From: Chromohalobacter moromii
GTDB lineage: Bacteria > Pseudomonadota > Gammaproteobacteria > Pseudomonadales > Halomonadaceae
Direction: 5' to 3'
NCBI RefSeq assembly: GCF_023091865.1
Contig: NZ_JAHXDI010000001.1
Span: forward strand, 1,364,001-1,428,000
DNA: 64,000 bases
The notes under the pieces were generated by a model, which was not told the DNA's origin, ran no database searches, and was given only the letters and a program-made list of their open reading frames with translations. Shown here in pieces: positions 1 to 64,000 of the stretch (position 1 is its first letter; each line of letters begins with the position of its first letter). Made by a program: the position numbers and the translations under genes.

Positions 1-84
1 ACCGCTCGAGGCGATGCCTGGCAATCTAGCCATGGCGAACCCGCCTAGCGTCAAAGCGATGCATACACTTAGCCCCTGCCACAT
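1..84 (-). CDS. YeiH/UPF0324-type membrane protein, 5' end only
   Basis: Only the first 28 codons lie in the window; the gene continues off the left edge. The start ATG is at 84-82 on the minus strand, preceded by a GAGAGGA ribosome-binding site. The visible residues (MWQGLSVCIALTLGG...) form the beginning of a hydrophobic helix. The identification rests mainly on context: yeiH-type putative anion (sulfate) exporters are commonly divergent from a YeiE-type LysR regulator, and such a regulator starts 98 bp away at 183. Any inner-membrane protein could begin like this, so the family is an inference. Confidence 0.5.
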   Translation of the reverse strand, partial: MWQGLSVCIALTLGGFAMARLPGIASSG

Positions 85-182
85 GATGTTTCCTCTCGAA
101 TGCCGATGAGGAGGACAGGGTAAGCGTGCATCGTGTAACCTAATATCGAGTAATAACGATATGCCATTTAAGTAAATTCGAT

Positions 183-1082
183 ATGACATCCAAGGTAACG
201 TTCCGCCAACTCGATGTATTTGTGAATGTGGCACGCGCTGGTTCTGTGAGTGCCGCCTCTCAGCGCCTGCATCTTTCACAGTCGGCGAGCAGTCAGGCAT
301 TGAGCGATCTTGAGTACCAGCTTGACGTAGCGCTGTTCGAGCGTCTCGGGCGTCGTCTGGTGCTCAACGATGCCGGCCGGCGGTTATTACCACAGGCTGA
401 GCAGTTGTTAGAAGGGTTAACGGTACTGGTGGAAACGGCGCGTGAGCCGCAAGGGGCATTACGCGGGCGTTTGCAAGTGTCGGCTAGTGCCACCGTGGGT
501 ACTTATCTGTTGCCGCAGCTGGCGGGTAGCTTTAGCGAGTCTCATCCGGAGACGGACCTCCAACTACGGCTGCGTAATACGCAAGGCGTGATCGACGACT
601 TATTGCAATACGACGCCGACCTCGGCCTGGTGGAAGGGCAGTGTACGGAACCGCGTCTGTCCAGTGAGTTCTGGTGTCGCGACGAGATGGTGATTGTCTG
701 TGCGCCGACACAGCGTTTCGCTGCTCAGTCGCGGTTGTCGCCTGAGGATCTGCAGGCCGCCGAATGGATCTTGAGAGAGGGTGGTTCGGGGTCTCGCGCG
801 ATCTTCGAAGCGGCGATTCGGCCTCATGTAGCGCGCTTGCGGGTACGCATGGAACTCGACCAACATGAGGCCATCAAGCAGGCCGTGCGGGCTGGCCTCG
901 GCCTTGGTTGTTTGTCGAGGCTCAGTGTGGCGGGCGAACTCGAACGCGGCGAACTCGTCGCACTGGAGACTCCACTACATCTGGTCCGTGACTTCTCGTT
1001 ATTGTGGCATCCTGAGCGTTATCGCAGCCCGTTATGGCAGGCGTTCAAGGTATTTCTTCAGGACGCGAGCTCAATTGTGTAA
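183..1082 (+). CDS. LysR-family transcriptional regulator, YeiE-like
   Basis: A 299-residue LysR-type regulator of normal length. The N-terminal winged helix-turn-helix is at about residues 6-65 (FRQLDVFVNVARAGSVSAAS, then LSQSASSQALSDLE). A LysR substrate-binding domain follows at about 92-295, with the WILREGGSGSR segment and the LGLGCLSR segment typical of the YeiE/CysB-like branch. It is divergent from the YeiH-like gene at the left edge, so it probably regulates that gene and itself from the 98-bp spacer. It ends 10 bp from the convergent glycosyltransferase remnant. The effector is unknown. Confidence 0.85.
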   Translation: MTSKVTFRQLDVFVNVARAGSVSAASQRLHLSQSASSQALSDLEYQLDVALFERLGRRLVLNDAGRRLLPQAEQLLEGLTVLVETAREPQGALRGRLQVSASATVGTYLLPQLAGSFSESHPETDLQLRLRNTQGVIDDLLQYDADLGLVEGQCTEPRLSSEFWCRDEMVIVCAPTQRFAAQSRLSPEDLQAAEWILREGGSGSRAIFEAAIRPHVARLRVRMELDQHEAIKQAVRAGLGLGCLSRLSVAGELERGELVALETPLHLVRDFSLLWHPERYRSPLWQAFKVFLQDASSIV

Positions 1083-1091
1083 GGCGTATCG

Positions 1092-1793
1092 TTACTTCGC
1101 CAAGGCTTCGAACTGCGGCAGCACGGTCTCCTTGAGGAAGGGGCGGTAGTGCGCTTCGGTGACGGTGATGGGCGCGGCATCCATGCGGGCGATGGCGTCG
1201 GCCAGCGCCGTTTCGTCTTCAAGCGGGACCAAGAAAGCGGCGAGTTCTCCCGAGAGTATTTCGCGCGGACCGGAGGGACAGTCGACGCTGACCACGGGCG
1301 TTCCCAGCAGCAGCGATTCGATGAGCGCGCGTGGTAGCCCTTCGGCGTCCGAGGTCAGGATCAAGGCCTTGGCGTTGCGAATGAACGGGTAGGGGTTGGT
1401 TTGATAGCCCGGCAGGATAACGCGTTCGGCGAGTCCCATGTCTTCTATCATCGCGCGAAGATTGGCTTCTTCATCGCCCTTACCCTTGCCCAACAGGACC
1501 AGCGGGGTCGTCACGCCGCTGGTTTTATAGGCGCGCAGCAAGCGGTCATGGCGCTTGCGGGCTTCAAACGTGCCGACATTGATCAGGTACTCGCCGTCCG
1601 GCACTGGCGCCGATTCCTCGGCCATGCGCAGGAAGGGCTCTCGCTCGTAAGGATTGTAGATAGCGCGAATCTCGGCGGGTTGGAGGCCGATGACGTTGAG
1701 CAAGTTATCCTTGACGCCCTGTGAGACAGCGACGACGTTGCGTCCACTATAGAAGCGATGCACCTTGTTGAAGGCTTTGGTGCGCTGGGCCGG
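1092..1793 (-). pseudogene. GT4 glycosyltransferase, 3' fragment (separated from its 5' half by inversion)
   Basis: This fragment encodes the C-terminal GT-B domain of a family 4 glycosyltransferase: VAVSQGVKDNL, then LINVGTFEARKRHDRLL, VLLGKG, VILPGYQTNPYPF and the nucleotide-sugar motif SDAEGLPRALIESL. Homology ends near 1793. Upstream of that point the minus-strand frame only reads antisense to a kinase fragment. The matching N-terminal half is on the plus strand at 2222-2607. Inverting the interval about 1788-2602 joins the two in frame, giving a protein of about 358 residues, normal for a WaaG-like LPS-core transferase. As it stands the fragment lacks its N-terminal domain and is presumably inactive. 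Confidence 0.8.
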
Positions 1794-1794
1794 A
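1783..1794. repeat. Left breakpoint of the inversion (imperfect inverted repeat)
   Basis: On the minus strand this 12-mer is TCCGGCCCAGCG. The partner at 2596-2607 reads TCCCGGTAAGCG on the plus strand, matching at 8 of 12 positions. Both broken genes rejoin in frame if coordinates summing to 4390 are exchanged, which places the breakpoint inside these 12-mers. Confidence 0.65.
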
Positions 1795-2193
1795 CTGCGC
1801 GCCATCGAATGCCGTGGAGTCGGCGTGGCCCTCAACCCCTTCAATCCGTTGGGGTCACTGCTGGCCATGGAACATCTCGACCGGGGCGAGTCCGGTGCGG
1901 ATTACTTTCGCCGCCAGGAAGAAGAAGCACGCTTGGCGTTCCTGCAACGCGTCTGTGACGACGCCGTGGCCCTGATTCGTCACGGCTACTATCATCGCGA
2001 TTTTCATTATGGCAACTTGCTGCTCGATGACGCTGGCGAGATCGTCTGGATCGACACCCACGTCAAACGTCTGCCTCAAGATGCCCGCCAACGCCGCCAG
2101 ACCATTGTGGCCATGCTTAGCCCCACGAAATTGCAAGGCGAGCGCTACCGAGCATTCGCCGAAGCGTATTTGATTCGCCAACTCGCGCTATAG
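1783..2193 (+). pseudogene. LPS-core sugar kinase (WaaP/KdkA/InaA-type), 3' fragment
   Basis: This is the C-terminal lobe of a lipopolysaccharide kinase. It shows the catalytic-loop signature YYHRDFHYGNLLLDD followed by WIDTHVKR (a DFG-like position), and then a helical C-terminus ending at 2193. The reading frame before about 1789 is not kinase-like and no sensible start exists. The N-lobe is found on the opposite strand at 2594-2901. Joining the two across the inversion breakpoint gives about 234 residues, the usual size of KdkA-type enzymes that phosphorylate Kdo or heptose in the inner core. It is followed after 28 bp by the GT4 5' fragment, which keeps the original kinase-to-transferase operon order. 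Confidence 0.78.
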
Positions 2194-2221
2194 GGATTAG
2201 CCCCCACCAGGGAAGACATTC

Positions 2222-2607
2222 ATGCCAACGCCCAAACGCTTTGCCTTCGTCATTGCCGATCTATACGGCGGCGGCGCAGAAAAATCGCTGCTTTATACGG
2301 CCGACGGTCTTCGCCAGCGCGGCCACGTCGTCAAGGTCTTCATCCTGCGCGACAAGATCGAGCACCGCCTGCCGGAAGGATTGGAGATCGAGAATCTCGG
2401 AGTTATCAATCGCTTCAGCAAGCTATTCTCCTCCATATGGGTGGAAAAGTGGCAAGCCAAACGTATCGCACGCGCATTAAGCACTTTCGGTCCGGATGTC
2501 GTGCTGTCATGTTCTTGCGACAAGATCACTCGACATCTGACATTCCCCAACCTGTGGTTCTGGATCAAGAGCGATATCTCGGCGAAATTCAGCGATCCCG
2601 GTAAGCG
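2222..2607 (+). pseudogene. GT4 glycosyltransferase, 5' fragment
   Basis: This is the N-terminal Rossmann domain of a GT4 glycosyltransferase: FVIADLYGGGAEKSLLYTA with the acceptor-side GGGAEKS loop, then FGPDVVLSCS and LWFWIKSDISAKFSDP. The ATG at 2222 has a GGGAAG ribosome-binding site. Similarity stops at about 2600. Beyond it the frame runs antisense through the kinase N-lobe on the minus strand and encodes nothing recognisable. The C-terminal half is at 1092-1793 on the minus strand. A truncated product of about 126-211 residues could be translated but would lack the nucleotide-sugar site. Confidence 0.8.
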
Positions 2608-2901
2608 GATGCAGGCATTGGCTCGCCATTCCTTGAGCGCATCGAAACCGCCCAGCAGGCGTTTCTCCAGGATGTCGCGAATCCACCACTTGATGGGGTG
2701 GCGCCGCACCGTGTATTTGTCGGCTACCAGTTTGAATAGCGTATTCGACGCCGCATCGAGAAAGAAGCGACTGCTGCCCACCGCTTCCATTTGTCGTGTC
2801 GTGCCGGGTTGCGACAACATGAGGCGGGAAGTAAACGCAAAGCGTGTGCGCATGTAATACCAGCGCGCAACGCCATTGAGCGAGACACGATACAACGGCA
2901 T
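2594..2901 (-). pseudogene. LPS-core sugar kinase, 5' fragment (N-lobe)
   Basis: The minus-strand reading begins at ATG 2901 (MPLYRVSLNGVARWYYM) and continues to ...LFKLVADKYTVRRHPIKWW and GGFDALKEWRANACIRLPG, where kinase-like sequence stops at about 2594. It contains a basic N-lobe with a candidate ATP-binding lysine (FKLVADKY) and an alpha-C-like helix (ALKEWRANA). Joined to the plus-strand 3' fragment, it reads ...IRLPG/AGLRAIECRG... in frame. The start is uncertain because the frame stays open upstream. The 148 bp between it and manC would hold the promoter of the original operon. Confidence 0.72.
2596..2607. repeat. Right breakpoint of the inversion (imperfect inverted repeat)
   Basis: TCCCGGTAAGCG on the plus strand is the partner of the left breakpoint 12-mer. 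Plus-strand GT4 sequence and minus-strand kinase sequence both lose homology at this point. The match is too short and imperfect for homologous recombination, so illegitimate recombination or an assembly error are the options. Confidence 0.65.
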
Positions 2902-3049
2902 GAGTGGCGATCCGCCTCGTTCGGAAAACAAGGCGCTAATCCTCGGGAAGCGGGGGAAGGTTGTCAAGGCGATGTCATGACAGGACTGGCGCCTGCCGTG
3001 GCGGCTGGTTAACGTACGCTCAGAGATATCCCCGGATGAGGAAGATGCC

Positions 3050-4462
3050 ATGCTGACGCCTGTGATTCTCGCTGGCGGTAATGGAACGCGTCTGTGGCCG
3101 CTATCGCGTCGCGATACGCCCAAGCAATTCCTGGCGCTGCTTGGCGAGCGGAGCCTGCTGCAAGCGACGCTTTTGCGCTTGGAGGGGCTCGACGTGGCTT
3201 GTCCCATCGTTGTCTGCGCGGATGCCCATCGTTTTTTGGTCGCCGAGCAGTTGCGTGAAATCGACTGTGAGGCGGATATCGTGCTCGAACCCGAGGGGCG
3301 CGACACCGCACCGGCTATCGCCATGGCGGCGCTTTGCCAGCAGGCACGTGAAGACAGCGCGAACCGTGACGCGCCTCTGTTGGTATTGCCTTCCGACCAC
3401 CACCTCGAAGAGGTGGCGGCGTTCCACGAAGTAGTGAAGACGGCGCTGCCGGCGGCGGGGCGAGGTGACTTGGTGACGTTTGGCATCGTGCCGACGCGAG
3501 CAGAAACCGGCTATGGCTATCTGGAGGTCGCCGATGTCACGGCGGGCTTGCAACCGCTTGTACGTTTCGTGGAGAAACCGGATGCCGCCCGCGCGCATGA
3601 ATTTGCGCATGACGGCCATCATCTCTGGAACAGCGGCATGTTCTTGTTGCGCGGTGATCGTTACCTCGAAGAGCTGAGACATTGGCGCCCGGCCATGCAT
3701 GCCTCGGTGGAGAAGGCATGGGCCGGACGCGGCGCAGACCTCGATTTTCTACGTCCCGAGGCGGGCGCATTCGCCGAATGCGATGCCGAATCCATCGACT
3801 ACGCCGTCATGGAACATACCCGAGCCGGTGTCGTCGTCCCTCTGGCGGCGGGATGGTCGGATGTTGGTTCCTACCAAGCATTGTGGGACGTTGCGTCGAA
3901 AGACGATGACGGCAACCTGCTGCGCGGCGACGTCATCGCGGAAGACACGCGAGACGCCTGGGTACAGTCGCAGTCGCGCCTGGTCGCGACGCTCGGGATC
4001 TCGGATCTGGTCGTCGTCGAAACCGCTGACGCCGTGCTGGTAGGGGATCGCCACCGCGTCCAAGAGGTCAAAACCCTGGTCGCGCGTCTGCAATCGCTCG
4101 GGCGTCAGGAAGGTATCGCCCATCGGCGTGCCTATCGCCCGTGGGGCAGTTACGAATGCGTCGAGCAGGGCGCACGCTTTCAGGTCAAGCATATTCGCGT
4201 ACATCCTGGCGCCCGCCTATCGTTGCAGCGCCATCATCATCGCGCCGAGCACTGGATCGTTGTCTCGGGCACGGCACGTGTCACCCGGGGAGACGAGATC
4301 TTCCTGTTGGGTGAAAACCAGTCCGCATACATCCCACTGGGCATCGCACATCGTCTGGAAAATCCCGGCCGCATCGAATTGGAACTCATCGAAGTGCAAA
4401 GCGGCGCCTATCTCGGTGAGGACGATATCGTGCGCCTCGATGACGATTATCGGCGCGACTGA
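3050..4462 (+). CDS. manC: Mannose-1-phosphate guanylyltransferase / mannose-6-phosphate isomerase
   Basis: A 470-residue bifunctional enzyme (AlgA/CpsB/ManC type) that makes GDP-mannose for surface polysaccharide. The N-terminal nucleotidyltransferase domain (about 1-290) has LAGGNGTRLWPLSR with the pyrophosphorylase signature, PSDHH, and FVEKPD. The C-terminal cupin-type isomerase domain (about 355-465) has YRPWGSYE, the metal-binding RHHHRAEHW and the IPLGIAHRLENPG segment. The start ATG has a GAGGAAG ribosome-binding site. It lies divergent from the broken LPS kinase gene, in keeping with an LPS or exopolysaccharide locus. Length and motifs are complete. Confidence 0.93.
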   Translation: MLTPVILAGGNGTRLWPLSRRDTPKQFLALLGERSLLQATLLRLEGLDVACPIVVCADAHRFLVAEQLREIDCEADIVLEPEGRDTAPAIAMAALCQQAREDSANRDAPLLVLPSDHHLEEVAAFHEVVKTALPAAGRGDLVTFGIVPTRAETGYGYLEVADVTAGLQPLVRFVEKPDAARAHEFAHDGHHLWNSGMFLLRGDRYLEELRHWRPAMHASVEKAWAGRGADLDFLRPEAGAFAECDAESIDYAVMEHTRAGVVVPLAAGWSDVGSYQALWDVASKDDDGNLLRGDVIAEDTRDAWVQSQSRLVATLGISDLVVVETADAVLVGDRHRVQEVKTLVARLQSLGRQEGIAHRRAYRPWGSYECVEQGARFQVKHIRVHPGARLSLQRHHHRAEHWIVVSGTARVTRGDEIFLLGENQSAYIPLGIAHRLENPGRIELELIEVQSGAYLGEDDIVRLDDDYRRD

Positions 4463-4504
4463 TAGAGAACGTTTTGTATCAGGAGCCATGATCAAGCGGA
4501 GAGA

Positions 4505-4521
4505 CTTAATCAGCCCTTAAG
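4505..4521 (+). promoter_or_regulatory. PmrA-type box upstream of dgkA
   Basis: CTTAAT-CAGCC-CTTAAG fits the PmrA/BasR consensus HTTAAK-N5-HTTAAK. It ends 51 bp before the dgkA start. A possible -10 element TATCCT lies at 4532-4537, exactly 10 bp after the box. Confidence 0.75.
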
Positions 4522-4572
4522 GTATCGAGTCTATCCTACTAGCTTCTTTGTAAATTTGGACGTGTTGACAAA

Positions 4573-4944
4573 ATGGCTGATCTAGATAAATGGAATGGAA
4601 CAGGTCTCGTACGTTTAAATAAAGCTCTTTTTTGTTCTCTAAAAGGCTTGAGTGCTGCCTGGGTGCATGAGTCGGCATTTCGTCAAGAATTAGTGGTCCT
4701 TGCATTGTTGATGCCAATTCCTACCTTTGGGGATTACTTGCCTATAGAAAAAGCGATGATGGGGGCATCTCTCATCTTGCTATTGGTAGTGGAGCTTATA
4801 AATTCAGCTATTGAAGCTGTTGTGGATCGCGTGGGAACGCAATGGCATACATTAAGCGGCCGAGCCAAGGATCTTGGGTCAGCATCGGTTTTTATGACAT
4901 TTTTGCTTGTTGTTTGGGTCTGGTTTAATATTTTAATGAAGTGA
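4573..4944 (+). CDS. dgkA: Diacylglycerol kinase
   Basis: A 123-residue DgkA, the small trimeric inner-membrane kinase that converts diacylglycerol to phosphatidic acid. The active-site helix ELINSAIEAVVDR and the RAKDLGSASV segment are intact, with three hydrophobic helices (about 34-52, 58-78 and 98-120). It is the first gene of the AT-rich island. EptA, four genes downstream, produces diacylglycerol when it transfers phosphoethanolamine from phosphatidylethanolamine, so DgkA probably recycles that by-product. It has its own PmrA-type box. The ribosome-binding site before ATG 4573 is weak. Confidence 0.93.
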   Translation: MADLDKWNGTGLVRLNKALFCSLKGLSAAWVHESAFRQELVVLALLMPIPTFGDYLPIEKAMMGASLILLLVVELINSAIEAVVDRVGTQWHTLSGRAKDLGSASVFMTFLLVVWVWFNILMK

Positions 4945-4954
4945 TTTCAGTCAT

Positions 4955-5734
4955 CTAGTGGTCGTTTGAAGTGTACCTTGTTACGTCACTTTGAAAGACT
5001 TTAAAGGAGTGAAGCGGCCATACTGTTAAAATGCTTGCAATAAGTATTGCGAAGTAAATGGAAGAGCTTTTATTGGTTTGGTGCTGAGAAAATTGGTGCA
5101 AAAATAGATAGAAAAAAAGGCAAGCCCATCCTGTCCCTAAAAACACCCCGCCGACAATATCAGTTAACCAGTGCGCATTCAGATAAACTCTAGAAAAGCA
5201 TATAAGGAACAGTAATGAAAAGATGGTGAGGCCAGTCAATATTCTGTGTTTAACATTAAAGTGATGAGTAAATAGGAGGAGGATGCACAAGTAGAGCGTT
5301 ATGTTTAATGTGGTGTGACCACTCGGAAAAGAAAAAGTCTCCCAGTTTTCATACAGCCCCACCATTGGGCGACTTTCATGTATTAAAAACTTCAGTAGAG
5401 GAACCGTTAAAGATATGCTGGTCATGGTTAAGGCTAAAAGTATAGCGGGTGCTTTTTCTTTCCTTACGAGCATGGATATTACTATTGCTGAGGATATTAT
5501 GCCCACTACGATGCCATCACCAAGTTCAGTTATGCTTAGCATGAAGTTGAATAGAAAAGAACTCTGGTGCTGTGCAAAGAGGTTGTGTATGGTTCCATTT
5601 ATTCCAGTAAACCAATTAGTAGTTTTAACTATCAATGATAGTATCAAGAAGAGTGAAAAGCATGTTGCTGAAAGTATCAAGAAAGATCTTGGTGATCTTG
5701 ATGAATTGCCAGATACAGCGATTGTCTTTTTCAT
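4955..5734 (-). CDS. PAP2-family lipid phosphatase
   Basis: A 259-residue membrane phosphatase with the three PAP2 signature blocks: KFLIHESRP (C1), PSGHT (C2) and SRVYLNAHWLTDIVGG (C3). About six transmembrane helices are visible. Likely substrates are undecaprenyl pyrophosphate, phosphatidate or a lipid A phosphate; the sequence does not decide which. It is convergent with dgkA (10 bp apart) and has its own promoter region with a PmrA-type box 45 bp upstream. Base composition is clearly AT-rich compared with manC. It is not a close copy of the other PAP2 genes in the window. Confidence 0.85.
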   Translation of the reverse strand: MKKTIAVSGNSSRSPRSFLILSATCFSLFLILSLIVKTTNWFTGINGTIHNLFAQHQSSFLFNFMLSITELGDGIVVGIISSAIVISMLVRKEKAPAILLALTMTSISLTVPLLKFLIHESRPMVGLYENWETFSFPSGHTTLNITLYLCILLLFTHHFNVKHRILTGLTIFSLLFLICFSRVYLNAHWLTDIVGGVFLGTGWACLFFYLFLHQFSQHQTNKSSSIYFAILIASILTVWPLHSFKVFQSDVTRYTSNDH

Positions 5735-5779
5735 TTTAAAGCTCAGGTTGGAGGTGTTAAGGGGTTTTGTTTCTATAAT

Positions 5780-5796
5780 GTTAAGAGAGGCTTAAA
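5780..5796 (-). promoter_or_regulatory. PmrA-type box upstream of the PAP2 gene
   Basis: On the minus strand the sequence is TTTAAG-CCTCT-CTTAAC, one base off the HTTAAK-N5-HTTAAK consensus. It ends 45 bp before the PAP2 start at 5734, the same spacing as the other boxes in this region. Confidence 0.55.
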
Positions 5797-5805
5797 GCCT
5801 CTCTT
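5783..5805. terminator. Hairpin between the arnT-like cassette and the PAP2 gene
   Basis: AAGAGAGGC-TTAAA-GCCTCTCTT is a perfect 9-bp stem with a 5-base loop, 26 bp past the stop of the ArnT-like gene (minus strand). There is no clear T-run on the minus side. The stem also contains the PmrA-type box, so it may act as terminator, operator or both. Confidence 0.5.
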
Positions 5806-5830
5806 TGACGGGATTTTAGGGTGGTGATGA

Positions 5831-7540
5831 CTATTTTGTCGTGGGAGCTTCGTATAGCGGCGCAGATTTTTTATTTCCTGGGCACTGAGAAAAAGCGCTT
5901 CCGGGAAGAAGCCACCAATGATCACTGTTCTGAATACCCAGATCATGCTTTTCGGATTGATCGATACAAGCTTCCCCTTTTGCCTGATCTGCTCGTGTTA
6001 ATATCCAACGCTCATCGGGAGACTGTTTAACCCATGCGTAAGCACGTTGTAATTGTTTTTCTAATGGGGTTTTAAAGCCGAATTGCACGACGGGTTGTTG
6101 TGCTTGTAGCACAAATTCTTCATCGAAATCCGGGAGCGCCAATGAAGCGTTTTTTCCTGTTATGCGCTGAACATTTTGCATCATATCGTGAGGCGACCTG
6201 GCCGTATTCATTAGTACATAGCCCCATGTAGACCATGAAACCCAGAAGGCCAGCATCCATATTACAAATATCAACATTCCACGGTGCGGTTTTAACCAGA
6301 GGATGAGGGGGATAGACAGCGCACCAATCGTCATCCACCAATTCCAAGGCACTACTCCATAGTGCTGCGATAATTCGTTTAGGCTACTGACTCCATAACC
6401 ACCTAAGACTCCTGCAGTTAGTAAAGTGCCTGAAATGGCAATGATAGTAAATGTTGCCAGATAATTGAGACCCTTTTGTTGCAATAGGCCGGGTATGGAC
6501 GGCGCGACCGCCCATATTAACAATGGGATTGTAGGCAATATATAAACGCCTCGTTTGCCTGGCGACAACGAAAAAAACAGAAGGATCAGCAATATTGCGC
6601 TTAAAGGCATCCAAATCTTAGCATCGCGTCTTCTCAATCGACGCTGCCAGTGTTTAATAAGCCATGGGAAGGCCAGTATTAGAGGTAGCCATGCCCAAGG
6701 AATGACACTGGCTAGATAGTAATACCAAGGGTTCAAGTGATGCCATGAATTGGCATATCTTTCGCCCGTCTGTTTGAAAAGGATATTATCCCGATAAGCT
6801 GTGAGACTTGAATCGTCTCCAAATGTGGCGATCAAGACCATGGGCACGACCCACAAGCTAACCGTCAAGATAAGTAATGAAAAACCCTTTATATACTGTT
6901 TCCATGCAGGGTGATGCACTACTCCTTGTTTATAGAATAATATCCAGCCGGGTATTAACGCCAAGGGCAGAAAGCCTACCCCCTTGGTCAATATACCGAT
7001 GCCCATTGCGATCCAACTGACATACCACCAGATATTCTTGGCGTCAATTAATGAATAGCGTAGAAACCCGTAAGCCCCTAACGTAGTAAAAAAAGTGAGA
7101 GACATATCTATTTGTGCCGTCCGAGCTTGAAGAGCAAATTGGAACGTGCTCAACAGGGCAACGCCGGCTAATAGTGCGATGCGTATACCGTAGAGTCTTT
7201 TCGTTAAATCTGCTACTAAAAAGAGAGTTCCGAAAGCAGCAAGTAGAGACGGGAGCATGAATCCCCAACGGACCGAGCCAGTTAGAGCAATACCTATTGC
7301 CATTGCCCACATGAAAATAGGGGGTTTGTCTGGATAAATTTCGCCGGCGCGATGAGGAAACCAAAACTGACCTGTCTTAAGCATTTCAAGCGCATTGAGT
7401 GCAAAGCGTGGTTCATCTGCTGGCCATGGATCACGTAGCCCCAGCCCAATCGCTAAAATTACAAAACTACCAAGAAGAAAAAGGCACCAAAAAAACCGAT
7501 TATGCCGGGCCATCGTCATTGGCAAGGGCAAGAAACGCAT
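5831..7540 (-). CDS. ArnT-like GT39 glycosyltransferase (lipid A aminoarabinose transferase family)
   Basis: A polytopic inner-membrane transferase that moves a sugar from an undecaprenyl phosphate carrier to a periplasmic acceptor, in ArnT's case lipid A phosphate. The first periplasmic loop carries the catalytic-type motif DPWPADEPRFALNAL (Asp-Glu), followed by YPDKPPIFMW and 11-12 hydrophobic helices, then a soluble C-terminal domain. ATG 7540 follows the upstream stop by 4 bp; ATGs at 7579 (35-bp overlap) and 7519 are alternatives. It is the last gene of the GT2-LABN-GT39 cassette. ArnA, ArnB and ArnD are not in the window, so the sugar may not be Ara4N. Confidence 0.82.
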   Translation of the reverse strand: MRFLPLPMTMARHNRFFWCLFLLGSFVILAIGLGLRDPWPADEPRFALNALEMLKTGQFWFPHRAGEIYPDKPPIFMWAMAIGIALTGSVRWGFMLPSLLAAFGTLFLVADLTKRLYGIRIALLAGVALLSTFQFALQARTAQIDMSLTFFTTLGAYGFLRYSLIDAKNIWWYVSWIAMGIGILTKGVGFLPLALIPGWILFYKQGVVHHPAWKQYIKGFSLLILTVSLWVVPMVLIATFGDDSSLTAYRDNILFKQTGERYANSWHHLNPWYYYLASVIPWAWLPLILAFPWLIKHWQRRLRRRDAKIWMPLSAILLILLFFSLSPGKRGVYILPTIPLLIWAVAPSIPGLLQQKGLNYLATFTIIAISGTLLTAGVLGGYGVSSLNELSQHYGVVPWNWWMTIGALSIPLILWLKPHRGMLIFVIWMLAFWVSWSTWGYVLMNTARSPHDMMQNVQRITGKNASLALPDFDEEFVLQAQQPVVQFGFKTPLEKQLQRAYAWVKQSPDERWILTRADQAKGEACIDQSEKHDLGIQNSDHWWLLPGSAFSQCPGNKKSAPLYEAPTTK

Positions 7541-7544
7541 AAAG

Positions 7545-7832
7545 CTATTCACTTTTCGTTGATTTTCGATGTGTTTCATTACGAATTAAGATCATATTAC
7601 GCATGTAGATAAAAAGCCCTGCTCCCTGACCAACGATAAATACGGGATCTTGTCGATAAATTGCATAAGCAAAAAGCGTGGCGCCTCCGCCTAGGCTTAA
7701 TATCCAAAACGCGTTGGGCACGATACTGCGTCGCGCCTTCTCACTTGCAATCCACTGGACCAAGAAACGGGCCGAAAAAAAGCCTTGTCCAAGAAATCCA
7801 ATAATCATCCAGATTAAGTCGGGTTTAAACAT
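7545..7832 (-). CDS. LABN-domain small membrane protein
   Basis: A 95-residue protein matching the lipid A biosynthesis N-terminal (LABN) fold: FLGQGFFSARFLVQWIASE, SIVPNAFWILSLGGG, and a C-terminal GQGAGLFIYMRNM. It has three hydrophobic stretches. Stand-alone LABN proteins are often found next to ArnC-type and ArnT-type glycosyltransferases. A role in presenting or flipping the lipid-linked sugar is plausible but unproven. It overlaps the GT2 gene by 8 bp, so the two are translationally coupled. The original LABN name comes from the N-terminus of some lipid-A-disaccharide synthases; no catalytic domain follows here. Confidence 0.82.
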   Translation of the reverse strand: MFKPDLIWMIIGFLGQGFFSARFLVQWIASEKARRSIVPNAFWILSLGGGATLFAYAIYRQDPVFIVGQGAGLFIYMRNMILIRNETHRKSTKSE

Positions 7833-8583
7833 GTTTGCCGGAGTCGTTGTCAGTAGGGTATGAATCCACCAGCGGCATTAAATTTGCCGGTAGTCGTGAT
7901 CGGCGGCGCAACCACATAACACCGAGAATATCTATAATCCCTGCCCAAAGTCTGTCATGTAAACCATAATGTGAGTGTCCGTTTTGACGTTCTCGGTGGT
8001 TTACATTCATAGAAATACAGGTCCCTCCCTGCGCTTGAATAAGCGCAGGTATAAAGCGGTGCATATGGTTAAAATATGGCAGTTTAAGAAACGCATTTTT
8101 GTTTATTAATTTAAGGCCACACCCGGTGTCGGGTGTTGAATCATTCAGTAGTTTGCTCCTGATACGGTTGGCGATTTTTGAAGAAAACCTCTTATGCCAA
8201 ATATCACGTCTTTTATTGCGGTGCCCAGCAATTACCGTGACTGTGTTAGTGCTCGCATATTGATAAAGGATAGGTATGTCTGCCGGGTCGTTTTGTCCAT
8301 CGGCATCGATAGTCGCCAACCAATCCCCTTCCGCTAGCCTTGCCGCTTGCCAGATAGACGTGCTTTGTCCGGAGCTTTTGTGGTGGCGGTATGCGCGTAG
8401 CCGTGGATTTTTCCTGGCTTCATTTGCAAGCCAATTTTGGGTGTCATCTATAGAGCCATCATCGATAACGATGATTTCGTGTTCAATTGAAACAAGTGCC
8501 TGATCAATTTCATCAAGCAACGTTGGTAAGTTTTCAACTTCATCTTTTGCAGGAATGATGACTGATAGTGTTTTTGGTCGCAT
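7825..8583 (-). CDS. ArnC/DPM1-like GT2 glycosyltransferase
   Basis: A 252-residue family 2 glycosyltransferase of the polyprenyl-phosphate sugar synthase type. The GT-A motifs are SVIIPAKDEVENL, EIIVIDDGSIDDT and WLATIDADGQNDP (DxD), followed by the DTGCGLKL and HYGLHDRLW segments. It lacks the C-terminal pair of transmembrane helices present in ArnC itself, as in the shorter DPM1-like enzymes. It probably transfers a nucleotide sugar to undecaprenyl phosphate on the cytoplasmic face. It is first in the GT2-LABN-GT39 operon, with a PmrA-type box and a perfect TATAAT -10 upstream. Confidence 0.85.
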   Translation of the reverse strand: MRPKTLSVIIPAKDEVENLPTLLDEIDQALVSIEHEIIVIDDGSIDDTQNWLANEARKNPRLRAYRHHKSSGQSTSIWQAARLAEGDWLATIDADGQNDPADIPILYQYASTNTVTVIAGHRNKRRDIWHKRFSSKIANRIRSKLLNDSTPDTGCGLKLINKNAFLKLPYFNHMHRFIPALIQAQGGTCISMNVNHRERQNGHSHYGLHDRLWAGIIDILGVMWLRRRSRLPANLMPLVDSYPTDNDSGKHV

Positions 8584-8615
8584 GATTGCATATATAAAGT
8601 AGTGGCTTTGTCTTG

Positions 8616-8621
8616 ATTATA
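8616..8621 (-). promoter_or_regulatory. -10 element of the GT2-LABN-GT39 operon
   Basis: TATAAT reads on the minus strand exactly 10 bp downstream of the PmrA-type box at 8632-8648. This is the same box-to-hexamer distance as for the dgkA candidate promoter. Confidence 0.6.
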
Positions 8622-8631
8622 AATATTTTTT

Positions 8632-8648
8632 CTTAAGGTATTCTTAAG
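8632..8648 (-). promoter_or_regulatory. PmrA-type box for the GT2-LABN-GT39 operon
   Basis: CTTAAG-GTATT-CTTAAG on the plus strand, and equally a box on the minus strand because each half is palindromic. It is a perfect match to the PmrA consensus, 48 bp from the GT2 start. Confidence 0.85.
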
Positions 8649-8673
8649 CCTTTTGATGAATTTATTTGTTGCG

Positions 8674-8690
8674 CGTAAGCATGACTTAAG
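8674..8690 (+). promoter_or_regulatory. PmrA-type box for the PAP2-eptA operon
   Basis: CGTAAG-CATGA-CTTAAG, one base off consensus in the first half. It lies 52 bp before the PAP2 ATG at 8743 (46 bp before GTG 8737). Together with the box at 8632 it gives each divergent operon its own site. Confidence 0.7.
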
Positions 8691-8742
8691 AAGTGGGGTG
8701 ACATCATGAAGTATCCTTGTTATATATAAAGTTGATGTGCAC

Positions 8743-9483
8743 ATGCTCCCCAGAACTTTTTTAAAATACAGTGAATCACCTTGGGTGCCCTTGTTGAAGA
8801 TGTGGGTTTTATTCACCCTGTTAATTATTGCAATAGCTTATTTTGAATTAGATTTTAGGACGGCTGATGCCGTTTACACGATGGAGGGAGGGGATTGGAC
8901 GTTATCGGATTTCTGGCTGACTAAGTATGTTCTGCATGATATAGGGAAACGCTTTAGTATATCTATAGGTGTAGTGGTCTTGGTGGCAATTGTTGCAACC
9001 TTCTTTGTGGGGGCAATGAAAAGTCTGCGTCGTCCTTTGGTGTATCTCTTTGTATCAGTTGCACTTTCCGCATTAATAGTTTCTTCTATAAAGAACAGCA
9101 TTAATGTGGCATGTCCTTGGGATTTAGTACGCTACGGAGGGAATATTCCTTACGTTGGTTTTTTCCAAGAGTGGCCTTCTAAGTTTCCAGATATTGCATG
9201 CTTTCCTGCCGGGCATGCTAGTGCGGGTTATGCCTGGATTGCCTTGTACTTCTTTTTCGACTACCTCTTTGTCTCTTCTAAGTGGAGACGTTTAGGTGCA
9301 GGGGGGGCTATGTCTATGGGCCTTCTTTTTGGTATTGATCAGCAAGTTCGTGGGGCTCATTTTTTGTCGCATGATTTGTGGACATTGATGATTAGTTTTA
9401 GTGTTTCCCGAATATTGGCGTATCTGTTTTTTGGTTTAATTAAAAATCGAAAAGTCGCTGTTGGTGATCTTGTTAATTCTTGA
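8743..9483 (+). CDS. PAP2-family phosphatase paired with eptA
   Basis: A membrane phosphatase of 246 residues with about six transmembrane helices. PAP2 motifs are VSSIKNSINVACPWDL (C1 with a Cys-Pro-Trp replacing the usual Arg-Pro), FPAGHASAGYAW (C2) and RGAHFLSHDLW (C3). This variant is typical of PAP2 proteins encoded beside phosphoethanolamine transferases, such as the LpxT/LpxE-like group. It may dephosphorylate or re-phosphorylate lipid A or undecaprenyl pyrophosphate. ATG 8743 or GTG 8737 could be the start; neither has a strong Shine-Dalgarno sequence. It is followed directly by eptA, with a 14-bp gap to the preferred eptA start. Confidence 0.82.
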   Translation: MLPRTFLKYSESPWVPLLKMWVLFTLLIIAIAYFELDFRTADAVYTMEGGDWTLSDFWLTKYVLHDIGKRFSISIGVVVLVAIVATFFVGAMKSLRRPLVYLFVSVALSALIVSSIKNSINVACPWDLVRYGGNIPYVGFFQEWPSKFPDIACFPAGHASAGYAWIALYFFFDYLFVSSKWRRLGAGGAMSMGLLFGIDQQVRGAHFLSHDLWTLMISFSVSRILAYLFFGLIKNRKVAVGDLVNS

Positions 9484-9496
9484 GGTGAGGTCGTTT

Positions 9497-11149
9497 ATGT
9501 ATAATTTATTTTCAAGGCTGAGCTTCCTGCGTCCGGTTTTGACGACGGACTTCCTGACCTTTTTGGTGAGCCTTGGTGCTACATTGTTTTATAATACGCC
9601 TTTTTGGGATGAGGTTTTTGATTATATCTCTCCAGTAGGAATAATGGACTGGTTGCTTTTGCTCGAGTATGGGGTTGTTCTTACTTTTTTGCAGTTTTTT
9701 GTATTTGTCTTTTTAGTGAATCGTTGGCTGGCGAAACCTTTTCTTGTCGCCATAATATGTTTGGCAGCGGCCGTTAACTTTTATACAAGCCGTTATGGCG
9801 TATACTTCAATACCGATATGGTGAACAACGTTCTGCAGACGGATACCAAGGAAGCTGGTGAGCTGTTTACTTGGGGGTTCCTTGGATACATGATTGTTTA
9901 TGCCGCTATTCCTTCACTGTTTGTTATCTGGGTGCGTATAAAAAGAGAGAGCCTTTTGAGGTCTGTTTTGAGACGCGCAGTGGTGGTGCTAGCAAGCACC
10001 CTGGTATTGAGCGGCTTCATTTTACTGACATTTCAAAGCGTGTCGGCGTTGATGAGGACGCATCATGAGCTGCGTTTCTTGGTCACTCCGGGTAACGCGA
10101 TAGTCTCTGCTGTTCAAGCTTTAGCTCCTGCACAAGCTCCTCTGCCTGATAAGAAAATTCCGCTTGAGAGCGATGCGAAACTGGCAGACGCGGCATCGAA
10201 TGGCAATAGCAAGCCTAAGCTGCTCGTCATTGTGGTCGGGGAGACGATGCGGGCTGCCAATTGGGGTCTCAATGGCTATGAGAGGCAGACAACACCGAAG
10301 TTGAATGATCGCAACGTGATCAATTTTCCTCATGTAACATCTTGTGGCACAAGCACGGCAGTTTCTTTACCTTGCATGTTCTCTCCGCTTGGTCACGATG
10401 ACTATGACGAGCGCTATATTAAAAGTCATGAGTCACTTCTTGATGTGTTAAAGCATGCCGGTATCGATGTGGAATGGATTGATAACCAATCGGGATGCAA
10501 AGGAGTCTGCGAAGGCGTTAAAAATGAGACACTGTCCCAGCAGGGTTTTCCTGGTCTTTGTGCATCGGGCCGCTGCTATGATGAGGCTCTTGCCGAGCGT
10601 TTAAAAGATGAGTTGAAGAAAACTTCGGGTTCTAACGATGACAAAGTCATTGTCTTGCACCAGTTAGGCAATCATGGCCCTAGTTATTACCAGCGTTATC
10701 CTGAGGCTTTTAGCAGGTTTGTCCCGGTATGTAAAACTGCTGATTTAAACAAGTGCCAAAAAAATGAGATTGTAAATGCATATGACAATGGCGTTCTTTA
10801 CACCGATAGTGTCTTAGATAGTCTGATTGCCGCCTTAAAATATCAGTCTCAATATTCGGCTGCCATGTTGTATGTGGCTGATCACGGTGAGTCGTTAGGT
10901 GAAAATGGTGTTTATTTACATGGATTGCCTTACTCAATCGCACCGAAAGAACAAACGCATGTACCCATGACGTGGTGGTTGGATAAGGGTTTTATTGGCT
11001 CCACGGGACTGGATGATGATTGTTTATATAAAAATGCAGACGGTAAATATAGTCATGCCAATTTGTTTTCAAGCATCCTGGGGTTGATGCAAGTAGCAAC
11101 ATCGGTCTATAAGCCCGATCAAGACATAACATCGGCGTGTCGTACATGA
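9497..11149 (+). CDS. eptA: Phosphoethanolamine transferase (lipid A)
   Basis: A 550-residue EptA/MCR-type enzyme that adds phosphoethanolamine to lipid A and lowers affinity for cationic peptides. Five N-terminal transmembrane helices (to about residue 190) precede a periplasmic sulfatase-fold domain. Key motifs are VVGETMRAANWGLNGYERQ, SCGTSTAVSLPCMF with the Thr nucleophile, HQLGNHGPSYY and VADHGESLGENGVYLHG with the zinc ligands. ATG 9497 is preferred over 9461 because TGAGGTGAGG sits 6 bp before it. Cysteine pairs expected for periplasmic disulfides are present. It shares a PmrA-type box with the upstream PAP2 gene. Confidence 0.93.
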   Translation: MYNLFSRLSFLRPVLTTDFLTFLVSLGATLFYNTPFWDEVFDYISPVGIMDWLLLLEYGVVLTFLQFFVFVFLVNRWLAKPFLVAIICLAAAVNFYTSRYGVYFNTDMVNNVLQTDTKEAGELFTWGFLGYMIVYAAIPSLFVIWVRIKRESLLRSVLRRAVVVLASTLVLSGFILLTFQSVSALMRTHHELRFLVTPGNAIVSAVQALAPAQAPLPDKKIPLESDAKLADAASNGNSKPKLLVIVVGETMRAANWGLNGYERQTTPKLNDRNVINFPHVTSCGTSTAVSLPCMFSPLGHDDYDERYIKSHESLLDVLKHAGIDVEWIDNQSGCKGVCEGVKNETLSQQGFPGLCASGRCYDEALAERLKDELKKTSGSNDDKVIVLHQLGNHGPSYYQRYPEAFSRFVPVCKTADLNKCQKNEIVNAYDNGVLYTDSVLDSLIAALKYQSQYSAAMLYVADHGESLGENGVYLHGLPYSIAPKEQTHVPMTWWLDKGFIGSTGLDDDCLYKNADGKYSHANLFSSILGLMQVATSVYKPDQDITSACRT

Positions 11150-11190
11150 CTTTAAAATCTTACCTACAGTGGCACCGAGCTGGGGAGTGT

Positions 11191-11427
11191 ATGATGGTTT
11201 ATAGATTTCAGTATGATGTGTTAGCAAGGCCTTGTCGGATTGTAAGAAACTTAGCCAAGGCCGTCCGTAGTATAGCTGGCGAGGCTCTCTTTAGATGTTT
11301 CTTTTTCGAGGCCTGTATTTTTACTTTATACATTTTTATTGGGACACTCGTTGTGCCTTTTGCACTGGCGCTTGGTTTTTATAAGATCGTCAGGTATGTT
11401 CTTGCGAAGGTCGGCGGAGGGGCGTGA
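11191..11427 (+). CDS. Small membrane protein of unknown function, downstream of eptA
   Basis: Not recognised. The frame is open from 11137, overlapping the eptA end, but the better start is ATG 11191, which has a GGGGAGTG ribosome-binding site and gives 78 residues. The N-terminal half is basic (RIVRNLAKAVRS). The C-terminal half is hydrophobic (IFTLYIFIGTLVVPFALALGF), compatible with one or two membrane helices and a cytoplasmic basic end. It is the last gene before a strong terminator and belongs to the PAP2-eptA transcription unit, so it may be an accessory of EptA or of the membrane stress response. The codon composition matches the AT-rich island. Confidence 0.55.
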   Translation: MMVYRFQYDVLARPCRIVRNLAKAVRSIAGEALFRCFFFEACIFTLYIFIGTLVVPFALALGFYKIVRYVLAKVGGGA

Positions 11428-11461
11428 ATTGAAAGAGCCGCCTTGAGGCGGCTCTTTCAAT
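11426..11461. terminator. Bidirectional rho-independent terminator
   Basis: AATTGAAAGAGCCGCCTT followed by its exact mirror gives an 18-bp perfect palindrome with T-rich ends on both strands. It serves the PAP2-eptA operon and the convergent cytochrome b561 gene. Confidence 0.88.
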
Positions 11462-12009
11462 TATTCTTGGCGTTTTTTTGTTTTTTTACCAGTAAGCATT
11501 GCCTTGGCAAGATTTTGTTTTGTTAACTTGCTTGAAATTGTTACACCAACAACATGTAGTATTGCTGCAATAAGAAGGGCGTTTCCTAATATTGGGTGTA
11601 CAGTTTCTATCAGTGTGTTTTCTTGAAAGGTGTGCGTTGTTAGAAGCCAGCCCAATATTGCTTGCAGGCCAAGTCCTCCTAATAGTAAAAAGACCATGGC
11701 GCTGCCGGCGGGATTGTGGCCGTCATAATGTCGTTCATGCCCATGTCGCATGTTTCGTAAATGTTGAAATATTTCTTTTGGTGAGTAAGTGAAATTGATG
11801 AACCGTGCGTGTCGAGTCCCTATTATTCCCCATATGATTCGTAATACTATTGCTACGCCTACTGTATACCCTGCCCATTCATGTAGTGTCTGCCATTGGC
11901 CAGAGCTCACCCAGGCTGTCATGAATGCTATAGCCAATGTCCAGTGAAGTATCCTTACTATTGGGTCCCAGATCTTTAACTTTTGTGGATGTTCTTCTCT
12001 ATGCGCCAT
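11461..12009 (-). CDS. Cytochrome b561-type membrane protein
   Basis: A 182-residue, four-helix di-haem cytochrome b of the bacterial b561/Ni-hydrogenase b family. Candidate haem-ligand histidines are in IVRILHWTLA, LHEWAGYTVG, HNPAGSAMVF and the C-terminal VHPILGNALLIAAILHVVG. It would shuttle electrons across the inner membrane from quinol to an unidentified partner. ATG 12009 (MAHREEHPQKLKIWDP) is chosen because GGAG lies 7 bp upstream; the frame is open to 12045. Genes of this type frequently accompany PmrAB-linked eptA loci. A lone CTTAAT half-site lies about 53 bp upstream on the minus strand. Confidence 0.83.
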   Translation of the reverse strand: MAHREEHPQKLKIWDPIVRILHWTLAIAFMTAWVSSGQWQTLHEWAGYTVGVAIVLRIIWGIIGTRHARFINFTYSPKEIFQHLRNMRHGHERHYDGHNPAGSAMVFLLLGGLGLQAILGWLLTTHTFQENTLIETVHPILGNALLIAAILHVVGVTISSKLTKQNLAKAMLTGKKTKKRQE

Positions 12010-12227
12010 CAGGTTTCTCCATTCTTGGTATGAAGCAAAAGCCAATAGGTTTGGTCTATTGATTAAGCAGAAGCTATTGGAGGTTATATGGTAAGAAAAT
12101 ATTCTGATGCCTTACTTAAAGAGCGCGGTGGTTCTATGTTCAGGTTGGATAGCGTGTTATCTCGGTTCGAGCCCCCCTCTTGAACAGGCAGTCATGGCGC
12201 TTAAGTGATGTGATGATGGCTATATAT
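12010..12227. other. Non-coding gap at the right edge of the AT-rich island
   Basis: No convincing gene. It contains the promoter region of the cytochrome b561 gene with one CTTAAT half-site (minus strand, 12062-12067). Base composition moves from AT-rich to GC-rich near 12150-12230. No transposase, integrase or direct repeat matching the left edge was seen. Confidence 0.5.
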
Positions 12228-12614
12228 TCACATGAAAAGCCTGACCAAGAGCGCGGCACAAGCGACCCAGGTGGCAATGATGACACCAGCCGCCAGGCGA
12301 CTGACTGGTCTAGCGATTGCTTTGTCGGCTGCTTTCCTGTGCTCTTCCATTACTCTGGAGGGGATGAGTCGGACGACTATCAGGATCCCGAGGGGCACGA
12401 TCACCAGATCGTCCAGATAGCCAAGCACTGGGATGAAATCCGGGATCAAGTCGATGGGTGACACCGCGTACGCAGTGACAACCAGCGCTAGAATTTTAAC
12501 GACGCACGGTGTGCGCGGGTCGTGCGCGGCAAGCCAGATCGCATGTACGTCCCGCTTGAGTGCGCGCGCCCATTGCTGGGCGCTCAGCAATAGCTTTGTT
12601 GTTATAAAGACCAT
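12228..12614 (-). CDS. DUF1232 (YkvA-like) membrane protein
   Basis: A 128-residue protein with the DUF1232 core KILALVVTAYAVSPIDLIPDFIPVLGYLDDLVIVP, in which the SPIDLIPDFIP block is diagnostic. One or two more hydrophobic helices follow (VIIATWVACAALLVR). Its function is unknown. It starts immediately after the stop of the MFS gene (ATG 12614, with GTG 12617 possible), so it is translationally coupled to that transporter and may assist it or share its stress signal. Composition is GC-rich, unlike the neighbouring island. Confidence 0.83.
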   Translation of the reverse strand: MVFITTKLLLSAQQWARALKRDVHAIWLAAHDPRTPCVVKILALVVTAYAVSPIDLIPDFIPVLGYLDDLVIVPLGILIVVRLIPSRVMEEHRKAADKAIARPVSRLAAGVIIATWVACAALLVRLFM

Positions 12615-12617
12615 CAC

Positions 12618-13991
12618 TCATCTAGGCCATTGCGGGTGATGATGATCGATCACGAAGGCATGACGATGTCGAGCTCTTGGGTGATGATGAGAGTGGCGAT
12701 GCGGTTCAGGTCCCTCCCAGCCCTCATGTTCATGCTGGTGGTGGTCGTCATGGTAATGCAGGTGGGAGTGCTCCACAGGAGCATGGCCATGCTCGAGCGC
12801 CACCGGGTCCCGTGATGGCCAGACACGGATCGCGAGTGTCGTAGACACCAGCGCGATCGCCCCTAGCAGGGCGAAGGTCTCGATCAGGCCCGCCTGCGAC
12901 CCGAACCAGCCGGCCAGCGGATAGGAGACCAGCCAGCAGCCATGCGATAGCGAGAACTGCGCGGCGAACAACGCCGGACGGTCCTCGGGCTGGCACGATT
13001 GCTTGAGTAGGTGCCCAGTAGGCGTCATGACCAGCGAGGCGCCGGCACCCAGCAAGAACCACAGCCCTAGTAGCCCCACGAACCCGGGTGCCAGCAGGCC
13101 AAGAAAGAGGCTTAGTGTCATCAGAACGCCGCCCGCGAGCATGAGCGGACGTTCTCGCGTGCGCTCCAGCACTTTCGGCAGCAGCAGGGCCACCAGCATC
13201 GAGCCGCCTCCGACTGCCGCGAAAGCCATGGCCACTGCCTGCGCGCCCAGGCCCAGGGAAGAACGCACGTAGACCACAGTGTTGACGATCTGCATGGCCC
13301 CGGCCGCCGAGACCACCATGTTCAGGGCCAGCAGTCCGCGCAGTCGCGGCGTCTTCAGGTAGATCCGCATGCCGTGGGAGACCTTGCGCCACACGCTTGG
13401 TACCTCGTCCTCCGTTGCCTTGGGCGACGGCAACATCACCGAGACCACTAGGCCGGCCGAGACCAGGAAGGCCAGGCCATTGAGCAGGAACAATACATCG
13501 AAGCTCATCACCATCAATAGCGCCGCGGCGGCCATGGGACTGAGCAGGTTCTCGAGGTCATAGGCGAGCCGCGACAGCGACAGCGCGCGGGTGTACTGCC
13601 CCTCGTCCTGGAGCAGGTCCGGAATCGTTGCCTGGAAGACCGGGGTGAAGCCCGCCGAGGCGGCGTTGAGCAGGAAGATCAGCACATAGACCTGCCAGAT
13701 TTCGGTGACGAAGGGCAGCGCGCAGACCACGGACGCCCGCAGCAGATCCAGGCTGACCAGCAGAGTGCGGCGCGGCAGACGCGAGGCGTAGGCCCCGACC
13801 ACCGGTGCGATGCCCACATAGGCCAACATCTTGATCGCTAGTGCCGTGCCTAGCACGACTCCTGCCTGCCCGGACGCTAGGTCATGGGCCAGCAATGCCA
13901 GGGCGACCGTCGTTAGCCCGGTGCCGGCGAGGGCGGTGACCTGGGCCAGGAACAAATGGCGATAGCGACGGTGACTCAGCACTTCGAGCAT
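12618..13991 (-). CDS. MFS transporter with histidine-rich C-terminal tail (NreB-like, putative metal efflux)
   Basis: A 457-residue 12-helix major facilitator protein: FLAQVTALAGTGLTTVALALL at the N-terminus, TRERPLMLAGGVL between halves, and GLWFLLGAGASLVMTPTGHLL later. The last 60 residues hold about 20 histidines (clusters such as HSHLHYHDDHHQHEHE and PHRHSHHHPR). Such tails occur in NreB-type nickel and related metal exporters, where they bind the ion in the cytoplasm. Metal efflux is therefore likely, but the ion is unknown. AAGGAGAG precedes ATG 13991. It lies between the EptA island and the two-component genes on the same strand, with no PmrA-type box of its own. Confidence 0.82.
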   Translation of the reverse strand: MLEVLSHRRYRHLFLAQVTALAGTGLTTVALALLAHDLASGQAGVVLGTALAIKMLAYVGIAPVVGAYASRLPRRTLLVSLDLLRASVVCALPFVTEIWQVYVLIFLLNAASAGFTPVFQATIPDLLQDEGQYTRALSLSRLAYDLENLLSPMAAAALLMVMSFDVLFLLNGLAFLVSAGLVVSVMLPSPKATEDEVPSVWRKVSHGMRIYLKTPRLRGLLALNMVVSAAGAMQIVNTVVYVRSSLGLGAQAVAMAFAAVGGGSMLVALLLPKVLERTRERPLMLAGGVLMTLSLFLGLLAPGFVGLLGLWFLLGAGASLVMTPTGHLLKQSCQPEDRPALFAAQFSLSHGCWLVSYPLAGWFGSQAGLIETFALLGAIALVSTTLAIRVWPSRDPVALEHGHAPVEHSHLHYHDDHHQHEHEGWEGPEPHRHSHHHPRARHRHAFVIDHHHPQWPR

Positions 13992-14145
13992 GCGACTCTC
14001 CTTGCGGCGTGGCGGTCGGTTACAGGCGGCATGTGTAGTAAAAAGTCAGGGGGATGTGCTGTTGCTTGTCTTGGTAAGACCTTGTGGTGTTCAAATCAAT
14101 GGAAGATGTAGTACATAAGCCTAGCCTTGACGAGCCTGATGCAAC

Positions 14146-15549
14146 TTATTGTGCCTGCCAGGTGATCGTGGCCTCCAACCCATGTTCAGGACGGTTGCGC
14201 AGTTGGAGTGTCGCCTGCTGACGCTGAGCCAGTTCGACGACGATGGAGAGTCCCAGCCCGCTGCCGGTGGTGCGTTGGTCTGAGGCGCGACGGAAACGCT
14301 CGGTCACCTTCTCGAGCAGGTCTTCGGGGATGCCGGGGCCGCTGTCACGGACGCGGATTTGTGCGCCCCCTTGCGTGGTCTCGCCGAGCTCGACCTCTAC
14401 ATGGCCGCCTTCCGGGGTGTAACGCAGGGCGTTGTCGAGCAGGTTGCGAAACAGGATGCCGACTTCGGTCTCATCGGCATGGACGCGCAATTGTTTGAGA
14501 CCTTCGAGCGTCAATTGCTGTTGGCGCTCATGAGCGAGGGGCCACAAGTCGGCCATGAGTTCGATGACGATGGGGTAGAGGTCGATCGGAGCGGTGTGAC
14601 TATCCGGTGTGCGATCCAGCCGCGCCAGGACTAGCAGCTGTTCGACGACGCGTTGCAGGCGTTCGACGCCGGTATAAGCCTTTTGCAGGGATGCTGTCTC
14701 CCCAGCCTTGACGTTGTCCAGGTGGATGCGCAACGCGGCCAGCGGGGTGCGCAGCTCATGCGCGGCGTCGGCGGTGAACCGGCGTTCGCGTTCCAGGGTT
14801 TCGCCCAGCCGGTCGATGAAGTCGTTCAGCGACTGGTGTAATCCCTCCAACTCGTGGGGAACGTCGAGCTCGATATGCCGAAGGTCGCGGGCATGGCGTC
14901 CTTGCACCTGGTCAGATAGACGCCGTATAGGAGTCAGGCCACGGCGAATGATGCGGTTCATCAACCACAACATGAGCGGCAATAGGATCAGCATCGGAAT
15001 GAGATTGTTCCAGGTGATGCGCTCGACTATTTCACGCTGGAAATTGCTGCGTTGGCCCATGCTGATCCACAGGTCGTGGCGTTCGTCGAACATGCTGAAG
15101 ACGCGCCAGCGATGGCCGGCATAGTCGACCCAGCGAAAGCCTTCTTCATCGGGGGCAGGGAAAGATCCATCTTGTGTCCATTTTCCCTGGAGTAGGCGTG
15201 GTGTTTTGTCGGACTTCCATAGGCCCAGCGCAAGTTTGCGTTCTTCCTCGTGATAAAGCTTGGTCGGCGTGGTGTCATCGCCATCGAGTGCGACGGGCTG
15301 GCCATCGTGATAGAGGCGCGCCGGGTAATCGGGGATACTGAGCTGGTTGGCCAGTCGTTTGAACGCGTCATCGCTGGCGTTTTCCGGTAGTTGGCCGGCG
15401 ACAATGCGGCTGTGGAGGCTGAGTTGGGTGTCGAGCACTTCTTCCAGCTCGTGATCGGTGATCAAATACGAGGCGAGCATCGCCACACCACCGGACACGA
15501 CGAGTACTAGCGTCAGCGTGCGGAGCAGGTAATAGCGAATGGACGTCAT
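14146..15549 (-). CDS. Sensor histidine kinase, PmrB/QseC-like
   Basis: A 467-residue membrane kinase. Layout: TM1 at about 9-30, periplasmic sensor at about 31-180, TM2 at about 181-199, HAMP at about 200-250, then the DHp helix with phospho-accepting His264 in DAAHELRTPLAALR. The ATP-binding domain shows NLLDNALRYTPEGG, VRDSGPGIPE and GSGLGLSIV. The start is ATG 15549, which overlaps the response-regulator stop as ATGA; the longer frame to 15786 is a shadow. The periplasmic part is rich in acidic residues (DDAF, DGDDTT, DEEG), as expected for sensing cations or peptides. It is probably the sensor for the PmrA-type box regulon. Confidence 0.88.
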   Translation of the reverse strand: MTSIRYYLLRTLTLVLVVSGGVAMLASYLITDHELEEVLDTQLSLHSRIVAGQLPENASDDAFKRLANQLSIPDYPARLYHDGQPVALDGDDTTPTKLYHEEERKLALGLWKSDKTPRLLQGKWTQDGSFPAPDEEGFRWVDYAGHRWRVFSMFDERHDLWISMGQRSNFQREIVERITWNNLIPMLILLPLMLWLMNRIIRRGLTPIRRLSDQVQGRHARDLRHIELDVPHELEGLHQSLNDFIDRLGETLERERRFTADAAHELRTPLAALRIHLDNVKAGETASLQKAYTGVERLQRVVEQLLVLARLDRTPDSHTAPIDLYPIVIELMADLWPLAHERQQQLTLEGLKQLRVHADETEVGILFRNLLDNALRYTPEGGHVEVELGETTQGGAQIRVRDSGPGIPEDLLEKVTERFRRASDQRTTGSGLGLSIVVELAQRQQATLQLRNRPEHGLEATITWQAQ

Positions 15550-16208
15550 ACTGCGCGACGATCCAGGCGATAACCGATACCACGGACGGTCATGATGAGC
15601 GACTTGCCGAACTTCTTGCGCAGATGATGAACGTGGACCTCCACGGCATTCGAGGCGACTTCCTCTCCCCAGCCATAGAGCAGGCTTTCCAGCCGAGGGC
15701 GCGAGAGCACCTTGTCGGGGTGGCGTGCCAGTTCGAGCAATAGGGCGTATTCGCGGCGCCCCAGCGCGATGTCTTGTCCTTGCCAACTGACGCTGTGACT
15801 GGCTTCGTCGATGCTCAAGGCGCCGAGTGTCAGGGTGCGTGACGCGCGGCCCTCGGCGCGCCGCGTGATGACGCGCAGGCGCGCCAGCAACTCCTGTAGA
15901 TTGAAGGGCTTGAGTACATAATCGTCAGCGCCGGCATCGAGTCCACGAATGCGTTCTTCGACGGCGTCGCGTGCGGTGAGGATGAGTATTGGCAGTCCGG
16001 AAGCTTGGCGTAGATGCTGGAGCACTGCCATGCCATCCATGTCGGGCAGCCCCAGATCGAGAATCATGGCGCTGAACGCCTCGTTTTGGGCAGCTTCGAT
16101 AGCATGATGGCCTTCGGTGAACCAATCCACTGTATAGGCTTCGCGGGTGAGTGCGGTCTTGATGCCATCGCCCAGAAGCGGATCGTCTTCGACCAAGAGT
16201 ATACGCAT
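15546..16208 (-). CDS. OmpR-family response regulator, PmrA/QseB-like
   Basis: A 220-residue regulator. The receiver domain has acidic residues D8-D9 and phospho-acceptor D51 (AMILDLGLPDMDG), with Thr and Lys at LILTARD and YVLKPFNLQELLARL. The winged-helix DNA-binding domain covers about 125-218 (LSRPRLESLLYG, VEVHVHHLRKKFG). ATG 16208 has a GAGGAGG ribosome-binding site; the frame opens further upstream without one. A perfect PmrA-type box lies 44 bp before the start, implying autoregulation. The same box type at five other promoters nearby makes it the likely regulator of the island. Confidence 0.9.
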   Translation of the reverse strand: MRILLVEDDPLLGDGIKTALTREAYTVDWFTEGHHAIEAAQNEAFSAMILDLGLPDMDGMAVLQHLRQASGLPILILTARDAVEERIRGLDAGADDYVLKPFNLQELLARLRVITRRAEGRASRTLTLGALSIDEASHSVSWQGQDIALGRREYALLLELARHPDKVLSRPRLESLLYGWGEEVASNAVEVHVHHLRKKFGKSLIMTVRGIGYRLDRRAV

Positions 16209-16252
16209 GGGGCCTCCTCGGTATTGGCGCCAGCGTAGCATGATGCGTAAAG

Positions 16253-16269
16253 CTTAAGTCTTTCTTAAG
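16253..16269 (-). promoter_or_regulatory. PmrA-type box upstream of the response regulator
   Basis: CTTAAG-TCTTT-CTTAAG on the plus strand is a perfect consensus box 44 bp upstream of the regulator start. Its second half contains the TAA stop codon (16267-16265) of the upstream SDR-like gene. Confidence 0.85.
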
Positions 16270-16870
16270 GCGGGGTGAAACCATCGGCCGCTGCACGCCG
16301 ACGCTGATAGGAATGAATGTGGCCTCGCCATTGGGCTGCAAGGGAAGGATGATTGTGTCGCTCGATGGCCTGTATCACGCGCCGTGCGGCGTGGTTTAGC
16401 GCCGTCAAGTGATGGACATGGGGAATGTCCTCGGGCGCTAGGTGCGAATAGCGGGCGCGCTTCGGGGCGGGGTCGACGCTAAGTACGAGCCTGTCTGGCC
16501 GCGACGATTCCCGCACCCGCGAGACACATTGGCGCCGTGACCGACTTTCGTTTGCCGTGACGAGGCCGATATCGACATGCAGTGCACCCTCGACGCTCAT
16601 AGCGTCATTCGTGTCGGTCGATCGCACATGAATCAGCATCTCGATACCGGCGCGCGCCACGGTCTCACGGCAGCATGCTTGTTGTGTCTGACATGTGGCC
16701 GCCATGGGCTGGACGCGCGTCGGCATGCCGCGCACCTGTCGCTCGAGTGCGGCCTGGTTCGCGCCCAACGTCCATAACAAGGCACCCCGCGGTAGCAACC
16801 AATCGATGAGGGTTTCCGCGAAAGGTGTATCAGCGCCCGTGATGAGAATGCGACGTTCCGACCAATCCAT
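16265..16870 (-). CDS. Degenerate SDR-like (Rossmann-fold) protein
   Basis: A 201-residue protein whose start resembles a short-chain dehydrogenase: RRILITGADTPFAETLIDWLL, GALLWTLGANQAALERQV. The canonical glycine pattern TGxxxGIG is replaced by TGADTPFAE. No catalytic Tyr-x3-Lys is visible where NHAARRVIQAIE stands, and the second half is short. Enzymatic activity is doubtful; a binding or sensory role, or decay, are the options. It precedes the two-component operon on the same strand and has a PmrA-type box 53 bp before its start, so it looks like a regulon member of unknown function. Confidence 0.6.
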   Translation of the reverse strand: MDWSERRILITGADTPFAETLIDWLLPRGALLWTLGANQAALERQVRGMPTRVQPMAATCQTQQACCRETVARAGIEMLIHVRSTDTNDAMSVEGALHVDIGLVTANESRSRRQCVSRVRESSRPDRLVLSVDPAPKRARYSHLAPEDIPHVHHLTALNHAARRVIQAIERHNHPSLAAQWRGHIHSYQRRRAAADGFTPP

Positions 16871-16923
16871 GAGTTACCTGCCGATGGCGGAGATGAAAGA
16901 ATCGCAACGCTCGCACGGTAACG

Positions 16924-16940
16924 CTTAAGAGATGCTTACG
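16924..16940 (-). promoter_or_regulatory. PmrA-type box upstream of the SDR-like gene
   Basis: On the plus strand CTTAAG-AGATG-CTTACG; on the minus strand CGTAAG-CATCT-CTTAAG, the same variant as the box at 8674. It lies 53 bp from the start of the SDR-like gene. Confidence 0.65.
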
Positions 16941-16968
16941 TCGCTCACGGAGACGCCAGTCCCAATGT

Positions 16969-18195
16969 TTAGCCAAGTGGCCCGCCGACGACGGTCTTCT
17001 TGAGCCCGGCGAGGATAGCGTCTCCATCTTCGCGGGCGAGTTCGTCGTACCAGGCGCGGGTTTGCTCCGGTTCCAAGCCATGAATCATCGCCGCGCGTTT
17101 GCGGGCACGCGAGACGATTTCGCCGACGCGCTCGACACGCGCCGCATCGTAGTGCGTCAGCGCCGCGGCAATCGCCGCCGAGGTGTCGGCGTCCTCATCG
17201 AGGGCATGCTGCACGGCCTCGGCCAGCACCCAGGCATCTTCCATGGCTTGGCAGCCGCCCTGGCCAAGGTCCGGGGCCATGCCGTGCGCGGCGTCGCCGA
17301 GCAGCGCCACGCGGGGCGCGGTGAGCGTATCGAGCGGTGGAATATCGTGAATTTCGACGCGCGCCATGTGCTCGGGATCGAAGCGTTCGATCAGCGCTTG
17401 TACCGGTTCGGCCCAGCCGGCGAAGTGTTCGCGCAGTTCGTCACGGTAACGCTGGGAGTTGTTGGGCGTGCTGGCGGGCAATGGCACGTCGAAGAAACAG
17501 TAGAATTCCGGCGCGCCCTGGTCATTGCCGCCGCTACCCATCGGCATCAAGGAAACCCGCTTGGCATCGCCGACGTACTGGTCCCAATTATGCAGCGGGG
17601 CCAGATCATCATCGGCGGGTACGCGCACGTTCCAGTTGACGTACCCTACGTACTGACGTTCCACGGCGTGCCCCGTGAGCTTTCCGCGTAGCCGTGAATG
17701 CGTGCCGTCGGCGATCACCAGCAAGTCGCCGTGAAGGCTGCCGCCATCTTCGAAATGTGCCGTGACGCCGTCGTCGTCTTGGGTATAGTCGAGGCAACGC
17801 CGCCCCAACTGAATGTGCTCGGCCCCCACGGCATCGAACAGGGTCTGCTGCAAGGCGGCGCGTGCGATGGGGCAGGCACGTTGCCCAACTTCCTCGAACA
17901 GTGGCGCAAGACTAAAATCGGTCAAGGTCTGCCCATGGTGGTTGAGGTAGCGCATGCGGGTCATCTCGCCGCTTAATCGCTCGATGGTCTCGCCGAGCCC
18001 TAGGCGGTGCATCACTTTTACCCCGTTGGGCCATAGGGAAATGGCTGCGCCTATTGGACGTATTTCGTTGACACGCTCGACGACGGTGACCCGGTGGCCT
18101 TGGTGTTGAAAGGCAAGTGCGGCACTCAGGCCGCCCATTCCTGCGCCGACAACGAGGACGTGCAAGGGAGAAGCGTGTGGTGCTGAGCGAGACAT
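16969..18195 (-). CDS. hpxO: FAD-dependent urate hydroxylase
   Basis: A 408-residue flavoprotein monooxygenase of the HpxO type, which converts urate to 5-hydroxyisourate with NADH and oxygen. Visible motifs are the FAD-binding VVGAGMGGLSAALAF at the N-terminus, ISLWPNGVKVMHRLG, ADGTHSRLR (the DG motif) and GDAAHGMAPDLGQGGCQAMEDA. AAGGAG sits 7 bp before ATG 18195. It lies next to the purine permease and close to guanine deaminase and xanthine dehydrogenase, which together give guanine or xanthine to 5-hydroxyisourate. Genes for the next two steps are not in the window. Confidence 0.88.
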   Translation of the reverse strand: MSRSAPHASPLHVLVVGAGMGGLSAALAFQHQGHRVTVVERVNEIRPIGAAISLWPNGVKVMHRLGLGETIERLSGEMTRMRYLNHHGQTLTDFSLAPLFEEVGQRACPIARAALQQTLFDAVGAEHIQLGRRCLDYTQDDDGVTAHFEDGGSLHGDLLVIADGTHSRLRGKLTGHAVERQYVGYVNWNVRVPADDDLAPLHNWDQYVGDAKRVSLMPMGSGGNDQGAPEFYCFFDVPLPASTPNNSQRYRDELREHFAGWAEPVQALIERFDPEHMARVEIHDIPPLDTLTAPRVALLGDAAHGMAPDLGQGGCQAMEDAWVLAEAVQHALDEDADTSAAIAAALTHYDAARVERVGEIVSRARKRAAMIHGLEPEQTRAWYDELAREDGDAILAGLKKTVVGGPLG

Positions 18196-18242
18196 GGCGA
18201 ACTCCTTCAATCGATTGTTATGGGTTACGAGATTGTTATGAG

Positions 18243-19625
18243 TTACGAAGACTGATGCGGCGCTGTGGCACGCGGCGTCGTGTCGGCGGTTTCTTCAGCG
18301 TCCCCGGTACTGCCGGGCAGCAACAGGGTGCACAGGATGGCGGTCAACCCGCCGGTGGTGATGGGCGAGGAAAAGATGCGTTCGGCGGTTTCGGGAAGCC
18401 CTGATAGGGCTTCGGGAACGAGCTGGACGCCGAGCCCCATTCCCACCGAAACGGCGATAGTCATGATCGTCTTGCGGGTCATCTCCTGGTCGCTGAGGAT
18501 GCGGATGCCGGAGACGGCGATTAGGCCGAACATCAAAGTCGTCGCGGCGCCGAGCACGGGACGTGGGATGAACTGCAGCAGAGTACCGAGTGCGGGGATA
18601 AGCCCCAGTAGCAGCAGGATGACCGCGACGTAGCGCCCCACATGGCGGCTAGCTACGCCAGTCAACTGCACCACGCCGGTGTTTTGGCTGAAGGTGGTAT
18701 TGGGGAAGGTGTTGAAAAAGGCGGCGAGCAGTGAGTTGACGCCATCGGCCAGCACGCCGCCGCGTATTCGACGTTGATAGATCGGGCCGCTGATGGGTTC
18801 GCCCGAGGCGCGTGACGTGCCGGTGAGATCGCCGACGGTCTCGATGGCGGTGACCAGGAAGATGAATGCCACGGGAACGAAGGCTGTCCAGTCGAAGCCG
18901 ATGCCAAAGCGCAGCGGTTGCGGTAGGGCGAACCATTCAAGTGCTTCGGGGCGACCCTCGAACTGGCCGGTGAGCGCGGCCACGAGACAGCCGGTCACCA
19001 GCCCGAAGAAGACCGAGCCGATGCGCAGCCAGATGTGTCGCGACATCTGACAGGCCAGTACCACGACGATCACCAGTGCCGCCAGCCCCAGGTTGGCAAG
19101 ACTGCCGAAATCCTCGGCGCCGACTCCTCCGGCCATGTCGGTGACGCCGACCTTGACCAGCGACAGACCGATCAAGGTCACGACCACACCGGTGACGGTG
19201 GGCGTGATGATGCGCTTGAGGCGGTGCAGCATGCCGCCCAGTGCGATCTCGATGAAACTGCCCACAGCACAGACCCCGAGCAACGTCGCGATGACGGCTT
19301 CGTCGCTGGCGCCGCCGGTTTGCGCGGCTTGTCCGGCGGCGATCAGCGCGGCCACGAACGAGAAGCTGGTACCCTGAACGCTCAGGAGTCCCGATCCGAG
19401 TGGCCCGAGACGCTGGGACTGCACCCATGTCGCCACGCCCGAGACGAACAGCGCCATGCTGATCAGATACGACATGTACTGATCGAGCCCCAAGGCGCTG
19501 CCCACGATCAGGCTGGGCGCGATAATGCCCACGAAGCTGGCGAGTACGTGTTGTATGGCGGCGAGCAGCGAGGCCAGAGGCCCGGGGCGATCCTCGAGAC
19601 GATAGAGGGGTTGATCGACTGACAT
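18243..19625 (-). CDS. NCS2 xanthine/uric acid permease
   Basis: A 460-residue nucleobase:cation symporter-2 protein with 12-14 hydrophobic segments. The family substrate-site signature SQNTGVVQLTGVASRHVGR, the TM8-region FIFLVTAIETVGDLT and the early SVQGTSFSFVAA are present. These resemble XanQ/UacT, which carry xanthine or urate; the sequence alone does not decide between them. AAGGAG precedes ATG 19625. It is 47 bp upstream of hpxO on the same strand, so the two probably form one operon, whose promoter lies in the 170-bp gap that also holds an ATTGC palindrome. Confidence 0.87.
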   Translation of the reverse strand: MSVDQPLYRLEDRPGPLASLLAAIQHVLASFVGIIAPSLIVGSALGLDQYMSYLISMALFVSGVATWVQSQRLGPLGSGLLSVQGTSFSFVAALIAAGQAAQTGGASDEAVIATLLGVCAVGSFIEIALGGMLHRLKRIITPTVTGVVVTLIGLSLVKVGVTDMAGGVGAEDFGSLANLGLAALVIVVVLACQMSRHIWLRIGSVFFGLVTGCLVAALTGQFEGRPEALEWFALPQPLRFGIGFDWTAFVPVAFIFLVTAIETVGDLTGTSRASGEPISGPIYQRRIRGGVLADGVNSLLAAFFNTFPNTTFSQNTGVVQLTGVASRHVGRYVAVILLLLGLIPALGTLLQFIPRPVLGAATTLMFGLIAVSGIRILSDQEMTRKTIMTIAVSVGMGLGVQLVPEALSGLPETAERIFSSPITTGGLTAILCTLLLPGSTGDAEETADTTPRATAPHQSS

Positions 19626-19673
19626 GGCTTGGCTCCTTGTGCCCGATCGTGCGGCGGGCTTTATGTATACAAA

Positions 19674-19686
19674 ATTGCGTTGCAAT
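19674..19686. promoter_or_regulatory. Palindrome in the permease-hpxO promoter region
   Basis: ATTGC-GTT-GCAAT is a perfect 5-bp inverted repeat about 50 bp upstream of the permease start, next to a GTATAC hexamer at 19665-19670. It is a candidate operator for an unidentified purine-responsive regulator. Confidence 0.35.
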
Positions 19687-19795
19687 ACTTAAGCAATAGG
19701 AGTGCCAAGTCATTGTCATCGCTACGCTTGCGATTGCAGGGGCGCTGACAAGGATCGATGCCTTACGAGTGCACAGAGGTGCGCTCCTGTGGTGC

Positions 19796-21121
19796 TTAGC
19801 GGAAAGCGACTGCATTACGTTGGTGCACGGGACGCCCGTCGGCCCAGGTAGCGTACACGCAGCGGTCGTCACCCAGCATCATCAGCGCGAAGAGACGCTC
19901 GCCGAGAGTGTCGGCCACCTGGGTACGACGTGCCAGCAGGGGCGTGGCGGCAAAATCCAGGACGACCAAGTCGGCTTCGTGCCCGGCTTGTATGCGCCCG
20001 ATACAGTGATCGAGGTGCAGCGCCTTGGCATTGCCAAGCGTTAGCCGATAGAACCCCTGCCAAGCAGTCAGCGGCTGCCCCTGAAGGGCGCCGACCTGAT
20101 AGGCGCCTTGCAGCGTGGTCAGCCCGCATAGTCCGGTGCCGGCGCCCACGTCGCTGGCCAGCGACGTGACGACGCCAGCTTCGCGGGTGGCGAGGCGATC
20201 GAAGAGTCCGCTGCCCAGAAACAGGTTGGATGTCGGTGAGAAGGCGATATTGGCGCCGGCATCGGCAAGACGCGCGCGCTCGTCCTCGGAGAGGTGAATG
20301 CCGTGTGCGTAGGTGCTGCGCGGGCCGACCAGCCCATAACGCTCGTAGACGGCAAGATAATCACGACATTCGGGGAACAGCTCGGCGACCCAGGCGAGTT
20401 CGCCACGGTTTTCCGAGAGATGGCTTTGTAAATACAGGCTTTGATCGTTGCGCAGTACGCCACCCACGGCATCGAGCTGTTCGCGACTCGATGTCGGTGC
20501 GAAACGCGGCGTCAGCGAATACGCCAGACGATCCTTGCCGTGCCAGTCGGCAATGAGCCGTTCACTATCGCGGACGCCGCCGGTCGCGGAGTCGGTGAGC
20601 GCCTCTGGGGCGTGGCGATCCATCAGGACCTTGCCTGCCAGCAAGCGCAGCCGGCGCTGCTGGGCGGCACTGAAGATGCTGTCTACCGAGCCGGGGTGCG
20701 AGGTGCAGAATACTTGAGCGGTAGTGGTGCCGCCGCGCAGCATTTCGTCGAGGAAGCGTTCGGCGACGTCTATGGCATGGGCGCGTTCGGCGAAGCGACA
20801 TTCGGCGGGAAAGGTATAGTCGTTGAGCCAGTCGAGCAGTTCGCGGCCGAACGAGGCGATGATATCGAGCTGGGAGTAATGCACGTGGCTATCGATGAAC
20901 CCGGGCATGATCAGCTTGCCGCGGTAGTCGATTATCTCGATCTCTTCGGACACATGCGGGGCGAGGGCGTCAAAGGTATCGACGGCGCGAATGCGACCGT
21001 CTTCCACCCATACGGCGCCGTCTTCCCAATAGCGTAGGCTATCGGCGTCTGGGGTAGGCGCTTCGCCGGGATCGGCATCGAAGGTCAGCACGGCGCCGCG
21101 CAATAGTTGGGAATCGGTCAT
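19796..21121 (-). CDS. guaD: Guanine deaminase
   Basis: A 441-residue amidohydrolase that deaminates guanine to xanthine. The metal-binding motif PGFIDSHVHYSQ (HxH), a second region LQSHLSENRGEL, a distal histidine at TYAHGIHLSEDE and the catalytic-aspartate segment SLASDVGAGTG are all present. FCTSHPGSVDSIF is characteristic of GuaD. ATG 21121 (MTDSQLLRG) is preferred; the frame is open to 21187 without a good start. It is the last gene downstream of xdhA-xdhB-xdhC on the same strand and supplies their substrate. Confidence 0.92.
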   Translation of the reverse strand: MTDSQLLRGAVLTFDADPGEAPTPDADSLRYWEDGAVWVEDGRIRAVDTFDALAPHVSEEIEIIDYRGKLIMPGFIDSHVHYSQLDIIASFGRELLDWLNDYTFPAECRFAERAHAIDVAERFLDEMLRGGTTTAQVFCTSHPGSVDSIFSAAQQRRLRLLAGKVLMDRHAPEALTDSATGGVRDSERLIADWHGKDRLAYSLTPRFAPTSSREQLDAVGGVLRNDQSLYLQSHLSENRGELAWVAELFPECRDYLAVYERYGLVGPRSTYAHGIHLSEDERARLADAGANIAFSPTSNLFLGSGLFDRLATREAGVVTSLASDVGAGTGLCGLTTLQGAYQVGALQGQPLTAWQGFYRLTLGNAKALHLDHCIGRIQAGHEADLVVLDFAATPLLARRTQVADTLGERLFALMMLGDDRCVYATWADGRPVHQRNAVAFR

Positions 21122-21173
21122 GAAAAAGCTCTTGTAAACAGAGAATGACGAAAACGATGTCCTGGCATCGGCC

Positions 21174-22040
21174 TCACAGGCGTACATTTTGGCCGGTGAC
21201 GTGGCGCCAAGTGGCGGGCATCACCCCACGCTGCGGCGCGTGGGCCTCGGCCGGGGCCAGGGTCAGTAATTCGGCGGCGATGGCCAATGCGATCTCGTAG
21301 GGGCGTTTGCCGCCCGCGCCGGGAATGCCGATCGGGCAGCGTACACGCGCCAGCGCGGTCGCATCGTGTCCGGCCTCGCGCAGGGGGCGCTGGAAACTCG
21401 CCCACTTGCTTTGCGAGCCGATCAAGCCGATAGAGGCCACGCCGGCATGGCTGAGCAAGGCATCGATGAGGCGGCGGTCCTGGGCGTGGTCATGGGTCAT
21501 GACGAGCGCATGGACACCGTGCGGGAGCCCCTCGAGTGCCATTGCGATGGCGTTCTCATCGAGGCGGTGGCAATCGACGCGAGATGAGGGCGCAAGTGCC
21601 GCGAAAGCATCGTCGCGGCTGTCGAACCAGTGTACCCGCCATGGGAGCGGTGCCAGCAAGGGCACGAGAGCCTGTGCGACGTGGCCGGCACCGAATATGG
21701 CGATGTGCTTCTCGGCGCCCGCGAAGCACTCGAACAGCAAATTGACATGCCCGCCGCAACACTGCCCGCTGCGTCCGCCCAGGGGGAAAGCTTCTAGACG
21801 CGGCGTGGTTGTCTGCTCACCACGGGCGCTGGCAGTGAGCATCTCGCGTGCGCAAGCGATGGCCTGGTACTCGAAGTGGCCACCGCCGAGCGTGTCGTGG
21901 CAGACATCGGCAGTCACTACCATCTTGGCGCCGGGCTCGCGCGGCGTGGAGCCTTCGGCACCAACGACGCTGATCAGCACGTGAGGCGCGGCTTCGTCTT
22001 GCAGGCGGTGCAAGGCGCTGTGCCAGGTCTCGGCGCTCAT
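21174..22040 (-). CDS. xdhC: Xanthine dehydrogenase accessory protein XdhC
   Basis: A 288-residue XdhC, needed for insertion of sulfurated molybdenum cofactor into xanthine dehydrogenase. The CoxI/XdhC N-terminal block is seen in VVGAEGSTPREPGAKMVV and TLGGGHFEYQA, the cysteine motif in GRSGQCCGGHVNLLFE. A C-terminal Rossmann domain starts at IAIFGAGHVAQALVPLL and ends with GIPGAGGKRPYEIALAI. The ATG overlaps the xdhB stop by 4 bp, so the genes are translationally coupled. A 52-bp gap separates it from guaD. Confidence 0.92.
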   Translation of the reverse strand: MSAETWHSALHRLQDEAAPHVLISVVGAEGSTPREPGAKMVVTADVCHDTLGGGHFEYQAIACAREMLTASARGEQTTTPRLEAFPLGGRSGQCCGGHVNLLFECFAGAEKHIAIFGAGHVAQALVPLLAPLPWRVHWFDSRDDAFAALAPSSRVDCHRLDENAIAMALEGLPHGVHALVMTHDHAQDRRLIDALLSHAGVASIGLIGSQSKWASFQRPLREAGHDATALARVRCPIGIPGAGGKRPYEIALAIAAELLTLAPAEAHAPQRGVMPATWRHVTGQNVRL

Positions 22041-24460
22041 CGCGGCGTCTCCGCTGGCGTCTTCGTTTCAGGCGCCCGGCGTAAAGCCTGCGCGGCGAAG
22101 AGCACGCGCTCCGGCGTGGCCGGCGTATCCAGGGCGGGGCTCACGCGATAATCGGCGAGGCTCGATAGTGCGTCGCGGAGCGCCGACCATACCGAAATCG
22201 CCAGCATGAAGGGGGGCTCGCCCACCGCCTTCGAGCGGTACAAGCTGGCCTGTGAATTGGGGTGCCCTTCGAGCAGCGAGACGCGAAAGTCGGGCGGTGT
22301 ATCGCCGATGGTGGGGATCTTGTAGGTCGCCGGTCCGTCGCTCAGCAGACGACCGGAGGCATCCCACTTGAGCTCCTCGCTGGTCAGCCAACCCATGCCT
22401 TGAATGAAGCCGCCTTCGACCTGGCCCGTGTCGATCGCTGGGTTCAGCGAGTCGCCGACGTCGTGCAGGATATCCACGCGCGTGACGCGATATTCGCCGC
22501 TCAGCGTGTCGACGACGACCTCCGAGACGGCGGCGCCATGGGCATAGTAATAGAAGGGACGACCCTGGCCCGTGGTGCGGTCATAGTGAATCAACGGCGT
22601 GGCATAGAAGCCCGTCGCGGAGAGCGAGACGCGGCCTAGATAGGCGGCTTGGATGAGCTCGCCCCAACTGATGCGCCGCGCGTTCTCGCCGTGGTCAGCA
22701 ATCAACTCACCGCCTTCCAAGCGCATGCTATCTCGGACGAGTGACTGTTCTGGAAGTTGGTCTGAAAAGAAATGCTTGGCGGCGAAATCGAAAAGTCGCT
22801 CGCGCACCTGCATGGCTGCGTTGCGGGCCGCCATGCCGTTGAGATCGGCGCCGCTCGACGCTGCGGTCGGCGAGGTGTTGGGTACCTTATCGGTGCGCGT
22901 GGCGGAAATACGCACGGCGCTGTTGTCGAGGCCCAGTTCACGCGCCACGACTTGCCCGACCTTGGTGTGCAAGCCTTGGCCCATTTCGGTGCCGCCGTGA
23001 TTGATCATCACGCTGCCGTCGGTATAGATGTGCAACAGCGCCCCGGCCTGATTGAGGTGCTTGGCGGTGAACGAAATGCCGAATTTCACCGGTGTCAGCG
23101 CCAGGCCCTTCTTGAGCACCGGACTGCTGGCGTTGTAAGCGCGGATGGCGTCGCGTCGTGCCCAGTAGCCGCTGTCGGTTTCGAGCCGTGAGACGATCTC
23201 ATGAAGCAGCGCGGTCTGCTCGACGTGTTGGCCGTAATGGGTGATGTCTCGGCCCGGACGATAGAGGTTGCGCTTGCGGATCGTCAGTGGATCTTCGTCC
23301 AGATGCCGGGCGATATCGTCCATGGCGCGCTCGACGATCATCATGCCCTGCGGGCCGCCGAAGCCGCGAAAAGCGGTATTGGACGGATTGTGCGTCCGCG
23401 CGGGAATCCCGGTGACCCGAGCATCACCCAGCGAGTAGGCGTTGTCGGCGTGGAACATGGCGCGGTCGACGATGGCTTCGGACAAATCCGGCGAGTGGCC
23501 GCAGTCGCCGATGACGGTAATGTCACCTCCCACCAGCACGCCTTGGGCGTCGAATCCCAATCGGTAGCGGTTATGGAAGGGGTGGCGTTTGCCGGTGGCG
23601 CGCATGTCATCGCCGCGCGGCAGGCGCAGGCGGATGGCACGCCCGGTGCGGCGGGCCAGCAGCGCGGCCAGACACGCCCATGGCGCAGCCTGGGTCTCTT
23701 TGCCGCCGAAGCCGCCGCCCATGCGTCGCACTTCGACAGTCACAGCATGAAACGACACGCCCAGCACCTCGGCAATGAGTTTCTGCACTTCGCTGGGGTG
23801 CTGACTTGACGTATGCACAATGACGCCGTCGTCCTCGTTAGGAAGCGCCAGGCAGGCTTGCCCTTCGAGGTAGAAATGCTCCTGCCCACCGACGAATTGC
23901 TTGGCCTCGAGCACATGCGCGGCTCCGGCCAGTGCCTGTTGCCAGTCGCCGCTTTGCTGAACATGTGGCGGACGGACCCATTCCTCGGCCTCGGCGGCAG
24001 CCACGGCGTCGAGCTGCGCCGGCTGAGCGTCGATCTCGATCTCGGCCAATGCCACGGCACGGCGGGCCGCCTTGAAATCGGTGGCGGCCACTGCGAATAG
24101 CGGTTGACCGACGTAGCGCACCTCGGCATCTGCGAGTAGCGGATCGCCCGGAAATACGGGGCCGACGTCGGTCTTGCCGGGAATGTCGGTGACGGTGATG
24201 ACATCGATGACGCCGGGGGCACGGCGAACCGCGTCGAGATTCAACTGCGTAAGCCGGCCGCGTGCGGTCGGGCTCAGCCCCACCGCGACATGAAGTGCGT
24301 CCGCCGGTGCGGGCTGATCGTCGAGATATCGCGCGCGACCGGTAACATGCAACGTGGCGCTGTCATGGGCGGGGGCATGCCGGACATCCGTCTGCGTGGC
24401 GGAGTGGTTGGGGCCTTCAGGGTCGGCCGGCGGGCGGGCGAGATCAGTGAGCGTACGCAT
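22037..24460 (-). CDS. xdhB: Xanthine dehydrogenase, molybdopterin-binding subunit
   Basis: An 807-residue large subunit that carries the molybdenum cofactor and the hydroxylation site. It opens with HVTGRARYLDDQPAPADALH and contains GGGFGGKETQ, FRGFGGPQGM, NHGGTEMGQGLHTKVGQV and, near the end, KAVGEPPFML with the expected catalytic glutamate. It works with XdhA to oxidise hypoxanthine and xanthine to urate. It overlaps xdhA by 17 bp and xdhC by 4 bp, forming a tight xdhA-xdhB-xdhC operon downstream of the RutR-type operator. Confidence 0.94.
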   Translation of the reverse strand: MRTLTDLARPPADPEGPNHSATQTDVRHAPAHDSATLHVTGRARYLDDQPAPADALHVAVGLSPTARGRLTQLNLDAVRRAPGVIDVITVTDIPGKTDVGPVFPGDPLLADAEVRYVGQPLFAVAATDFKAARRAVALAEIEIDAQPAQLDAVAAAEAEEWVRPPHVQQSGDWQQALAGAAHVLEAKQFVGGQEHFYLEGQACLALPNEDDGVIVHTSSQHPSEVQKLIAEVLGVSFHAVTVEVRRMGGGFGGKETQAAPWACLAALLARRTGRAIRLRLPRGDDMRATGKRHPFHNRYRLGFDAQGVLVGGDITVIGDCGHSPDLSEAIVDRAMFHADNAYSLGDARVTGIPARTHNPSNTAFRGFGGPQGMMIVERAMDDIARHLDEDPLTIRKRNLYRPGRDITHYGQHVEQTALLHEIVSRLETDSGYWARRDAIRAYNASSPVLKKGLALTPVKFGISFTAKHLNQAGALLHIYTDGSVMINHGGTEMGQGLHTKVGQVVARELGLDNSAVRISATRTDKVPNTSPTAASSGADLNGMAARNAAMQVRERLFDFAAKHFFSDQLPEQSLVRDSMRLEGGELIADHGENARRISWGELIQAAYLGRVSLSATGFYATPLIHYDRTTGQGRPFYYYAHGAAVSEVVVDTLSGEYRVTRVDILHDVGDSLNPAIDTGQVEGGFIQGMGWLTSEELKWDASGRLLSDGPATYKIPTIGDTPPDFRVSLLEGHPNSQASLYRSKAVGEPPFMLAISVWSALRDALSSLADYRVSPALDTPATPERVLFAAQALRRAPETKTPAETPR

Positions 24461-25901
24461 CGAGGCAGACCTCCTGGACGGCGCCGTGATCGATTTTCAG
24501 GCGCAGGCGTTCGAGCAAATTGGCAGCCGCGAGCCGGCGGTAGGCGGCGGAGCCACGCACGTCGTCGAGTGGACTGAAGTCACGCGCTAGCGCTTGGCGA
24601 GCGGTATCGAAGGTCGCTACATCAGGTGGATGCCCCTCCAGGGCGGCTTCGGTAGCCTGGGCACGTCGTGGCGTGGCATCCATGCCACCGAAGGCCAGGT
24701 GAACATCGCGCAGGCAGCCATTCTCCTCGCGCCAGGCAAAGGCCCCGAGCACCGCCGAAATGTCGTCCTCACGGCGCTTGGAGAGTTTCCAGACCTCGAG
24801 ATGCTGGTCGTTTTCGGGACGCGGCAGAAAAATGGCGCGGATGAACTCGCCGGACTCGAGGGCGGTGCGCTTGTAATCCAGAAAGAAGGCGTCCAGGGGC
24901 AGTGTGCGGGCGCCATTGGGGCCTTCCAGTGCCAAGTGGGCATCGAGCGCGAGCAAGATCGGTGGCGTGTCGCCAATGGGCGAAGCATTGGCGATGTTAC
25001 CGCCTAGAGTGCCGCGATTACGGATCTGTGCGGAGCCCAGTCGCCGCAATAGTCGGGCGAACGCGGGATAATGCGCATCGAGCAGCGGTTCGAGGCGGGC
25101 GTAGGTGACGCTAGCCCCGATCCACCAGCCGTCGGGTGTCTCGTCGATTGCCTGCAATTCGGTGACGCGACTGACGTCGATCAGGGTCTCGAAGGCCTCG
25201 AGCCGTTGCGTGGCCTCGAGCCACAGGTCGGTGGCGCCGGCCACCAGGCGCGCTGTCGGATATTGGCGACGCAGCGCGTGCAAGGTCTCCAATGTGTTCG
25301 GGATGGCATAGCCGGTGGCCTCGAGCGTGTCACCCAGGGCTGCGACATTGTCGTCGAGCCTTGAGTCATCCGCCCAGGGCGGTCGCACGTCGGGTTGATC
25401 GGCCATATGGCGTGCGGCTTTCTGGATGGGGCGGTATCCCGTGCAACGGCATAGATTGCCGCCCAGCGTTGCTTCGAGGCATGCATCGTCTAGCGCTACC
25501 GGTGACTGGCGCTGGCGTTCGTGGAGTGTGAACAGTGACATGACGATGCCGGGTGTGCAGAAACCGCACTGGCTAGCATGGCATTCGACCATGGCGGCTT
25601 GGACGGGATGCAAGGCATCGCCGCGCGCGAGCCCCTCAACGGTGACGAGATGCCGACCCTGCAGTTGATGGGCTGGGGTGATGCAGGCATTAGTGCTGTG
25701 ATAGTCAAGACGACCGCCGCGGCCTGGCTCTCCGATGGCGACCGTGCACGCACCGCAGTCGCCCGAGGCGCAGCCTTCCTTGGTGCCGGTTCGCTGTAAT
25801 TCGTTGCGCAAGAGTTCCAGAATGCTGGTCTCCGGCGCTAGCGATGCGCAGCGTTGCGCTTCGCCATTGAGATAAAACTCGATCATCGGAGTGTCCATCG
25901 G
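24444..25901 (-). CDS. xdhA: Xanthine dehydrogenase, FeS/FAD subunit
   Basis: A 485-residue small subunit with two [2Fe-2S] clusters and an FAD domain. The plant-type cluster is CASGDCGACTV. The second cluster is formed by SQCGFCTPGIVMSLF and GGNLCRCTGYRPIQ. The FAD domain follows from about residue 190 (VAGATDLWLE, RNRGTLGGNIANASPIGD). ATG 25901 is chosen; 25889 is possible and the open frame extends to 25949, overlapping the operator, which argues against the longer form. It is first in the operon, with a RutR-type palindrome 40 bp upstream. Confidence 0.9.
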   Translation of the reverse strand, partial: PMDTPMIEFYLNGEAQRCASLAPETSILELLRNELQRTGTKEGCASGDCGACTVAIGEPGRGGRLDYHSTNACITPAHQLQGRHLVTVEGLARGDALHPVQAAMVECHASQCGFCTPGIVMSLFTLHERQRQSPVALDDACLEATLGGNLCRCTGYRPIQKAARHMADQPDVRPPWADDSRLDDNVAALGDTLEATGYAIPNTLETLHALRRQYPTARLVAGATDLWLEATQRLEAFETLIDVSRVTELQAIDETPDGWWIGASVTYARLEPLLDAHYPAFARLLRRLGSAQIRNRGTLGGNIANASPIGDTPPILLALDAHLALEGPNGARTLPLDAFFLDYKRTALESGEFIRAIFLPRPENDQHLEVWKLSKRREDDISAVLGAFAWREENGCLRDVHLAFGGMDATPRRAQATEAALEGHPPDVATFDTARQALARDFSPLDDVRGSAAYRRLAAANLLERLRLKIDHGAVQEVCLDAYAH

Positions 25902-25941
25902 GTTGTCATTGTGATCCGAGGCGCGCACTGCGCATGCCGAT

Positions 25942-25957
25942 ATGACCATATGGTCAA
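25942..25957. promoter_or_regulatory. RutR-type operator in front of xdhA
   Basis: ATGACCATATGGTCAA matches the E. coli RutR site TTGACCA-NN-TGGTCAA at 13 of 14 defined positions and holds a 14-bp perfect palindrome. It lies 40 bp upstream of the xdhA start and is probably bound by the RutR-like protein encoded at 26133. Confidence 0.75.
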
Positions 25958-26132
25958 CTCTGTTAAGCCTTAATCAAAACAGCGCGTATGACAAGTCCCT
26001 TTTGCGCTTGTTTATCGCGCGCCGAGGTGGGCTAAATTGATCGCTCGACTGCGGCGGCAGGGCGTTAGTGTGCGTTGCACTGGCGACGCTCGCTGGGGCA
26101 GACTTCTCTACCGGCAGACAAAGAGAGCGGCC

Positions 26133-26819
26133 ATGACATCGATGAATTCACCCGAATTGGGAACGCGGGCACGCAATGAAAGCGTGATTCTCGAGGCGGC
26201 CGAGCGTGTGTTCGCGTCTCATGGTTATCGAGGTGCGAGCGTGCAGGCCATCGCTGAAGCGGCAGGGCTCCCTAAATCCAACGTGCTTTATTATGTAGGC
26301 AGCAAGCGTAAGCTGTACGTGGCGCTGCTCGAGCGTATGATGGCGCGCTGGAACGCTATGCTTGACGATATTGGCGAGGACGACGATCCGGGCGAGGTGC
26401 TGGAAGGCTTCATCCGCAGCAAGATGCGCCTGACGCGGCAACATCCCCAAGGCTCTCGGTTGTTCGCCGCCGAAGTGCTTCAAGGCGCGCCTTTTCTGCA
26501 GGAATACTTGCACGGCGAGCTGCGCGAGTGGGTGCGCTCGCGGGCGCGTGTCTTCGAGCGCTGGGCGGAAAAAGGCTTGATGGATCCCGTCGATCCGGTG
26601 TGGCTGATTTTCTTGATCTGGTCGGCCACTCAACATTATGCAGATTTCGAGGCGCAGATACTGAGCATCACCGACCAGGGGGCGCTTGGGGAAAGCGATT
26701 ATCGTGCGATCACCGATTTCTTGTGTCACGTCATTCTCAAGGGATGTGGCGTCCGATCGACATCCGACGTTAACAGCGAGCGCCACTATCCAAGTATTCA
26801 AGGTAAGGAGACAACATGA
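26133..26819 (+). CDS. RutR-like TetR-family regulator
   Basis: A 228-residue TetR regulator. The HTH is at about residues 12-58 (VILEAAERVFASHGYRGAS, IAEAAGLPKSNVLYYVGSK). The ligand domain carries RutR-type blocks (HPQGSRLFAAEVLQGAPFL, DPVWLIFLIWSATQHYADFEAQI). E. coli RutR senses pyrimidines and controls pyrimidine and purine breakdown. ATG 26133 has GAGAG upstream; the frame is open from 26037. It is divergent from xdhA, whose promoter contains a RutR-like palindrome. The tail beyond GCGVRS is longer than in RutR and overlaps the next gene by 4 bp. Confidence 0.87.
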   Translation: MTSMNSPELGTRARNESVILEAAERVFASHGYRGASVQAIAEAAGLPKSNVLYYVGSKRKLYVALLERMMARWNAMLDDIGEDDDPGEVLEGFIRSKMRLTRQHPQGSRLFAAEVLQGAPFLQEYLHGELREWVRSRARVFERWAEKGLMDPVDPVWLIFLIWSATQHYADFEAQILSITDQGALGESDYRAITDFLCHVILKGCGVRSTSDVNSERHYPSIQGKETT

Positions 26820-27247
26820 AACTTTGGGGCATCTTGCTCCTGGTCAGCGGCGGCTTACTCGACGATTCATCGTCGCTGCCAGCGCAGCCCCCCGATAAAC
26901 CAGGAGCGATCACGGCGCAGATTGCACGCGATCACTTGCAATGGACGTCGGCGACCGATGAAGAGATGTATCTGGCTCAGGCAAGCGTCCGGAAGCTGCT
27001 CAAATATCCCGCTACCGCGGTTTTTCGCGATATCCGCGCCGTTGGTCCTCGCGTCGGTGGGCCGTCCAATCGTGTGGTGTGCGGGCAGGTCAATGCACGT
27101 TGCGAGCGTGGCGATTATCTGGGGTATCGCTTGTTCGTGGCACGTCAAGGTGCGCAGGCTGCGATCATGTCGTCGAGTCTGCATCGCAGCGGATGGGACC
27201 CTAACGCCGTGGCGGCAGCCTTGATCGAGTGGCAGAAGATGGTTTGA
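26816..27247 (+). CDS. Hypothetical exported protein
   Basis: A 143-residue protein with a short hydrophobic N-terminus (MKLWGILLLVSGGLL) that may be a weak signal peptide; no lipobox is seen. The central part, VRKLLKYPATAVFRDIRAVGP followed by VVCGQVNARCERGDYLGYRLFV, resembles a recurrent family of small secreted proteins with a VCGxVN motif and no assigned function. Two cysteines could form a disulfide. It overlaps the stop of the TetR gene as ATGA with AAGGAGA as its ribosome-binding site, so it is co-transcribed. No catalytic residues can be named. Confidence 0.6.
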   Translation: MKLWGILLLVSGGLLDDSSSLPAQPPDKPGAITAQIARDHLQWTSATDEEMYLAQASVRKLLKYPATAVFRDIRAVGPRVGGPSNRVVCGQVNARCERGDYLGYRLFVARQGAQAAIMSSSLHRSGWDPNAVAAALIEWQKMV

Positions 27248-27340
27248 TCGGTACTGGGATACATGGGCCTGTGTGCATCAGGATGCGTTCAGCCCTATGT
27301 AACTCAGTGCCGTACCGAATCTAACGGTTTTGGAGATGCC

Positions 27341-27475
27341 ATGAAGGAACTACCCGGCGCATTGCTCGGCATCATGGTTGGGCTGGTCACGTGGTTAGTG
27401 ATGGGCAGTGTGTTGGCGGGCGTCATTGCTGGCATCGCTGGCGGGATCGGGTGGGATCTATGGCGCCATCGGTAG
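27341..27475 (+). CDS. Small hydrophobic membrane protein
   Basis: A 44-residue protein (MKELPGALLGIMVGLV...) with one or two glycine-rich membrane helices (VTWLVMGSVLAGVIAGIAGGIGWDL) and a basic C-terminus RHR. ATG 27341 has GGAG 6 bp upstream; the frame is open from 27263 but without a ribosome-binding site. The glycine spacing resembles helix-packing motifs of small membrane proteins. No function can be assigned. A terminator follows at 27532. Confidence 0.5.
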   Translation: MKELPGALLGIMVGLVTWLVMGSVLAGVIAGIAGGIGWDLWRHR

Positions 27476-27531
27476 GGGCAGAGGCGTCATGAATGACCGC
27501 TTGGCACTGAAGCGCCTTGTGTAAAGTCGAG

Positions 27532-27562
27532 ACGGCTTGGCAGACATGACCAAGCCGTTTTG
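27532..27562 (+). terminator. Rho-independent terminator
   Basis: ACGGCTTGG - 9-base loop - CCAAGCCGT followed by a short T-run. It lies downstream of the small membrane gene, and its mirror form could also stop transcription from the minus-strand gene at 27569. Confidence 0.7.
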
Positions 27563-27568
27563 GAATGC

Positions 27569-27772
27569 TCATTCCACGCTAGGGTCGTCATCCGCGTCGC
27601 CTGATTTGACCTCGTTGTCGGACGCCTTCATTCGCTGACGCTCGGCTTCGGCATGTTCCATGCTTTGGTAAAGCCCCAGACTCACCCCCGTATCGCTATC
27701 GTAGACTTCATAACGGACGTCGTTCTCATCAGGGCCGGCGATTTTCCGTATCTCAATGGCGTCATGCAGCAT
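27569..27772 (-). CDS. Hypothetical acidic protein
   Basis: A 67-residue soluble protein (MLHDAIEIRKIAGPDENDV...) with a predicted small beta segment (VRYEVYDSDTGVSLGLY), a charged helix (HAEAERQRMKAS) and a strongly acidic tail (SGDADDDPSVE). ATG 27772 is preferred because GAGG sits 7 bp upstream; the ATG at 27784 is the alternative. No domain is recognised. The acidity fits a halophile proteome. It is isolated between a terminator and tRNA-Pro. Confidence 0.6.
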   Translation of the reverse strand: MLHDAIEIRKIAGPDENDVRYEVYDSDTGVSLGLYQSMEHAEAERQRMKASDNEVKSGDADDDPSVE

Positions 27773-27864
27773 ATTGGGCCTCATTGGAAGGGCGGTAACT
27801 GAACGTGGGACTCGTCATGTCGACGAGTGTTCCAAGCACTCATCACCTTGATGCTAACACAACG

Positions 27865-27904
27865 AAAAACCGCCGCTATGGTTGACCCATAAGCGGCGGT
27901 TTTT
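27865..27904. terminator. Rho-independent terminator of tRNA-Pro
   Basis: AAAAACCGCCGCT and AAGCGGCGGTTTTT form a long stem with flanking A- and T-runs on both strands, 12 bp past the 3' end of the tRNA. Confidence 0.85.
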
Positions 27905-27915
27905 CTTGAATCTTT

Positions 27916-27992
27916 TGGTCGGAGCGACTGGATTCGAACCAGCGACCTCTGCAACCCCATTGCAGCGCGCTACCAAGCTGCGCCACGCTCCG
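27916..27992 (-). tRNA. tRNA-Pro (anticodon GGG)
   Basis: A 77-nt cloverleaf on the minus strand. The acceptor stem CGGAGCG pairs with CGCTCCG, the D-arm is GGCGCAGCTTGGTAGCGC, the anticodon stem is CTGCA/TGCAG with loop ATGGGGT (anticodon GGG), and the T-arm contains GGTTCGAATCC. The discriminator A and an encoded CCA follow. The plus-strand open frame across it is the familiar false protein GATGFEPATSA. Confidence 0.96.
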
Positions 27993-28240
27993 TTAACGTT
28001 TTACGGAAGGCCTCCAAATAGGTGCCGCCCGTGGAACGCTGCGTATACTACCGTGGCTTCCAGGAAATGAAAACCCTTGATAGCGCTTTTTTTTCAACTG
28101 GTTGCCCGTGCCTGGCGATGATTAATGTCCCACCATGAAAGATATAAGGCAGTGTGGTGGCACTGCATGAACTGAGGTGAGAGGTGGCATGGTATAGACG
28201 AAAGATGTAGAATGTGGTCGTTTCATGTGGAGATGACGCA

Positions 28241-28624
28241 ATGCCTCTTATTGTAGGAATGAGCGTGCTGCTGGGGTGTCAGTTTCTCGGCGAAATCCTG
28301 GTGCATGGTCTCCAGCTTCCGGTGCCGGGCCCTGTCGTGGGTATGGTGGTACTGTTGGTCGGGCTGATGATCAATGGACGCGTACCCACGGGGCTGCGTA
28401 CGAGTGGTGAAGGGCTGCTGCGCTACTTGACGCTGCTCTTCGTGCCCGCGGGGGTGGGCATCATGGTGCATTTCGATCTCATCAAGGCGGACTTCTGGCC
28501 CATCACCGTCACGCTCGTGGTGTCGACCGCTTTGACCTTGGCCGTGACGGCCAAGGTAATGTCGTGGTTGACGCGCTCGATACCCAAAGATCCGCGTGAC
28601 GAATGGCGGGAGGAGCGTTCATGA
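28241..28624 (+). CDS. LrgA/CidA-family (YohJ-like) membrane protein
   Basis: A 127-residue four-helix membrane protein with the LrgA/CidA pattern: GCQFLGEILVHGLQLPVPGPVVGMVVLL, then LLRYLTLLFVPAGVGIM and a last helix at FWPITVTLVVSTALTLAVT. The family has been described as holin-like and as a carrier partner of LrgB, for example for pyruvate or glycolate-type acids. ATG 28241 has GGAG upstream, and the frame opens earlier without one. Its stop overlaps the lrgB-like start (ATGA), so the two are coupled. No adjacent LytTR regulator is seen. Confidence 0.88.
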   Translation: MPLIVGMSVLLGCQFLGEILVHGLQLPVPGPVVGMVVLLVGLMINGRVPTGLRTSGEGLLRYLTLLFVPAGVGIMVHFDLIKADFWPITVTLVVSTALTLAVTAKVMSWLTRSIPKDPRDEWREERS

Positions 28625-29355
28625 GCATGCCCGTTCCCGTGCTTGATCAATTATGGGTATATCTCTCCGCCAGCCCGTTACTGCACTTGCTGGTAACGTT
28701 TTTGGCCTTCATGGGGGCGAGTTACATCAATCGTCTTCTGGGCGGCACGCCTTTCTTGCATCCGGTCGTGCTTACCATCGTGCTGATCATTGCCTTTCTG
28801 ACGCTGACGGATACCGATTATGCGACGTATTTCGAAGGCGCTCAGTTCATTCATTTCCTCTTGGGGCCCGCGACCGTTGCCTTGGCAATTCCCCTGTATG
28901 ACTACCGGGAACGTGTCAGGCGTTTGCTGGTGCCAATATTGCTTAGCTGCGTCGCGGGGATCGTGACGGCGGTGACCTCTGCAGTGGGGGTCGCGATGCT
29001 CATGGGGGCCAGTCGCGAAACCGTGCTGACCCTGGCGCCCAAGTCGGTGACATCTCCCATCGCGATGGGGATCGCAGAGAAGCTGGGCGGCATTCCGTCA
29101 CTGGCGGCGGGTCTGGTGCTGATCACAGGGTCCATCGGATGTGCTTTGGGACCTGTCATCTTTCGCTTAGTCAGGGTGCGCGACCCCAGTGTTCAAGGCT
29201 TTACCATGGGGGTAGCGGCGCATGGCTTCGGGACGGCCTATTCCTTTTCTTCGATTGGCGCGGTGGCGGGTGCCTTTGCGGGACTGGCGATGGGCCTTAC
29301 AGGGCTGCTGACGGCTTTCATTCTGCCGCCTCTGGTGCATCTTTTCGGGCTTTAA
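28621..29355 (+). CDS. LrgB/CidB-family (YohK-like) membrane protein
   Basis: A 244-residue partner of the LrgA-like protein, with eight or so hydrophobic segments. LrgB blocks are LGPATVALAIPLYDYRERV, LTLAPKSVTSPIAMGIAEKLGGIPSLAAG and GFTMGVAAHGFGTAYSFS. GGGAGGAG precedes ATG 28621, and the four-base overlap with the upstream gene is clear; the longer frame from 28603 is not needed. LrgA and LrgB are thought to act together in the inner membrane. Confidence 0.9.
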   Translation: MSMPVPVLDQLWVYLSASPLLHLLVTFLAFMGASYINRLLGGTPFLHPVVLTIVLIIAFLTLTDTDYATYFEGAQFIHFLLGPATVALAIPLYDYRERVRRLLVPILLSCVAGIVTAVTSAVGVAMLMGASRETVLTLAPKSVTSPIAMGIAEKLGGIPSLAAGLVLITGSIGCALGPVIFRLVRVRDPSVQGFTMGVAAHGFGTAYSFSSIGAVAGAFAGLAMGLTGLLTAFILPPLVHLFGL

Positions 29356-29418
29356 GCATTTTTATACCGTTATCTCAATTATGCCTGAATAAATAGAATC
29401 GGGCGGTTCAGTCCATGT

Positions 29419-29456
29419 AAAACGCGGGCACGCCGACAAGGCGTGCCCGCGTTTTT
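29419..29456. terminator. Bidirectional terminator
   Basis: AAAACGCGGGCACGCC-GACAA-GGCGTGCCCGCGTTTTT: a 16-bp perfect stem with A/T runs on both sides, between the convergent lrgB-like and SLC13 genes. Confidence 0.93.
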
Positions 29457-29479
29457 GATCGATTGCCCAGCTTAGATGT

Positions 29480-30925
29480 TCATGCCCATAAAAGGCGAAG
29501 CAAGGTCACGGTAATCAAAGTGATGAGCAGTGTGCCGACGATGTTGAGCAGTAACCCGGCGCGGATCATCGATTGGATCTTCATATGCCCCGTCGCGAAC
29601 ACGATAGCATTGGGTGGAGTTGCAACCGGCATCATGAAGGCGCAGCTGGCGGCAATGGCGGCAGGAACCGTGATCAGTAGCGGGTCCATGTCCAACGAGA
29701 TGGCAAGCGCGCCGAGAAGTGGCAAAAAGGCCGCTGCCGTGGCTGTGTTCGAGGTGACTTCGGTCAGGAAGATGATGACCAGCACGATGATGCCTACCAG
29801 CATTAGCACCGGGAATACACTGAAGATCGACAGCTGTTGAGCGATCCATTCGGCCAACCCGGAACTCTTTATCATCCCTGCCAACGCCAGCCCACCTCCG
29901 AAGAGCAGCAGCACACCCCAAGGAAGCTCCTTGGCGCTATCCCAGTCGAGCAGCGCACCGCGGGCCTTATCTCCACTAGGGATGAGAAACAGCCCAACAC
30001 CTGCCGTCAGGGCAATGGTGGTATCCGATAACCAGTCGAGCCCGGCCTGATTCAAGAGAGGGCGAAACATCCAGGCGGCAGCCGCCATGAGAAAAACCAG
30101 GCCGACCCGGCGCTCGGCGGCGGTCATGGTGCCGAGCGATTCGAGTTCGCGGCGAATCATTTCCCCGCCATCGTCGCTTTGTTGCAAATCGAACCCTTTA
30201 TAAGTCAGCCACCACCATGTCACGACCATCATCACGATGCTGACCGGCAGGCCGATGGTCATCCATTGGGCGAAGCCGATATCGATGCCTTCGCCGGAGA
30301 GGTACCCCGCAAGCAGGGCGTTGGGAGGGGTGCCTATGAGCGTGGCGACGCCGCCTATACTGGCGGAATAAGCAATGGCAAGCAGCAGAGCGGTGGCGTA
30401 TCGCGAGACTTCACGTGAGTCACCATCGCCCAACAAACTGACGACGGACATGCCAATGGGTAACATCATGATGCTGGTGGCCGTATTGGAGACCCACATG
30501 CTGATGAAGCCTGTGGCGATCATGAATCCCGCAATTTGCTGCCGCGGTTTCTGGCCGACGATACTGAGAACCTTCAAGGCGATGCGTCTATGCAGATTCC
30601 AGCGCTGCATCGCGATGCCCAGTAAGAAGCCCCCTAGGAAGAGATAGATGATAGGGTCGGCGTAATTGGCCGCCACGGCATCGAGTTCGTCGATGCCCAG
30701 TAAGGGGGCCAGCACCATGGGCAGCAACGAGGTCGCGGGGATGGGAATGGCCTCCGTGGCCCACCATGTGGCCATCAGCAATGCAAAGCCGACGCACGCC
30801 CATGCCGGTGACGACATGGAGGCTGGCGCGGGCACCACCAGGCATAGAATGACCCATAATGGCCCCAGCCATAGGCCGATTTGCGCGGCGCTGAGGCCGC
30901 GGGTGTCGTGAGTAGTCTCGCTCAT
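29480..30925 (-). CDS. SLC13/DASS-family sodium-coupled carboxylate (or anion) transporter
   Basis: A 481-residue carrier with the two inverted-repeat SNT motifs of DASS proteins: WVSNTATSIMMLP and EVTSNTATAAAFLP. It also shows ATEAIPIPATSLLPMVL and MPVATPPNAIVFATGHM, typical of VcINDY-like dicarboxylate carriers. About 11 helices and two hairpin loops are expected. Substrates such as succinate, citrate or sulfate cannot be told apart here. The ATG at 30925 has GGAGGC upstream. It stands alone between a terminator and a divergent gene at 31126. Confidence 0.87.
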   Translation of the reverse strand: MSETTHDTRGLSAAQIGLWLGPLWVILCLVVPAPASMSSPAWACVGFALLMATWWATEAIPIPATSLLPMVLAPLLGIDELDAVAANYADPIIYLFLGGFLLGIAMQRWNLHRRIALKVLSIVGQKPRQQIAGFMIATGFISMWVSNTATSIMMLPIGMSVVSLLGDGDSREVSRYATALLLAIAYSASIGGVATLIGTPPNALLAGYLSGEGIDIGFAQWMTIGLPVSIVMMVVTWWWLTYKGFDLQQSDDGGEMIRRELESLGTMTAAERRVGLVFLMAAAAWMFRPLLNQAGLDWLSDTTIALTAGVGLFLIPSGDKARGALLDWDSAKELPWGVLLLFGGGLALAGMIKSSGLAEWIAQQLSIFSVFPVLMLVGIIVLVIIFLTEVTSNTATAAAFLPLLGALAISLDMDPLLITVPAAIAASCAFMMPVATPPNAIVFATGHMKIQSMIRAGLLLNIVGTLLITLITVTLLRLLWA

Positions 30926-31125
30926 GGACTGCCTCCTTGAAGGTGGCGAATGATTAATTGGCTTATGATATTTGTGATGCTACTAAAGTATTAATGCTTG
31001 GTGGCTTAGTCATTGGTCTAAGCCGTTTGTGCGTCCTTGCCCGCATGGCTTGTTGCAACGCGGCAAGCTCGGTAATGTCCGCGCTCGTTGCCGATTAATT
31101 AAACGTATTCGATAGAGGTGCGACC

Positions 31126-31593
31126 ATGTCCGTAGTGGTGGGCTGGAGCTTGGTGGTGTTGGCGGTGCTGGTCGTCGCTGGTTTGGTGGGATATGCATGG
31201 CGATTATGGCGGGAAGTGCAGCGCCGTGAAGTGGCACGCCGTGAGGAACTCGAGCGAGCTCATCGCAATTGTCTCGAGAGCCTCGAAGCGATCGCGACGG
31301 CGATGCTAGGGGACCAAGTCGACCTGGTGGAAGGGGCGCTGCGCTGTAAGGTACTGCTCGATATCATCGATCCCGCGCTGCTTGAGCGCGAAGATTTCAA
31401 GGTCTTTGCCGAGGTTTATCGGCGTACGGAGCATCTGCACACCCATTCCTCTCGCCAAGACTTGTCGGCAAAACAGCGCTTTGCGGAGGACCGCGAGCGG
31501 ATAGCGCTACAAGAAGAGCGTTATACGGCGCTCCATGAGGCGGCGCAGAAGGTTCTGGTACTCAAGAGCGAGTGGCCGGCAGGCTTGCAGTGA
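31126..31593 (+). CDS. DUF2489 protein
   Basis: A 155-residue protein with an N-terminal membrane anchor (about 7-28) and a charged helical body matching DUF2489: AHRNCLESLEAIATAMLGDQVDLVEGALRCKVLLDII, then FAEVYRRTEHLHTH. Its function is unknown. It looks like a cytoplasm-facing helical domain tethered to the membrane. It lies 21 bp before the M20 amidohydrolase, so the two may be co-transcribed, although no functional link is known. Confidence 0.8.
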   Translation: MSVVVGWSLVVLAVLVVAGLVGYAWRLWREVQRREVARREELERAHRNCLESLEAIATAMLGDQVDLVEGALRCKVLLDIIDPALLEREDFKVFAEVYRRTEHLHTHSSRQDLSAKQRFAEDRERIALQEERYTALHEAAQKVLVLKSEWPAGLQ

Positions 31594-31614
31594 ACCATGA
31601 CGTAGGAGAAGGGC

Positions 31615-32766
31615 ATGGGAGATCGATTTATGTCGCTTGACCCCACGGAAATTCGCCGGCGTTTGCACGCTGAGCCGGAGTTGTCCGGGCAAGAAGTCGC
31701 TACGGCGCGACGCATCGTCGAATGGCTTGAGGAGGCGGGGGCGACGCGTATCGTGACTGGCTTGGGAGGCCATGGCGTAGCGGGAATTTTTGCTGCTGAA
31801 TGCCCCGGGCCACGAGTCATGTTTCGTGCCGAGCTCGATGCGCTTCCCATCGGCGAGACCGCGGAGGTGGCATGGCGGTCGAAATGCGAACACGTGGCGC
31901 ATAGCTGCGGTCACGATGGCCATATGGCGACATTGCTTGGGCTTGCGCAGCGTTTGTCGGAAAAGCCACCTGAACGTGGTGAAACGATATTATTGTTTCA
32001 GCCCTCCGAGGAGACCGGGCGGGGCGCACGGGGAGTCGTCGAGTCGTCACGTTTCGAGGAAATCGCCCCCGATCATGTTTTCGCGCTGCATAACTTGCCA
32101 GGTGAACCGTTAGGTGAGGTGTCAGTACGGGCGGGGGCGTTCACGTGCGCCTCACGAGGGTTGATCATACGTCTCAATGGGTTATGTACGCATGCGGCGC
32201 ATCCTGAGCAGGGGCGTAATCCGGCTTTGGCAATGTGCCGGATTCTGCAGGGATTGAAACGTCTGCCGCAGCAGTTGCCAGACGATCAAGGGCTGGTCAT
32301 GGTGACATTGATTCATGCGCGGCTGGGGGAAGTTGCTTTTGGCACGTCGCCGGGGCAGGCAGAGGTGATGGCTACTTTGCGCACTGAGGATGATGCGATG
32401 ATGCGTGCGCTGGCGGAAGCGGCCGTATCGCTGGCCCGAGTCGAAGCCGAAGAGGACGATCTCGGAATCGAAATCGATTGGTGCGATGTCTTTCAGGCAA
32501 CTCACAATCATCCGCTGGCCGTCGAGGCGATACGTGAGGAAGCGAGTGCCTTGGCATTACCGCTTCGTGAGTTGTCCGCAGCTCATCGCTGGTCGGAAGA
32601 CTTTGGATGGCTCGCGGCACAAGGCGAGGGGGCATTGTTGACCTTGGGCAGTGGCGAGCAATGCCATCCTTTGCATCATCCCAGCTACGATTTCCCGGAT
32701 GCCATGTTGACCCCGGGTATCGATTTGTTCGAACGCCTGGTTAGGCGCTACCAGGGTGGTGAATGA
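31615..32766 (+). CDS. M20-family amidohydrolase (hippurate/N-acyl-amino-acid hydrolase type)
   Basis: A 383-residue metallohydrolase of the M20D amidohydrolase group that splits N-acyl amino acids or similar amides. It carries RLHAEPELSGQE, SCGHDGHMATLLG with the metal ligands, QPSEETGRGARG with the catalytic Glu, FALHNLPGEPLG, and the late His-rich QCHPLHHPSYDFPD ligand segment. The dimerisation domain is at about 180-295. AGGAGAAG precedes ATG 31615. No signal peptide is evident, so it is cytoplasmic. The physiological substrate is not predictable from the sequence. Confidence 0.87.
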   Translation: MGDRFMSLDPTEIRRRLHAEPELSGQEVATARRIVEWLEEAGATRIVTGLGGHGVAGIFAAECPGPRVMFRAELDALPIGETAEVAWRSKCEHVAHSCGHDGHMATLLGLAQRLSEKPPERGETILLFQPSEETGRGARGVVESSRFEEIAPDHVFALHNLPGEPLGEVSVRAGAFTCASRGLIIRLNGLCTHAAHPEQGRNPALAMCRILQGLKRLPQQLPDDQGLVMVTLIHARLGEVAFGTSPGQAEVMATLRTEDDAMMRALAEAAVSLARVEAEEDDLGIEIDWCDVFQATHNHPLAVEAIREEASALALPLRELSAAHRWSEDFGWLAAQGEGALLTLGSGEQCHPLHHPSYDFPDAMLTPGIDLFERLVRRYQGGE

Positions 32767-33030
32767 TAGTTGTACAAGGATGAGACACCAGACTCTCATC
32801 CGTTCATTTGGGTTTGCATCAATTCCGATAATGCATAATGATGAAGGGGCATTCATTGGTAGAAGCGCTGGTAGAAGGTAAAGCACTGGCTAAACGAAAG
32901 GCTTTGTGCTTTCTTTTTTGATGAGAGAAGGGCGAAAAGTCTTTCTCCCACCGGGAACCGCTTCTATACTCGGACCCCGCTGGGTAACGTCCCGTTACGA
33001 CTAGCGCTGTGTTAAGAAGGAGTCTTACAT
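32767..33030. other. 264-bp intergenic region upstream of the OmpA-like lipoprotein
   Basis: No gene is seen. A TATACT hexamer at about 32966-32971 may be the -10 element of the lipoprotein gene, and AAGGAG before ATG 33031 is its ribosome-binding site. No terminator of the preceding amidohydrolase gene is obvious. Confidence 0.4.
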
Positions 33031-33912
33031 ATGAAAAAATCTACGACTGGCTTGCTGCTCGGTTCCGCGATGATGGTCGGCCTTTCAGGCTGTGCCACTT
33101 CGGGTTCTCAGTCCATGTCTCATTCCGATGATCAAGCATGGTACAAGTCACCTTTCGTCTGTGGCCTGGCCGGCGGCTTGATCGGCGGTGGCATTGGCTA
33201 TGCGTCGAGCAGTGACTCGGACGAAGATACCGGTGCTGCCCTTGGTGGCGTCGGCGGTGCGACGGCAGGAGCTTTGCTTTGCGCTGATTATTCCGACAAG
33301 GTAGTGGACAGCGATGGCGATGGCGTTCCCGATGACCGCGATCAGTGCCCCAATACGCCGGCTGGCGTTGCGGTAGACGCGCAGGGTTGCCCGCTTGATA
33401 GTGATGGGGATGGCGTTCCGGACTATAAAGACGAATGCCCGGGAACACCGGCTGGTGTCGACGTCAACGCTCAGGGCTGCCCGCTAGATAGCGACGGTGA
33501 CGGCGTTCCGGACTACCAAGACCAGTGCCCCAACACACCGGCAGGCGAAGAAGTCAATGCGCTGGGCTGCCCGGCAGACTTGGTTCTGCATGACGTGAAC
33601 TTCGAGTTCGACTCCGCCACGCTCACTAGCGATGCGGAAGCCATTCTCGACGGTATTGCCGATAAGCTGGCTGCCAACGAGAGCGTCAATGTTCGCCTGG
33701 AAGGCTATACCGATTCCGTCGGTAGCGCTTCCTATAACAAGGATCTTTCTCAGCGTCGTGCCGACTCCGTGAAGGATTACTTGGTGTCCCAAGGTGTGGA
33801 TGGCGATAACATCACCACCATGGGTTATGGCGAGCAGGATCCGATCGCCACCAACGAGACGGCTGAAGGCCGCGCTGAAAACCGTCGCGTTGAAATGGGC
33901 GAGCAAGAGTAA
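33031..33912 (+). CDS. OmpA-family lipoprotein with three thrombospondin type-3 repeats
   Basis: A 293-residue outer-membrane lipoprotein. The signal peptide ends in a lipobox (GLSGC, Cys21). A glycine-zipper segment (about 46-82) comes next, then three 30-residue calcium-binding TSP3 repeats (93-182; DSDGDGVPD...). The C-terminal OmpA peptidoglycan-binding domain (about 186-290) has FEFDSATLTSDAEAIL, LEGYTDSVGS, LSQRRADSVKDYL and RAENRRVEM. It probably links the outer membrane to peptidoglycan, in the manner of OprF-type proteins but without the beta-barrel. It is monocistronic with a terminator right after. Confidence 0.9.
   Translation: MKKSTTGLLLGSAMMVGLSGCATSGSQSMSHSDDQAWYKSPFVCGLAGGLIGGGIGYASSSDSDEDTGAALGGVGGATAGALLCADYSDKVVDSDGDGVPDDRDQCPNTPAGVAVDAQGCPLDSDGDGVPDYKDECPGTPAGVDVNAQGCPLDSDGDGVPDYQDQCPNTPAGEEVNALGCPADLVLHDVNFEFDSATLTSDAEAILDGIADKLAANESVNVRLEGYTDSVGSASYNKDLSQRRADSVKDYLVSQGVDGDNITTMGYGEQDPIATNETAEGRAENRRVEMGEQE
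33307..33576 (+). repeat. Three tandem 90-bp coding repeats (TSP3, calcium-binding)
   Basis: Each 30-residue unit begins DSDGDGVPD, has a D-x-CP-x-TPAG core and ends in GCPL/A. The units start at 33307, 33397 and 33487. Synonymous differences (for example GATAGTGATGG versus GATAGCGACGG) show the duplication is not recent. Confidence 0.88.
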
Positions 33913-33936
33913 CGATTGCTCAGTTCATGATCGAAG

Positions 33937-33965
33937 AAAGGGGCGCCTTCGGGCGCCCCTTTTTA
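33937..33965 (+). terminator. Rho-independent terminator of the OmpA-like gene
   Basis: AAAGGGGCGCC-TTCG-GGCGCCCCTTTTT, a stable stem with a UUCG-type tetraloop and a T-run, 25 bp past the stop. Confidence 0.93.
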
Positions 33966-34183
33966 TTTGTACCGCAGGCACGACTGGACGGCATTTCGCG
34001 GGCTTGCTAGTGTGCACGGTTCATCGTTTCATGCGTTTGTGTTGCCTTTCATCTCAGTCGCGGGGCCGCAGGCGTATGATGCGCAAGGAGAAGTAAGCCG
34101 ATACTTCTCTCATTGCTTTTCATCTTCATCGTTTCATGTGGTCCCTGGTATGGGCCACCACTGAATATAAGGAACGACCTCGC

Positions 34184-36079
34184 ATGCCCATCGTGACCCT
34201 GCCTGATGGCAGTCAGAAAACGTTTGATTCATCCTTGACCGTCATGCAGCTCGCCGAATCCATCGGCACAGGTCTTGCCAAGGCCTGTGTGGCGGGAAAG
34301 ATCGATGGCGTTGCCGTCGATGCAGCCGACCTGATAGAGCGTGACGCCGAGGTCAGTATCCTGACGGCGCGCGACCATGAAGGGGTGGAAATTATTCGCC
34401 ATTCCTGCGCCCATCTTCTGGGGCATGCCGTCAAGCAGCTTTATCCCGACGCTAAAATGGCGATTGGGCCGGTCGTGGATGATGGGTTTTATTACGATAT
34501 CGATTTCGGACAGTCAATCTCGCCGGACGATCTCGAAGCGCTCGATAAGCGTATGAAGACGCTTATCGAGCGTGAATACGATGTCGTACGTGAGTATGTG
34601 ACGAAAGAGCAGGCCCTGGCGACTTTCGCTGAGCGTGATGAACCCTACAAGCAGGAAATCGTCGAAGGTATTGCCGATGGTGAGATCGTTCGTCTCTATC
34701 ACCATGAAGAATACATCGATATGTGCCGTGGGCCGCATGTCCCGAATACGCGGCACTTGAAAGCATTCAAGCTTACCAAGCTGGCGGGTGCCTATTGGCG
34801 AGGTGATGCCACCAAGCCGATGTTGACGCGCATCTACGGTACGGCCTGGCCAGACAAAAAAGCGTTGAAGACTTACCTCCAGCGCTTGGAGGAAGCCGAG
34901 AAGCGAGATCATCGTAAGTTGGCTCGCAAGCTCGACTTCTTTCACATGCAGGAAGAGGCGCCGGGCATGGTATTCTGGCATCCACGAGGCTGGACGCTCT
35001 GGCAGACCGTCGAGCAATACATGCGCAAGGTCTACAAGGACAGTGGGTATCAAGAGATTCGTTGTCCGCAGATCATGGATGTTTCGCTGTGGCAGAAGTC
35101 CGGTCACTGGGATAATTACGCCGACAACATGTTCTTCACCGAATCGGAAAAGCGCGAGTATGCGCTCAAGCCGATGAACTGCCCCGGGCATGTGCAAGTC
35201 TTCAATTCCGGCCTGCGCAGCTATCGCGAGCTCCCGGTGCGTTATGGCGAGTTCGGTGGTTGCCATCGCAACGAGCCTTCTGGCGCCTTGCATGGCATCA
35301 TGCGTGTTCGCGCCTTTACCCAGGACGATGGCCATGTGTTCTGCACCGAGACTCAGGTCGAGTCTGAAGTGACAGCCTTCCATCGCCAGGCTTTGGAGGT
35401 CTATCGGGATTTCGGCTTCGATGATATTGCCGTCAAAATTGCGTTACGTCCTGAGAAGCGTCTGGGGAGCGACGAGAATTGGGATCGAGCCGAAGAAGCG
35501 TTGCGTACCGCTTTAGGGCGCTGTGACGTGCAGTGGGAAGAACTTCCGGGTGAAGGGGCTTTCTACGGACCTAAAATCGAATATCATATGCGTGATTGCC
35601 TGGGGCGCGAGTGGCAGGTTGGCACGATGCAGGTCGATTTCATGATGCCGACTCGTCTGGGGGCGCAATATGTGGCCGAAGATGGGTCTCGTCAGGCACC
35701 GGTCATGCTGCATCGCGCTATCGTGGGATCAATGGAGCGTTTCATTGGCATCCTCATCGAACACTACGCGGGGGCCATGCCGTTGTGGCTTTCGCCTCTG
35801 CAAGCAGTGGTCCTGAATATCACGGATGCCCAGCGCGATCACGCCGAATCGGTGTCGCTGCGTTTGCAGAAACTCGGTCTGCGTGTCAAGACAGACTTGA
35901 GGAATGAGAAGATCGGCTTTAAAATTCGCGAACATACGTTGCAGAAGGTCCCCTATCTCCTTGTGGTTGGGGATAAGGAAGTCGAGGCCGACTCGGTAGC
36001 TGTGCGTACGCGCGGCGGCGAAGACCTAGGCAGTATGACGGTGGACGCTTTCATCGACAAGGTGCAGGCCGAGCGGTAA
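34184..36079 (+). CDS. thrS: Threonyl-tRNA synthetase
   Basis: A 631-residue class II synthetase. The N-terminal TGS domain ([16 protein letters not shown], about 1-62) is followed by the editing domain with [14 protein letters not shown] and the [10 protein letters not shown] cysteine/histidine site. The catalytic core has [23 protein letters not shown] and [11 protein letters not shown], then an anticodon-binding domain to the end. ATG 34184 is preferred over 34136 because AAGGA precedes it and the TGS domain starts there. It is first in the thrS-infC-rpmI-rplT-pheST-ihfA cluster. Confidence 0.96.
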
Positions 36080-36116
36080 TAGCGACATCTTCCAAGGCAA
36101 AAGTGGAGACGGAACC

Positions 36117-36656
36117 ATCAAGAGAAGCAACCCAAGAGGGCGCCCACAGGAAAAGCGCCCACCAATGAACGAGCGGATTACCGAAGATCAAGTTCGCTTG
36201 ATCGCCAGCGACGGTGAACAGCTTGGTATCGTGCCGACCAGCGATGCCTTGGAGCGTGCCGAAGCGGAGGGTATGGACCTCGTACAGATTTCCAATGCCG
36301 ACCCGATCGTTTGCAAGATCATGGATTACGGCAAATTCATCTTCGAGCAGAAAAAGCAAAAAGCTGCTCAGAAGAAGAAAACCAAGCAGATCCAGGTCAA
36401 GGAAGTAAAATTCCGGCCCGGTACTGACGAGGGCGACTATCAGGTGAAGTTGAAAAACCTGATTCGTTTCCTCGAAGCGGGCGACAAGGGTAAGGTCACG
36501 CTACGTTTTCGAGGTCGTGAAATGGCGCACCAGGACATCGGTCGCAAGCTGATGGAACGGATAGCGGCTGACCTCGAAGACATGGCGTCTGTCGAGTCTT
36601 TCCCCAAGATGGAAGGCCGTCAGATGATCATGATCTTGGCGCCCAAAAAGAAGTGA
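36117..36656 (+). CDS. infC: Translation initiation factor IF-3, probable rare ATC start
   Basis: IF-3 of 179 residues if it starts at ATC 36117; starting at ATG 36165 would give only 163. In-frame codons upstream of the ATG encode a basic N-terminus ([15 protein letters not shown]) that matches the usual IF-3 lead-in. GGAG lies 8 bp before the ATC, and no comparable site precedes the ATG. AUU or AUC starts are known for infC and let IF-3 limit its own synthesis. The N-domain ([28 protein letters not shown]), lysine-rich linker ([12 protein letters not shown]) and C-domain ([12 protein letters not shown]) are complete. Confidence 0.93.
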
Positions 36657-36674
36657 TCCGTTGGCAGTTGAACG

Positions 36675-36697
36675 GGCAGTCGGCACCGCCGACTGCC
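36675..36697 (+). promoter_or_regulatory. Hairpin between infC and rpmI
   Basis: GGCAGTCGGC-ACC-GCCGACTGCC is a perfect 10-bp stem with a 3-base loop, 18 bp past infC and 42 bp before rpmI. In E. coli the infC-rpmI junction carries the L20 translational operator; this hairpin is a candidate counterpart or an attenuator. A weak TTTT follows at 36707-36710. Confidence 0.45.
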
Positions 36698-36738
36698 GGC
36701 CCCGGGTTTTCTGAAGAAACCGAGTGGAGTTTTCCCTC

Positions 36739-36933
36739 ATGCCGAAAATCAAGAGTAACAGTGGCGCTGCGAAGCGCTTCAAGAAGACTGCCCATGGCTT
36801 CAAGCACAAGCAGTCCTTCCGCAGTCACATCCTGACCAAGAAGTCGACCAAGCGTAAGCGTCAGCTGCGCGGCATGAAGCAGATTCATGATGCCGACAAG
36901 CAACTGGTTCAACGCATGCTGCCGAACCTCTAA
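36739..36933 (+). CDS. rpmI: 50S ribosomal protein L35
   Basis: A 64-residue basic protein: [18 protein letters not shown] at the start, then [22 protein letters not shown] and [10 protein letters not shown] at the end, all characteristic of L35. ATG 36739 has GGAG upstream; the frame from 36724 is an extension. It lies between infC and rplT as usual and is probably regulated together with L20 by L20 binding to the mRNA upstream. Confidence 0.97.
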
Positions 36934-36985
36934 GTACTTGTATTCAAAAGTACAGGTTGTCGATTTTAAAAGTCAGGAGTAAGCC

Positions 36986-37339
36986 ATGACTCGTGTTAAG
37001 CGTGGTGTCGTCGCTCGTCGTCGGCACAAGAAGATTCTGAAGCAGGCCAAAGGCTATTACGGCGCTCGTTCGCGCGTATTTCGCGTTGCCAAACAGGCGG
37101 TCATCAAGGCTGGTCAGTACGCCTATCGTGACCGTCGTCAGCGCAAGCGTCAGTTCCGTGCGCTGTGGATCGCGCGTATAAATGCGGCATCTCGTGCCAA
37201 CGGTCTGTCCTATAGCCGCTTCATCGCCGGTCTGAAGAAGTCCGGCATCGAGATCGATCGCAAAGTGCTGGCCGATCTCGCCGTCCATGAAAAGTCTGCC
37301 TTTGCCGCGATCGTCGACAAGGCCAAGGCTGCTCAGTAA
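36986..37339 (+). CDS. rplT: 50S ribosomal protein L20
   Basis: A 117-residue L20: [58 protein letters not shown], and a C-terminal domain with [24 protein letters not shown]20 is needed early in 50S assembly and, in E. coli, represses translation of rpmI and rplT. A CAGGAG site precedes the ATG. The gene is followed by a terminator, which separates it from pheS. Confidence 0.97.
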
Positions 37340-37384
37340 TGGCCGGGTGAGACGTTCTTTATGAGTGTCTCATCATGCGCATGA

Positions 37385-38506
<1,122 letters not shown>

Positions 38507-38532
38507 TCTGCGACTAGGACACAGGAAGAAAC

Positions 38533-40914
38533 ATGAGATTTTCCGAAACATGGTTGCGCGATTGGGTGTCGCCCGAACTCACGACGCAGGCGCTTGCTGA
38601 CCGGATCACGATGGCCGGGCTGGAAGTCGACGCTATCGAGGCCGTAGCGGGCGACTTTGAAGGTGTCGTCGTCGCTGAGGTGGTCGCTAAAGAGCCTCAT
38701 CCCAGTGCCGACAAGCTTAATGTCTGCCAGGTCAATGATGGTGGCGATGAACCGGTACAGGTGGTATGTGGTGCTCCTAACGTAGCGGTTGGGCAGAAGG
38801 TACCTTTCGCCCGGGTGAATGCAACGCTTCCCGGCGATTTCAAGATCAAGAAAGCCAAGCTACGCGGTGTGGAATCGCGTGGCATGATTTGCTCCGCGTC
38901 TGAGCTCGAGCTGGAAGAAGGCACCTCGGCCGGCATTTGGGTGTTATCTGGCGAGGCGCCCATCGGTGCGTCTCTGCGCGAGTGGCTGGCGCTTGACGAT
39001 CATGCCATCGAAGTGGATCTGACGCCCAACCGTGGCGATTGCTTGAGCCTCAAAGGGCTGGCGCGTGAAGTGGGCGTGTTGAGCCGTCTACCGGTAACGG
39101 AGCCGGATACCGATATGGTTCCGGCGTCGCATCAAGCGTCGTTTCCGGTACATGTCGAGTCCCCAGCGAAATGCCCGCGTTATGCGGGGCGCATCATTCG
39201 GGGTGTCGATGTCTCGGCGAGCACACCGCTATGGATGTCCGAGCGTCTGCGTCGCAGCGGCGTTCGCGCGATCGACCCGATCGTCGATGTCACCAATTAC
39301 GTGATGCTCGAACTCGGACAGCCGATGCATGCCTTCGACTTGGCAAACTTGAATGACGCCGTCGTGGTTCGCGAAGCCCAAGACGGAGAGCGCTTGACGT
39401 TGCTCGATGGACAGCAAATTACCCTGCGCGAGGGCACTCTGGTGATCGCCGACGCGAAGCAACCGTTGGCGATTGCCGGAGTCATGGGCGGCGAGTCCTC
39501 CGGCGTAAATGCCTCGACGCGGGATATTTTTCTAGAGTCGGCGTTCTTTTCGCCACTGGCGGTGGCGGGGCAGGCGCGTTCTTATGGCCTGCATACCGAT
39601 GCGTCGCATCGTTTCGAGCGCGGCGTCGATCCGCAATTGGCGCAGATTGCCATCGAGCGGGCCACGCAGCTGTTGTTGAGCATTGTCGGGGGTGAGCCGG
39701 GCCCCGTGACCGATATCATGAGCCCTGATCATTTGCCGCTAGGCCGTGACGTTGTCTTGCGTCGTGAGCGTCTCGATCAATGCTTGGCCTTGGTCATGGC
39801 CGGTGACGATGTCGTGGATATCCTGTCGCGTCTTGGCATGCGTGTATCCACCATCGACTCGGGTTGGCGGGTGACGGTGCCTAGCTGGCGTTTCGATATT
39901 GCGCTGGAAGAAGACCTCATCGAAGAGTTGGCGCGTATTCATGGCTACGACCAAGTCCCCGTACGGCGACCTTCCGCGCGCTTGAAGTTGAGTGCCTCCA
40001 ACGAGGCACGCCAGCCCCTGTCGCGTCTGCGTCGACACTTGGTGGCACGCGGTTATCAAGAAGCGATTACCTATAGCTTCGTCGCGCCCGAGCTGCAAGA
40101 GGCGCTGACTCCAGGGGCGGTGGCACCGTATCTGGCCAATCCCATCTCATCCGATATGTCGGTCATGCGGGCGAGCTTACTACCTGGGCTGGTCAAGGCG
40201 TTGAGCCACAACCTCAACCGTCAGCAAGCGCGTATCCGGCTGTTCGAAACGGGGCTCGTGTTCCGTGGCGAGCTGGATGATCTTGAGCAGGTGGCGATGC
40301 TCGGTGGCATCGTGTGTGGACCGAGACAACCGGAAGGGTGGTCTTCTTCTCGCGAGAGTGTCGACTTCTTCGACCTCAAGGGAGATCTGGAAAGCCTGAT
40401 GGCGTTGACTCAGCAGCCTGATGCATGGCGTTTCGATGCCGGCGAGCACCCGGGCATGCATCCCGGTCAGACGGCTCGGATTTTGTGTAACGACCGTCAT
40501 GTGGGCTGGGTAGGTGCCTTGCATCCCGGGGTGCGTGCCAGTTTGGGTATCAAGACCAATGCTTTTGTATTCGAGCTGGAGTTGGAGGCACTGACTCAAG
40601 GTAATCTACCGGCTTTCGCCCCCTTGTCGCGTCATCCGGATGTGCGTCGCGATCTCGCCTTGGTCGTGAGTGACGATGTGCCGGTCATGGCCTTGATGGA
40701 TGTCATGCGTGAACAGGCCGGGGAATGGCTGGTCGACATGCGACTTTTCGATGTCTATCAAGGCGAGGGCATCGAAAAAGGCCACAAGAGTCTTGCCTTG
40801 GGCTTGACCTGGCAGCATCCTTCGCGCACGCTGAATGACGATGAAATCAATCAGTTAGTCGATGCCATCGTCGGCGAGGCAAAAATGCGCTTCGCGGCGG
40901 TCTTGAGGAGTTAA
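38533..40914 (+). CDS. pheT: Phenylalanyl-tRNA synthetase beta subunit
   Basis: A 793-residue beta subunit with the full bacterial domain set: an EMAP/OB-type tRNA-binding domain near the start ([22 protein letters not shown]), the B3/B4 editing domain ([25 protein letters not shown]), B5, the catalytic-like core ([30 protein letters not shown]) and a C-terminal FDX anticodon-binding domain ([18 protein letters not shown]). AGGAAGAAAC precedes the ATG. It is translated with pheS and followed by ihfA. Confidence 0.97.
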
Positions 40915-40942
40915 TCCCATTAGCCGTTACGAGGATGAGAGC

Positions 40943-41251
40943 ATGGGGGCGCTGACCAAAGCGGATTTGGCCGAACATCTACATGCTGAGCTGGGTTTTT
41001 CCAAGCGCGAAGCAAAGTCGATGGTCGAAGCCTTCTTTGAAGAAATTCGCAGCTGCCTACGCGAAAACGAGCAGGTTAAACTGTCCGGATTCGGAAATTT
41101 CGATTTGCGCGACAAGCGTGAACGTCCGGGGCGCAATCCCAAAACCGGCGAAGAAATTCCGATTTCGGCGCGTCGTGTGGTGACGTTCCGCCCTGGACAG
41201 AAGCTCAAGGCGCGGGTCGAGGATTTCGACGACGCGGATGTCATTCACTGA
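40943..41251 (+). CDS. ihfA: Integration host factor alpha subunit
   Basis: A 102-residue DNA-bending protein of the HU/IHF family: [54 protein letters not shown], then the beta-arm [29 protein letters not shown]. The alpha-subunit assignment rests on its place directly after pheT, as in other gammaproteobacteria. Its partner IhfB is not in the window. The 28-bp gap to pheT suggests co-transcription. Confidence 0.95.
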
Positions 41252-41278
41252 CGCCGCAGCGTTCTGCCCATGCAATGT

Positions 41279-41323
41279 CACAATCTCGGGTATCTCGGGC
41301 ACTTGCGAGTGCTCGGGATTGTG
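41279..41323 (+). terminator. Extended inverted repeat downstream of ihfA
   Basis: CACAATC and GATTGTG are outer arms around an inner GCACT-TGCG-AGTGC hairpin. There is no strong T-run, so termination is possible but not certain. Confidence 0.45.
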
Positions 41324-41414
41324 TCGTTCATCTTCATTTCCAGACGCTAACGACGTGTCATGCATGTGCTAACATGGCGCGCACACTTTACCGTTAAATC
41401 GACGACTGAACTGC

Positions 41415-41876
41415 ATGCCAAGCATCAAAATCTTCGTAGGCACCATGTACGGTGGTGCTCTGGACGTTGCCGAGCAGGTGGCGCCGCTTTTCGAGCAAGT
41501 GGGCTATGAAGTGGCGATCGTAGAGCAACCGACCCTAAGCGATCTCGATCCCTTACCCGATCTCGCCTTATTCTGCGTTTCCACCACCGGTAGCGGTGAT
41601 TTTCCCGGTAATTTCGTGCCCTTCGCGCGTGATCTCCGTGAATCGCCGCCCGCGCTAAACCAGTGTCGCTATGGGCTGATTGCCCTGGGAGATAGCTCCT
41701 ATGGTGAGACGTTCTGCGGTGCGGGTCGGTCGCTGGATGCCTTGCTGGAAGATCTGGGAGCTCAACGCTTGGGCGAGCGTTTGGAAATCGACGCCATGGA
41801 GACTTTCATGGCCGATGATGCCGCCATTCCTTGGGTCGAATCATGGATCGACGAGCAAGGGTTGCAGGCCACGTGA
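41415..41876 (+). CDS. MioC-like flavodoxin
   Basis: A 153-residue FMN-binding flavodoxin domain of the MioC group: IKIFVGTMYGGALDVAEQVA (phosphate loop with the conserved GT-x-x-GG pattern), STTGSGDFPGNFVPFARDL, and YGLIALGDSSYGETFCGAG. These short flavodoxins act as electron carriers, in E. coli linked to biotin synthase. The reductase partner is unknown here. The start ATG at 41415 has no strong ribosome-binding site. It overlaps the next gene by four bases (GTGA). Confidence 0.88.
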   Translation: MPSIKIFVGTMYGGALDVAEQVAPLFEQVGYEVAIVEQPTLSDLDPLPDLALFCVSTTGSGDFPGNFVPFARDLRESPPALNQCRYGLIALGDSSYGETFCGAGRSLDALLEDLGAQRLGERLEIDAMETFMADDAAIPWVESWIDEQGLQAT

Positions 41877-42253
41877 CGAACGAGACTACGACGTCACCCT
41901 CTGCTGCACGCTTGAGCGTCATGGTTGGGCTTCTGCTCGTAACACTGTGCTCTTGGCCGCGCTATCAACTAGGGGGTTATGACACCCACAGTGGTTTGTT
42001 GGGCATGGTTGCCGTGGGGTTGGCTGTCGTCATCGTCGCCTATTGGCGACTTATGACCGCGAGCCAGCGTCGTCTGCTTCCGATACGACTCAAGTGGTTG
42101 GCCATGTCATTCGTGATCGGTGGTGTGGTGATGACCACGTGGTACTATGGCCTTGCAAGCTCTCGGGCCGAGTGGGCGACCGTGTTGTCGCATGGTGCCA
42201 CGGTCGGCTTGCTTCTTCACGCTATCTCGACAGGCTGGCGTTCTCGTCGGTGA
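41873..42253 (+). CDS. Small integral membrane protein of unknown function
   Basis: Not recognised. The preferred start is GTG 41873, overlapping the flavodoxin stop as GTGA, giving 126 residues; the frame is open from 41831. Four hydrophobic stretches are seen (VMVGLLLVTLC, LLGMVAVGLAVVIVAYW, WLAMSFVIGGVVMTTWYYG, VLSHGATVGLLLHAI), with short basic loops (TASQRRLLPIR) and a basic end WRSRR. No metal or redox motif is evident. Coupling to a flavodoxin gene suggests a redox-linked membrane role, but this is only contextual. A terminator follows. Confidence 0.6.
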   Translation: MTNETTTSPSAARLSVMVGLLLVTLCSWPRYQLGGYDTHSGLLGMVAVGLAVVIVAYWRLMTASQRRLLPIRLKWLAMSFVIGGVVMTTWYYGLASSRAEWATVLSHGATVGLLLHAISTGWRSRR

Positions 42254-42302
42254 GTCTTCTTTGCGCGCCGTGCCGAATCTTGAGTCGCGCTCGGTTTGAA
42301 CG

Positions 42303-42336
42303 CGAAACCCCCGGTCCTGTGGATCGGGGGTTTTCG
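42303..42336. terminator. Bidirectional terminator
   Basis: CGAAACCCCCG and CGGGGGTTTTCG form a stem with an 11-base loop between convergent genes (membrane protein on plus, Old Yellow Enzyme on minus). Confidence 0.83.
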
Positions 42337-42361
42337 TTTCGATAGTACGCTCTAGCCGCTG

Positions 42362-43495
42362 TCAGGACTTTTCGCGAATCATCTCTTCGCGCGCCAGGCG
42401 TGCTTGTTCCTCGGGATAGGTAGGGAAATCCACGTAGCCGCGCGCATCGCCACCATAGAACGTATTGGCATCGAAGTCCGCCAACGGCCAGCCGTTTTGC
42501 ATCCGCTCGACCAGGTCGGGGTTCGAGGTGAAATAACGACCGAACACCGGAAGATCGATGGTGCCTTCATTCACCAGTTTTTCAGCTTCTGCCTGATCGA
42601 GGTTGCCGGCGAGCAGCAGGTTGCCCTTATACACATCACGGAACTGGCGCAGATAATCGCGCGGCATCGGGGGCATGCCTTGTCCGCCCTGATCGTGCAG
42701 ATGCACGTAAGCAAGACCGCGTTTGTTGAATTCGCGTGCCAGGTGGAGATAGGTTTCGCCGTTATCATCGTATTCCGGCATGTCGAACAGCGTGCCGAAC
42801 GGTGACAGGCGAACCCCAACGCGCCGTGCGCCAATCATCTTGCTGACTTCATCGATGACCTCGAGCAACAGACGGCAGCGATTTTCGCGCGATCCGCCGT
42901 ATTCGTCGTTCCGGTCGTTGACTTCTGGGTTGAGGAATTGCTCGAAGAGATAGCCGTTGGCACCGTGAATTTCGACACCATCGAAGCCGACATCGCGGGA
43001 ATTGACCGCCGCTTGGGCGAAGTCACGCACGATATCGTGTACTTCATGAGTATCGAGACGCCGAGGCTGGCTAGCGTTGAGCATATCTGGCTGACCGTTG
43101 TCGTTATAGCCAAAGGCCATGCCACCTTGTTTGTCGCTGGGGCCGACAGGTGACGCACCTGCAACCTGCACTGTGGTATGGGAAACGCGCCCCACGTGCC
43201 AGATCTGGGCGAAGAAAATACCGCCGCGCTCGTGCACGGCGCGCGTGGCTTTGGCCCAGCCGGCCAGTTGGTCGGGGCCAAAAATCCCGGGATTGTAGAG
43301 ATAGCCTTGACCCTGCCGCGAAATGGGGGTGCCTTCGGAGATGATCAGCCCGGCGCTGGCACGTTGGCGGTAATAGAGGGCGCCCATCTCGGTTGGGATG
43401 TCCTCGGGCGCACGTGAACGCGTCATGGGGGCCATCACGATGCGGTTGTTCAAGCGCGTACCATTGAGATCGAAGGATTCGAAGAGTGAAGCCAT
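42362..43495 (-). CDS. Old Yellow Enzyme-family alkene reductase (NemA-like)
   Basis: A 377-residue FMN-dependent ene-reductase. The TIM barrel begins NNRIVMAPMTRSRAPE; FMN-binding and active-site segments include IWHVGRVSH, GFDGVEIHGANGYLFEQFL (His-x-x-Asn pair), DEYGGSRENRCRLLLEVID and GNLDQAEAEKLVNEG, VFGRYFTSNPDLVERM. Such enzymes reduce electrophilic alkenes, nitrate esters or N-ethylmaleimide with NADPH. GAGAG lies upstream of ATG 43495. No TetR/NemR repressor gene is adjacent, so regulation is not evident. Confidence 0.92.
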   Translation of the reverse strand: MASLFESFDLNGTRLNNRIVMAPMTRSRAPEDIPTEMGALYYRQRASAGLIISEGTPISRQGQGYLYNPGIFGPDQLAGWAKATRAVHERGGIFFAQIWHVGRVSHTTVQVAGASPVGPSDKQGGMAFGYNDNGQPDMLNASQPRRLDTHEVHDIVRDFAQAAVNSRDVGFDGVEIHGANGYLFEQFLNPEVNDRNDEYGGSRENRCRLLLEVIDEVSKMIGARRVGVRLSPFGTLFDMPEYDDNGETYLHLAREFNKRGLAYVHLHDQGGQGMPPMPRDYLRQFRDVYKGNLLLAGNLDQAEAEKLVNEGTIDLPVFGRYFTSNPDLVERMQNGWPLADFDANTFYGGDARGYVDFPTYPEEQARLAREEMIREKS

Positions 43496-43688
43496 GCGAT
43501 GCTCTCCTTTCGGGCAGGCGGTGAATGGAAACGAAGACGCGAGCCACAGGACGGGGCTCGCGTACGTTCGAAAGTCTAGAGGACTGTTAGCCTTTTAACA
43601 ATTGCATGAGACGATCAAGCCCATAAGCAAAGGTTATCTAGCGTCAAGCGCCATTTCCTGCATGCAAGGTTTTGTCGTTTGTCGACGC

Positions 43689-45053
43689 TCAGCCCAGCGT
43701 ATAACAGGGGACGTACTCACTGCCCGGCAATTTCATGCGTTCCTGGGCGACGAATGAGGTCAAGAGCGCGTCGAGATGTGCCATCAGTTCCGGCTCGGCA
43801 TGCAAATGGAAGGGGCCGCGCTCCTCGATGGCGCGAATACCTTCTTCCTTGACGTTGCCGGCGACGATGCCCGAAAACGCGCGCCGCAGGTTGGCCGCGA
43901 GTTCATGGACGGGCTGCTCGCGATGCAAGGCAAGCTCGACCATGCTTTCGTGGGTGGGTTCGAAAGGCAATTGAAAGCCGGCATCCACGTTGAGGCGCCA
44001 GTTGAAATAGAACGCGTCGTTCTGACTGCGCCGAAACGCGCCCACGTCGTCCACGCCTCGGCGCATGGCACGACCGACCTCGGTGGGGTCGTCAATGATG
44101 ATCTGATAGCGTTCACGGGCCTTTTCTCCGAGGGTGAAGGCCAGAAACTCATCGATGCGCTTGAAGTAGTCGGCGCTGTCGCGGGGGCCGGTAAAGATGA
44201 CCGGGAAGGGGACGTCGGCGTTGTCTGGGTGTAGAAGAATGCCCAGCAAATAGAGGATTTCCTCGGCAGTTCCCACGCCGCCAGGGAAGATCACGATGCC
44301 ATGACCGGCCCGCACGAAGGCCTCGAGGCGCTTCTCGATGTCGGGCATGATCACTAGTTCATTGACGATGGGATTGGGCGATTCGGCGGCAATGATGCCG
44401 GGTTCGGAAATACCTAGATAACGGCCATTGTGACGACGCTGCTTGGCATGTGCGACGTTGGCGCCCTTCATGGGACCTTTCATGGCGCCGGGGCCGCATC
44501 CCGTGCAGATGTCGAGATCGCGGAGTCCTAGGTGATAGCCCACGTCCTTGCTGTAATCGTATTCCTCACGGGTGATGGAATGGCCGCCCCAGCACACCAC
44601 TAGGCTGGGTTCGCGCGCCGACTTTAGCGTCCCGGCGTTGCGTAGGATATGGAAAACGGCGTTGGTGATGCCATCTCCACGCTGAAGGTCGAACTTGGGC
44701 GTGTGCTGGATTTCGTTATGAACGTAGACGATATCGCGTAGCACGGCGGAAAGGTGCTCGCGAATCCCGCGGATCATTTGGCCATCGACGAAAGCGCTGT
44801 GCGGTGCGTTGTCGAGCTTGAGACGAATGCCGCGGTCCTGCTGCAATACTTCGATCTCGAAGTCGTGATGCGCCTGCATGAGCGCACGGCTGTCATCGGT
44901 AGGGTTGCCGCAGTTGAGCACGGCCAGTGAGCAGCGTCGCAATAAGTCGTGCAGGCCGTTGGCGGAGGTGTCACGCAGGCGGTTGACCTCTTGCTGCGAG
45001 AGGACTTCCAGGCTCCCTTCGGGAGAGATGATGGTAGAAAGTTTCTGGGGCAT
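43689..45053 (-). CDS. ppnN: Nucleotide 5'-monophosphate nucleosidase PpnN
   Basis: A 454-residue PpnN (YgdH), which splits purine and pyrimidine nucleoside monophosphates into base and ribose 5-phosphate and is controlled by (p)ppGpp in E. coli. The LOG-like active-site motif IVIFPGGVGTAEEILYLLG is present, with VVCWGGHSITREEYDY and GCGPGAMKGPMKGA earlier. The PpnN N-terminal extension (LSTIISPEGSLEVLSQQEV) starts at ATG 45053, which has AAGGATG upstream; the open frame to 45203 is not protein-like. It links to nucleotide salvage like the purine genes elsewhere in the window. Confidence 0.92.
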   Translation of the reverse strand: MPQKLSTIISPEGSLEVLSQQEVNRLRDTSANGLHDLLRRCSLAVLNCGNPTDDSRALMQAHHDFEIEVLQQDRGIRLKLDNAPHSAFVDGQMIRGIREHLSAVLRDIVYVHNEIQHTPKFDLQRGDGITNAVFHILRNAGTLKSAREPSLVVCWGGHSITREEYDYSKDVGYHLGLRDLDICTGCGPGAMKGPMKGANVAHAKQRRHNGRYLGISEPGIIAAESPNPIVNELVIMPDIEKRLEAFVRAGHGIVIFPGGVGTAEEILYLLGILLHPDNADVPFPVIFTGPRDSADYFKRIDEFLAFTLGEKARERYQIIIDDPTEVGRAMRRGVDDVGAFRRSQNDAFYFNWRLNVDAGFQLPFEPTHESMVELALHREQPVHELAANLRRAFSGIVAGNVKEEGIRAIEERGPFHLHAEPELMAHLDALLTSFVAQERMKLPGSEYVPCYTLG

Positions 45054-45354
45054 TGACGCATCCTTGTGGCGGCCCGAAAGCCGGAGGAAGCTCCATATGG
45101 GGCGTCGTGCCGAACGCCACTGGCGCGCTTTGCATCTGACTCGGTCACGACACGAGCTGGGAGCTGATTCATGTTTCGATGCTAACACGCGATCTTCAGC
45201 CACGCAGCGATGTGAGGTGTAGCATAATTTGCTATGATGTCGTTATCACAACCACCGAAGCCACGGTTATTGCCACGCTAACCTTCGTTGATCGTGTCAT
45301 GGCTTCGACACATAAGCAGCTGCCCCGAAACGCCAGCCGGTGGACCCTCACTTC

Positions 45355-46278
45355 ATGTTCAACGCGCAATATTTTCGTACTTTTATCACGCTTGTCGAAA
45401 CGGGTAGCTTCACGCATACCGCGCGCAAGCTGGAAATGACTCAGCCCGGAGTCAGTCAACATATACGTAAGCTGGAACGCTATCTCGACAAATCCTTGCT
45501 GCAGCGGCACGGACGCCGTTTCACGCTGACCGAGGCGGGCCGGCGTGCCTATGACTATTCCGTCAAGCTGTTTGCCGAGCATGAACAGTTTCGTCACTCG
45601 CTGGACAATGACTCGCCGGATACCGGGGAATGCCGCGTGGCATCGCCGGGTAGCGTGGGGTTGATGTTTTATCCGTTCATTCTGGGGTATCAGCAGATGC
45701 ACCCGGGCCTGACGGTCACCTATGATTTCGCCTTCAATGGTGAGATCGTCGATGCGGTGCTGGCTGGGCGTTTTGATGTGGGCATCGTCACCGACATTAC
45801 CAAGCATCCCGATCTCAATTTCGAGCCCTGGCACCAAGAGCCACTATGCCTGGTCGTCCCTGCGGACTTCGCCGGCACCACGATCAGCGAACTCATGGCG
45901 CTGGGCTTCATGAACTATTCCGATGGCATCAACAACGCCAGCTTGCTGTTGCGGCGCAATTTTGCCGGCGAGTTTCGCTCGATGAGCCACTTTCCACAGC
46001 AGGGCTTTTCCAACGAGATCAGCATGGTGCTGGATGCGGTGGCGCGTGGTTTGGGCTTTACCGTGATCCCCCGGACTGTACTCGAGACGTCGCCTTGGCA
46101 GCGTCAGGTCAAGGAACTGCCTGTGACGGAGTCGGTATACGAAACGCTGTATGTCGTCACCAAGCGCGGCGTCGAGATGCCACGCCGTTACGAGCAACTG
46201 CTTGGTGAGTTTCGGTTGCAGCGCCGCAATGTGCTCTATGGTTACGCCGAGGCACCGCCTCTCGAGGAAGACGCCTGA
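45355..46278 (+). CDS. LysR-family transcriptional regulator
   Basis: A 307-residue LysR regulator. HTH: MFNAQYFRTFITLVETGSF, MTQPGVSQHIRKLERYLDKSL. The substrate-binding domain runs from about 90 (GECRVASPGSVGLMFYPF) to 290. ATG 45355 is chosen; GTG 45340 is the alternative. It is divergent from ppnN across 300 bp, which may be its target, but no operator could be identified. Its C-terminus ends in an acidic stretch (PLEEDA), and a terminator follows. Confidence 0.85.
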   Translation: MFNAQYFRTFITLVETGSFTHTARKLEMTQPGVSQHIRKLERYLDKSLLQRHGRRFTLTEAGRRAYDYSVKLFAEHEQFRHSLDNDSPDTGECRVASPGSVGLMFYPFILGYQQMHPGLTVTYDFAFNGEIVDAVLAGRFDVGIVTDITKHPDLNFEPWHQEPLCLVVPADFAGTTISELMALGFMNYSDGINNASLLLRRNFAGEFRSMSHFPQQGFSNEISMVLDAVARGLGFTVIPRTVLETSPWQRQVKELPVTESVYETLYVVTKRGVEMPRRYEQLLGEFRLQRRNVLYGYAEAPPLEEDA

Positions 46279-46311
46279 CGTTAGACGCCTCGAGCGTGAC
46301 CATCGCGCCTG

Positions 46312-46350
46312 AAAAGGGCCCCTCAAGGTTTGCCTTGGTGGGGCCTTTTT
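46312..46350. terminator. Bidirectional terminator
   Basis: AAAAGGGCCCCTCAAGG-TTTG-CCTTGGTGGGGCCTTTTT between the convergent LysR and gcvP genes, a long stem with one mismatch and A/T runs at both ends. Confidence 0.9.
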
Positions 46351-46379
46351 GCGTATGGCGTCGTGGGCGCTAATCGAGC

Positions 46380-49280
46380 TCAGTCGCCATCACGATATGC
46401 CTCGATGGGCGGGCAACTGCAGATGAGGTTGCGGTCGCCATGAACATTGTCGACGCGATTGACCGTCGGCCAATACTTGGCGGCTTTGGTGGCCTCGGTG
46501 GGGAAGGCGCCCAGTTCACGTGAATACGGCCGTTCCCAGTCGTCTGCCATCAGGTCCGCTTGTGTATGTGGCGCCATGGACAAGGGATTGTTATCCGCTG
46601 GCCATTCACCGGTTTCCACGCGCCGGATTTCGTCACGAATGGCGATCATGGCATCGCAGAAGCGATCGATTTCATAGCGCGATTCCGATTCGGTCGGCTC
46701 GACCATCAAGGTGCCGGCCACGGGGAAGGACATCGTCGGAGCATGGAAGCCGTAATCCATCAAGCGCTTGGCGATATCTTCCTCGCTGATGCCGGAAGCC
46801 GTCTTGAGAGAGCGGACATCCAAGATGCATTCATGAGCGACGGTGCCGTTGCGTCCTTTATAAAGCACGGGGTAGTGCGCTTCGAGACGCTTGGCGATGT
46901 AGTTGGCGTTGAGTATCGCCAGCTCCGTGGCGAGTTTCATGCCGCGCCCGCCCATCATCTTGATATAGGCCCAGGAGATCGGCAGGATCGACGCCGAGCC
47001 GTAGGCCGCTGCCGAGACCGCGCCGGAATCCGTTTCGACACCCGGCAGAGGCGTGATGACGTGGTTGGGCACGAACGCGGCTAGATGCGCTTTGACACCA
47101 ATCGGCCCCATTCCGGGACCGCCACCGCCATGCGGAATACAGAATGTCTTGTGCAGATTGAGGTGCGAAACGTCACCCCCGAAATCACCCGGTCGGCAGA
47201 GTCCGACCTGGGCGTTCATGTTAGCCCCGTCGATATAAACCTGGCCACCGTTGTCGTGCACGATACGGCAGGCTTCGCTGACGCTTTCTTCGAACACGCC
47301 GTGCGTCGATGGGTAGGTGAGCATGATCGCCGATAGCACCTCGCGGTGCTTTTCGGCCTTGCTGCGCAGGTCGTCGATATCGATGTTGCCATCGTTATCG
47401 CATTCGACGACGACGACTTTCATCTGTGCCATGGCGGCAGAGGCCGGGTTGGTGCCGTGGGCCGAGCTCGGGATCAGGCAGATATCGCGATGGCCCTGGC
47501 CTTGTGACTTCTGATAGCGCCGAATGGCAACCAGGCCCGCATATTCGCCCTGTGCGCCGGAGTTGGGCTGCATGGAAATCGTGTCATAGCCAGTGATCTC
47601 GACGAGAAATGCCGAGAGCTCATCGATCATCTGCTTGTAGCCGGCGACCTGGTCCTGCGGCGCGAAGGGATGGATATTGGCGAATTCCGGCCAGCTGATG
47701 GGGATCATCTCACTGGTGGCATTGAGTTTCATGGTGCATGAGCCCAAGGGGATCATGGCGTGTGTAAGCGATAGATCCTTATTTTCGAGACGCTTTAGGT
47801 AACGCAGCATCTCGGTTTCGCTGCGATAACGCTGGAATGTGGGGTGGGTGAGGAAATCGCTTTCCCGCGCGCAAGCGTCGGGGATGCCGGTCATGCCCTG
47901 TGTGTGGACGTGACGATCGAGCTCGCGTACCGACAACCCATGCTCGTCTCCCAGCAATACGTCGAACAGCGTGACGACGTCCGCTGCCGTAGTGGTCTCG
48001 TCGAGGCTGATGCCGATATGACCATTGGTGTCGTAGCGTAGGTTGATTTCGTGCGCCAGGCTGCGGCCATGTACCTGGCCGTGATCGAGACCGACCAGCG
48101 TGAGTGTATCGAACCAGCTTTCGTGCGCGAGTTTCACGCCGTGACGCTTGAGTCCCTCAGCGAGAATGGTCGTGAGGCGATGGATCCGCGTGGCGATGGT
48201 GCGCAGCCCTTCGGCACCGTGATAGACCGCATAGAAGCCAGCGATGTTGGCGAGCAATGCCTGAGCGGTACAGATATTGGAGGTCGCTTTCTCGCGGCGG
48301 ATATGCTGCTCGCGCGTCTGCATGGCCATGCGCAAGGCACGTTGGCCACGGCTGTCCCTGGAAACGCCGATGATGCGCCCGGGGAGTGAACGCTTGAGGG
48401 CGTCGCTAGCGGCGAAAAACGCCGCATGCGGGCCACCGTAGCCCATGGGAACACCAAAACGCTGGGAGCTGCCCACGACGATGTCGGCGCCCAGCGCACC
48501 GGGTTCCTTGAGCAGTACCAGGCTCATCAGGTCAGTCGCGACGCAGGTCATGATGCGCCGTTGCTGGGCTGCTTCGAGTTGCGCCTTGATATCGCGTACT
48601 TGTCCGGTGGCTCCCGGGTATTGCAGTAATGCGCCGAAAACATCGTGATCGGCCAGAGTCTCGGCGGGCGCGATAATGAGCTCGAAACCGAAATAGGCGG
48701 CACGGGTACGCAGGACATCGAGCGTCTGAGGTAGCACATCGTCTGCCACGAAGAAGCGCTCGGTCTTGGCCTTCTTGTTGGCGCGCCGGCACAGGGCCAT
48801 GGCTTCAGCGGCAGCCGTCGCCTCGTCGAGCAGGGACGCGTTGGCGATCGGCATACCGGTCAAATCCATGACCACTTGCTGGAAGTTCAGTAGTCCTTCC
48901 AGGCGCCCCTGGGCGATTTCCGGCTGATAAGGCGTGTAAGCGGTGTACCAACCGGGATTCTCCAGTACGTTGCGCTGGATGACGGCTGGTAGATGCGTGG
49001 GATAATAGCCTTGACCGATGTAGTTCTTGAAGGTCTTGTTCTGGCGTGCCAACTGCTTGAGATAGGTAAGCGCTTCCGCTTCGCCACGCGGCTCTTCGAG
49101 CGACAGGTTGCGTTCCAGGCGAATATCGCCAGGAAGCGTCTTGGCGATCAGCGACTCGGTGTCGGGAAGACCCAAGGTCGCCAGCATGTGCTGAACATCG
49201 TCCCCGTCAGGCCCATTATGGCGCGTCAAGAAGTCGTCGTGATTGGCCAATTCGGCCAGGCTGCGGTTGTCGTTTGCCAT
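46380..49280 (-). CDS. gcvP: Glycine dehydrogenase (decarboxylating), P protein
   Basis: A 966-residue homodimer-type P protein of the glycine cleavage system. It decarboxylates glycine with pyridoxal phosphate and passes the aminomethyl group to lipoyl-GcvH. The N-terminal half has [17 protein letters not shown] and [35 protein letters not shown]. The PLP lysine lies in [20 protein letters not shown] in the C-terminal half. It is downstream of gcvH (107 bp) on the minus strand. gcvT is 2.5 kb away on the plus strand, an unusual split. Confidence 0.97.
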
Positions 49281-49387
49281 GAAACCCTCAAGCGTTGGCG
49301 GGCGGTCGAGCCCGATTCGACACGAAGCGGCGACATGTAACGAAGATGTCGCCGGCAGAACAGGACAAGTGCAACGTGCGAGACGCG

Positions 49388-49783
49388 TCAGCCTTCCTCG
49401 GCGCTGACGAGTGCGTCATACGCAGTGGCATCGAGCAGTGCGTCGAGCGCGTCGGGCTCGGCGAGTTTGAGCTTGATGATCCAGCCGTCTTCGTAGGGGT
49501 GCTCGTTGACGGCTTCAGGAGAATCCTCCAGCGACTCGTTAACGGCGACGACTTCACCGCTCAACGGAAGGTATAGGTCGGAGGCGGCCTTGACGGATTC
49601 GATGACACCGAATTCTTCACCAGCGTCGAGTTGTCGGCCCGTGTCGGGTAGCTCGACGAAGACGACGTCGCCCAGGGATTCCTGAGCGTGATCGGTGATA
49701 CCGATCGTGACGGTGCCGTCATTGTTGTCGAGGACCCATTCATGGCTGTCGGTATAGCGAAGATTGGCAGGGATGTGGCTCAT
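49388..49783 (-). CDS. gcvH: Glycine cleavage system H protein
   Basis: A 131-residue lipoyl carrier. [38 protein letters not shown] and the lipoylation segment [19 protein letters not shown] with its lysine are intact, followed by [35 protein letters not shown] precedes ATG 49783. It shuttles the aminomethyl group between GcvP and GcvT and precedes gcvP on the same strand. Confidence 0.97.
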
Positions 49784-49824
49784 CGTGATTTTCCTATACG
49801 AAAAGATTTTCTGATTTGGGGAAT

Positions 49825-49905
49825 ATGAGTGCCATTATGCCTCATTGGTTCGCCCTTGGCATCGTCATCATGCATTTCTTCATGCCATTCGGCTCGACCG
49901 CCTAG
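49825..49905 (+). CDS. Candidate 26-residue hydrophobic small ORF
   Basis: The frame from ATG 49825 to TAG 49905 encodes [20 protein letters not shown] and PFGSTA, a single hydrophobic helix. GGGGA is close to the ATG (short spacing). It lies divergent from gcvH, upstream of the alanine/glycine symporter. Small single-helix partners of transporters exist, but nothing beyond hydrophobicity and position supports it. Confidence 0.2.
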
Positions 49906-50358
49906 TAAGGGTGGACAGGATACCGGCGAGCGTCCAGCAAAAAGCCATACTGCTTATAAGCTTGGGCTATGGGGGCTCACCACAGTCGCGACGTCCTGCT
50001 TTGATAAGCTTGCTGGCGATGGGGCTCTCCACGCGTATCGAAAATGCGGATGCCAGTCTGCTGTTTAGAGGTCGGAAGGAAGGATGTCCATCGGTTGCCA
50101 AGCTGGGGGACAGCGATTAGCCTTCGTTTCTAATAAGAAACTTGTTGTGCTCGTGTCTTGCTGGCGTGGCCACGCGCGTAAGTGACGAGATTTCTGTCCA
50201 TAATGGCTGAAGCACTACTTTGCTTTACGGGTATGGAGAAATGCCAAGCTGATCCGCTAAAGTCAAGAGGGTTTTGGCGGTTATCTTCTTGAGCTAACGC
50301 CGTCGATGACAGTGCAGGCACTGCGCTGGATAACAACAAATGTCTGGGAGGACATCTC
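49906..50358. other. Long non-coding region between gcvH and the AGCS symporter
   Basis: No convincing gene on either strand; the minus-strand frame at 50130-50675 is antisense to the symporter. The region carries the symporter promoter and a GGGAGGA ribosome-binding site at its end. No glycine riboswitch core was recognised. Confidence 0.45.
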
Positions 50359-51744
50359 GTGGAAACACTCAATGCGGTATTCAGCGCCATCAATGATGTT
50401 GTATGGGGCCCCTTGATGCTCATCCTGTTGCTGGGGGTGGGAGTATATCTGCAACTGGGGCTCAAGTTGCTGCCCATTCGCAAACTGGGAGCGGGCTTCA
50501 GCCTTCTCTGGAAAGGACGTAAAGCCGAAAAAGGCGATGAGGATGAGGGGGAGATTTCCCCCTTCAATGCGCTGATGACATCGCTTTCGGCCACCGTTGG
50601 CACCGGTAATATCGCGGGTGTCGCCACTGCCATCTTCCTGGGGGGGCCGGGCGCCGTGTTCTGGATGTGGATCACGGCACTAGTAGGTATGGCTACTAAA
50701 TTTTCCGAGGCGGTGCTGGCGGTTCGTTATCGTGAAGTCGATGCGGCGGGCGACCACGTCGGTGGGCCGATGTATTACATCCGCAATGGGCTGGGCAAGA
50801 AATGGGCCTGGCTGGGGGGCTTGTTTGCGTTTTTCGGTGCTGTTGCTGCTTTCGGGATCGGCAATACCGTGCAATCCAATTCGGTCGCCGATGGCCTTAG
50901 TGAGTCACTGGGGATGCCGCATTGGCTGACCGGGATGATCATCATGTTGCTGGCAGGTGCCGTGATTCTCGGCGGCATCAAGCGTATTGCCAAGGTGGCT
51001 GGCAAGCTGGTGCCGGTCATGGCGATTGCTTATATCGTCTGTGGTTTGCTGGTGCTGGTCATCAATATCGATCATGTCGGTGCTGCGCTGGGGCTAATTT
51101 TCGGGCATGCCTTTACGCCGATATCTGCCGCAGGTGGATTTGCGGGTGCCGCCGTGGCCAAGGCGATTCAATTTGGCGTGGCGCGAGGCGTGTTTTCCAA
51201 TGAAGCAGGGTTGGGCAGTGCGCCGATCGCCCATGCCGCGGCGCAGACCAAGAATCCGGTTCGCCAAGGACTGGTGGCAATGCTGGGGACGTTCATCGAT
51301 ACCATCATCGTGTGCTCGGTTACTGCGTTGGCAATCTTGACCAGCACCGAGTGGACATCCGGTGAGACTGGCGCTGCGTTGACCGCGATGGCCTTTGATG
51401 GCGCGCTTCCGGGCATCGGCCAGTATGTCGTATCCTTCGCGTTGGCAGTGTTCGCCTTCACGACCATTCTCGGCTGGGCCTTTTATGGTGAAAAGTGCTT
51501 CGAGTATCTATTCGGCGTCGCCTCGATCAAGGTCTACCGGGTGGTTTATATCCTGGCGATACTCGTCGGCGCCGTCGCGCCGCTGGAATTTGTCTGGCTG
51601 ATGGCCAGCGTCTTCAATGCCATGATGGCGATCCCCAATCTGATCGCGCTGGCCCTGCTGTCGCCGGTGGTTTTCAAACTCACCAATGATCACTTTGCCG
51701 GCAAGACCGTCTTGCCGGGCGAAGACTTGGACGATAAACGCTGA
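50359..51744 (+). CDS. Sodium:alanine/glycine symporter (AGCS family)
   Basis: A 461-residue AGCS transporter with about 11 helices. Family signatures are FNALMTSLSATVGTGNIAGVATAI, GGPGAVFWMWITALVGMATKFSEAVLA and QFGVARGVFSNEAGLGSAPIAHAAAQTKNP. It takes up alanine or glycine with sodium; glycine is suggested by the following gcvT. The start is GTG 50359, with GGGAGGA 7 bp upstream. It lies 55 bp before gcvT and is probably co-transcribed. Confidence 0.92.
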   Translation: METLNAVFSAINDVVWGPLMLILLLGVGVYLQLGLKLLPIRKLGAGFSLLWKGRKAEKGDEDEGEISPFNALMTSLSATVGTGNIAGVATAIFLGGPGAVFWMWITALVGMATKFSEAVLAVRYREVDAAGDHVGGPMYYIRNGLGKKWAWLGGLFAFFGAVAAFGIGNTVQSNSVADGLSESLGMPHWLTGMIIMLLAGAVILGGIKRIAKVAGKLVPVMAIAYIVCGLLVLVINIDHVGAALGLIFGHAFTPISAAGGFAGAAVAKAIQFGVARGVFSNEAGLGSAPIAHAAAQTKNPVRQGLVAMLGTFIDTIIVCSVTALAILTSTEWTSGETGAALTAMAFDGALPGIGQYVVSFALAVFAFTTILGWAFYGEKCFEYLFGVASIKVYRVVYILAILVGAVAPLEFVWLMASVFNAMMAIPNLIALALLSPVVFKLTNDHFAGKTVLPGEDLDDKR

Positions 51745-51799
51745 ACTGTCTTGGGGCGACCATCGTCGCCCCTTCACGGATAACGACGAGGAAGCGACG

Positions 51800-52915
51800 A
51801 TGTCCGACGACCTTCACCATACGCCGTTGCATGACGTGCACGTCTCGCGCGGGGCAAAGATGGTGCCCTTTGCCGGTTACAGCATGCCGGTGCAATATGC
51901 CTTGGGTGTCAAAAAAGAACATGAGCATACCCGCCATGCCTGCGGCTTATTCGACGTATCGCACATGGGGCAGCTCATTGTTTCGGGACCGTCACCGGCG
52001 CGTGCCATCGAAACGCTAGTGCCGGCAGATATCATCGGATTACCGGCAGGCATGCAGCGTTATGCGCTTTTTACCGGCCATGAAGGCGGTCTGCTCGATG
52101 ACCTGATGATCGTCAATCGCGGCGAGGATTTATATCTCGTCGTCAATGCGGCTTGTAAGGACCAGGACGTGGCGCATCTGCGTACCGGGCTCGACGCCGA
52201 GCATCAGGTAGAAGTGCTTGACCGCGCCTTGCTGGCGTTGCAAGGCCCACAAGCCAAAGACGTCATGGCGCGCTTGTGTCCCGAGGCCTGTGACCTAGTC
52301 TTCATGCATCATGGCCAATTCGAGGCGCTTGATACTCAATTGTGGATCAGCCGCAGCGGTTATACGGGCGAGGACGGCTTCGAGATATCCGTGCCCGTAA
52401 ACGCTGCCGAACGTCTGGCGACGTGGTTGCTAGAGCAGGCCGAAGTCGAGCCCATTGGCCTGGGAGCACGCGACTCACTGCGGTTGGAAGCCGGGCTGTG
52501 CTTGTATGGGCATGACCTGGATGCTCAGACGACGCCCGCTGAGGCGAGCCTTATCTGGGCCGTGGGCAAATCCCGGCGCATCGGGGGCGAACGAGAAGGA
52601 GGGTTCCCGGGAGCAGATGTCATTCTGCCCCAGATCGATACCAAACGGATTGCTCGTAAGCGTGTCGGTCTACTGGGGGAAGGGCGAGCGCCGGTGCGAG
52701 AAGGCACTCAGCTTTATAACGCTGAAGATAGTCATGTGGGCTGCGTGACATCGGGAAGCTTCGGCCCGACCCTGGGTAAGCCGGTCGCCATGGGGTATGT
52801 CGATATCGAATTCGCGGCGTTGGAAACGACGCTTTATGCCGATGTCCGTGGTAAGCGTTTGCCTATGCAGGTGTCGCGAATGCCGTTCGTTCAGGCCAAG
52901 TACTATCGCGGTTAA
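51800..52915 (+). CDS. gcvT: Aminomethyltransferase, T protein of the glycine cleavage system
   Basis: A 371-residue T protein that moves the methylene group from GcvH to tetrahydrofolate, releasing ammonia. Motifs include TPLHDVHVSRGAKMVPFAGYSMPVQY, FDVSHMGQL, GLLDDLMIVNRGEDLYLVVNAAC, ISRSGYTGEDGFEI and GLGARDSLRLEAGLCLYGHDLD. ATG 51800 has GAGGAAG upstream; the frame is open from 51686 inside the symporter gene. It is separated from gcvH-gcvP and placed under the symporter promoter. A terminator follows. Confidence 0.96.
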   Translation: MSDDLHHTPLHDVHVSRGAKMVPFAGYSMPVQYALGVKKEHEHTRHACGLFDVSHMGQLIVSGPSPARAIETLVPADIIGLPAGMQRYALFTGHEGGLLDDLMIVNRGEDLYLVVNAACKDQDVAHLRTGLDAEHQVEVLDRALLALQGPQAKDVMARLCPEACDLVFMHHGQFEALDTQLWISRSGYTGEDGFEISVPVNAAERLATWLLEQAEVEPIGLGARDSLRLEAGLCLYGHDLDAQTTPAEASLIWAVGKSRRIGGEREGGFPGADVILPQIDTKRIARKRVGLLGEGRAPVREGTQLYNAEDSHVGCVTSGSFGPTLGKPVAMGYVDIEFAALETTLYADVRGKRLPMQVSRMPFVQAKYYRG

Positions 52916-52940
52916 ATCTTCCGTTTATGCTGTGACCTTC

Positions 52941-52968
52941 AAACCTCGAGTAAAACTCGAGGTTTTTT
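52941..52968. terminator. Terminator after gcvT
   Basis: AAACCTCGAGT-AAA-ACTCGAGGTTTTTT: an 11-bp perfect stem with T-run, shared with the convergent PAP2 gene at 52979. Confidence 0.93.
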
Positions 52969-52978
52969 ATTTTGCCAT

Positions 52979-53545
52979 TTAGTCCAAAGCAGGCAGCCAT
53001 TGCCCGTAAGTCGCTCCCCAAAGCCCCATTTGGGCGATCACGAACCCCAATAATGCACCTGCGATGACGTCGCTGAGGTAATGCAAGCCAAGGATGACCC
53101 GTGAGGCGGCAATTAGCCCCGTAAGGGGAAGGACGACGATGAGTAACCAGGGCGACGTCGCTGCCGTAAACGTGGAGAACATGACGGCGTGCAAAGTATG
53201 CCCGCTGGGAAAGCTGTAACGATCCAAGGGTGGCATGGTGCATGGGATACTCGAGAACGTGATATAGGGGCGTTCACGGCAGAGGCGCGTCTTGACTAGG
53301 CGGTAAAAGAGGGCGCCAAACGCAGCACATAATCCCCAAAGCAGTGTTAGGTGCCAGCCTTCGCGTCCATATATGATCGGTTGCATCAATGCCAAGGCCA
53401 CCCAGGCCGGCCAGTCACCGATACGGCTGCAAAACCGGAACAAGCCGTGTATCAATCGTCGCTGGCTGAGCCGGGCGATGCGCTGACAGAGCTGCCATTC
53501 GAGAGAGTCCAGGCGCTCAAACGTGACCGGGGGACGAGATCGCAT
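52979..53545 (-). CDS. PAP2-family phosphatase
   Basis: A 188-residue membrane phosphatase. The PAP2 motifs are KTRLCRERPY (C1), YSFPSGHTLHAVMFS (C2) and ASRVILGLHYLSDVIAGA (C3), all complete, with five or six helices. It overlaps the upstream glycosyltransferase gene by 29 bp, so the two are translated together. A PgpB-like or phosphatidate phosphatase role in glycolipid or undecaprenyl metabolism is likely. It is GC-rich, unlike the two PAP2 genes of the island. Confidence 0.88.
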   Translation of the reverse strand: MRSRPPVTFERLDSLEWQLCQRIARLSQRRLIHGLFRFCSRIGDWPAWVALALMQPIIYGREGWHLTLLWGLCAAFGALFYRLVKTRLCRERPYITFSSIPCTMPPLDRYSFPSGHTLHAVMFSTFTAATSPWLLIVVLPLTGLIAASRVILGLHYLSDVIAGALLGFVIAQMGLWGATYGQWLPALD

Positions 53546-54674
53546 GCGGGGTCTCCTGAGTCGCCATGATCAAATACGTCAAGAAGTGTTCGCCGATGAC
53601 ATGCCATCCCTGGTCGACTACTTTCTCTCTTGCTGCGACACCTGAGCGGACTCGAGCATTCCGATGCCGGCAAAGGTCCACGGCGGCCCGTACAAATGCA
53701 TCATCGTCCATCGCCTCTATCAAGCGACCCTCGCGTCCATCCGCAATCAATTCGCTGGCGGCCGCCTGGTCGAACGCGACGACAGGCAGGCCACTGGCCA
53801 TGGCTTCGGGGACCACATTACCGTATGTCTCCGAGTGCGATGGGAATAGGAACATATCGGCGCTGGCGTAGTGGCGGGCCAAGGCTTCACCGCTTAGAAA
53901 ACCGGTGAAAATTGCCTCGGGAAGCTGGCGCTCCAGGTGCTGCCTTTCGGGGCCGTCACCCACTAACACAGCGCGTAGCGTTGGGTATTCTTCTTGCATT
54001 ACGCGCAACGTGCGTACGAGCAACGACGTGTTCTTCTCGGCGGCCAAGCGTCCCGCGTAGAGGATGACGGGCTGGTCGCCATCGACGCCCCATTGAGCTC
54101 TTAGGTTAGTGTCGCGCCGGGTCGGAGAAAAATGCTGAGCGTCGATGCCGCGCCCCAATACGTTGACACGCTGAAAGCCACGCCGATGTAAACGTTCGGC
54201 CTGGGCGCGCGTGGGCACGAGCGTCATCTGGCAGCGGTTGTGGAAGTAGCGCAAGCCGGCACCCACGATGCCGCTGGCCCACCGCAAGTGATAGCTTGCC
54301 GCGTACTGGTCGAAATTGGTGTGGAAACCGCCCACGACAGGAATCGATAAGTGACGCGCCGTGGCCAGCGCCGCCCAGCCCAAAGGACCTTCAGTCGCGA
54401 TATAGACAACATCTGGGCGTGACTCTCGCCACAAGCGCGACAAGCGTCGCCAGGCGGGCAAGCCGACATTCACATCGGCGTAACCCGGAAGGGAAAATGC
54501 ACGAACTTGCATGTCACGCTCGGCGCGACCTTCTCGGCCGCCTTGCCGGGGCCGAGGGCGCACTAGCTGCAGGTTGACGTTACGCGTGACGAGATGATGG
54601 GCCAGGCGGTCCAGCGTATGCGCCACACCGTTGATCTCGGGTGCCCAGGTTTCACTGACCAGTGCGACTCGCAT
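53517..54674 (-). CDS. GT4 glycosyltransferase (alpha-mannosyl/glycolipid type)
   Basis: A 385-residue GT-B glycosyltransferase: MRVALVSETWAPEINGVAHTL at the start, VVGGFHTNFDQYAASYHL, VLGRGIDAQHFSPTRRD, ILYAGRLAAEKNTSLLV, AVLVGDGPERQHLERQL and the nucleotide-sugar motif FPSHSETYGNVVPEAMASGLPVVAFD. This pattern is close to the SqdX/MgtA-type transferases that use GDP-mannose or UDP-sugars on lipid acceptors. ATG 54674 has GGAGGTG 5 bp upstream. It is followed by the overlapping PAP2 gene, so the pair may build a glycolipid. Confidence 0.88.
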   Translation of the reverse strand: MRVALVSETWAPEINGVAHTLDRLAHHLVTRNVNLQLVRPRPRQGGREGRAERDMQVRAFSLPGYADVNVGLPAWRRLSRLWRESRPDVVYIATEGPLGWAALATARHLSIPVVGGFHTNFDQYAASYHLRWASGIVGAGLRYFHNRCQMTLVPTRAQAERLHRRGFQRVNVLGRGIDAQHFSPTRRDTNLRAQWGVDGDQPVILYAGRLAAEKNTSLLVRTLRVMQEEYPTLRAVLVGDGPERQHLERQLPEAIFTGFLSGEALARHYASADMFLFPSHSETYGNVVPEAMASGLPVVAFDQAAASELIADGREGRLIEAMDDDAFVRAAVDLCRHRNARVRSGVAAREKVVDQGWHVIGEHFLTYLIMATQETPHAISSPGHV

Positions 54675-54805
54675 GATGCACCTCCGTGGCATATCAAGAC
54701 AGTGCTAGGTTCAAGTATCCTGATGACAGCAGTGAGACATCATCGTGACGATACGATGTCGTCAACCGGGATTACCGTGTTGTTGATAGGGCTGGTATTG
54801 CTTGT

Positions 54806-55717
54806 CTAGCGTAGCACCTGTTTGGGATCCACGGGTTTCCCGCCATGGCGGACATCGAATAACAGGTCGTGACGACCTGTGTCGTGTCGATACCCTACAT
54901 CGCAAACGGGCGTGCCTTGTTTTACCTTATCGCCATCTTCGACGAGTAGGCGCTGGCATAATGCATAGACACTTTGCATATTGTCGCGGTGGTGAATGAT
55001 CACCACCCGTCCCAGTTGCCGCATACTATCGGCAAAGCGAACGGTGCCGTCGGCAACGGCAAGTGCCTGGGTGTTCGCGGAGGTCGAGAGCAACATCGGC
55101 TGTAGGGTGCCGCGCGCATCGGTGCCATAGGCACGCGCTATTTCATATTGTTTGAGTGGCCAATGCCATGTTTGAGCGCTATCGGGCAGCGCTCCTGGGT
55201 CGGGAAGGGTGCGACTGCGCGCGGCGGACTTGGACGCCGTAGACGAGGCCTGGTTCGCTGAGGCGGTGGTGGTACGGGCAGAGCCTCCTAACGGCACCTT
55301 GAGCAGTTGTCCCACATTCAGGGCGTTGGCTGAAAACTCGGGGTTCGCTGTTTGCAAGCGCTGCGCAGTGCTGCCAAAGCGCTGGGCGATACTTGAATAA
55401 GTGTCTCCTGGACGGACCTGATAGCGATAAGGACCGCTACCGGGGGCGCGTTCGCGATGGGTGGGCACCAGGATGCGCTGCCCGATGGCCAGTCGGCGCG
55501 CATCGACGCCCGGATTGAACCGTTGCAAGCGCAGCAACGGGACGCCTGCTTGCTTGGCGATTTGTCCGAGCGTGTCGCCGCGTTGGATGGAGACCCAATT
55601 ACCAGCGATGTTGCCGCCACGATAGCCGCCGGCGCCAGGCCCGCCAGCGCAGCCGGCGAGGATCAAGACAAAGAGGAGGAAGGGAACGATTCGAGCGCAC
55701 GATCCTTTTCCTCCCAT
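54806..55717 (-). CDS. NlpD-like lipoprotein: two LysM domains and a degenerate LytM (M23) domain
   Basis: About 303 residues. A lipoprotein signal (FLLFVLILAGC) is followed by two LysM domains (WVSIQRGDTLGQIAKQAGV... and YQVRPGDTYSSIAQRFGS...), a Ser/Ala-rich linker, and a C-terminal M23 fold (ALAVADGTVRFADS, HRDNMQSVYALCQRLLVEDGDKV). The zinc ligands are not conserved: the usual HLHFEVR is HDLLFDVR and the first HxxxD is missing. It would therefore activate an amidase rather than cut peptidoglycan, as NlpD and EnvC do. The start is uncertain (55717 or 55732) and overlaps the upstream acyltransferase gene. Confidence 0.82.
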   Translation of the reverse strand: MGGKGSCARIVPFLLFVLILAGCAGGPGAGGYRGGNIAGNWVSIQRGDTLGQIAKQAGVPLLRLQRFNPGVDARRLAIGQRILVPTHRERAPGSGPYRYQVRPGDTYSSIAQRFGSTAQRLQTANPEFSANALNVGQLLKVPLGGSARTTTASANQASSTASKSAARSRTLPDPGALPDSAQTWHWPLKQYEIARAYGTDARGTLQPMLLSTSANTQALAVADGTVRFADSMRQLGRVVIIHHRDNMQSVYALCQRLLVEDGDKVKQGTPVCDVGYRHDTGRHDLLFDVRHGGKPVDPKQVLR

Positions 55718-56550
55718 AGCGCGTTCAGCCATGAATGGAAGCGTTCCTTGTAATGCGGGTCCAGATGATAGTCGCCATTGCCCATCCAGGCGGGCACGTT
55801 GAGTCGACGTGCGTCCATGTGTATGGGGAGGTCGCGACCGCAAAGAAAATGCCAAAAGCTCGGGGCCGCATGGCGATAATGAAGCGTGACGTCGAGAATG
55901 CCGCTCAGACGATCACCCATTAGACGTATGACCTGCGCAGTGCCGCCCGCCTTGGGGCGCAGCAGATGCCGAAACGGACTCGCTTGCAGATCACGCTTGG
56001 TGGGGGTGAAGCGCGTGCCTTCGACGAAATTGTAGATCGTCATCGGCATTTCCCGCGCACGCTCGCACATGCGCTGCGTCGCGCGGCGATCGCGTTCTGC
56101 CAACTGTGGTCGATGGGTAAGCTCGCTGCGTGCATAGCGACGCATGAAGGGGAACTCAAGCGCCCACCAGGCGAGGCCAATGATGGGCACGAAGATCAGC
56201 TCTCGCTTGAGAAAGAACTTGGGCATCGAGGTCCGTCCGTACAGCACGTACTGCATGACGAAGATATCCGTCCAACTACGGTGATTGGCGATGACCAGCC
56301 ACCACTGGCTGGGAGACAACCCCTCGGGTAAGTTCGCGGTGATGTTTGGCTTGACCCAATGACGAATCCACCAGTTATTGGTGGCGATCCAGGCCAGAGC
56401 GATGGCGTTGAGTCCCGCCAGAACACGTAGGCGCAAACGCCGCGTTGGCGTCATGAGCTTGAGGAGCGTCAGTAGATAAAGCGGCACGCCCCAGAAAAGC
56501 GTATTAGCGATCAACAACAGCACGCTTGTCAGCCCCTTGAGGGTCGCCAT
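55663..56550 (-). CDS. 1-acyl-glycerol-3-phosphate acyltransferase-like protein (YihG type)
   Basis: A 295-residue PlsC-family acyltransferase with the catalytic HX4D motif (IANHRSWTDIFVMQYV), FFLKRELIFVPIIGLAWW and the EGTR-type block NFVEGTRFTPTKRD, plus an N-terminal membrane segment (LTSVLLLIANTLFWGVPLYLL). It transfers a fatty acyl chain to lysophosphatidate or a related acceptor. ATG 56550 has AAGGAG; the frame start at 56565 is the ribosome-binding site itself. Its 3' end overlaps the LysM/LytM lipoprotein gene by about 55-70 bp, so the genes are coupled. Confidence 0.88.
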   Translation of the reverse strand: MATLKGLTSVLLLIANTLFWGVPLYLLTLLKLMTPTRRLRLRVLAGLNAIALAWIATNNWWIRHWVKPNITANLPEGLSPSQWWLVIANHRSWTDIFVMQYVLYGRTSMPKFFLKRELIFVPIIGLAWWALEFPFMRRYARSELTHRPQLAERDRRATQRMCERAREMPMTIYNFVEGTRFTPTKRDLQASPFRHLLRPKAGGTAQVIRLMGDRLSGILDVTLHYRHAAPSFWHFLCGRDLPIHMDARRLNVPAWMGNGDYHLDPHYKERFHSWLNALWEEKDRALESFPSSSLS

Positions 56551-56635
56551 GCCGTTCTCCTTCAATGACTTGGCGACTTATGCTACTGGATCGTATGGCG
56601 GCTGCCCAGTCTCGGACAAGGCGGTGGCGTGCGTA

Positions 56636-58585
56636 TCATTCGGCGAGCGCTGGGAGATCGACGAAAAGCTCCAGAGCTTCGGGGTTGGCTAGCGCATCAC
56701 GATTCTTGACGGGTTCGCCATGGACGACGTTGCGCACGGCGATTTCGACGATCTTGCCCGACAGCGTGCGGGGGATATCCTCCACCGCGATGATCTTGGC
56801 AGGCACGTGCCGCGGGGTCGTATGCAGGCGTACCATGCGCCGGATTTCGTCGCTTTTGGCTTCGTCGAGGGCGACGTGGGGGCGCATGCGGACGAAGAGC
56901 ACCACGCGCACGTCGTTCTGCCAGGCTTGGCCGATGCATAGCGATTCGAGCACACCGTCTACCTTTTCGACTTGCCGGTAGATCTCGGCGGTGCCGATAC
57001 GCACGCCACCGGGGTTGAGGACGGCATCCGAGCGCCCGTGGATGATGACACCGCCGTGGGGTGTCAGTTCGGCGTAGTCGCCATGTGCCCAGATACCCGG
57101 AAAGGTCGAAAAGTAAGCCTCGCGATACCGCTCCCCATCAGGATCGTTCCAGAAACCGGTGGGCATGCAAGGGAAGGGACGTTTACAGACGAGTTCGCCC
57201 TTGTTGCCAGTGACGCTTTGTCCGTAGTCATCGAAAACGTCGACAGCCATGCCGAGCCCGCGACATTGCAGTTCGCCCCGATAGACAGGACGAATCGGAC
57301 ACCCGAGCGCGAAGCAGGACACGATATCCGTTCCCCCTGAGATCGAGGCCAGCATGAGGTCGCGCTTGATCTCGTCATAGACGTAATCGAACGACTCATG
57401 GGGCAATGCCGAGCCGGTGGAAAGTAGCGCGCGTAGCGATGACAGGTCGACTTGCTTGCCGGGCGCCAAACCTTCCTTTTCACAGGCCGAGAGGTACTTT
57501 GCACTGGTGCCGAAGACGGTGACGCCCTCATTGCTGGCGATTTGCCATAAGGTGTCGGGGTGTGGCGCAAACGGTGAGCCATCGTAGAGTAATAGCGTGG
57601 CACCGGAGCCAAGCCCGGACACCAGCCAGTTCCACATCATCCAGCCACAGGTGGTGTAATAGAAAAAGATATCGTCGGCGTCGATATCGGTATGCAGACG
57701 ATGCTCTTTAAGATGCTGCAGCAGGGTACCGCCTGCCGAGTGAATGATGCATTTGGGGACACCTGTGGTGCCCGAGGAATAGAGAATGTAAAGCGGGTGC
57801 TCGAAGGGCAGTGCCTGGAAATCGATTTCGCTGGCATCGTTATCCAGGTAGTCGGCCCAGGCGATGGCGCGAGGGATATCATCGAGAGCCGGAGCGTCTT
57901 CGAGGAACGGGAAGACTACGACATGCTTGAGCGAGTCTATGGCATTGGCAATATCGGCGACGCGCTCTCGAGTGTCGATGGCCTTGCCGTTCCAGGTATA
58001 ACCATCGGTGGCGATCAATACTTTAGGGGCGATTTGCCCAAAGCGATCCAATACGCCGTTGAATCCGAATTCCGGCGAGCAGGAAGACCACACTGCGCCG
58101 AGGCTGGCCGAGGCAAGCAAGGCGATGATGGCGTGTTCACTATTAGGGACGAAGCCGGCGACACGATCGCCTTCCGTGACGCCGCTAGCCTTGAGTGCGT
58201 GGGCCAGTCTAGCGACATTATCGTATAACTCGGCATAGCTGATGACGCGTCGCCGCAGGCGTTCATCGCGAACGATCAAGGCGGGATGTTCGTCACGCCG
58301 GTGCAACATGTTGGCGGCATAATTCAAACGTGCTTGCGGAAACCAGCGCGCACCGGGCATGGCATCGGGACGTACCAGAACGTCATCGCCACGCCGTTCG
58401 GCGACGATGTCGAACTCATCCCACAAGAGTTCCCAGAAAGCGTCCAGGTGCTCGACGCTCCAGGCATGCAATGCCTCGTAGTCGGTCAGCGATGTGCCGT
58501 GCTCGCGGTCGATGCGCTGCATCAGCGCATACATTTGCGTGCTTTGTACGGCCGTCGTCGACGGCTCCCAAAGGGGCGTGGTCAT
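56636..58585 (-). CDS. Acetoacetyl-CoA synthetase
   Basis: A 649-residue adenylate-forming ligase that activates acetoacetate. The N-terminal segment (LWEPSTTAVQSTQMYALMQRI) is typical of AacS, and the AMP-binding motif is ILYSSGTTGVPKCIIHSAGG. YYTTCGWMMWNWLVSGLGSGA, HGRSDAVLNPGGVRIGTAEIYR and the C-terminal catalytic-lysine motif IPRTLSGKIVEIAVR follow. Together with HbdH at 62709 it allows 3-hydroxybutyrate or acetoacetate (for example from polyhydroxybutyrate) to enter acetyl-CoA metabolism. No regulator gene is adjacent. Confidence 0.93.
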   Translation of the reverse strand: MTTPLWEPSTTAVQSTQMYALMQRIDREHGTSLTDYEALHAWSVEHLDAFWELLWDEFDIVAERRGDDVLVRPDAMPGARWFPQARLNYAANMLHRRDEHPALIVRDERLRRRVISYAELYDNVARLAHALKASGVTEGDRVAGFVPNSEHAIIALLASASLGAVWSSCSPEFGFNGVLDRFGQIAPKVLIATDGYTWNGKAIDTRERVADIANAIDSLKHVVVFPFLEDAPALDDIPRAIAWADYLDNDASEIDFQALPFEHPLYILYSSGTTGVPKCIIHSAGGTLLQHLKEHRLHTDIDADDIFFYYTTCGWMMWNWLVSGLGSGATLLLYDGSPFAPHPDTLWQIASNEGVTVFGTSAKYLSACEKEGLAPGKQVDLSSLRALLSTGSALPHESFDYVYDEIKRDLMLASISGGTDIVSCFALGCPIRPVYRGELQCRGLGMAVDVFDDYGQSVTGNKGELVCKRPFPCMPTGFWNDPDGERYREAYFSTFPGIWAHGDYAELTPHGGVIIHGRSDAVLNPGGVRIGTAEIYRQVEKVDGVLESLCIGQAWQNDVRVVLFVRMRPHVALDEAKSDEIRRMVRLHTTPRHVPAKIIAVEDIPRTLSGKIVEIAVRNVVHGEPVKNRDALANPEALELFVDLPALAE

Positions 58586-59066
58586 GTGACCTCCGAGTCA
58601 TCTATGACGCCATCTGTTTTCAGGTCGACATCACATGGAGCGGCGTGCAGGAGCCGCGCGACGATGTTGCATTGCACCATGTTGCTATTAAAAACAAGTC
58701 AGTAGCGCGCTGTCCACTCGACGAAAGGGGGAGTGTTATAGCGAGGCATATGTATTTGGCATCATGATGACAGTGGGATGATGAAAATCTGACCAATCCA
58801 AGGCGAGGTGGGAAACGACAAGCCGAAAAGGCGTCTTCGACGTCGCTCATGCACAGCGTTATCCACAGTTTTTGTGGATGATTTTTCTCATCCCCTGAAA
58901 GGGGCATATCTGACCTTCTATGCTGGACGTAGGTCAGCGCTAGATACGGGAGTGGATGTCGTCATGCGCGCTAGCAGGTAGACTAGTAGGCTTGCCCGAC
59001 GCATTGCCAGGGCGTGTCTAAGAGAGGCATGCCGAACCCATATGTCACTATCGCCAGGAGGTCGAT
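58586..59066. other. 480-bp intergenic region with an inverted DnaA-box pair
   Basis: No gene is seen. It separates the divergent aacS and MFS genes. The only clear element is the TTATCCACA pair at 58859-58881. A GGGG-type hairpin (ATCCCCTGAAAGGGGCAT, 58890-58907) lies next to it. Confidence 0.5.
58859..58881. promoter_or_regulatory. Inverted pair of DnaA boxes (or hairpin)
   Basis: TTATCCACA-GTTTT-TGTGGATGA: the left box is a perfect DnaA consensus, the right one (TCATCCACA on minus) has one mismatch. The pair can also fold as a 7-bp stem, so a terminator or titration site is possible. Confidence 0.4.
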
Positions 59067-60413
59067 TTGCGCAGCTTGCCCGCAACCCTGCCCATTCTAT
59101 TTCTCAGTGAAATCAGTTTCTTGCTCGGCCATGGCCTGATCATGACCTTGCTTGGGGTGCGCATGTCGCTGGAGGGGTTTCCCTCACAGATGGCGGGCTT
59201 GTTGATGTCGAGCTTCTCGTTGGGTTTCGTGATTGGCAGTTATCTGATCGAGAAGCGTATCCGCTCGGTGGGGCATATTCGCGTCTTTGCGGCTTGTGCG
59301 GCCGTGCTGGCGGTGACGGCGATGCTGCATGGATTATGGGTGGATCCCTGGGCATGGTTGGTGTGGCGCCTGTTCGGTGGGGCAGCGACTGCGGGTTTGC
59401 TGATGGTCATGGAGTCGTGGGTTTCGGGGGAGTCGACGAATGATAACCGGGGGCGCGTGCTGGGGTGGTACTTGGTCATTTCGACCTCGTCTCTGGCAGT
59501 CGGCCAGTGGCTGCTCAATGTTGCCGATCCGGCGACATTCGTGCTGTTTTCGATCTCGGGAATCCTGTTTACGCTATCGCTGGTGCCATTGTCGATTTAC
59601 CGGATACATGGCCCGACACGCTCGTCGCATGAGGTTTCCAGCAAGATCTCGCTGCGAGAATTGTATCGCCGTGCACCGGTTGGGTTGGTCAGCGCCTTCA
59701 CGGCGGGGCTGATGGTTCAGTCCTTTTTTGCGATGACGCCCTACTACGGGCAAGAAATCGGCCTTTCGACCTCGCAAACGGCACAGTTCATGGCTATTAC
59801 GACCTTGGTGGCGCTGGTGGCGCAGTGGACACTGGGGCGCATTTCCGACCGACTTGATCGCCGCAAGGTGATCTTATGCATGGCCTTGGTAATGGCGGTA
59901 TCCGGTGCCATGATTTCGGTAGCGGCTCGCTTCGACTTCTGGGTGTTGCTCGTGGTGGCCTGCTTCCATACTGCGATGCTGCATACGCTGTATTCTTTGA
60001 GCCTGTCGCACACTAACGACTGGCTCGAGCCCGAGGAAACCATTCAGGCCAATGCCAAGCTGTTGATCTGGTATGGCATCGGCTCGGTCGTCGGGCCTTA
60101 TAGCGCCTCTGTGATCATGGAAGTGACCGGCCCGGATGGGTTGTGGCTGTTTTTGGGAGGCGCGGCGCTGGCCTTGGCGATGTTCGTCATGGTGAGGCTC
60201 TATAGTTATAAGGGGGTTGCTCCAGAAGTAGAGCAAGAGCCTTATGTGGCAGCAGTGCCCATGGTGGAGTCGACGCATTATCTCAGTGAGATGGATCCAC
60301 GTTTCGAGCCTCAGCAATTCGAGCTCGATTTCGAACCATCCTACGAAGACGACTGGGCGGCGTATGACAATAGTGAGCCACGACCGGAAGCCGAAGAAGA
60401 GGCGCAATTTTAG
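59067..60413 (+). CDS. MFS transporter (YcaD/UMF2-like)
   Basis: A 448-residue 12-helix carrier starting at TTG 59067, supported by an AGGAGG ribosome-binding site. SEISFLLGHGLIMTLLGVRM, GFVIGSYLIEKRIRSVGH, ESWVSGESTNDNRGRVLGWYLV and GRISDRLDRRKVILCMAL fit the small YcaD-like MFS group. The C-terminal 55 residues are hydrophilic and very acidic (FEPQQFELDFEPSYEDDWAAYDNSEPRPEAEEEAQF in part), probably cytoplasmic. The substrate is unknown. Its end overlaps the convergent DUF1338 gene by 4 bp. Confidence 0.83.
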   Translation: MRSLPATLPILFLSEISFLLGHGLIMTLLGVRMSLEGFPSQMAGLLMSSFSLGFVIGSYLIEKRIRSVGHIRVFAACAAVLAVTAMLHGLWVDPWAWLVWRLFGGAATAGLLMVMESWVSGESTNDNRGRVLGWYLVISTSSLAVGQWLLNVADPATFVLFSISGILFTLSLVPLSIYRIHGPTRSSHEVSSKISLRELYRRAPVGLVSAFTAGLMVQSFFAMTPYYGQEIGLSTSQTAQFMAITTLVALVAQWTLGRISDRLDRRKVILCMALVMAVSGAMISVAARFDFWVLLVVACFHTAMLHTLYSLSLSHTNDWLEPEETIQANAKLLIWYGIGSVVGPYSASVIMEVTGPDGLWLFLGGAALALAMFVMVRLYSYKGVAPEVEQEPYVAAVPMVESTHYLSEMDPRFEPQQFELDFEPSYEDDWAAYDNSEPRPEAEEEAQF

Positions 60414-61171
60414 GCACTGAGTTCACAGCGCGTGTGTTGTGGTAACAAGAGTTCTGCCGCGCGCTCGCGGGTGCCGGAAAGCCGCTTTTGTACGAGCGCA
60501 AGGCCTCCGGTGGTGACGCGATGCTCATCACCGGCGGCGAAGACAGCACGCTGCGTACAGCACGCATAGTAACGGTAGTCGAGTAGCGGGGAGATGGGGA
60601 GAAGTGTCTGACTTCCCGGTTTCAGTCCCGCTTCGGTAATCACGTCGGCATATTCGGCGATATCGTGTCCTAACCGCTGACAATCGAAGCCCACGTGATG
60701 CATACGAGGGCCCATGATGGCCAGCCAGGCGGCGAGTGGGTGGGCTTCATGCAATTGTTGGTAAGTCGGCCAATCGGGCATTGGCCAGGGGCGGCCGCGG
60801 GAAAGAAGGTTCTGGCCTTGGCCGTCTTGAGGATGAGATCGGTTGATGAGCGCTTCCAGATGCTGGCGAGGCACTTGTGTCAGTGTGTCCAGTTGCAGCT
60901 CGATGAGCACAATCCATGCATCGTCATTACCTGGACTTAGCACATTGGCCAGTATGCCTCGGTCAGCCATGGCGTGGTGACCAACGCGCCGATAACCGAA
61001 ATGATAAAGCGCTGGTAGCAAGCGCTGTGCTTGGTAAGGCGGTCGGTTGAGTGTCACCAGCACGCAATACTCGGCGCGGTTCTCAAGCGGCCAGAGCGAT
61101 AGAGCCCCTATATCGGGATGACAATGGATATAGTCCAGCCAAAGTTGCTGCAGGAATTCATCGCGTTGCAT
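60410..61171 (-). CDS. DUF1338-like protein (putative 2-oxo acid dioxygenase fold)
   Basis: A 253-residue protein (MQRDEFLQQLWLDYIHCHPD...). The layout (LWxDY start, FGYRR region, PLAAWLAIMGPRMHHVGFDC, and a C-terminal ACCTQRAVFAAGD) resembles short DUF1338 proteins, relatives of the 2-oxoadipate dioxygenase/decarboxylase HglS, but no BLAST check was possible. The metal-binding triad cannot be assigned with confidence. GAGGTG lies upstream of ATG 61171; the frame opens to 61222. It is the least certain family assignment in this part of the window. Confidence 0.5.
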   Translation of the reverse strand: MQRDEFLQQLWLDYIHCHPDIGALSLWPLENRAEYCVLVTLNRPPYQAQRLLPALYHFGYRRVGHHAMADRGILANVLSPGNDDAWIVLIELQLDTLTQVPRQHLEALINRSHPQDGQGQNLLSRGRPWPMPDWPTYQQLHEAHPLAAWLAIMGPRMHHVGFDCQRLGHDIAEYADVITEAGLKPGSQTLLPISPLLDYRYYACCTQRAVFAAGDEHRVTTGGLALVQKRLSGTRERAAELLLPQHTRCELSA

Positions 61172-61324
61172 GACTGACACCTCGCCTCCTGTCGCAATGC
61201 ACTCAGTATAGTGCTTTCTCATTGCGTAGGCGGATGCGGATTCAACGCTCGATCGTGTATTTGAAGAGGGTGTAAGAGATGGGCAGCGCCAACACCATGC
61301 TGGTGGGTTGGCGCTAAGGGACCG

Positions 61325-61597
61325 TTAGCTTTGAGTCGCTGGCATCAATTCATTATCGCGAACGTGCTGATCGAACTCAGTGAAGCCACCGATGTGAGTA
61401 TGGTCGATGAAGATCTGCGGGACCGTTTCAACCGGCTTGCCGATGGTTTTTTCCATATCGGCTTTGGTGATGCCTTCTTCGTGAATGTCGATATAACGGA
61501 AGCCGAAATCGTCGCGTGCTTCACTCAGCTGTTCGGCGAGCTCCTTGGCACGTACGCAGAAAGGGCAGCCAGGGCGGCCGAAAATCACCGTCAACAT
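61325..61597 (-). CDS. grxA: Glutaredoxin 1
   Basis: A 90-residue GrxA-type glutaredoxin: TVIFGRPGCPFCVRAKELAEQL with the CPFC redox pair, YIDIHEEGITKADM, KPVETVPQIFIDHTHIGGFTEF with the cis-proline and GG glutathione site. It reduces disulfides and ribonucleotide reductase with glutathione. The ATG at 61597 follows AAGGAGT. It is monocistronic, with no neighbour of known redox function. Confidence 0.93.
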   Translation of the reverse strand: MLTVIFGRPGCPFCVRAKELAEQLSEARDDFGFRYIDIHEEGITKADMEKTIGKPVETVPQIFIDHTHIGGFTEFDQHVRDNELMPATQS

Positions 61598-61719
61598 AGG
61601 GGACTCCTTGAGTTAAGGGATTTGTATGTCATGAAATTTATGATGTCATTGTTCCGGAATTGCTCATGAGGTGCCAATAGAGTCTTGCTACGCACGCTAT
61701 TGGGGTGCTCTATGGCAAA

Positions 61720-62553
61720 TCAGTTTTGTGCTTCGATCTCGTCAAGCCGGCCTTCGTCGGCTTTCAAGAGGATATCGTTTAGTGCGTTGTATATGCCCGG
61801 CGCGCCCACCAGTATGTTTTCTCCATACAGCTCTGGCGGGATGCGATCGGGGCACTGATAGAGATGCCCTGTCTTGGCGCCTGCTTCACGCGCGACCAAC
61901 AAGCCAGCGGCAAAATCCCAGGGTGAGACGCTTTCATAATATGCATCGAGACGGCCGCATGCGACGTGGCATAGATCCAGTGCGGCCGATCCGTTGCGGC
62001 GTATGTCGCGACAACTGGCGAGCACGCCAGCAAGACGGCGGAATAAAGGGGCGCGTGCATCACGGCGATAGGGGAAACCCGTAGCAACCAAGCTGCGTGA
62101 CAATTCGCTCGCATTGCTGGCCTGAATGGGCTCACCGTTTAGCCAGGCGCCTTCTCCGCGTAGTGCCGTAAACGTTTCTCCTAGAAAGGGTGCATGCACG
62201 ACTCCCAAGCGTAGCTTCCCCTCCGATGCCCAAGCGATGGACACCGCTACATGGGGATGTCCATACGCAAAGTTCACCGTGCCATCGATGGGATCAACGA
62301 TCCATACGGCGTCGTTGTCTTCGAGCACATCGCGGTCTGGAGAGATTTCCTCCGTGAGGCGCGCATCGTCCTGAAAATGAGCATCGAGCTCGGAAGCAAT
62401 GAGCCGGTCGATTTCGACATCGGCATCCGTTACGAGTTCGTCACCGCTTTTGTAGCGTTGTTGAAACGCTTGCGACTCGCGTGCCGCTACGATGCGCTCT
62501 CCTGCTAGACGTGCGATACGCTCGGCTTCGGCAAGCCGTTGGGAAGGCTCCAT
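61720..62553 (-). CDS. Inositol monophosphatase-family phosphatase
   Basis: A 277-residue lithium-sensitive type phosphatase. Metal-binding and catalytic motifs are LTEEISPD (Glu), WIVDPIDGTVNFAYG (Asp-Pro-Ile-Asp) and SVSPWDFAAGLLVAREAG. SGDELVTDADVEIDRLI fits the N-terminal block. Substrates could be inositol 1-phosphate, NADP or PAP; family members differ in small loops not decidable here. GAGGAG precedes ATG 62553 and the longer frame is not coding. A second substrate-side segment (RRNGSAALDLCHVACGRLDAYYE) is intact. Confidence 0.88.
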   Translation of the reverse strand: MEPSQRLAEAERIARLAGERIVAARESQAFQQRYKSGDELVTDADVEIDRLIASELDAHFQDDARLTEEISPDRDVLEDNDAVWIVDPIDGTVNFAYGHPHVAVSIAWASEGKLRLGVVHAPFLGETFTALRGEGAWLNGEPIQASNASELSRSLVATGFPYRRDARAPLFRRLAGVLASCRDIRRNGSAALDLCHVACGRLDAYYESVSPWDFAAGLLVAREAGAKTGHLYQCPDRIPPELYGENILVGAPGIYNALNDILLKADEGRLDEIEAQN

Positions 62554-62708
62554 GCAGTCTCCTCGAGTCAATGCGTTGCTACCAGTGCTCAATGGTAGCT
62601 TCAGTCTAACAGGCCTGCCGGTTGGCGTAAGTGATTCGCCGTGCTGGCATACCTCGCAATTCACGTCTTATGCTTAGCATCGTTCGTCTCGTTATCGAGG
62701 AGAGAGCC

Positions 62709-63485
62709 ATGGTAGCCCCTTCCACACTGGGTCATCCGCGTGTCGCGATCGTGACCGGCAGTTCCAGCGGTATCGGCGAAGCGGTAGTCAAACAGTTCTG
62801 CCAAGAGGGATTGCAAGTGTTGGCGGTGGATGCCAATCCGCAAGGCTTGGATATCGCAGAAGCTGCGGGGGCCGTCTTCTACCAAGCGGATCTTACCGAC
62901 CCGGAGGCTTGTCGTGGCTCGGTGGCGGAGACCATCAAGCGTTTCGGACATGTCGATATACTGGTTAATAACGCGGGCATTCAGCACGTTGAGGCACTGG
63001 AAGATTTCCCCGAAGCAAAATGGCATCAGATCATCGACCTCATGTTGACGGCTCCGTTCTTGCTGACGCAGGCGGTATGGCCCCATATGCGTCAAGGTCA
63101 GTGGGGGCGGATCGTTAACATGGCATCGATCCATGCTAGTGTCGCATCGCCGGGCAAAGTGGGGTATGTCAGTGCCAAGCATGGTTTGGTGGGTCTGACG
63201 CGCACGGCGGCTCTGGAGGGTGGTGCGGCAGGCATAACGGTCAATGCGCTTTGCCCGGCCTATGTGCGCACGCCTTTGGTGGAACGCCAGATTGCGGATC
63301 AGGCGCGTCTCAATGGCATGGATGAGCAGCAGGTTATAGAAGAGGTCATGCTGAAAAACGCCGCCATCAAACGCCTCATCGAACCCGACGAAGTGGCGGC
63401 GTTGGTCAGCTATCTGGCATCTGAACAGGCCGGCGCGGTGACCGGGGCATGCTGGAGCATGGATCTGGGATGGACCGCGCAGTAA
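62709..63485 (+). CDS. 3-hydroxybutyrate dehydrogenase (SDR)
   Basis: A 258-residue short-chain dehydrogenase: IVTGSSSGIGEAVVKQF (NAD site), ILVNNAGIQHVEALEDF, NMASIHASVASPGKVGYVSAKHGLVGLT (catalytic Ser-Tyr-Lys) and ITVNALCPAYVRTPLVERQI. The combination IQHVEALEDFP and ALCPAYVRTPLV is characteristic of the HbdH branch that interconverts 3-hydroxybutyrate and acetoacetate. GAGGAGAG precedes ATG 62709. With acetoacetyl-CoA synthetase 4 kb away it suggests use of 3-hydroxybutyrate. Confidence 0.9.
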   Translation: MVAPSTLGHPRVAIVTGSSSGIGEAVVKQFCQEGLQVLAVDANPQGLDIAEAAGAVFYQADLTDPEACRGSVAETIKRFGHVDILVNNAGIQHVEALEDFPEAKWHQIIDLMLTAPFLLTQAVWPHMRQGQWGRIVNMASIHASVASPGKVGYVSAKHGLVGLTRTAALEGGAAGITVNALCPAYVRTPLVERQIADQARLNGMDEQQVIEEVMLKNAAIKRLIEPDEVAALVSYLASEQAGAVTGACWSMDLGWTAQ

Positions 63486-63497
63486 TACATATATCGA

Positions 63498-64000
63498 CTA
63501 GCGTCTCACGGGGCGCTTTTGCAGTTTTCGCTGTAGCGTCCGACGGTGCATGCCCAGTGCGCGTGCGGTTGCGGAGATATTGCCATCGTGCTCCTGGAGC
63601 ACCTTCTGGATATGCTCCCAAGTCACCCGGTTCACGGAAGGCGGACTGTCGGCGATGTCGATATCGGGGTCGCCGCCTTCTCGTTCCAGAGACGTCAGTA
63701 TCTCGTCGGCGTCGGCTGGCTTGCACAGATAATTGACGGCGCCTAGTTTGATCGCCTCCACAGCGGTTGCGATGCTCGAATAACCGGTCAGCACGACCAC
63801 ACGACATGACGGAGCAAGCGCCAGCAACTCAGGCAGTAGCTTGAGTCCCGAAGAGTGTTCGAGCTTCAAGTCGAGCGTTGCCATGTGAGGTGGCGCTTGC
63901 CGCACGCTGGCCAACGCTTCCTCTTCGGTCATGGCGGTCGTAACCTCGAACCCTCGCCGGCGCATGGCGCGTGCCATTACAAAGCAAAACTGTTCGTCAT
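63498..64000 (-). CDS. RegA/RoxR-type response regulator, cut by the window edge
   Basis: The minus-strand frame is open to the right edge (DEQFCFVMARAMRRRGFEV...), so the N-terminus is outside the window. The receiver keeps the phospho-acceptor Asp in MATLDLKLEHSSGL and the Lys in YLCKPADADEIL. The C-terminal Fis-type HTH reads EHDGNISATARALGMHRRTLQRKLQKRP, the hallmark of RegA/PrrA/ActR/RoxR redox regulators. A partner sensor kinase (RegB/RoxS) would be expected beyond the edge. It is convergent with the hbdH gene, 12 bp apart. Confidence 0.87.
   Translation of the reverse strand, partial: DEQFCFVMARAMRRRGFEVTTAMTEEEALASVRQAPPHMATLDLKLEHSSGLKLLPELLALAPSCRVVVLTGYSSIATAVEAIKLGAVNYLCKPADADEILTSLEREGGDPDIDIADSPPSVNRVTWEHIQKVLQEHDGNISATARALGMHRRTLQRKLQKRPVRR

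Follow-up and report, generated by a model that had tools for sequence, protein, structure and literature searches.

The window analysed here is a stretch of 64,000 nucleotides (C1:1364001-1428000) of a 3.47-Mb Chromohalobacter assembly, in which a two-component system (TCS) lies near a set of lipid genes. On the forward strand, dgkA encodes a prokaryotic diacylglycerol kinase (123 aa, 4573..4944; PF01219, E 1.5e-28), and a further pair of forward genes encodes a putative PAP2 phosphatase (PAP2b, 248 aa, 8737..9483) and an eptA-like phosphoethanolamine–lipid A transferase (550 aa, 9497..11149). The transferase scores 587 bits against the curated NF028537 model, above its cut-off of 500, and carries the EptA_B_N and sulfatase domains (PF00884 and PF08019). 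On the reverse strand lie a second putative PAP2 phosphatase (PAP2a, 259 aa, 4955..5734; PF01569) and an operon for a GT2/ArnC-like polyprenyl-phosphate sugar transferase (252 aa, 7825..8583; PF00535), a LAB_N small membrane protein (95 aa, 7545..7832; PF07578, E 3.8e-32) and a GT39/ArnT-like lipid glycosyltransferase (582 aa, 5831..7579; PF13231/PF02366). The same strand carries a sensor histidine kinase (467 aa, 14146..15549), an OmpR-family response regulator (220 aa, 15546..16208), placed in the QseB/PmrA group by model scores, identity, tree and recognition helix, and an SDR-like reading frame (201 aa, 16265..16870), which shows weak similarity only (NF006565, 22 bits vs. a cut-off of 238) and has no Pfam match.

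Several of these assignments are distant ones. Both PAP2 proteins are placed by remote similarity only: the nearest model for PAP2a, the undecaprenyl-diphosphatase SepP (NF047884), gives 42 bits against a cut-off of 250, and the PAP2 lipid A phosphatase and PAP2-near-mcr-1 models for PAP2b (NF028538, 84 bits; NF028536, 69 bits) also stay below cut-off. GT2 and GT39 are likewise distant relatives of ArnC and ArnT, far below the respective cut-offs (97 vs. 529 bits and 69 vs. 567 bits), and the genome contains no ArnA ortholog (best match, 26% over the formyltransferase part); for these two reasons the transferred sugar is probably not aminoarabinose. Most of the genes preceded by the box described below sit on an AT-rich island (about 4.5–12 kb; 40–46% GC vs. 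about 60% around it), a composition suggesting that the island arrived by transfer beside the TCS.

A sequence-only reading of this DNA had proposed that six CTTAAG-N5-CTTAAG-like boxes precede these genes at nearly constant spacing, and every one of them is present, with 0–2 mismatches, at 4505, 5780, 8632, 8674, 16253 and 16924. The dgkA box (CTTAATCAGCCCTTAAG, 4505..4521, +) has one mismatch and ends 51 bp before the start codon; the same box occurs in L017, L019, L020, G002 and G009. PAP2a is preceded by the weakest of the six (TTTAAGCCTCTCTTAAC in gene orientation, 5780..5796, −; two mismatches, 45 bp), which is kept in L016, L017, L019 and L020. The box before the GT2–LAB_N–GT39 operon (8632..8648, −; 48 bp) is perfect, and is perfect in six Chromohalobacter genomes (G000–G004 and G009). 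PAP2b–eptA follows a box with one mismatch (CGTAAGCATGACTTAAG, 8674..8690, +) at 52 bp, or at 46 bp with the GTG at 8737 as start. The other of the two perfect repeats that had been reported precedes the response regulator (16253..16269, −; 44 bp), making it a candidate autoregulatory site, into which the 3′ end of the SDR-like gene reaches. The SDR-like gene has its own box (CGTAAGCATCTCTTAAG, 16924..16940, −; one mismatch, 53 bp), kept in G002, G003, G004 and G009 and found with a changed spacer in G007 and G008. Box end and start codon are thus 44–53 bp apart at all six genes. Two promoters have a −10-like hexamer exactly 10 bp 3′ of the box, as had been claimed (TATAAT for GT2, TATCCT for dgkA); the remaining four promoters of the locus, that of the SDR-like gene included, have no good −10-like hexamer at this distance. 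Since the CTTAAG half-site is its own reverse complement, a perfect box is a direct and an inverted repeat at once and carries no inherent direction. The strict pattern (C/T)TTAA(G/T)-N5-(C/T)TTAA(G/T) fits three of the six boxes, the others being off by one or two bases; the strict HTTAAK pattern occurs in only five places genome-wide and misses three of the six.

That CTTAAG-like words are simply common in an AT-rich island is an alternative to weigh, given the island's GC content of 40–46% against about 60% around it and the slight excess when three mismatches are allowed. We compared counts with 1000 dinucleotide shuffles in 750-bp blocks, which keep local composition. The window holds five sites with at most one mismatch against 0.021 expected, a number reached in none of the 1000 shuffles, and six with at most two against 0.37 expected, reached in one of 1000; with three allowed the signal weakens to 17 vs. 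10.2 expected, and this level was dropped as too loose to inform. Two of the boxes, moreover, sit in the 60% GC part, and the box is conserved family-wide. Coincidence is thus hardly credible as an account of the set: it is refuted for the strong boxes and possible for the one at 5780 alone.

The scan of the whole 3.47-Mb genome agrees. A motif just as frequent outside promoters had been named beforehand as the refuting outcome; in fact only six sites have one mismatch or none, all promoter-placed and all before lipid genes, the regulator or the one SDR-like gene; five lie in the locus and the sixth at C1:366355. By comparison, all eight of the two-mismatch sites elsewhere whose surroundings were read (L007–L011, L013–L015) fall inside long open frames. 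The spacer is also preferred: among exact CTTAAG pairs 0–25 bp apart in ten Chromohalobacter genomes, 13 of 19 have the 5-bp spacer, a count that comes from related, non-independent genomes and is to be read as support rather than as a probability. This histogram was favored over a reversed-pattern (GAATTC-type) control because the reversed word may be rarer or commoner in itself. The boxes are thus genuine and specific, sit at promoters and are conserved.

The sixth strong site lies outside the window and so is missing from the set first proposed. It is followed 10 bp later by TAATAA and 74 bp downstream by the ATG of a gene that we take, from its protein sequence, to be uppP (UppP/BacA); the frame before it resembles tsaB, both names being drawn from the sequence and from what is established about these families. 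In eight of ten Chromohalobacter genomes the uppP box is present with 0–2 mismatches, its second half-site and −10 region intact, and in two (G004 and G005) it has decayed. The first half of the box shares bases with the stop codon of the gene before it, and the stop alone would preserve TAA; the short spacer region is well conserved throughout. The box does not track the TCS, being lost in G004, where the TCS is intact, and kept with two mismatches in G006 and G007, where the TCS is lost, and the uppP homologs read outside Chromohalobacter have none. On balance the uppP box is a good candidate regulon site, rather probable though not certain.

Beyond Chromohalobacter, the neighborhoods of regulator homologs from about 50 Halomonadaceae genomes were compared, with orthologs defined at ≥66% identity. 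A box (≤1 mismatch, ≤150 bp upstream) precedes 30 of 43 orthologs, mostly at 41–57 bp, as compared with 0.8% of random 150-bp windows; the other 13 have no box within these limits. Homologs below 63% identity have no box directly upstream, and some of these have exact boxes a few kilobases away. GT2 homologs elsewhere carry the box in 7 of 19 cases (at 48–74 bp), and none lies directly upstream of the kinase (0/53), eptA (0/13), LAB_N (0/18) or GT39 (0/9), as expected of genes inside operons. In many genera GT2–LAB_N–GT39 is found close to the regulator, and in others DgkA–PAP2b–EptA is; together with the family-wide box, these neighborhoods indicate that the link between TCS and gene set is old in Halomonadaceae. 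In a plasmid search, the closest response-regulator homologs were found only on Halomonas plasmids.

Natural losses among the Chromohalobacter relatives compared (which include C. beijerinckii, C. israelensis and C. canadensis) bear on the same point. In G005, G006 and G007, manC adjoins the TCS region and the island is missing there; none of the three appears, either, among the genomes listed in a search for close relatives of EptA. The TCS is gone except for the kinase tail in G006, a deletion in G007 fuses the receiver domain to the kinase region so that both are broken, and G005 keeps the TCS with its response-regulator box down to two mismatches. Joint decay of the TCS and the eptA island in three species is thus supported. 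With the conserved autoregulatory box, it makes the TCS the obvious owner of the boxes, which bears out the earlier choice of the neighboring TCS as controller, with control itself an inference. The competing possibility, that a different QseB/PmrA-like regulator of the genome is the main reader of the boxes and the neighbor only cross-talks, has a specific candidate in C2:576266, with a similar recognition helix and 47% identity, and QseBC–PmrAB cross-talk is documented in E. coli (PMC10729948). We consider it improbable: the C2:576266 locus has no box at up to three mismatches, the box travels with the neighboring regulator's orthologs across the family, and the island decays together with the TCS.

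The family of that regulator is a separate matter, and here the label "PmrA-type" is not borne out in that form: function and targets look PmrA-like, but the protein is nearer QseB. NCBIfam models barely separate the two (PmrA 227.4 bits, cut-off 330; QseB 230.8 bits, cut-off 345), both scores being near-equal and below cut-off. With E. coli proteins as the only references, the regulator shares 50.9% identity with QseB and 42.3% with BasR (46.8% vs. 36.5% in the DNA-binding half), and the recognition-helix stretch SNAVEVHVHHLR is identical to that of QseB. Base contacts in Klebsiella PmrA are made by Asn188, Asn196 and Arg210 (PMC4660055); Asn188 and Arg210 are kept here, and Asn196 is replaced by His, as in QseB. 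In the tree, the regulator's clade sits with QseB rather than BasR, with support (93/81) below the starred level and long branches. The kinase points the same way. It scores 238 bits with the QseC model and 208 with PmrB (both below cut-off), its top solved relative is QseC, and its two membrane spans, which flank a large periplasmic domain and are centered at 21 and 192, resemble those of QseC (22 and 173) more than those of BasS (23 and 75), so that the short periplasmic loop of the PmrB type is lacking; its match to the 2CSK_N sensor domain is below cut-off (E 0.0065).

Were the regulator nonetheless a true PmrA ortholog, the locus would be an ordinary PmrAB regulon that responds to iron, acid or polymyxin, as it does in enterics. 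The box matches the published PmrA consensus (PMC10729948), the targets overlap (eptA, dgkA, PAP2), the PmrA model scores almost as well as QseB, and a single ELEE motif closely follows the first membrane span of the kinase. We regard this as somewhat unlikely in view of the QseB-ward identities, the helix, the QseC-like topology, the tree (with the reservations given) and the absence of an ArnA ortholog. The box itself is no arbiter: in E. coli it stands both 49 bp before ygiW, in the ygiW/qseB region (CTTAAGAAGTTGTTAAG), and at 46 bp before eptA (CTTAAGGTTGGCTTAAT), so it is common to both families without separating them. The name PmrA is doubtful for this regulator as judged from sequence, and proteins called PmrA outside enterics may also be of the QseB-near type.

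Taken together, these data make it very probable that one sensor–regulator pair drives a set for outer-membrane lipid remodeling and by-product recycling through a 17-base box, with binding and activation being what we infer. In this model, the QseC-like kinase (14146–15549) would respond to a presumed signal by phosphorylating the response regulator (15546–16208), a dimer of which would bind head to tail to the pair of half-sites, spaced by about 11 bp and directly ahead of the −10 element, and help RNA polymerase start, activating its own operon and the lipid A modification programme. EptA would then add phosphoethanolamine to lipid A, and GT2–LAB_N–GT39 would load and transfer a sugar from an undecaprenyl-type carrier; DgkA would recycle the diacylglycerol left by EptA, and PAP2a, PAP2b and the unlinked UppP would regenerate the carrier or trim phosphates. 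The opposite sign, with the regulator as a repressor that switches the set off, is conceivable because the boxes lie in or beside the −35 region, which is compatible with activation and repression alike, and because palindromic half-sites give no direction. It is unlikely, however, as activator-dependent promoters would account for the variable or poor −10 hexamers, and the placement at 44–53 bp resembles that in the activated E. coli eptA promoter (46 bp).

Parts of this scheme have precedents. The phosphoethanolamine that EptA transfers comes from phosphatidylethanolamine, and the diacylglycerol left over is recycled by DgkA (PMC7559476). In E. coli, dgkA is a BasRS target (PMC8138132, citing Wahl 2011), and PmrAB activates ybjG, which encodes an undecaprenyl-pyrophosphate phosphatase of the PAP2 type (PMC7559476). 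The suggestion that the set includes genes not usually placed in this regulon thus fails for dgkA and the PAP2 type and holds for GT2–LAB_N–GT39 and uppP, which are less expected; bacA, lpxT and pgpB are listed as not PmrAB-controlled (PMC7559476). E. coli MG1655 has no close box before dgkA (best, three mismatches at 203 bp) or bacA (best, five mismatches), and literature searches on PmrA in Halomonas and on LAB_N cassettes found nothing useful.

The locus is most likely a variant of a known antimicrobial-peptide-resistance circuit, not a new kind of system. It amounts to a compact halophile regulon, with seven promoters sharing one box, that pairs lipid A modification with by-product recycling and is small enough for complete testing. 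It further suggests that a regulator closer to QseB than to PmrA can take on both box and regulon function; box and gene name should accordingly not be equated in regulon annotation. More tentatively, and at somewhat less than an even chance, a QseBC-lineage TCS rather than PmrAB may be the master of Halomonadaceae lipid A remodeling, to whose regulon Chromohalobacter would have added uppP; if true, lipid A decoration and the supply of carrier lipid for cell-wall synthesis would be directly tied through uppP.

Among known systems, PmrAB/BasSR of enterics (eptA-basRS, arnBCADTEF, dgkA, ybjG) shares with this locus the 17-bp tandem box, the eptA box distance (46 bp), the eptA, dgkA and PAP2 phosphatase targets and a regulator box that suggests autoregulation. 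It differs in that the regulator and kinase here are nearer QseBC, the arn (Ara4N) genes are not among the box targets (a GT2–LAB_N–GT39 cassette stands in place of arnA), most targets lie in one locus under separate promoters, and uppP is added. QseBC (PreAB) is closest by identity, recognition helix and kinase topology and carries the box at its own promoter as well (E. coli ygiW/qseB), and a QseB site reported in Glaesserella is also of the CTTAA type (CTTAAN4CTTAG; PMC10714720); E. coli qseBC, however, adjoins ygiW and mqsRA, not lipid A genes. The mcr-pap2 and mcr-dgkA cassettes likewise combine an EptA-type transferase with PAP2 and/or DgkA helpers (PMC10285318, PMC7559476), and DgkA–PAP2b–EptA stand in a row in several relatives, but here the genes are chromosomal, under separate promoters, and beside a TCS with a shared box.

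The genes from dgkA to eptA lie in an AT-rich island (window positions 4500-12000), where GC content is 40-46% vs. about 60%, and which is flanked by manC and the gene for the QseC-like kinase (14146-15549). The island was not seen in three other Chromohalobacter genomes (G005-G007). The two-component system, i.e., this kinase with the QseB/PmrA-group response regulator (15546-16208), has been lost through deletion in two of the genus genomes, G007 and G006 (loci L039 and L040), leaving the kinase tail as its sole remnant in G006 and a receiver domain fused to the kinase region in G007. In G008 (L042), a duplicate of this regulator–kinase pair occupies a separate contig and has a box of its own (CTTAAG-N5-CTTAAG type). 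Upstream of the regulator gene, the SDR-like frame at 16265-16870 (201 aa) shares 74-100% identity across the genus, and a Pfam search with it returned no match.

A sixth strong box lies elsewhere in the same genome (L003:1501-1517, i.e., G000:C1:366355-366371), 74 bp 5' of a gene recognised from its protein sequence as uppP/bacA; TAATAA follows 10 bp downstream, and the box is present in 8/10 genus genomes.

Boxes also occur in other genera. Exact copies in genus g7 (L164, L165, L169, L170, L177, L180) lie near genes encoding a DUF3413 protein, CitMHS-type transporters, CBS-domain proteins and a Gly_transf_sug glycosyltransferase, and some adjoin more distant two-component systems of the same group. 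In genera g15 and g13 (L086, L087), a distant homolog of the regulator has doubled or overlapping boxes ~2 kb away.
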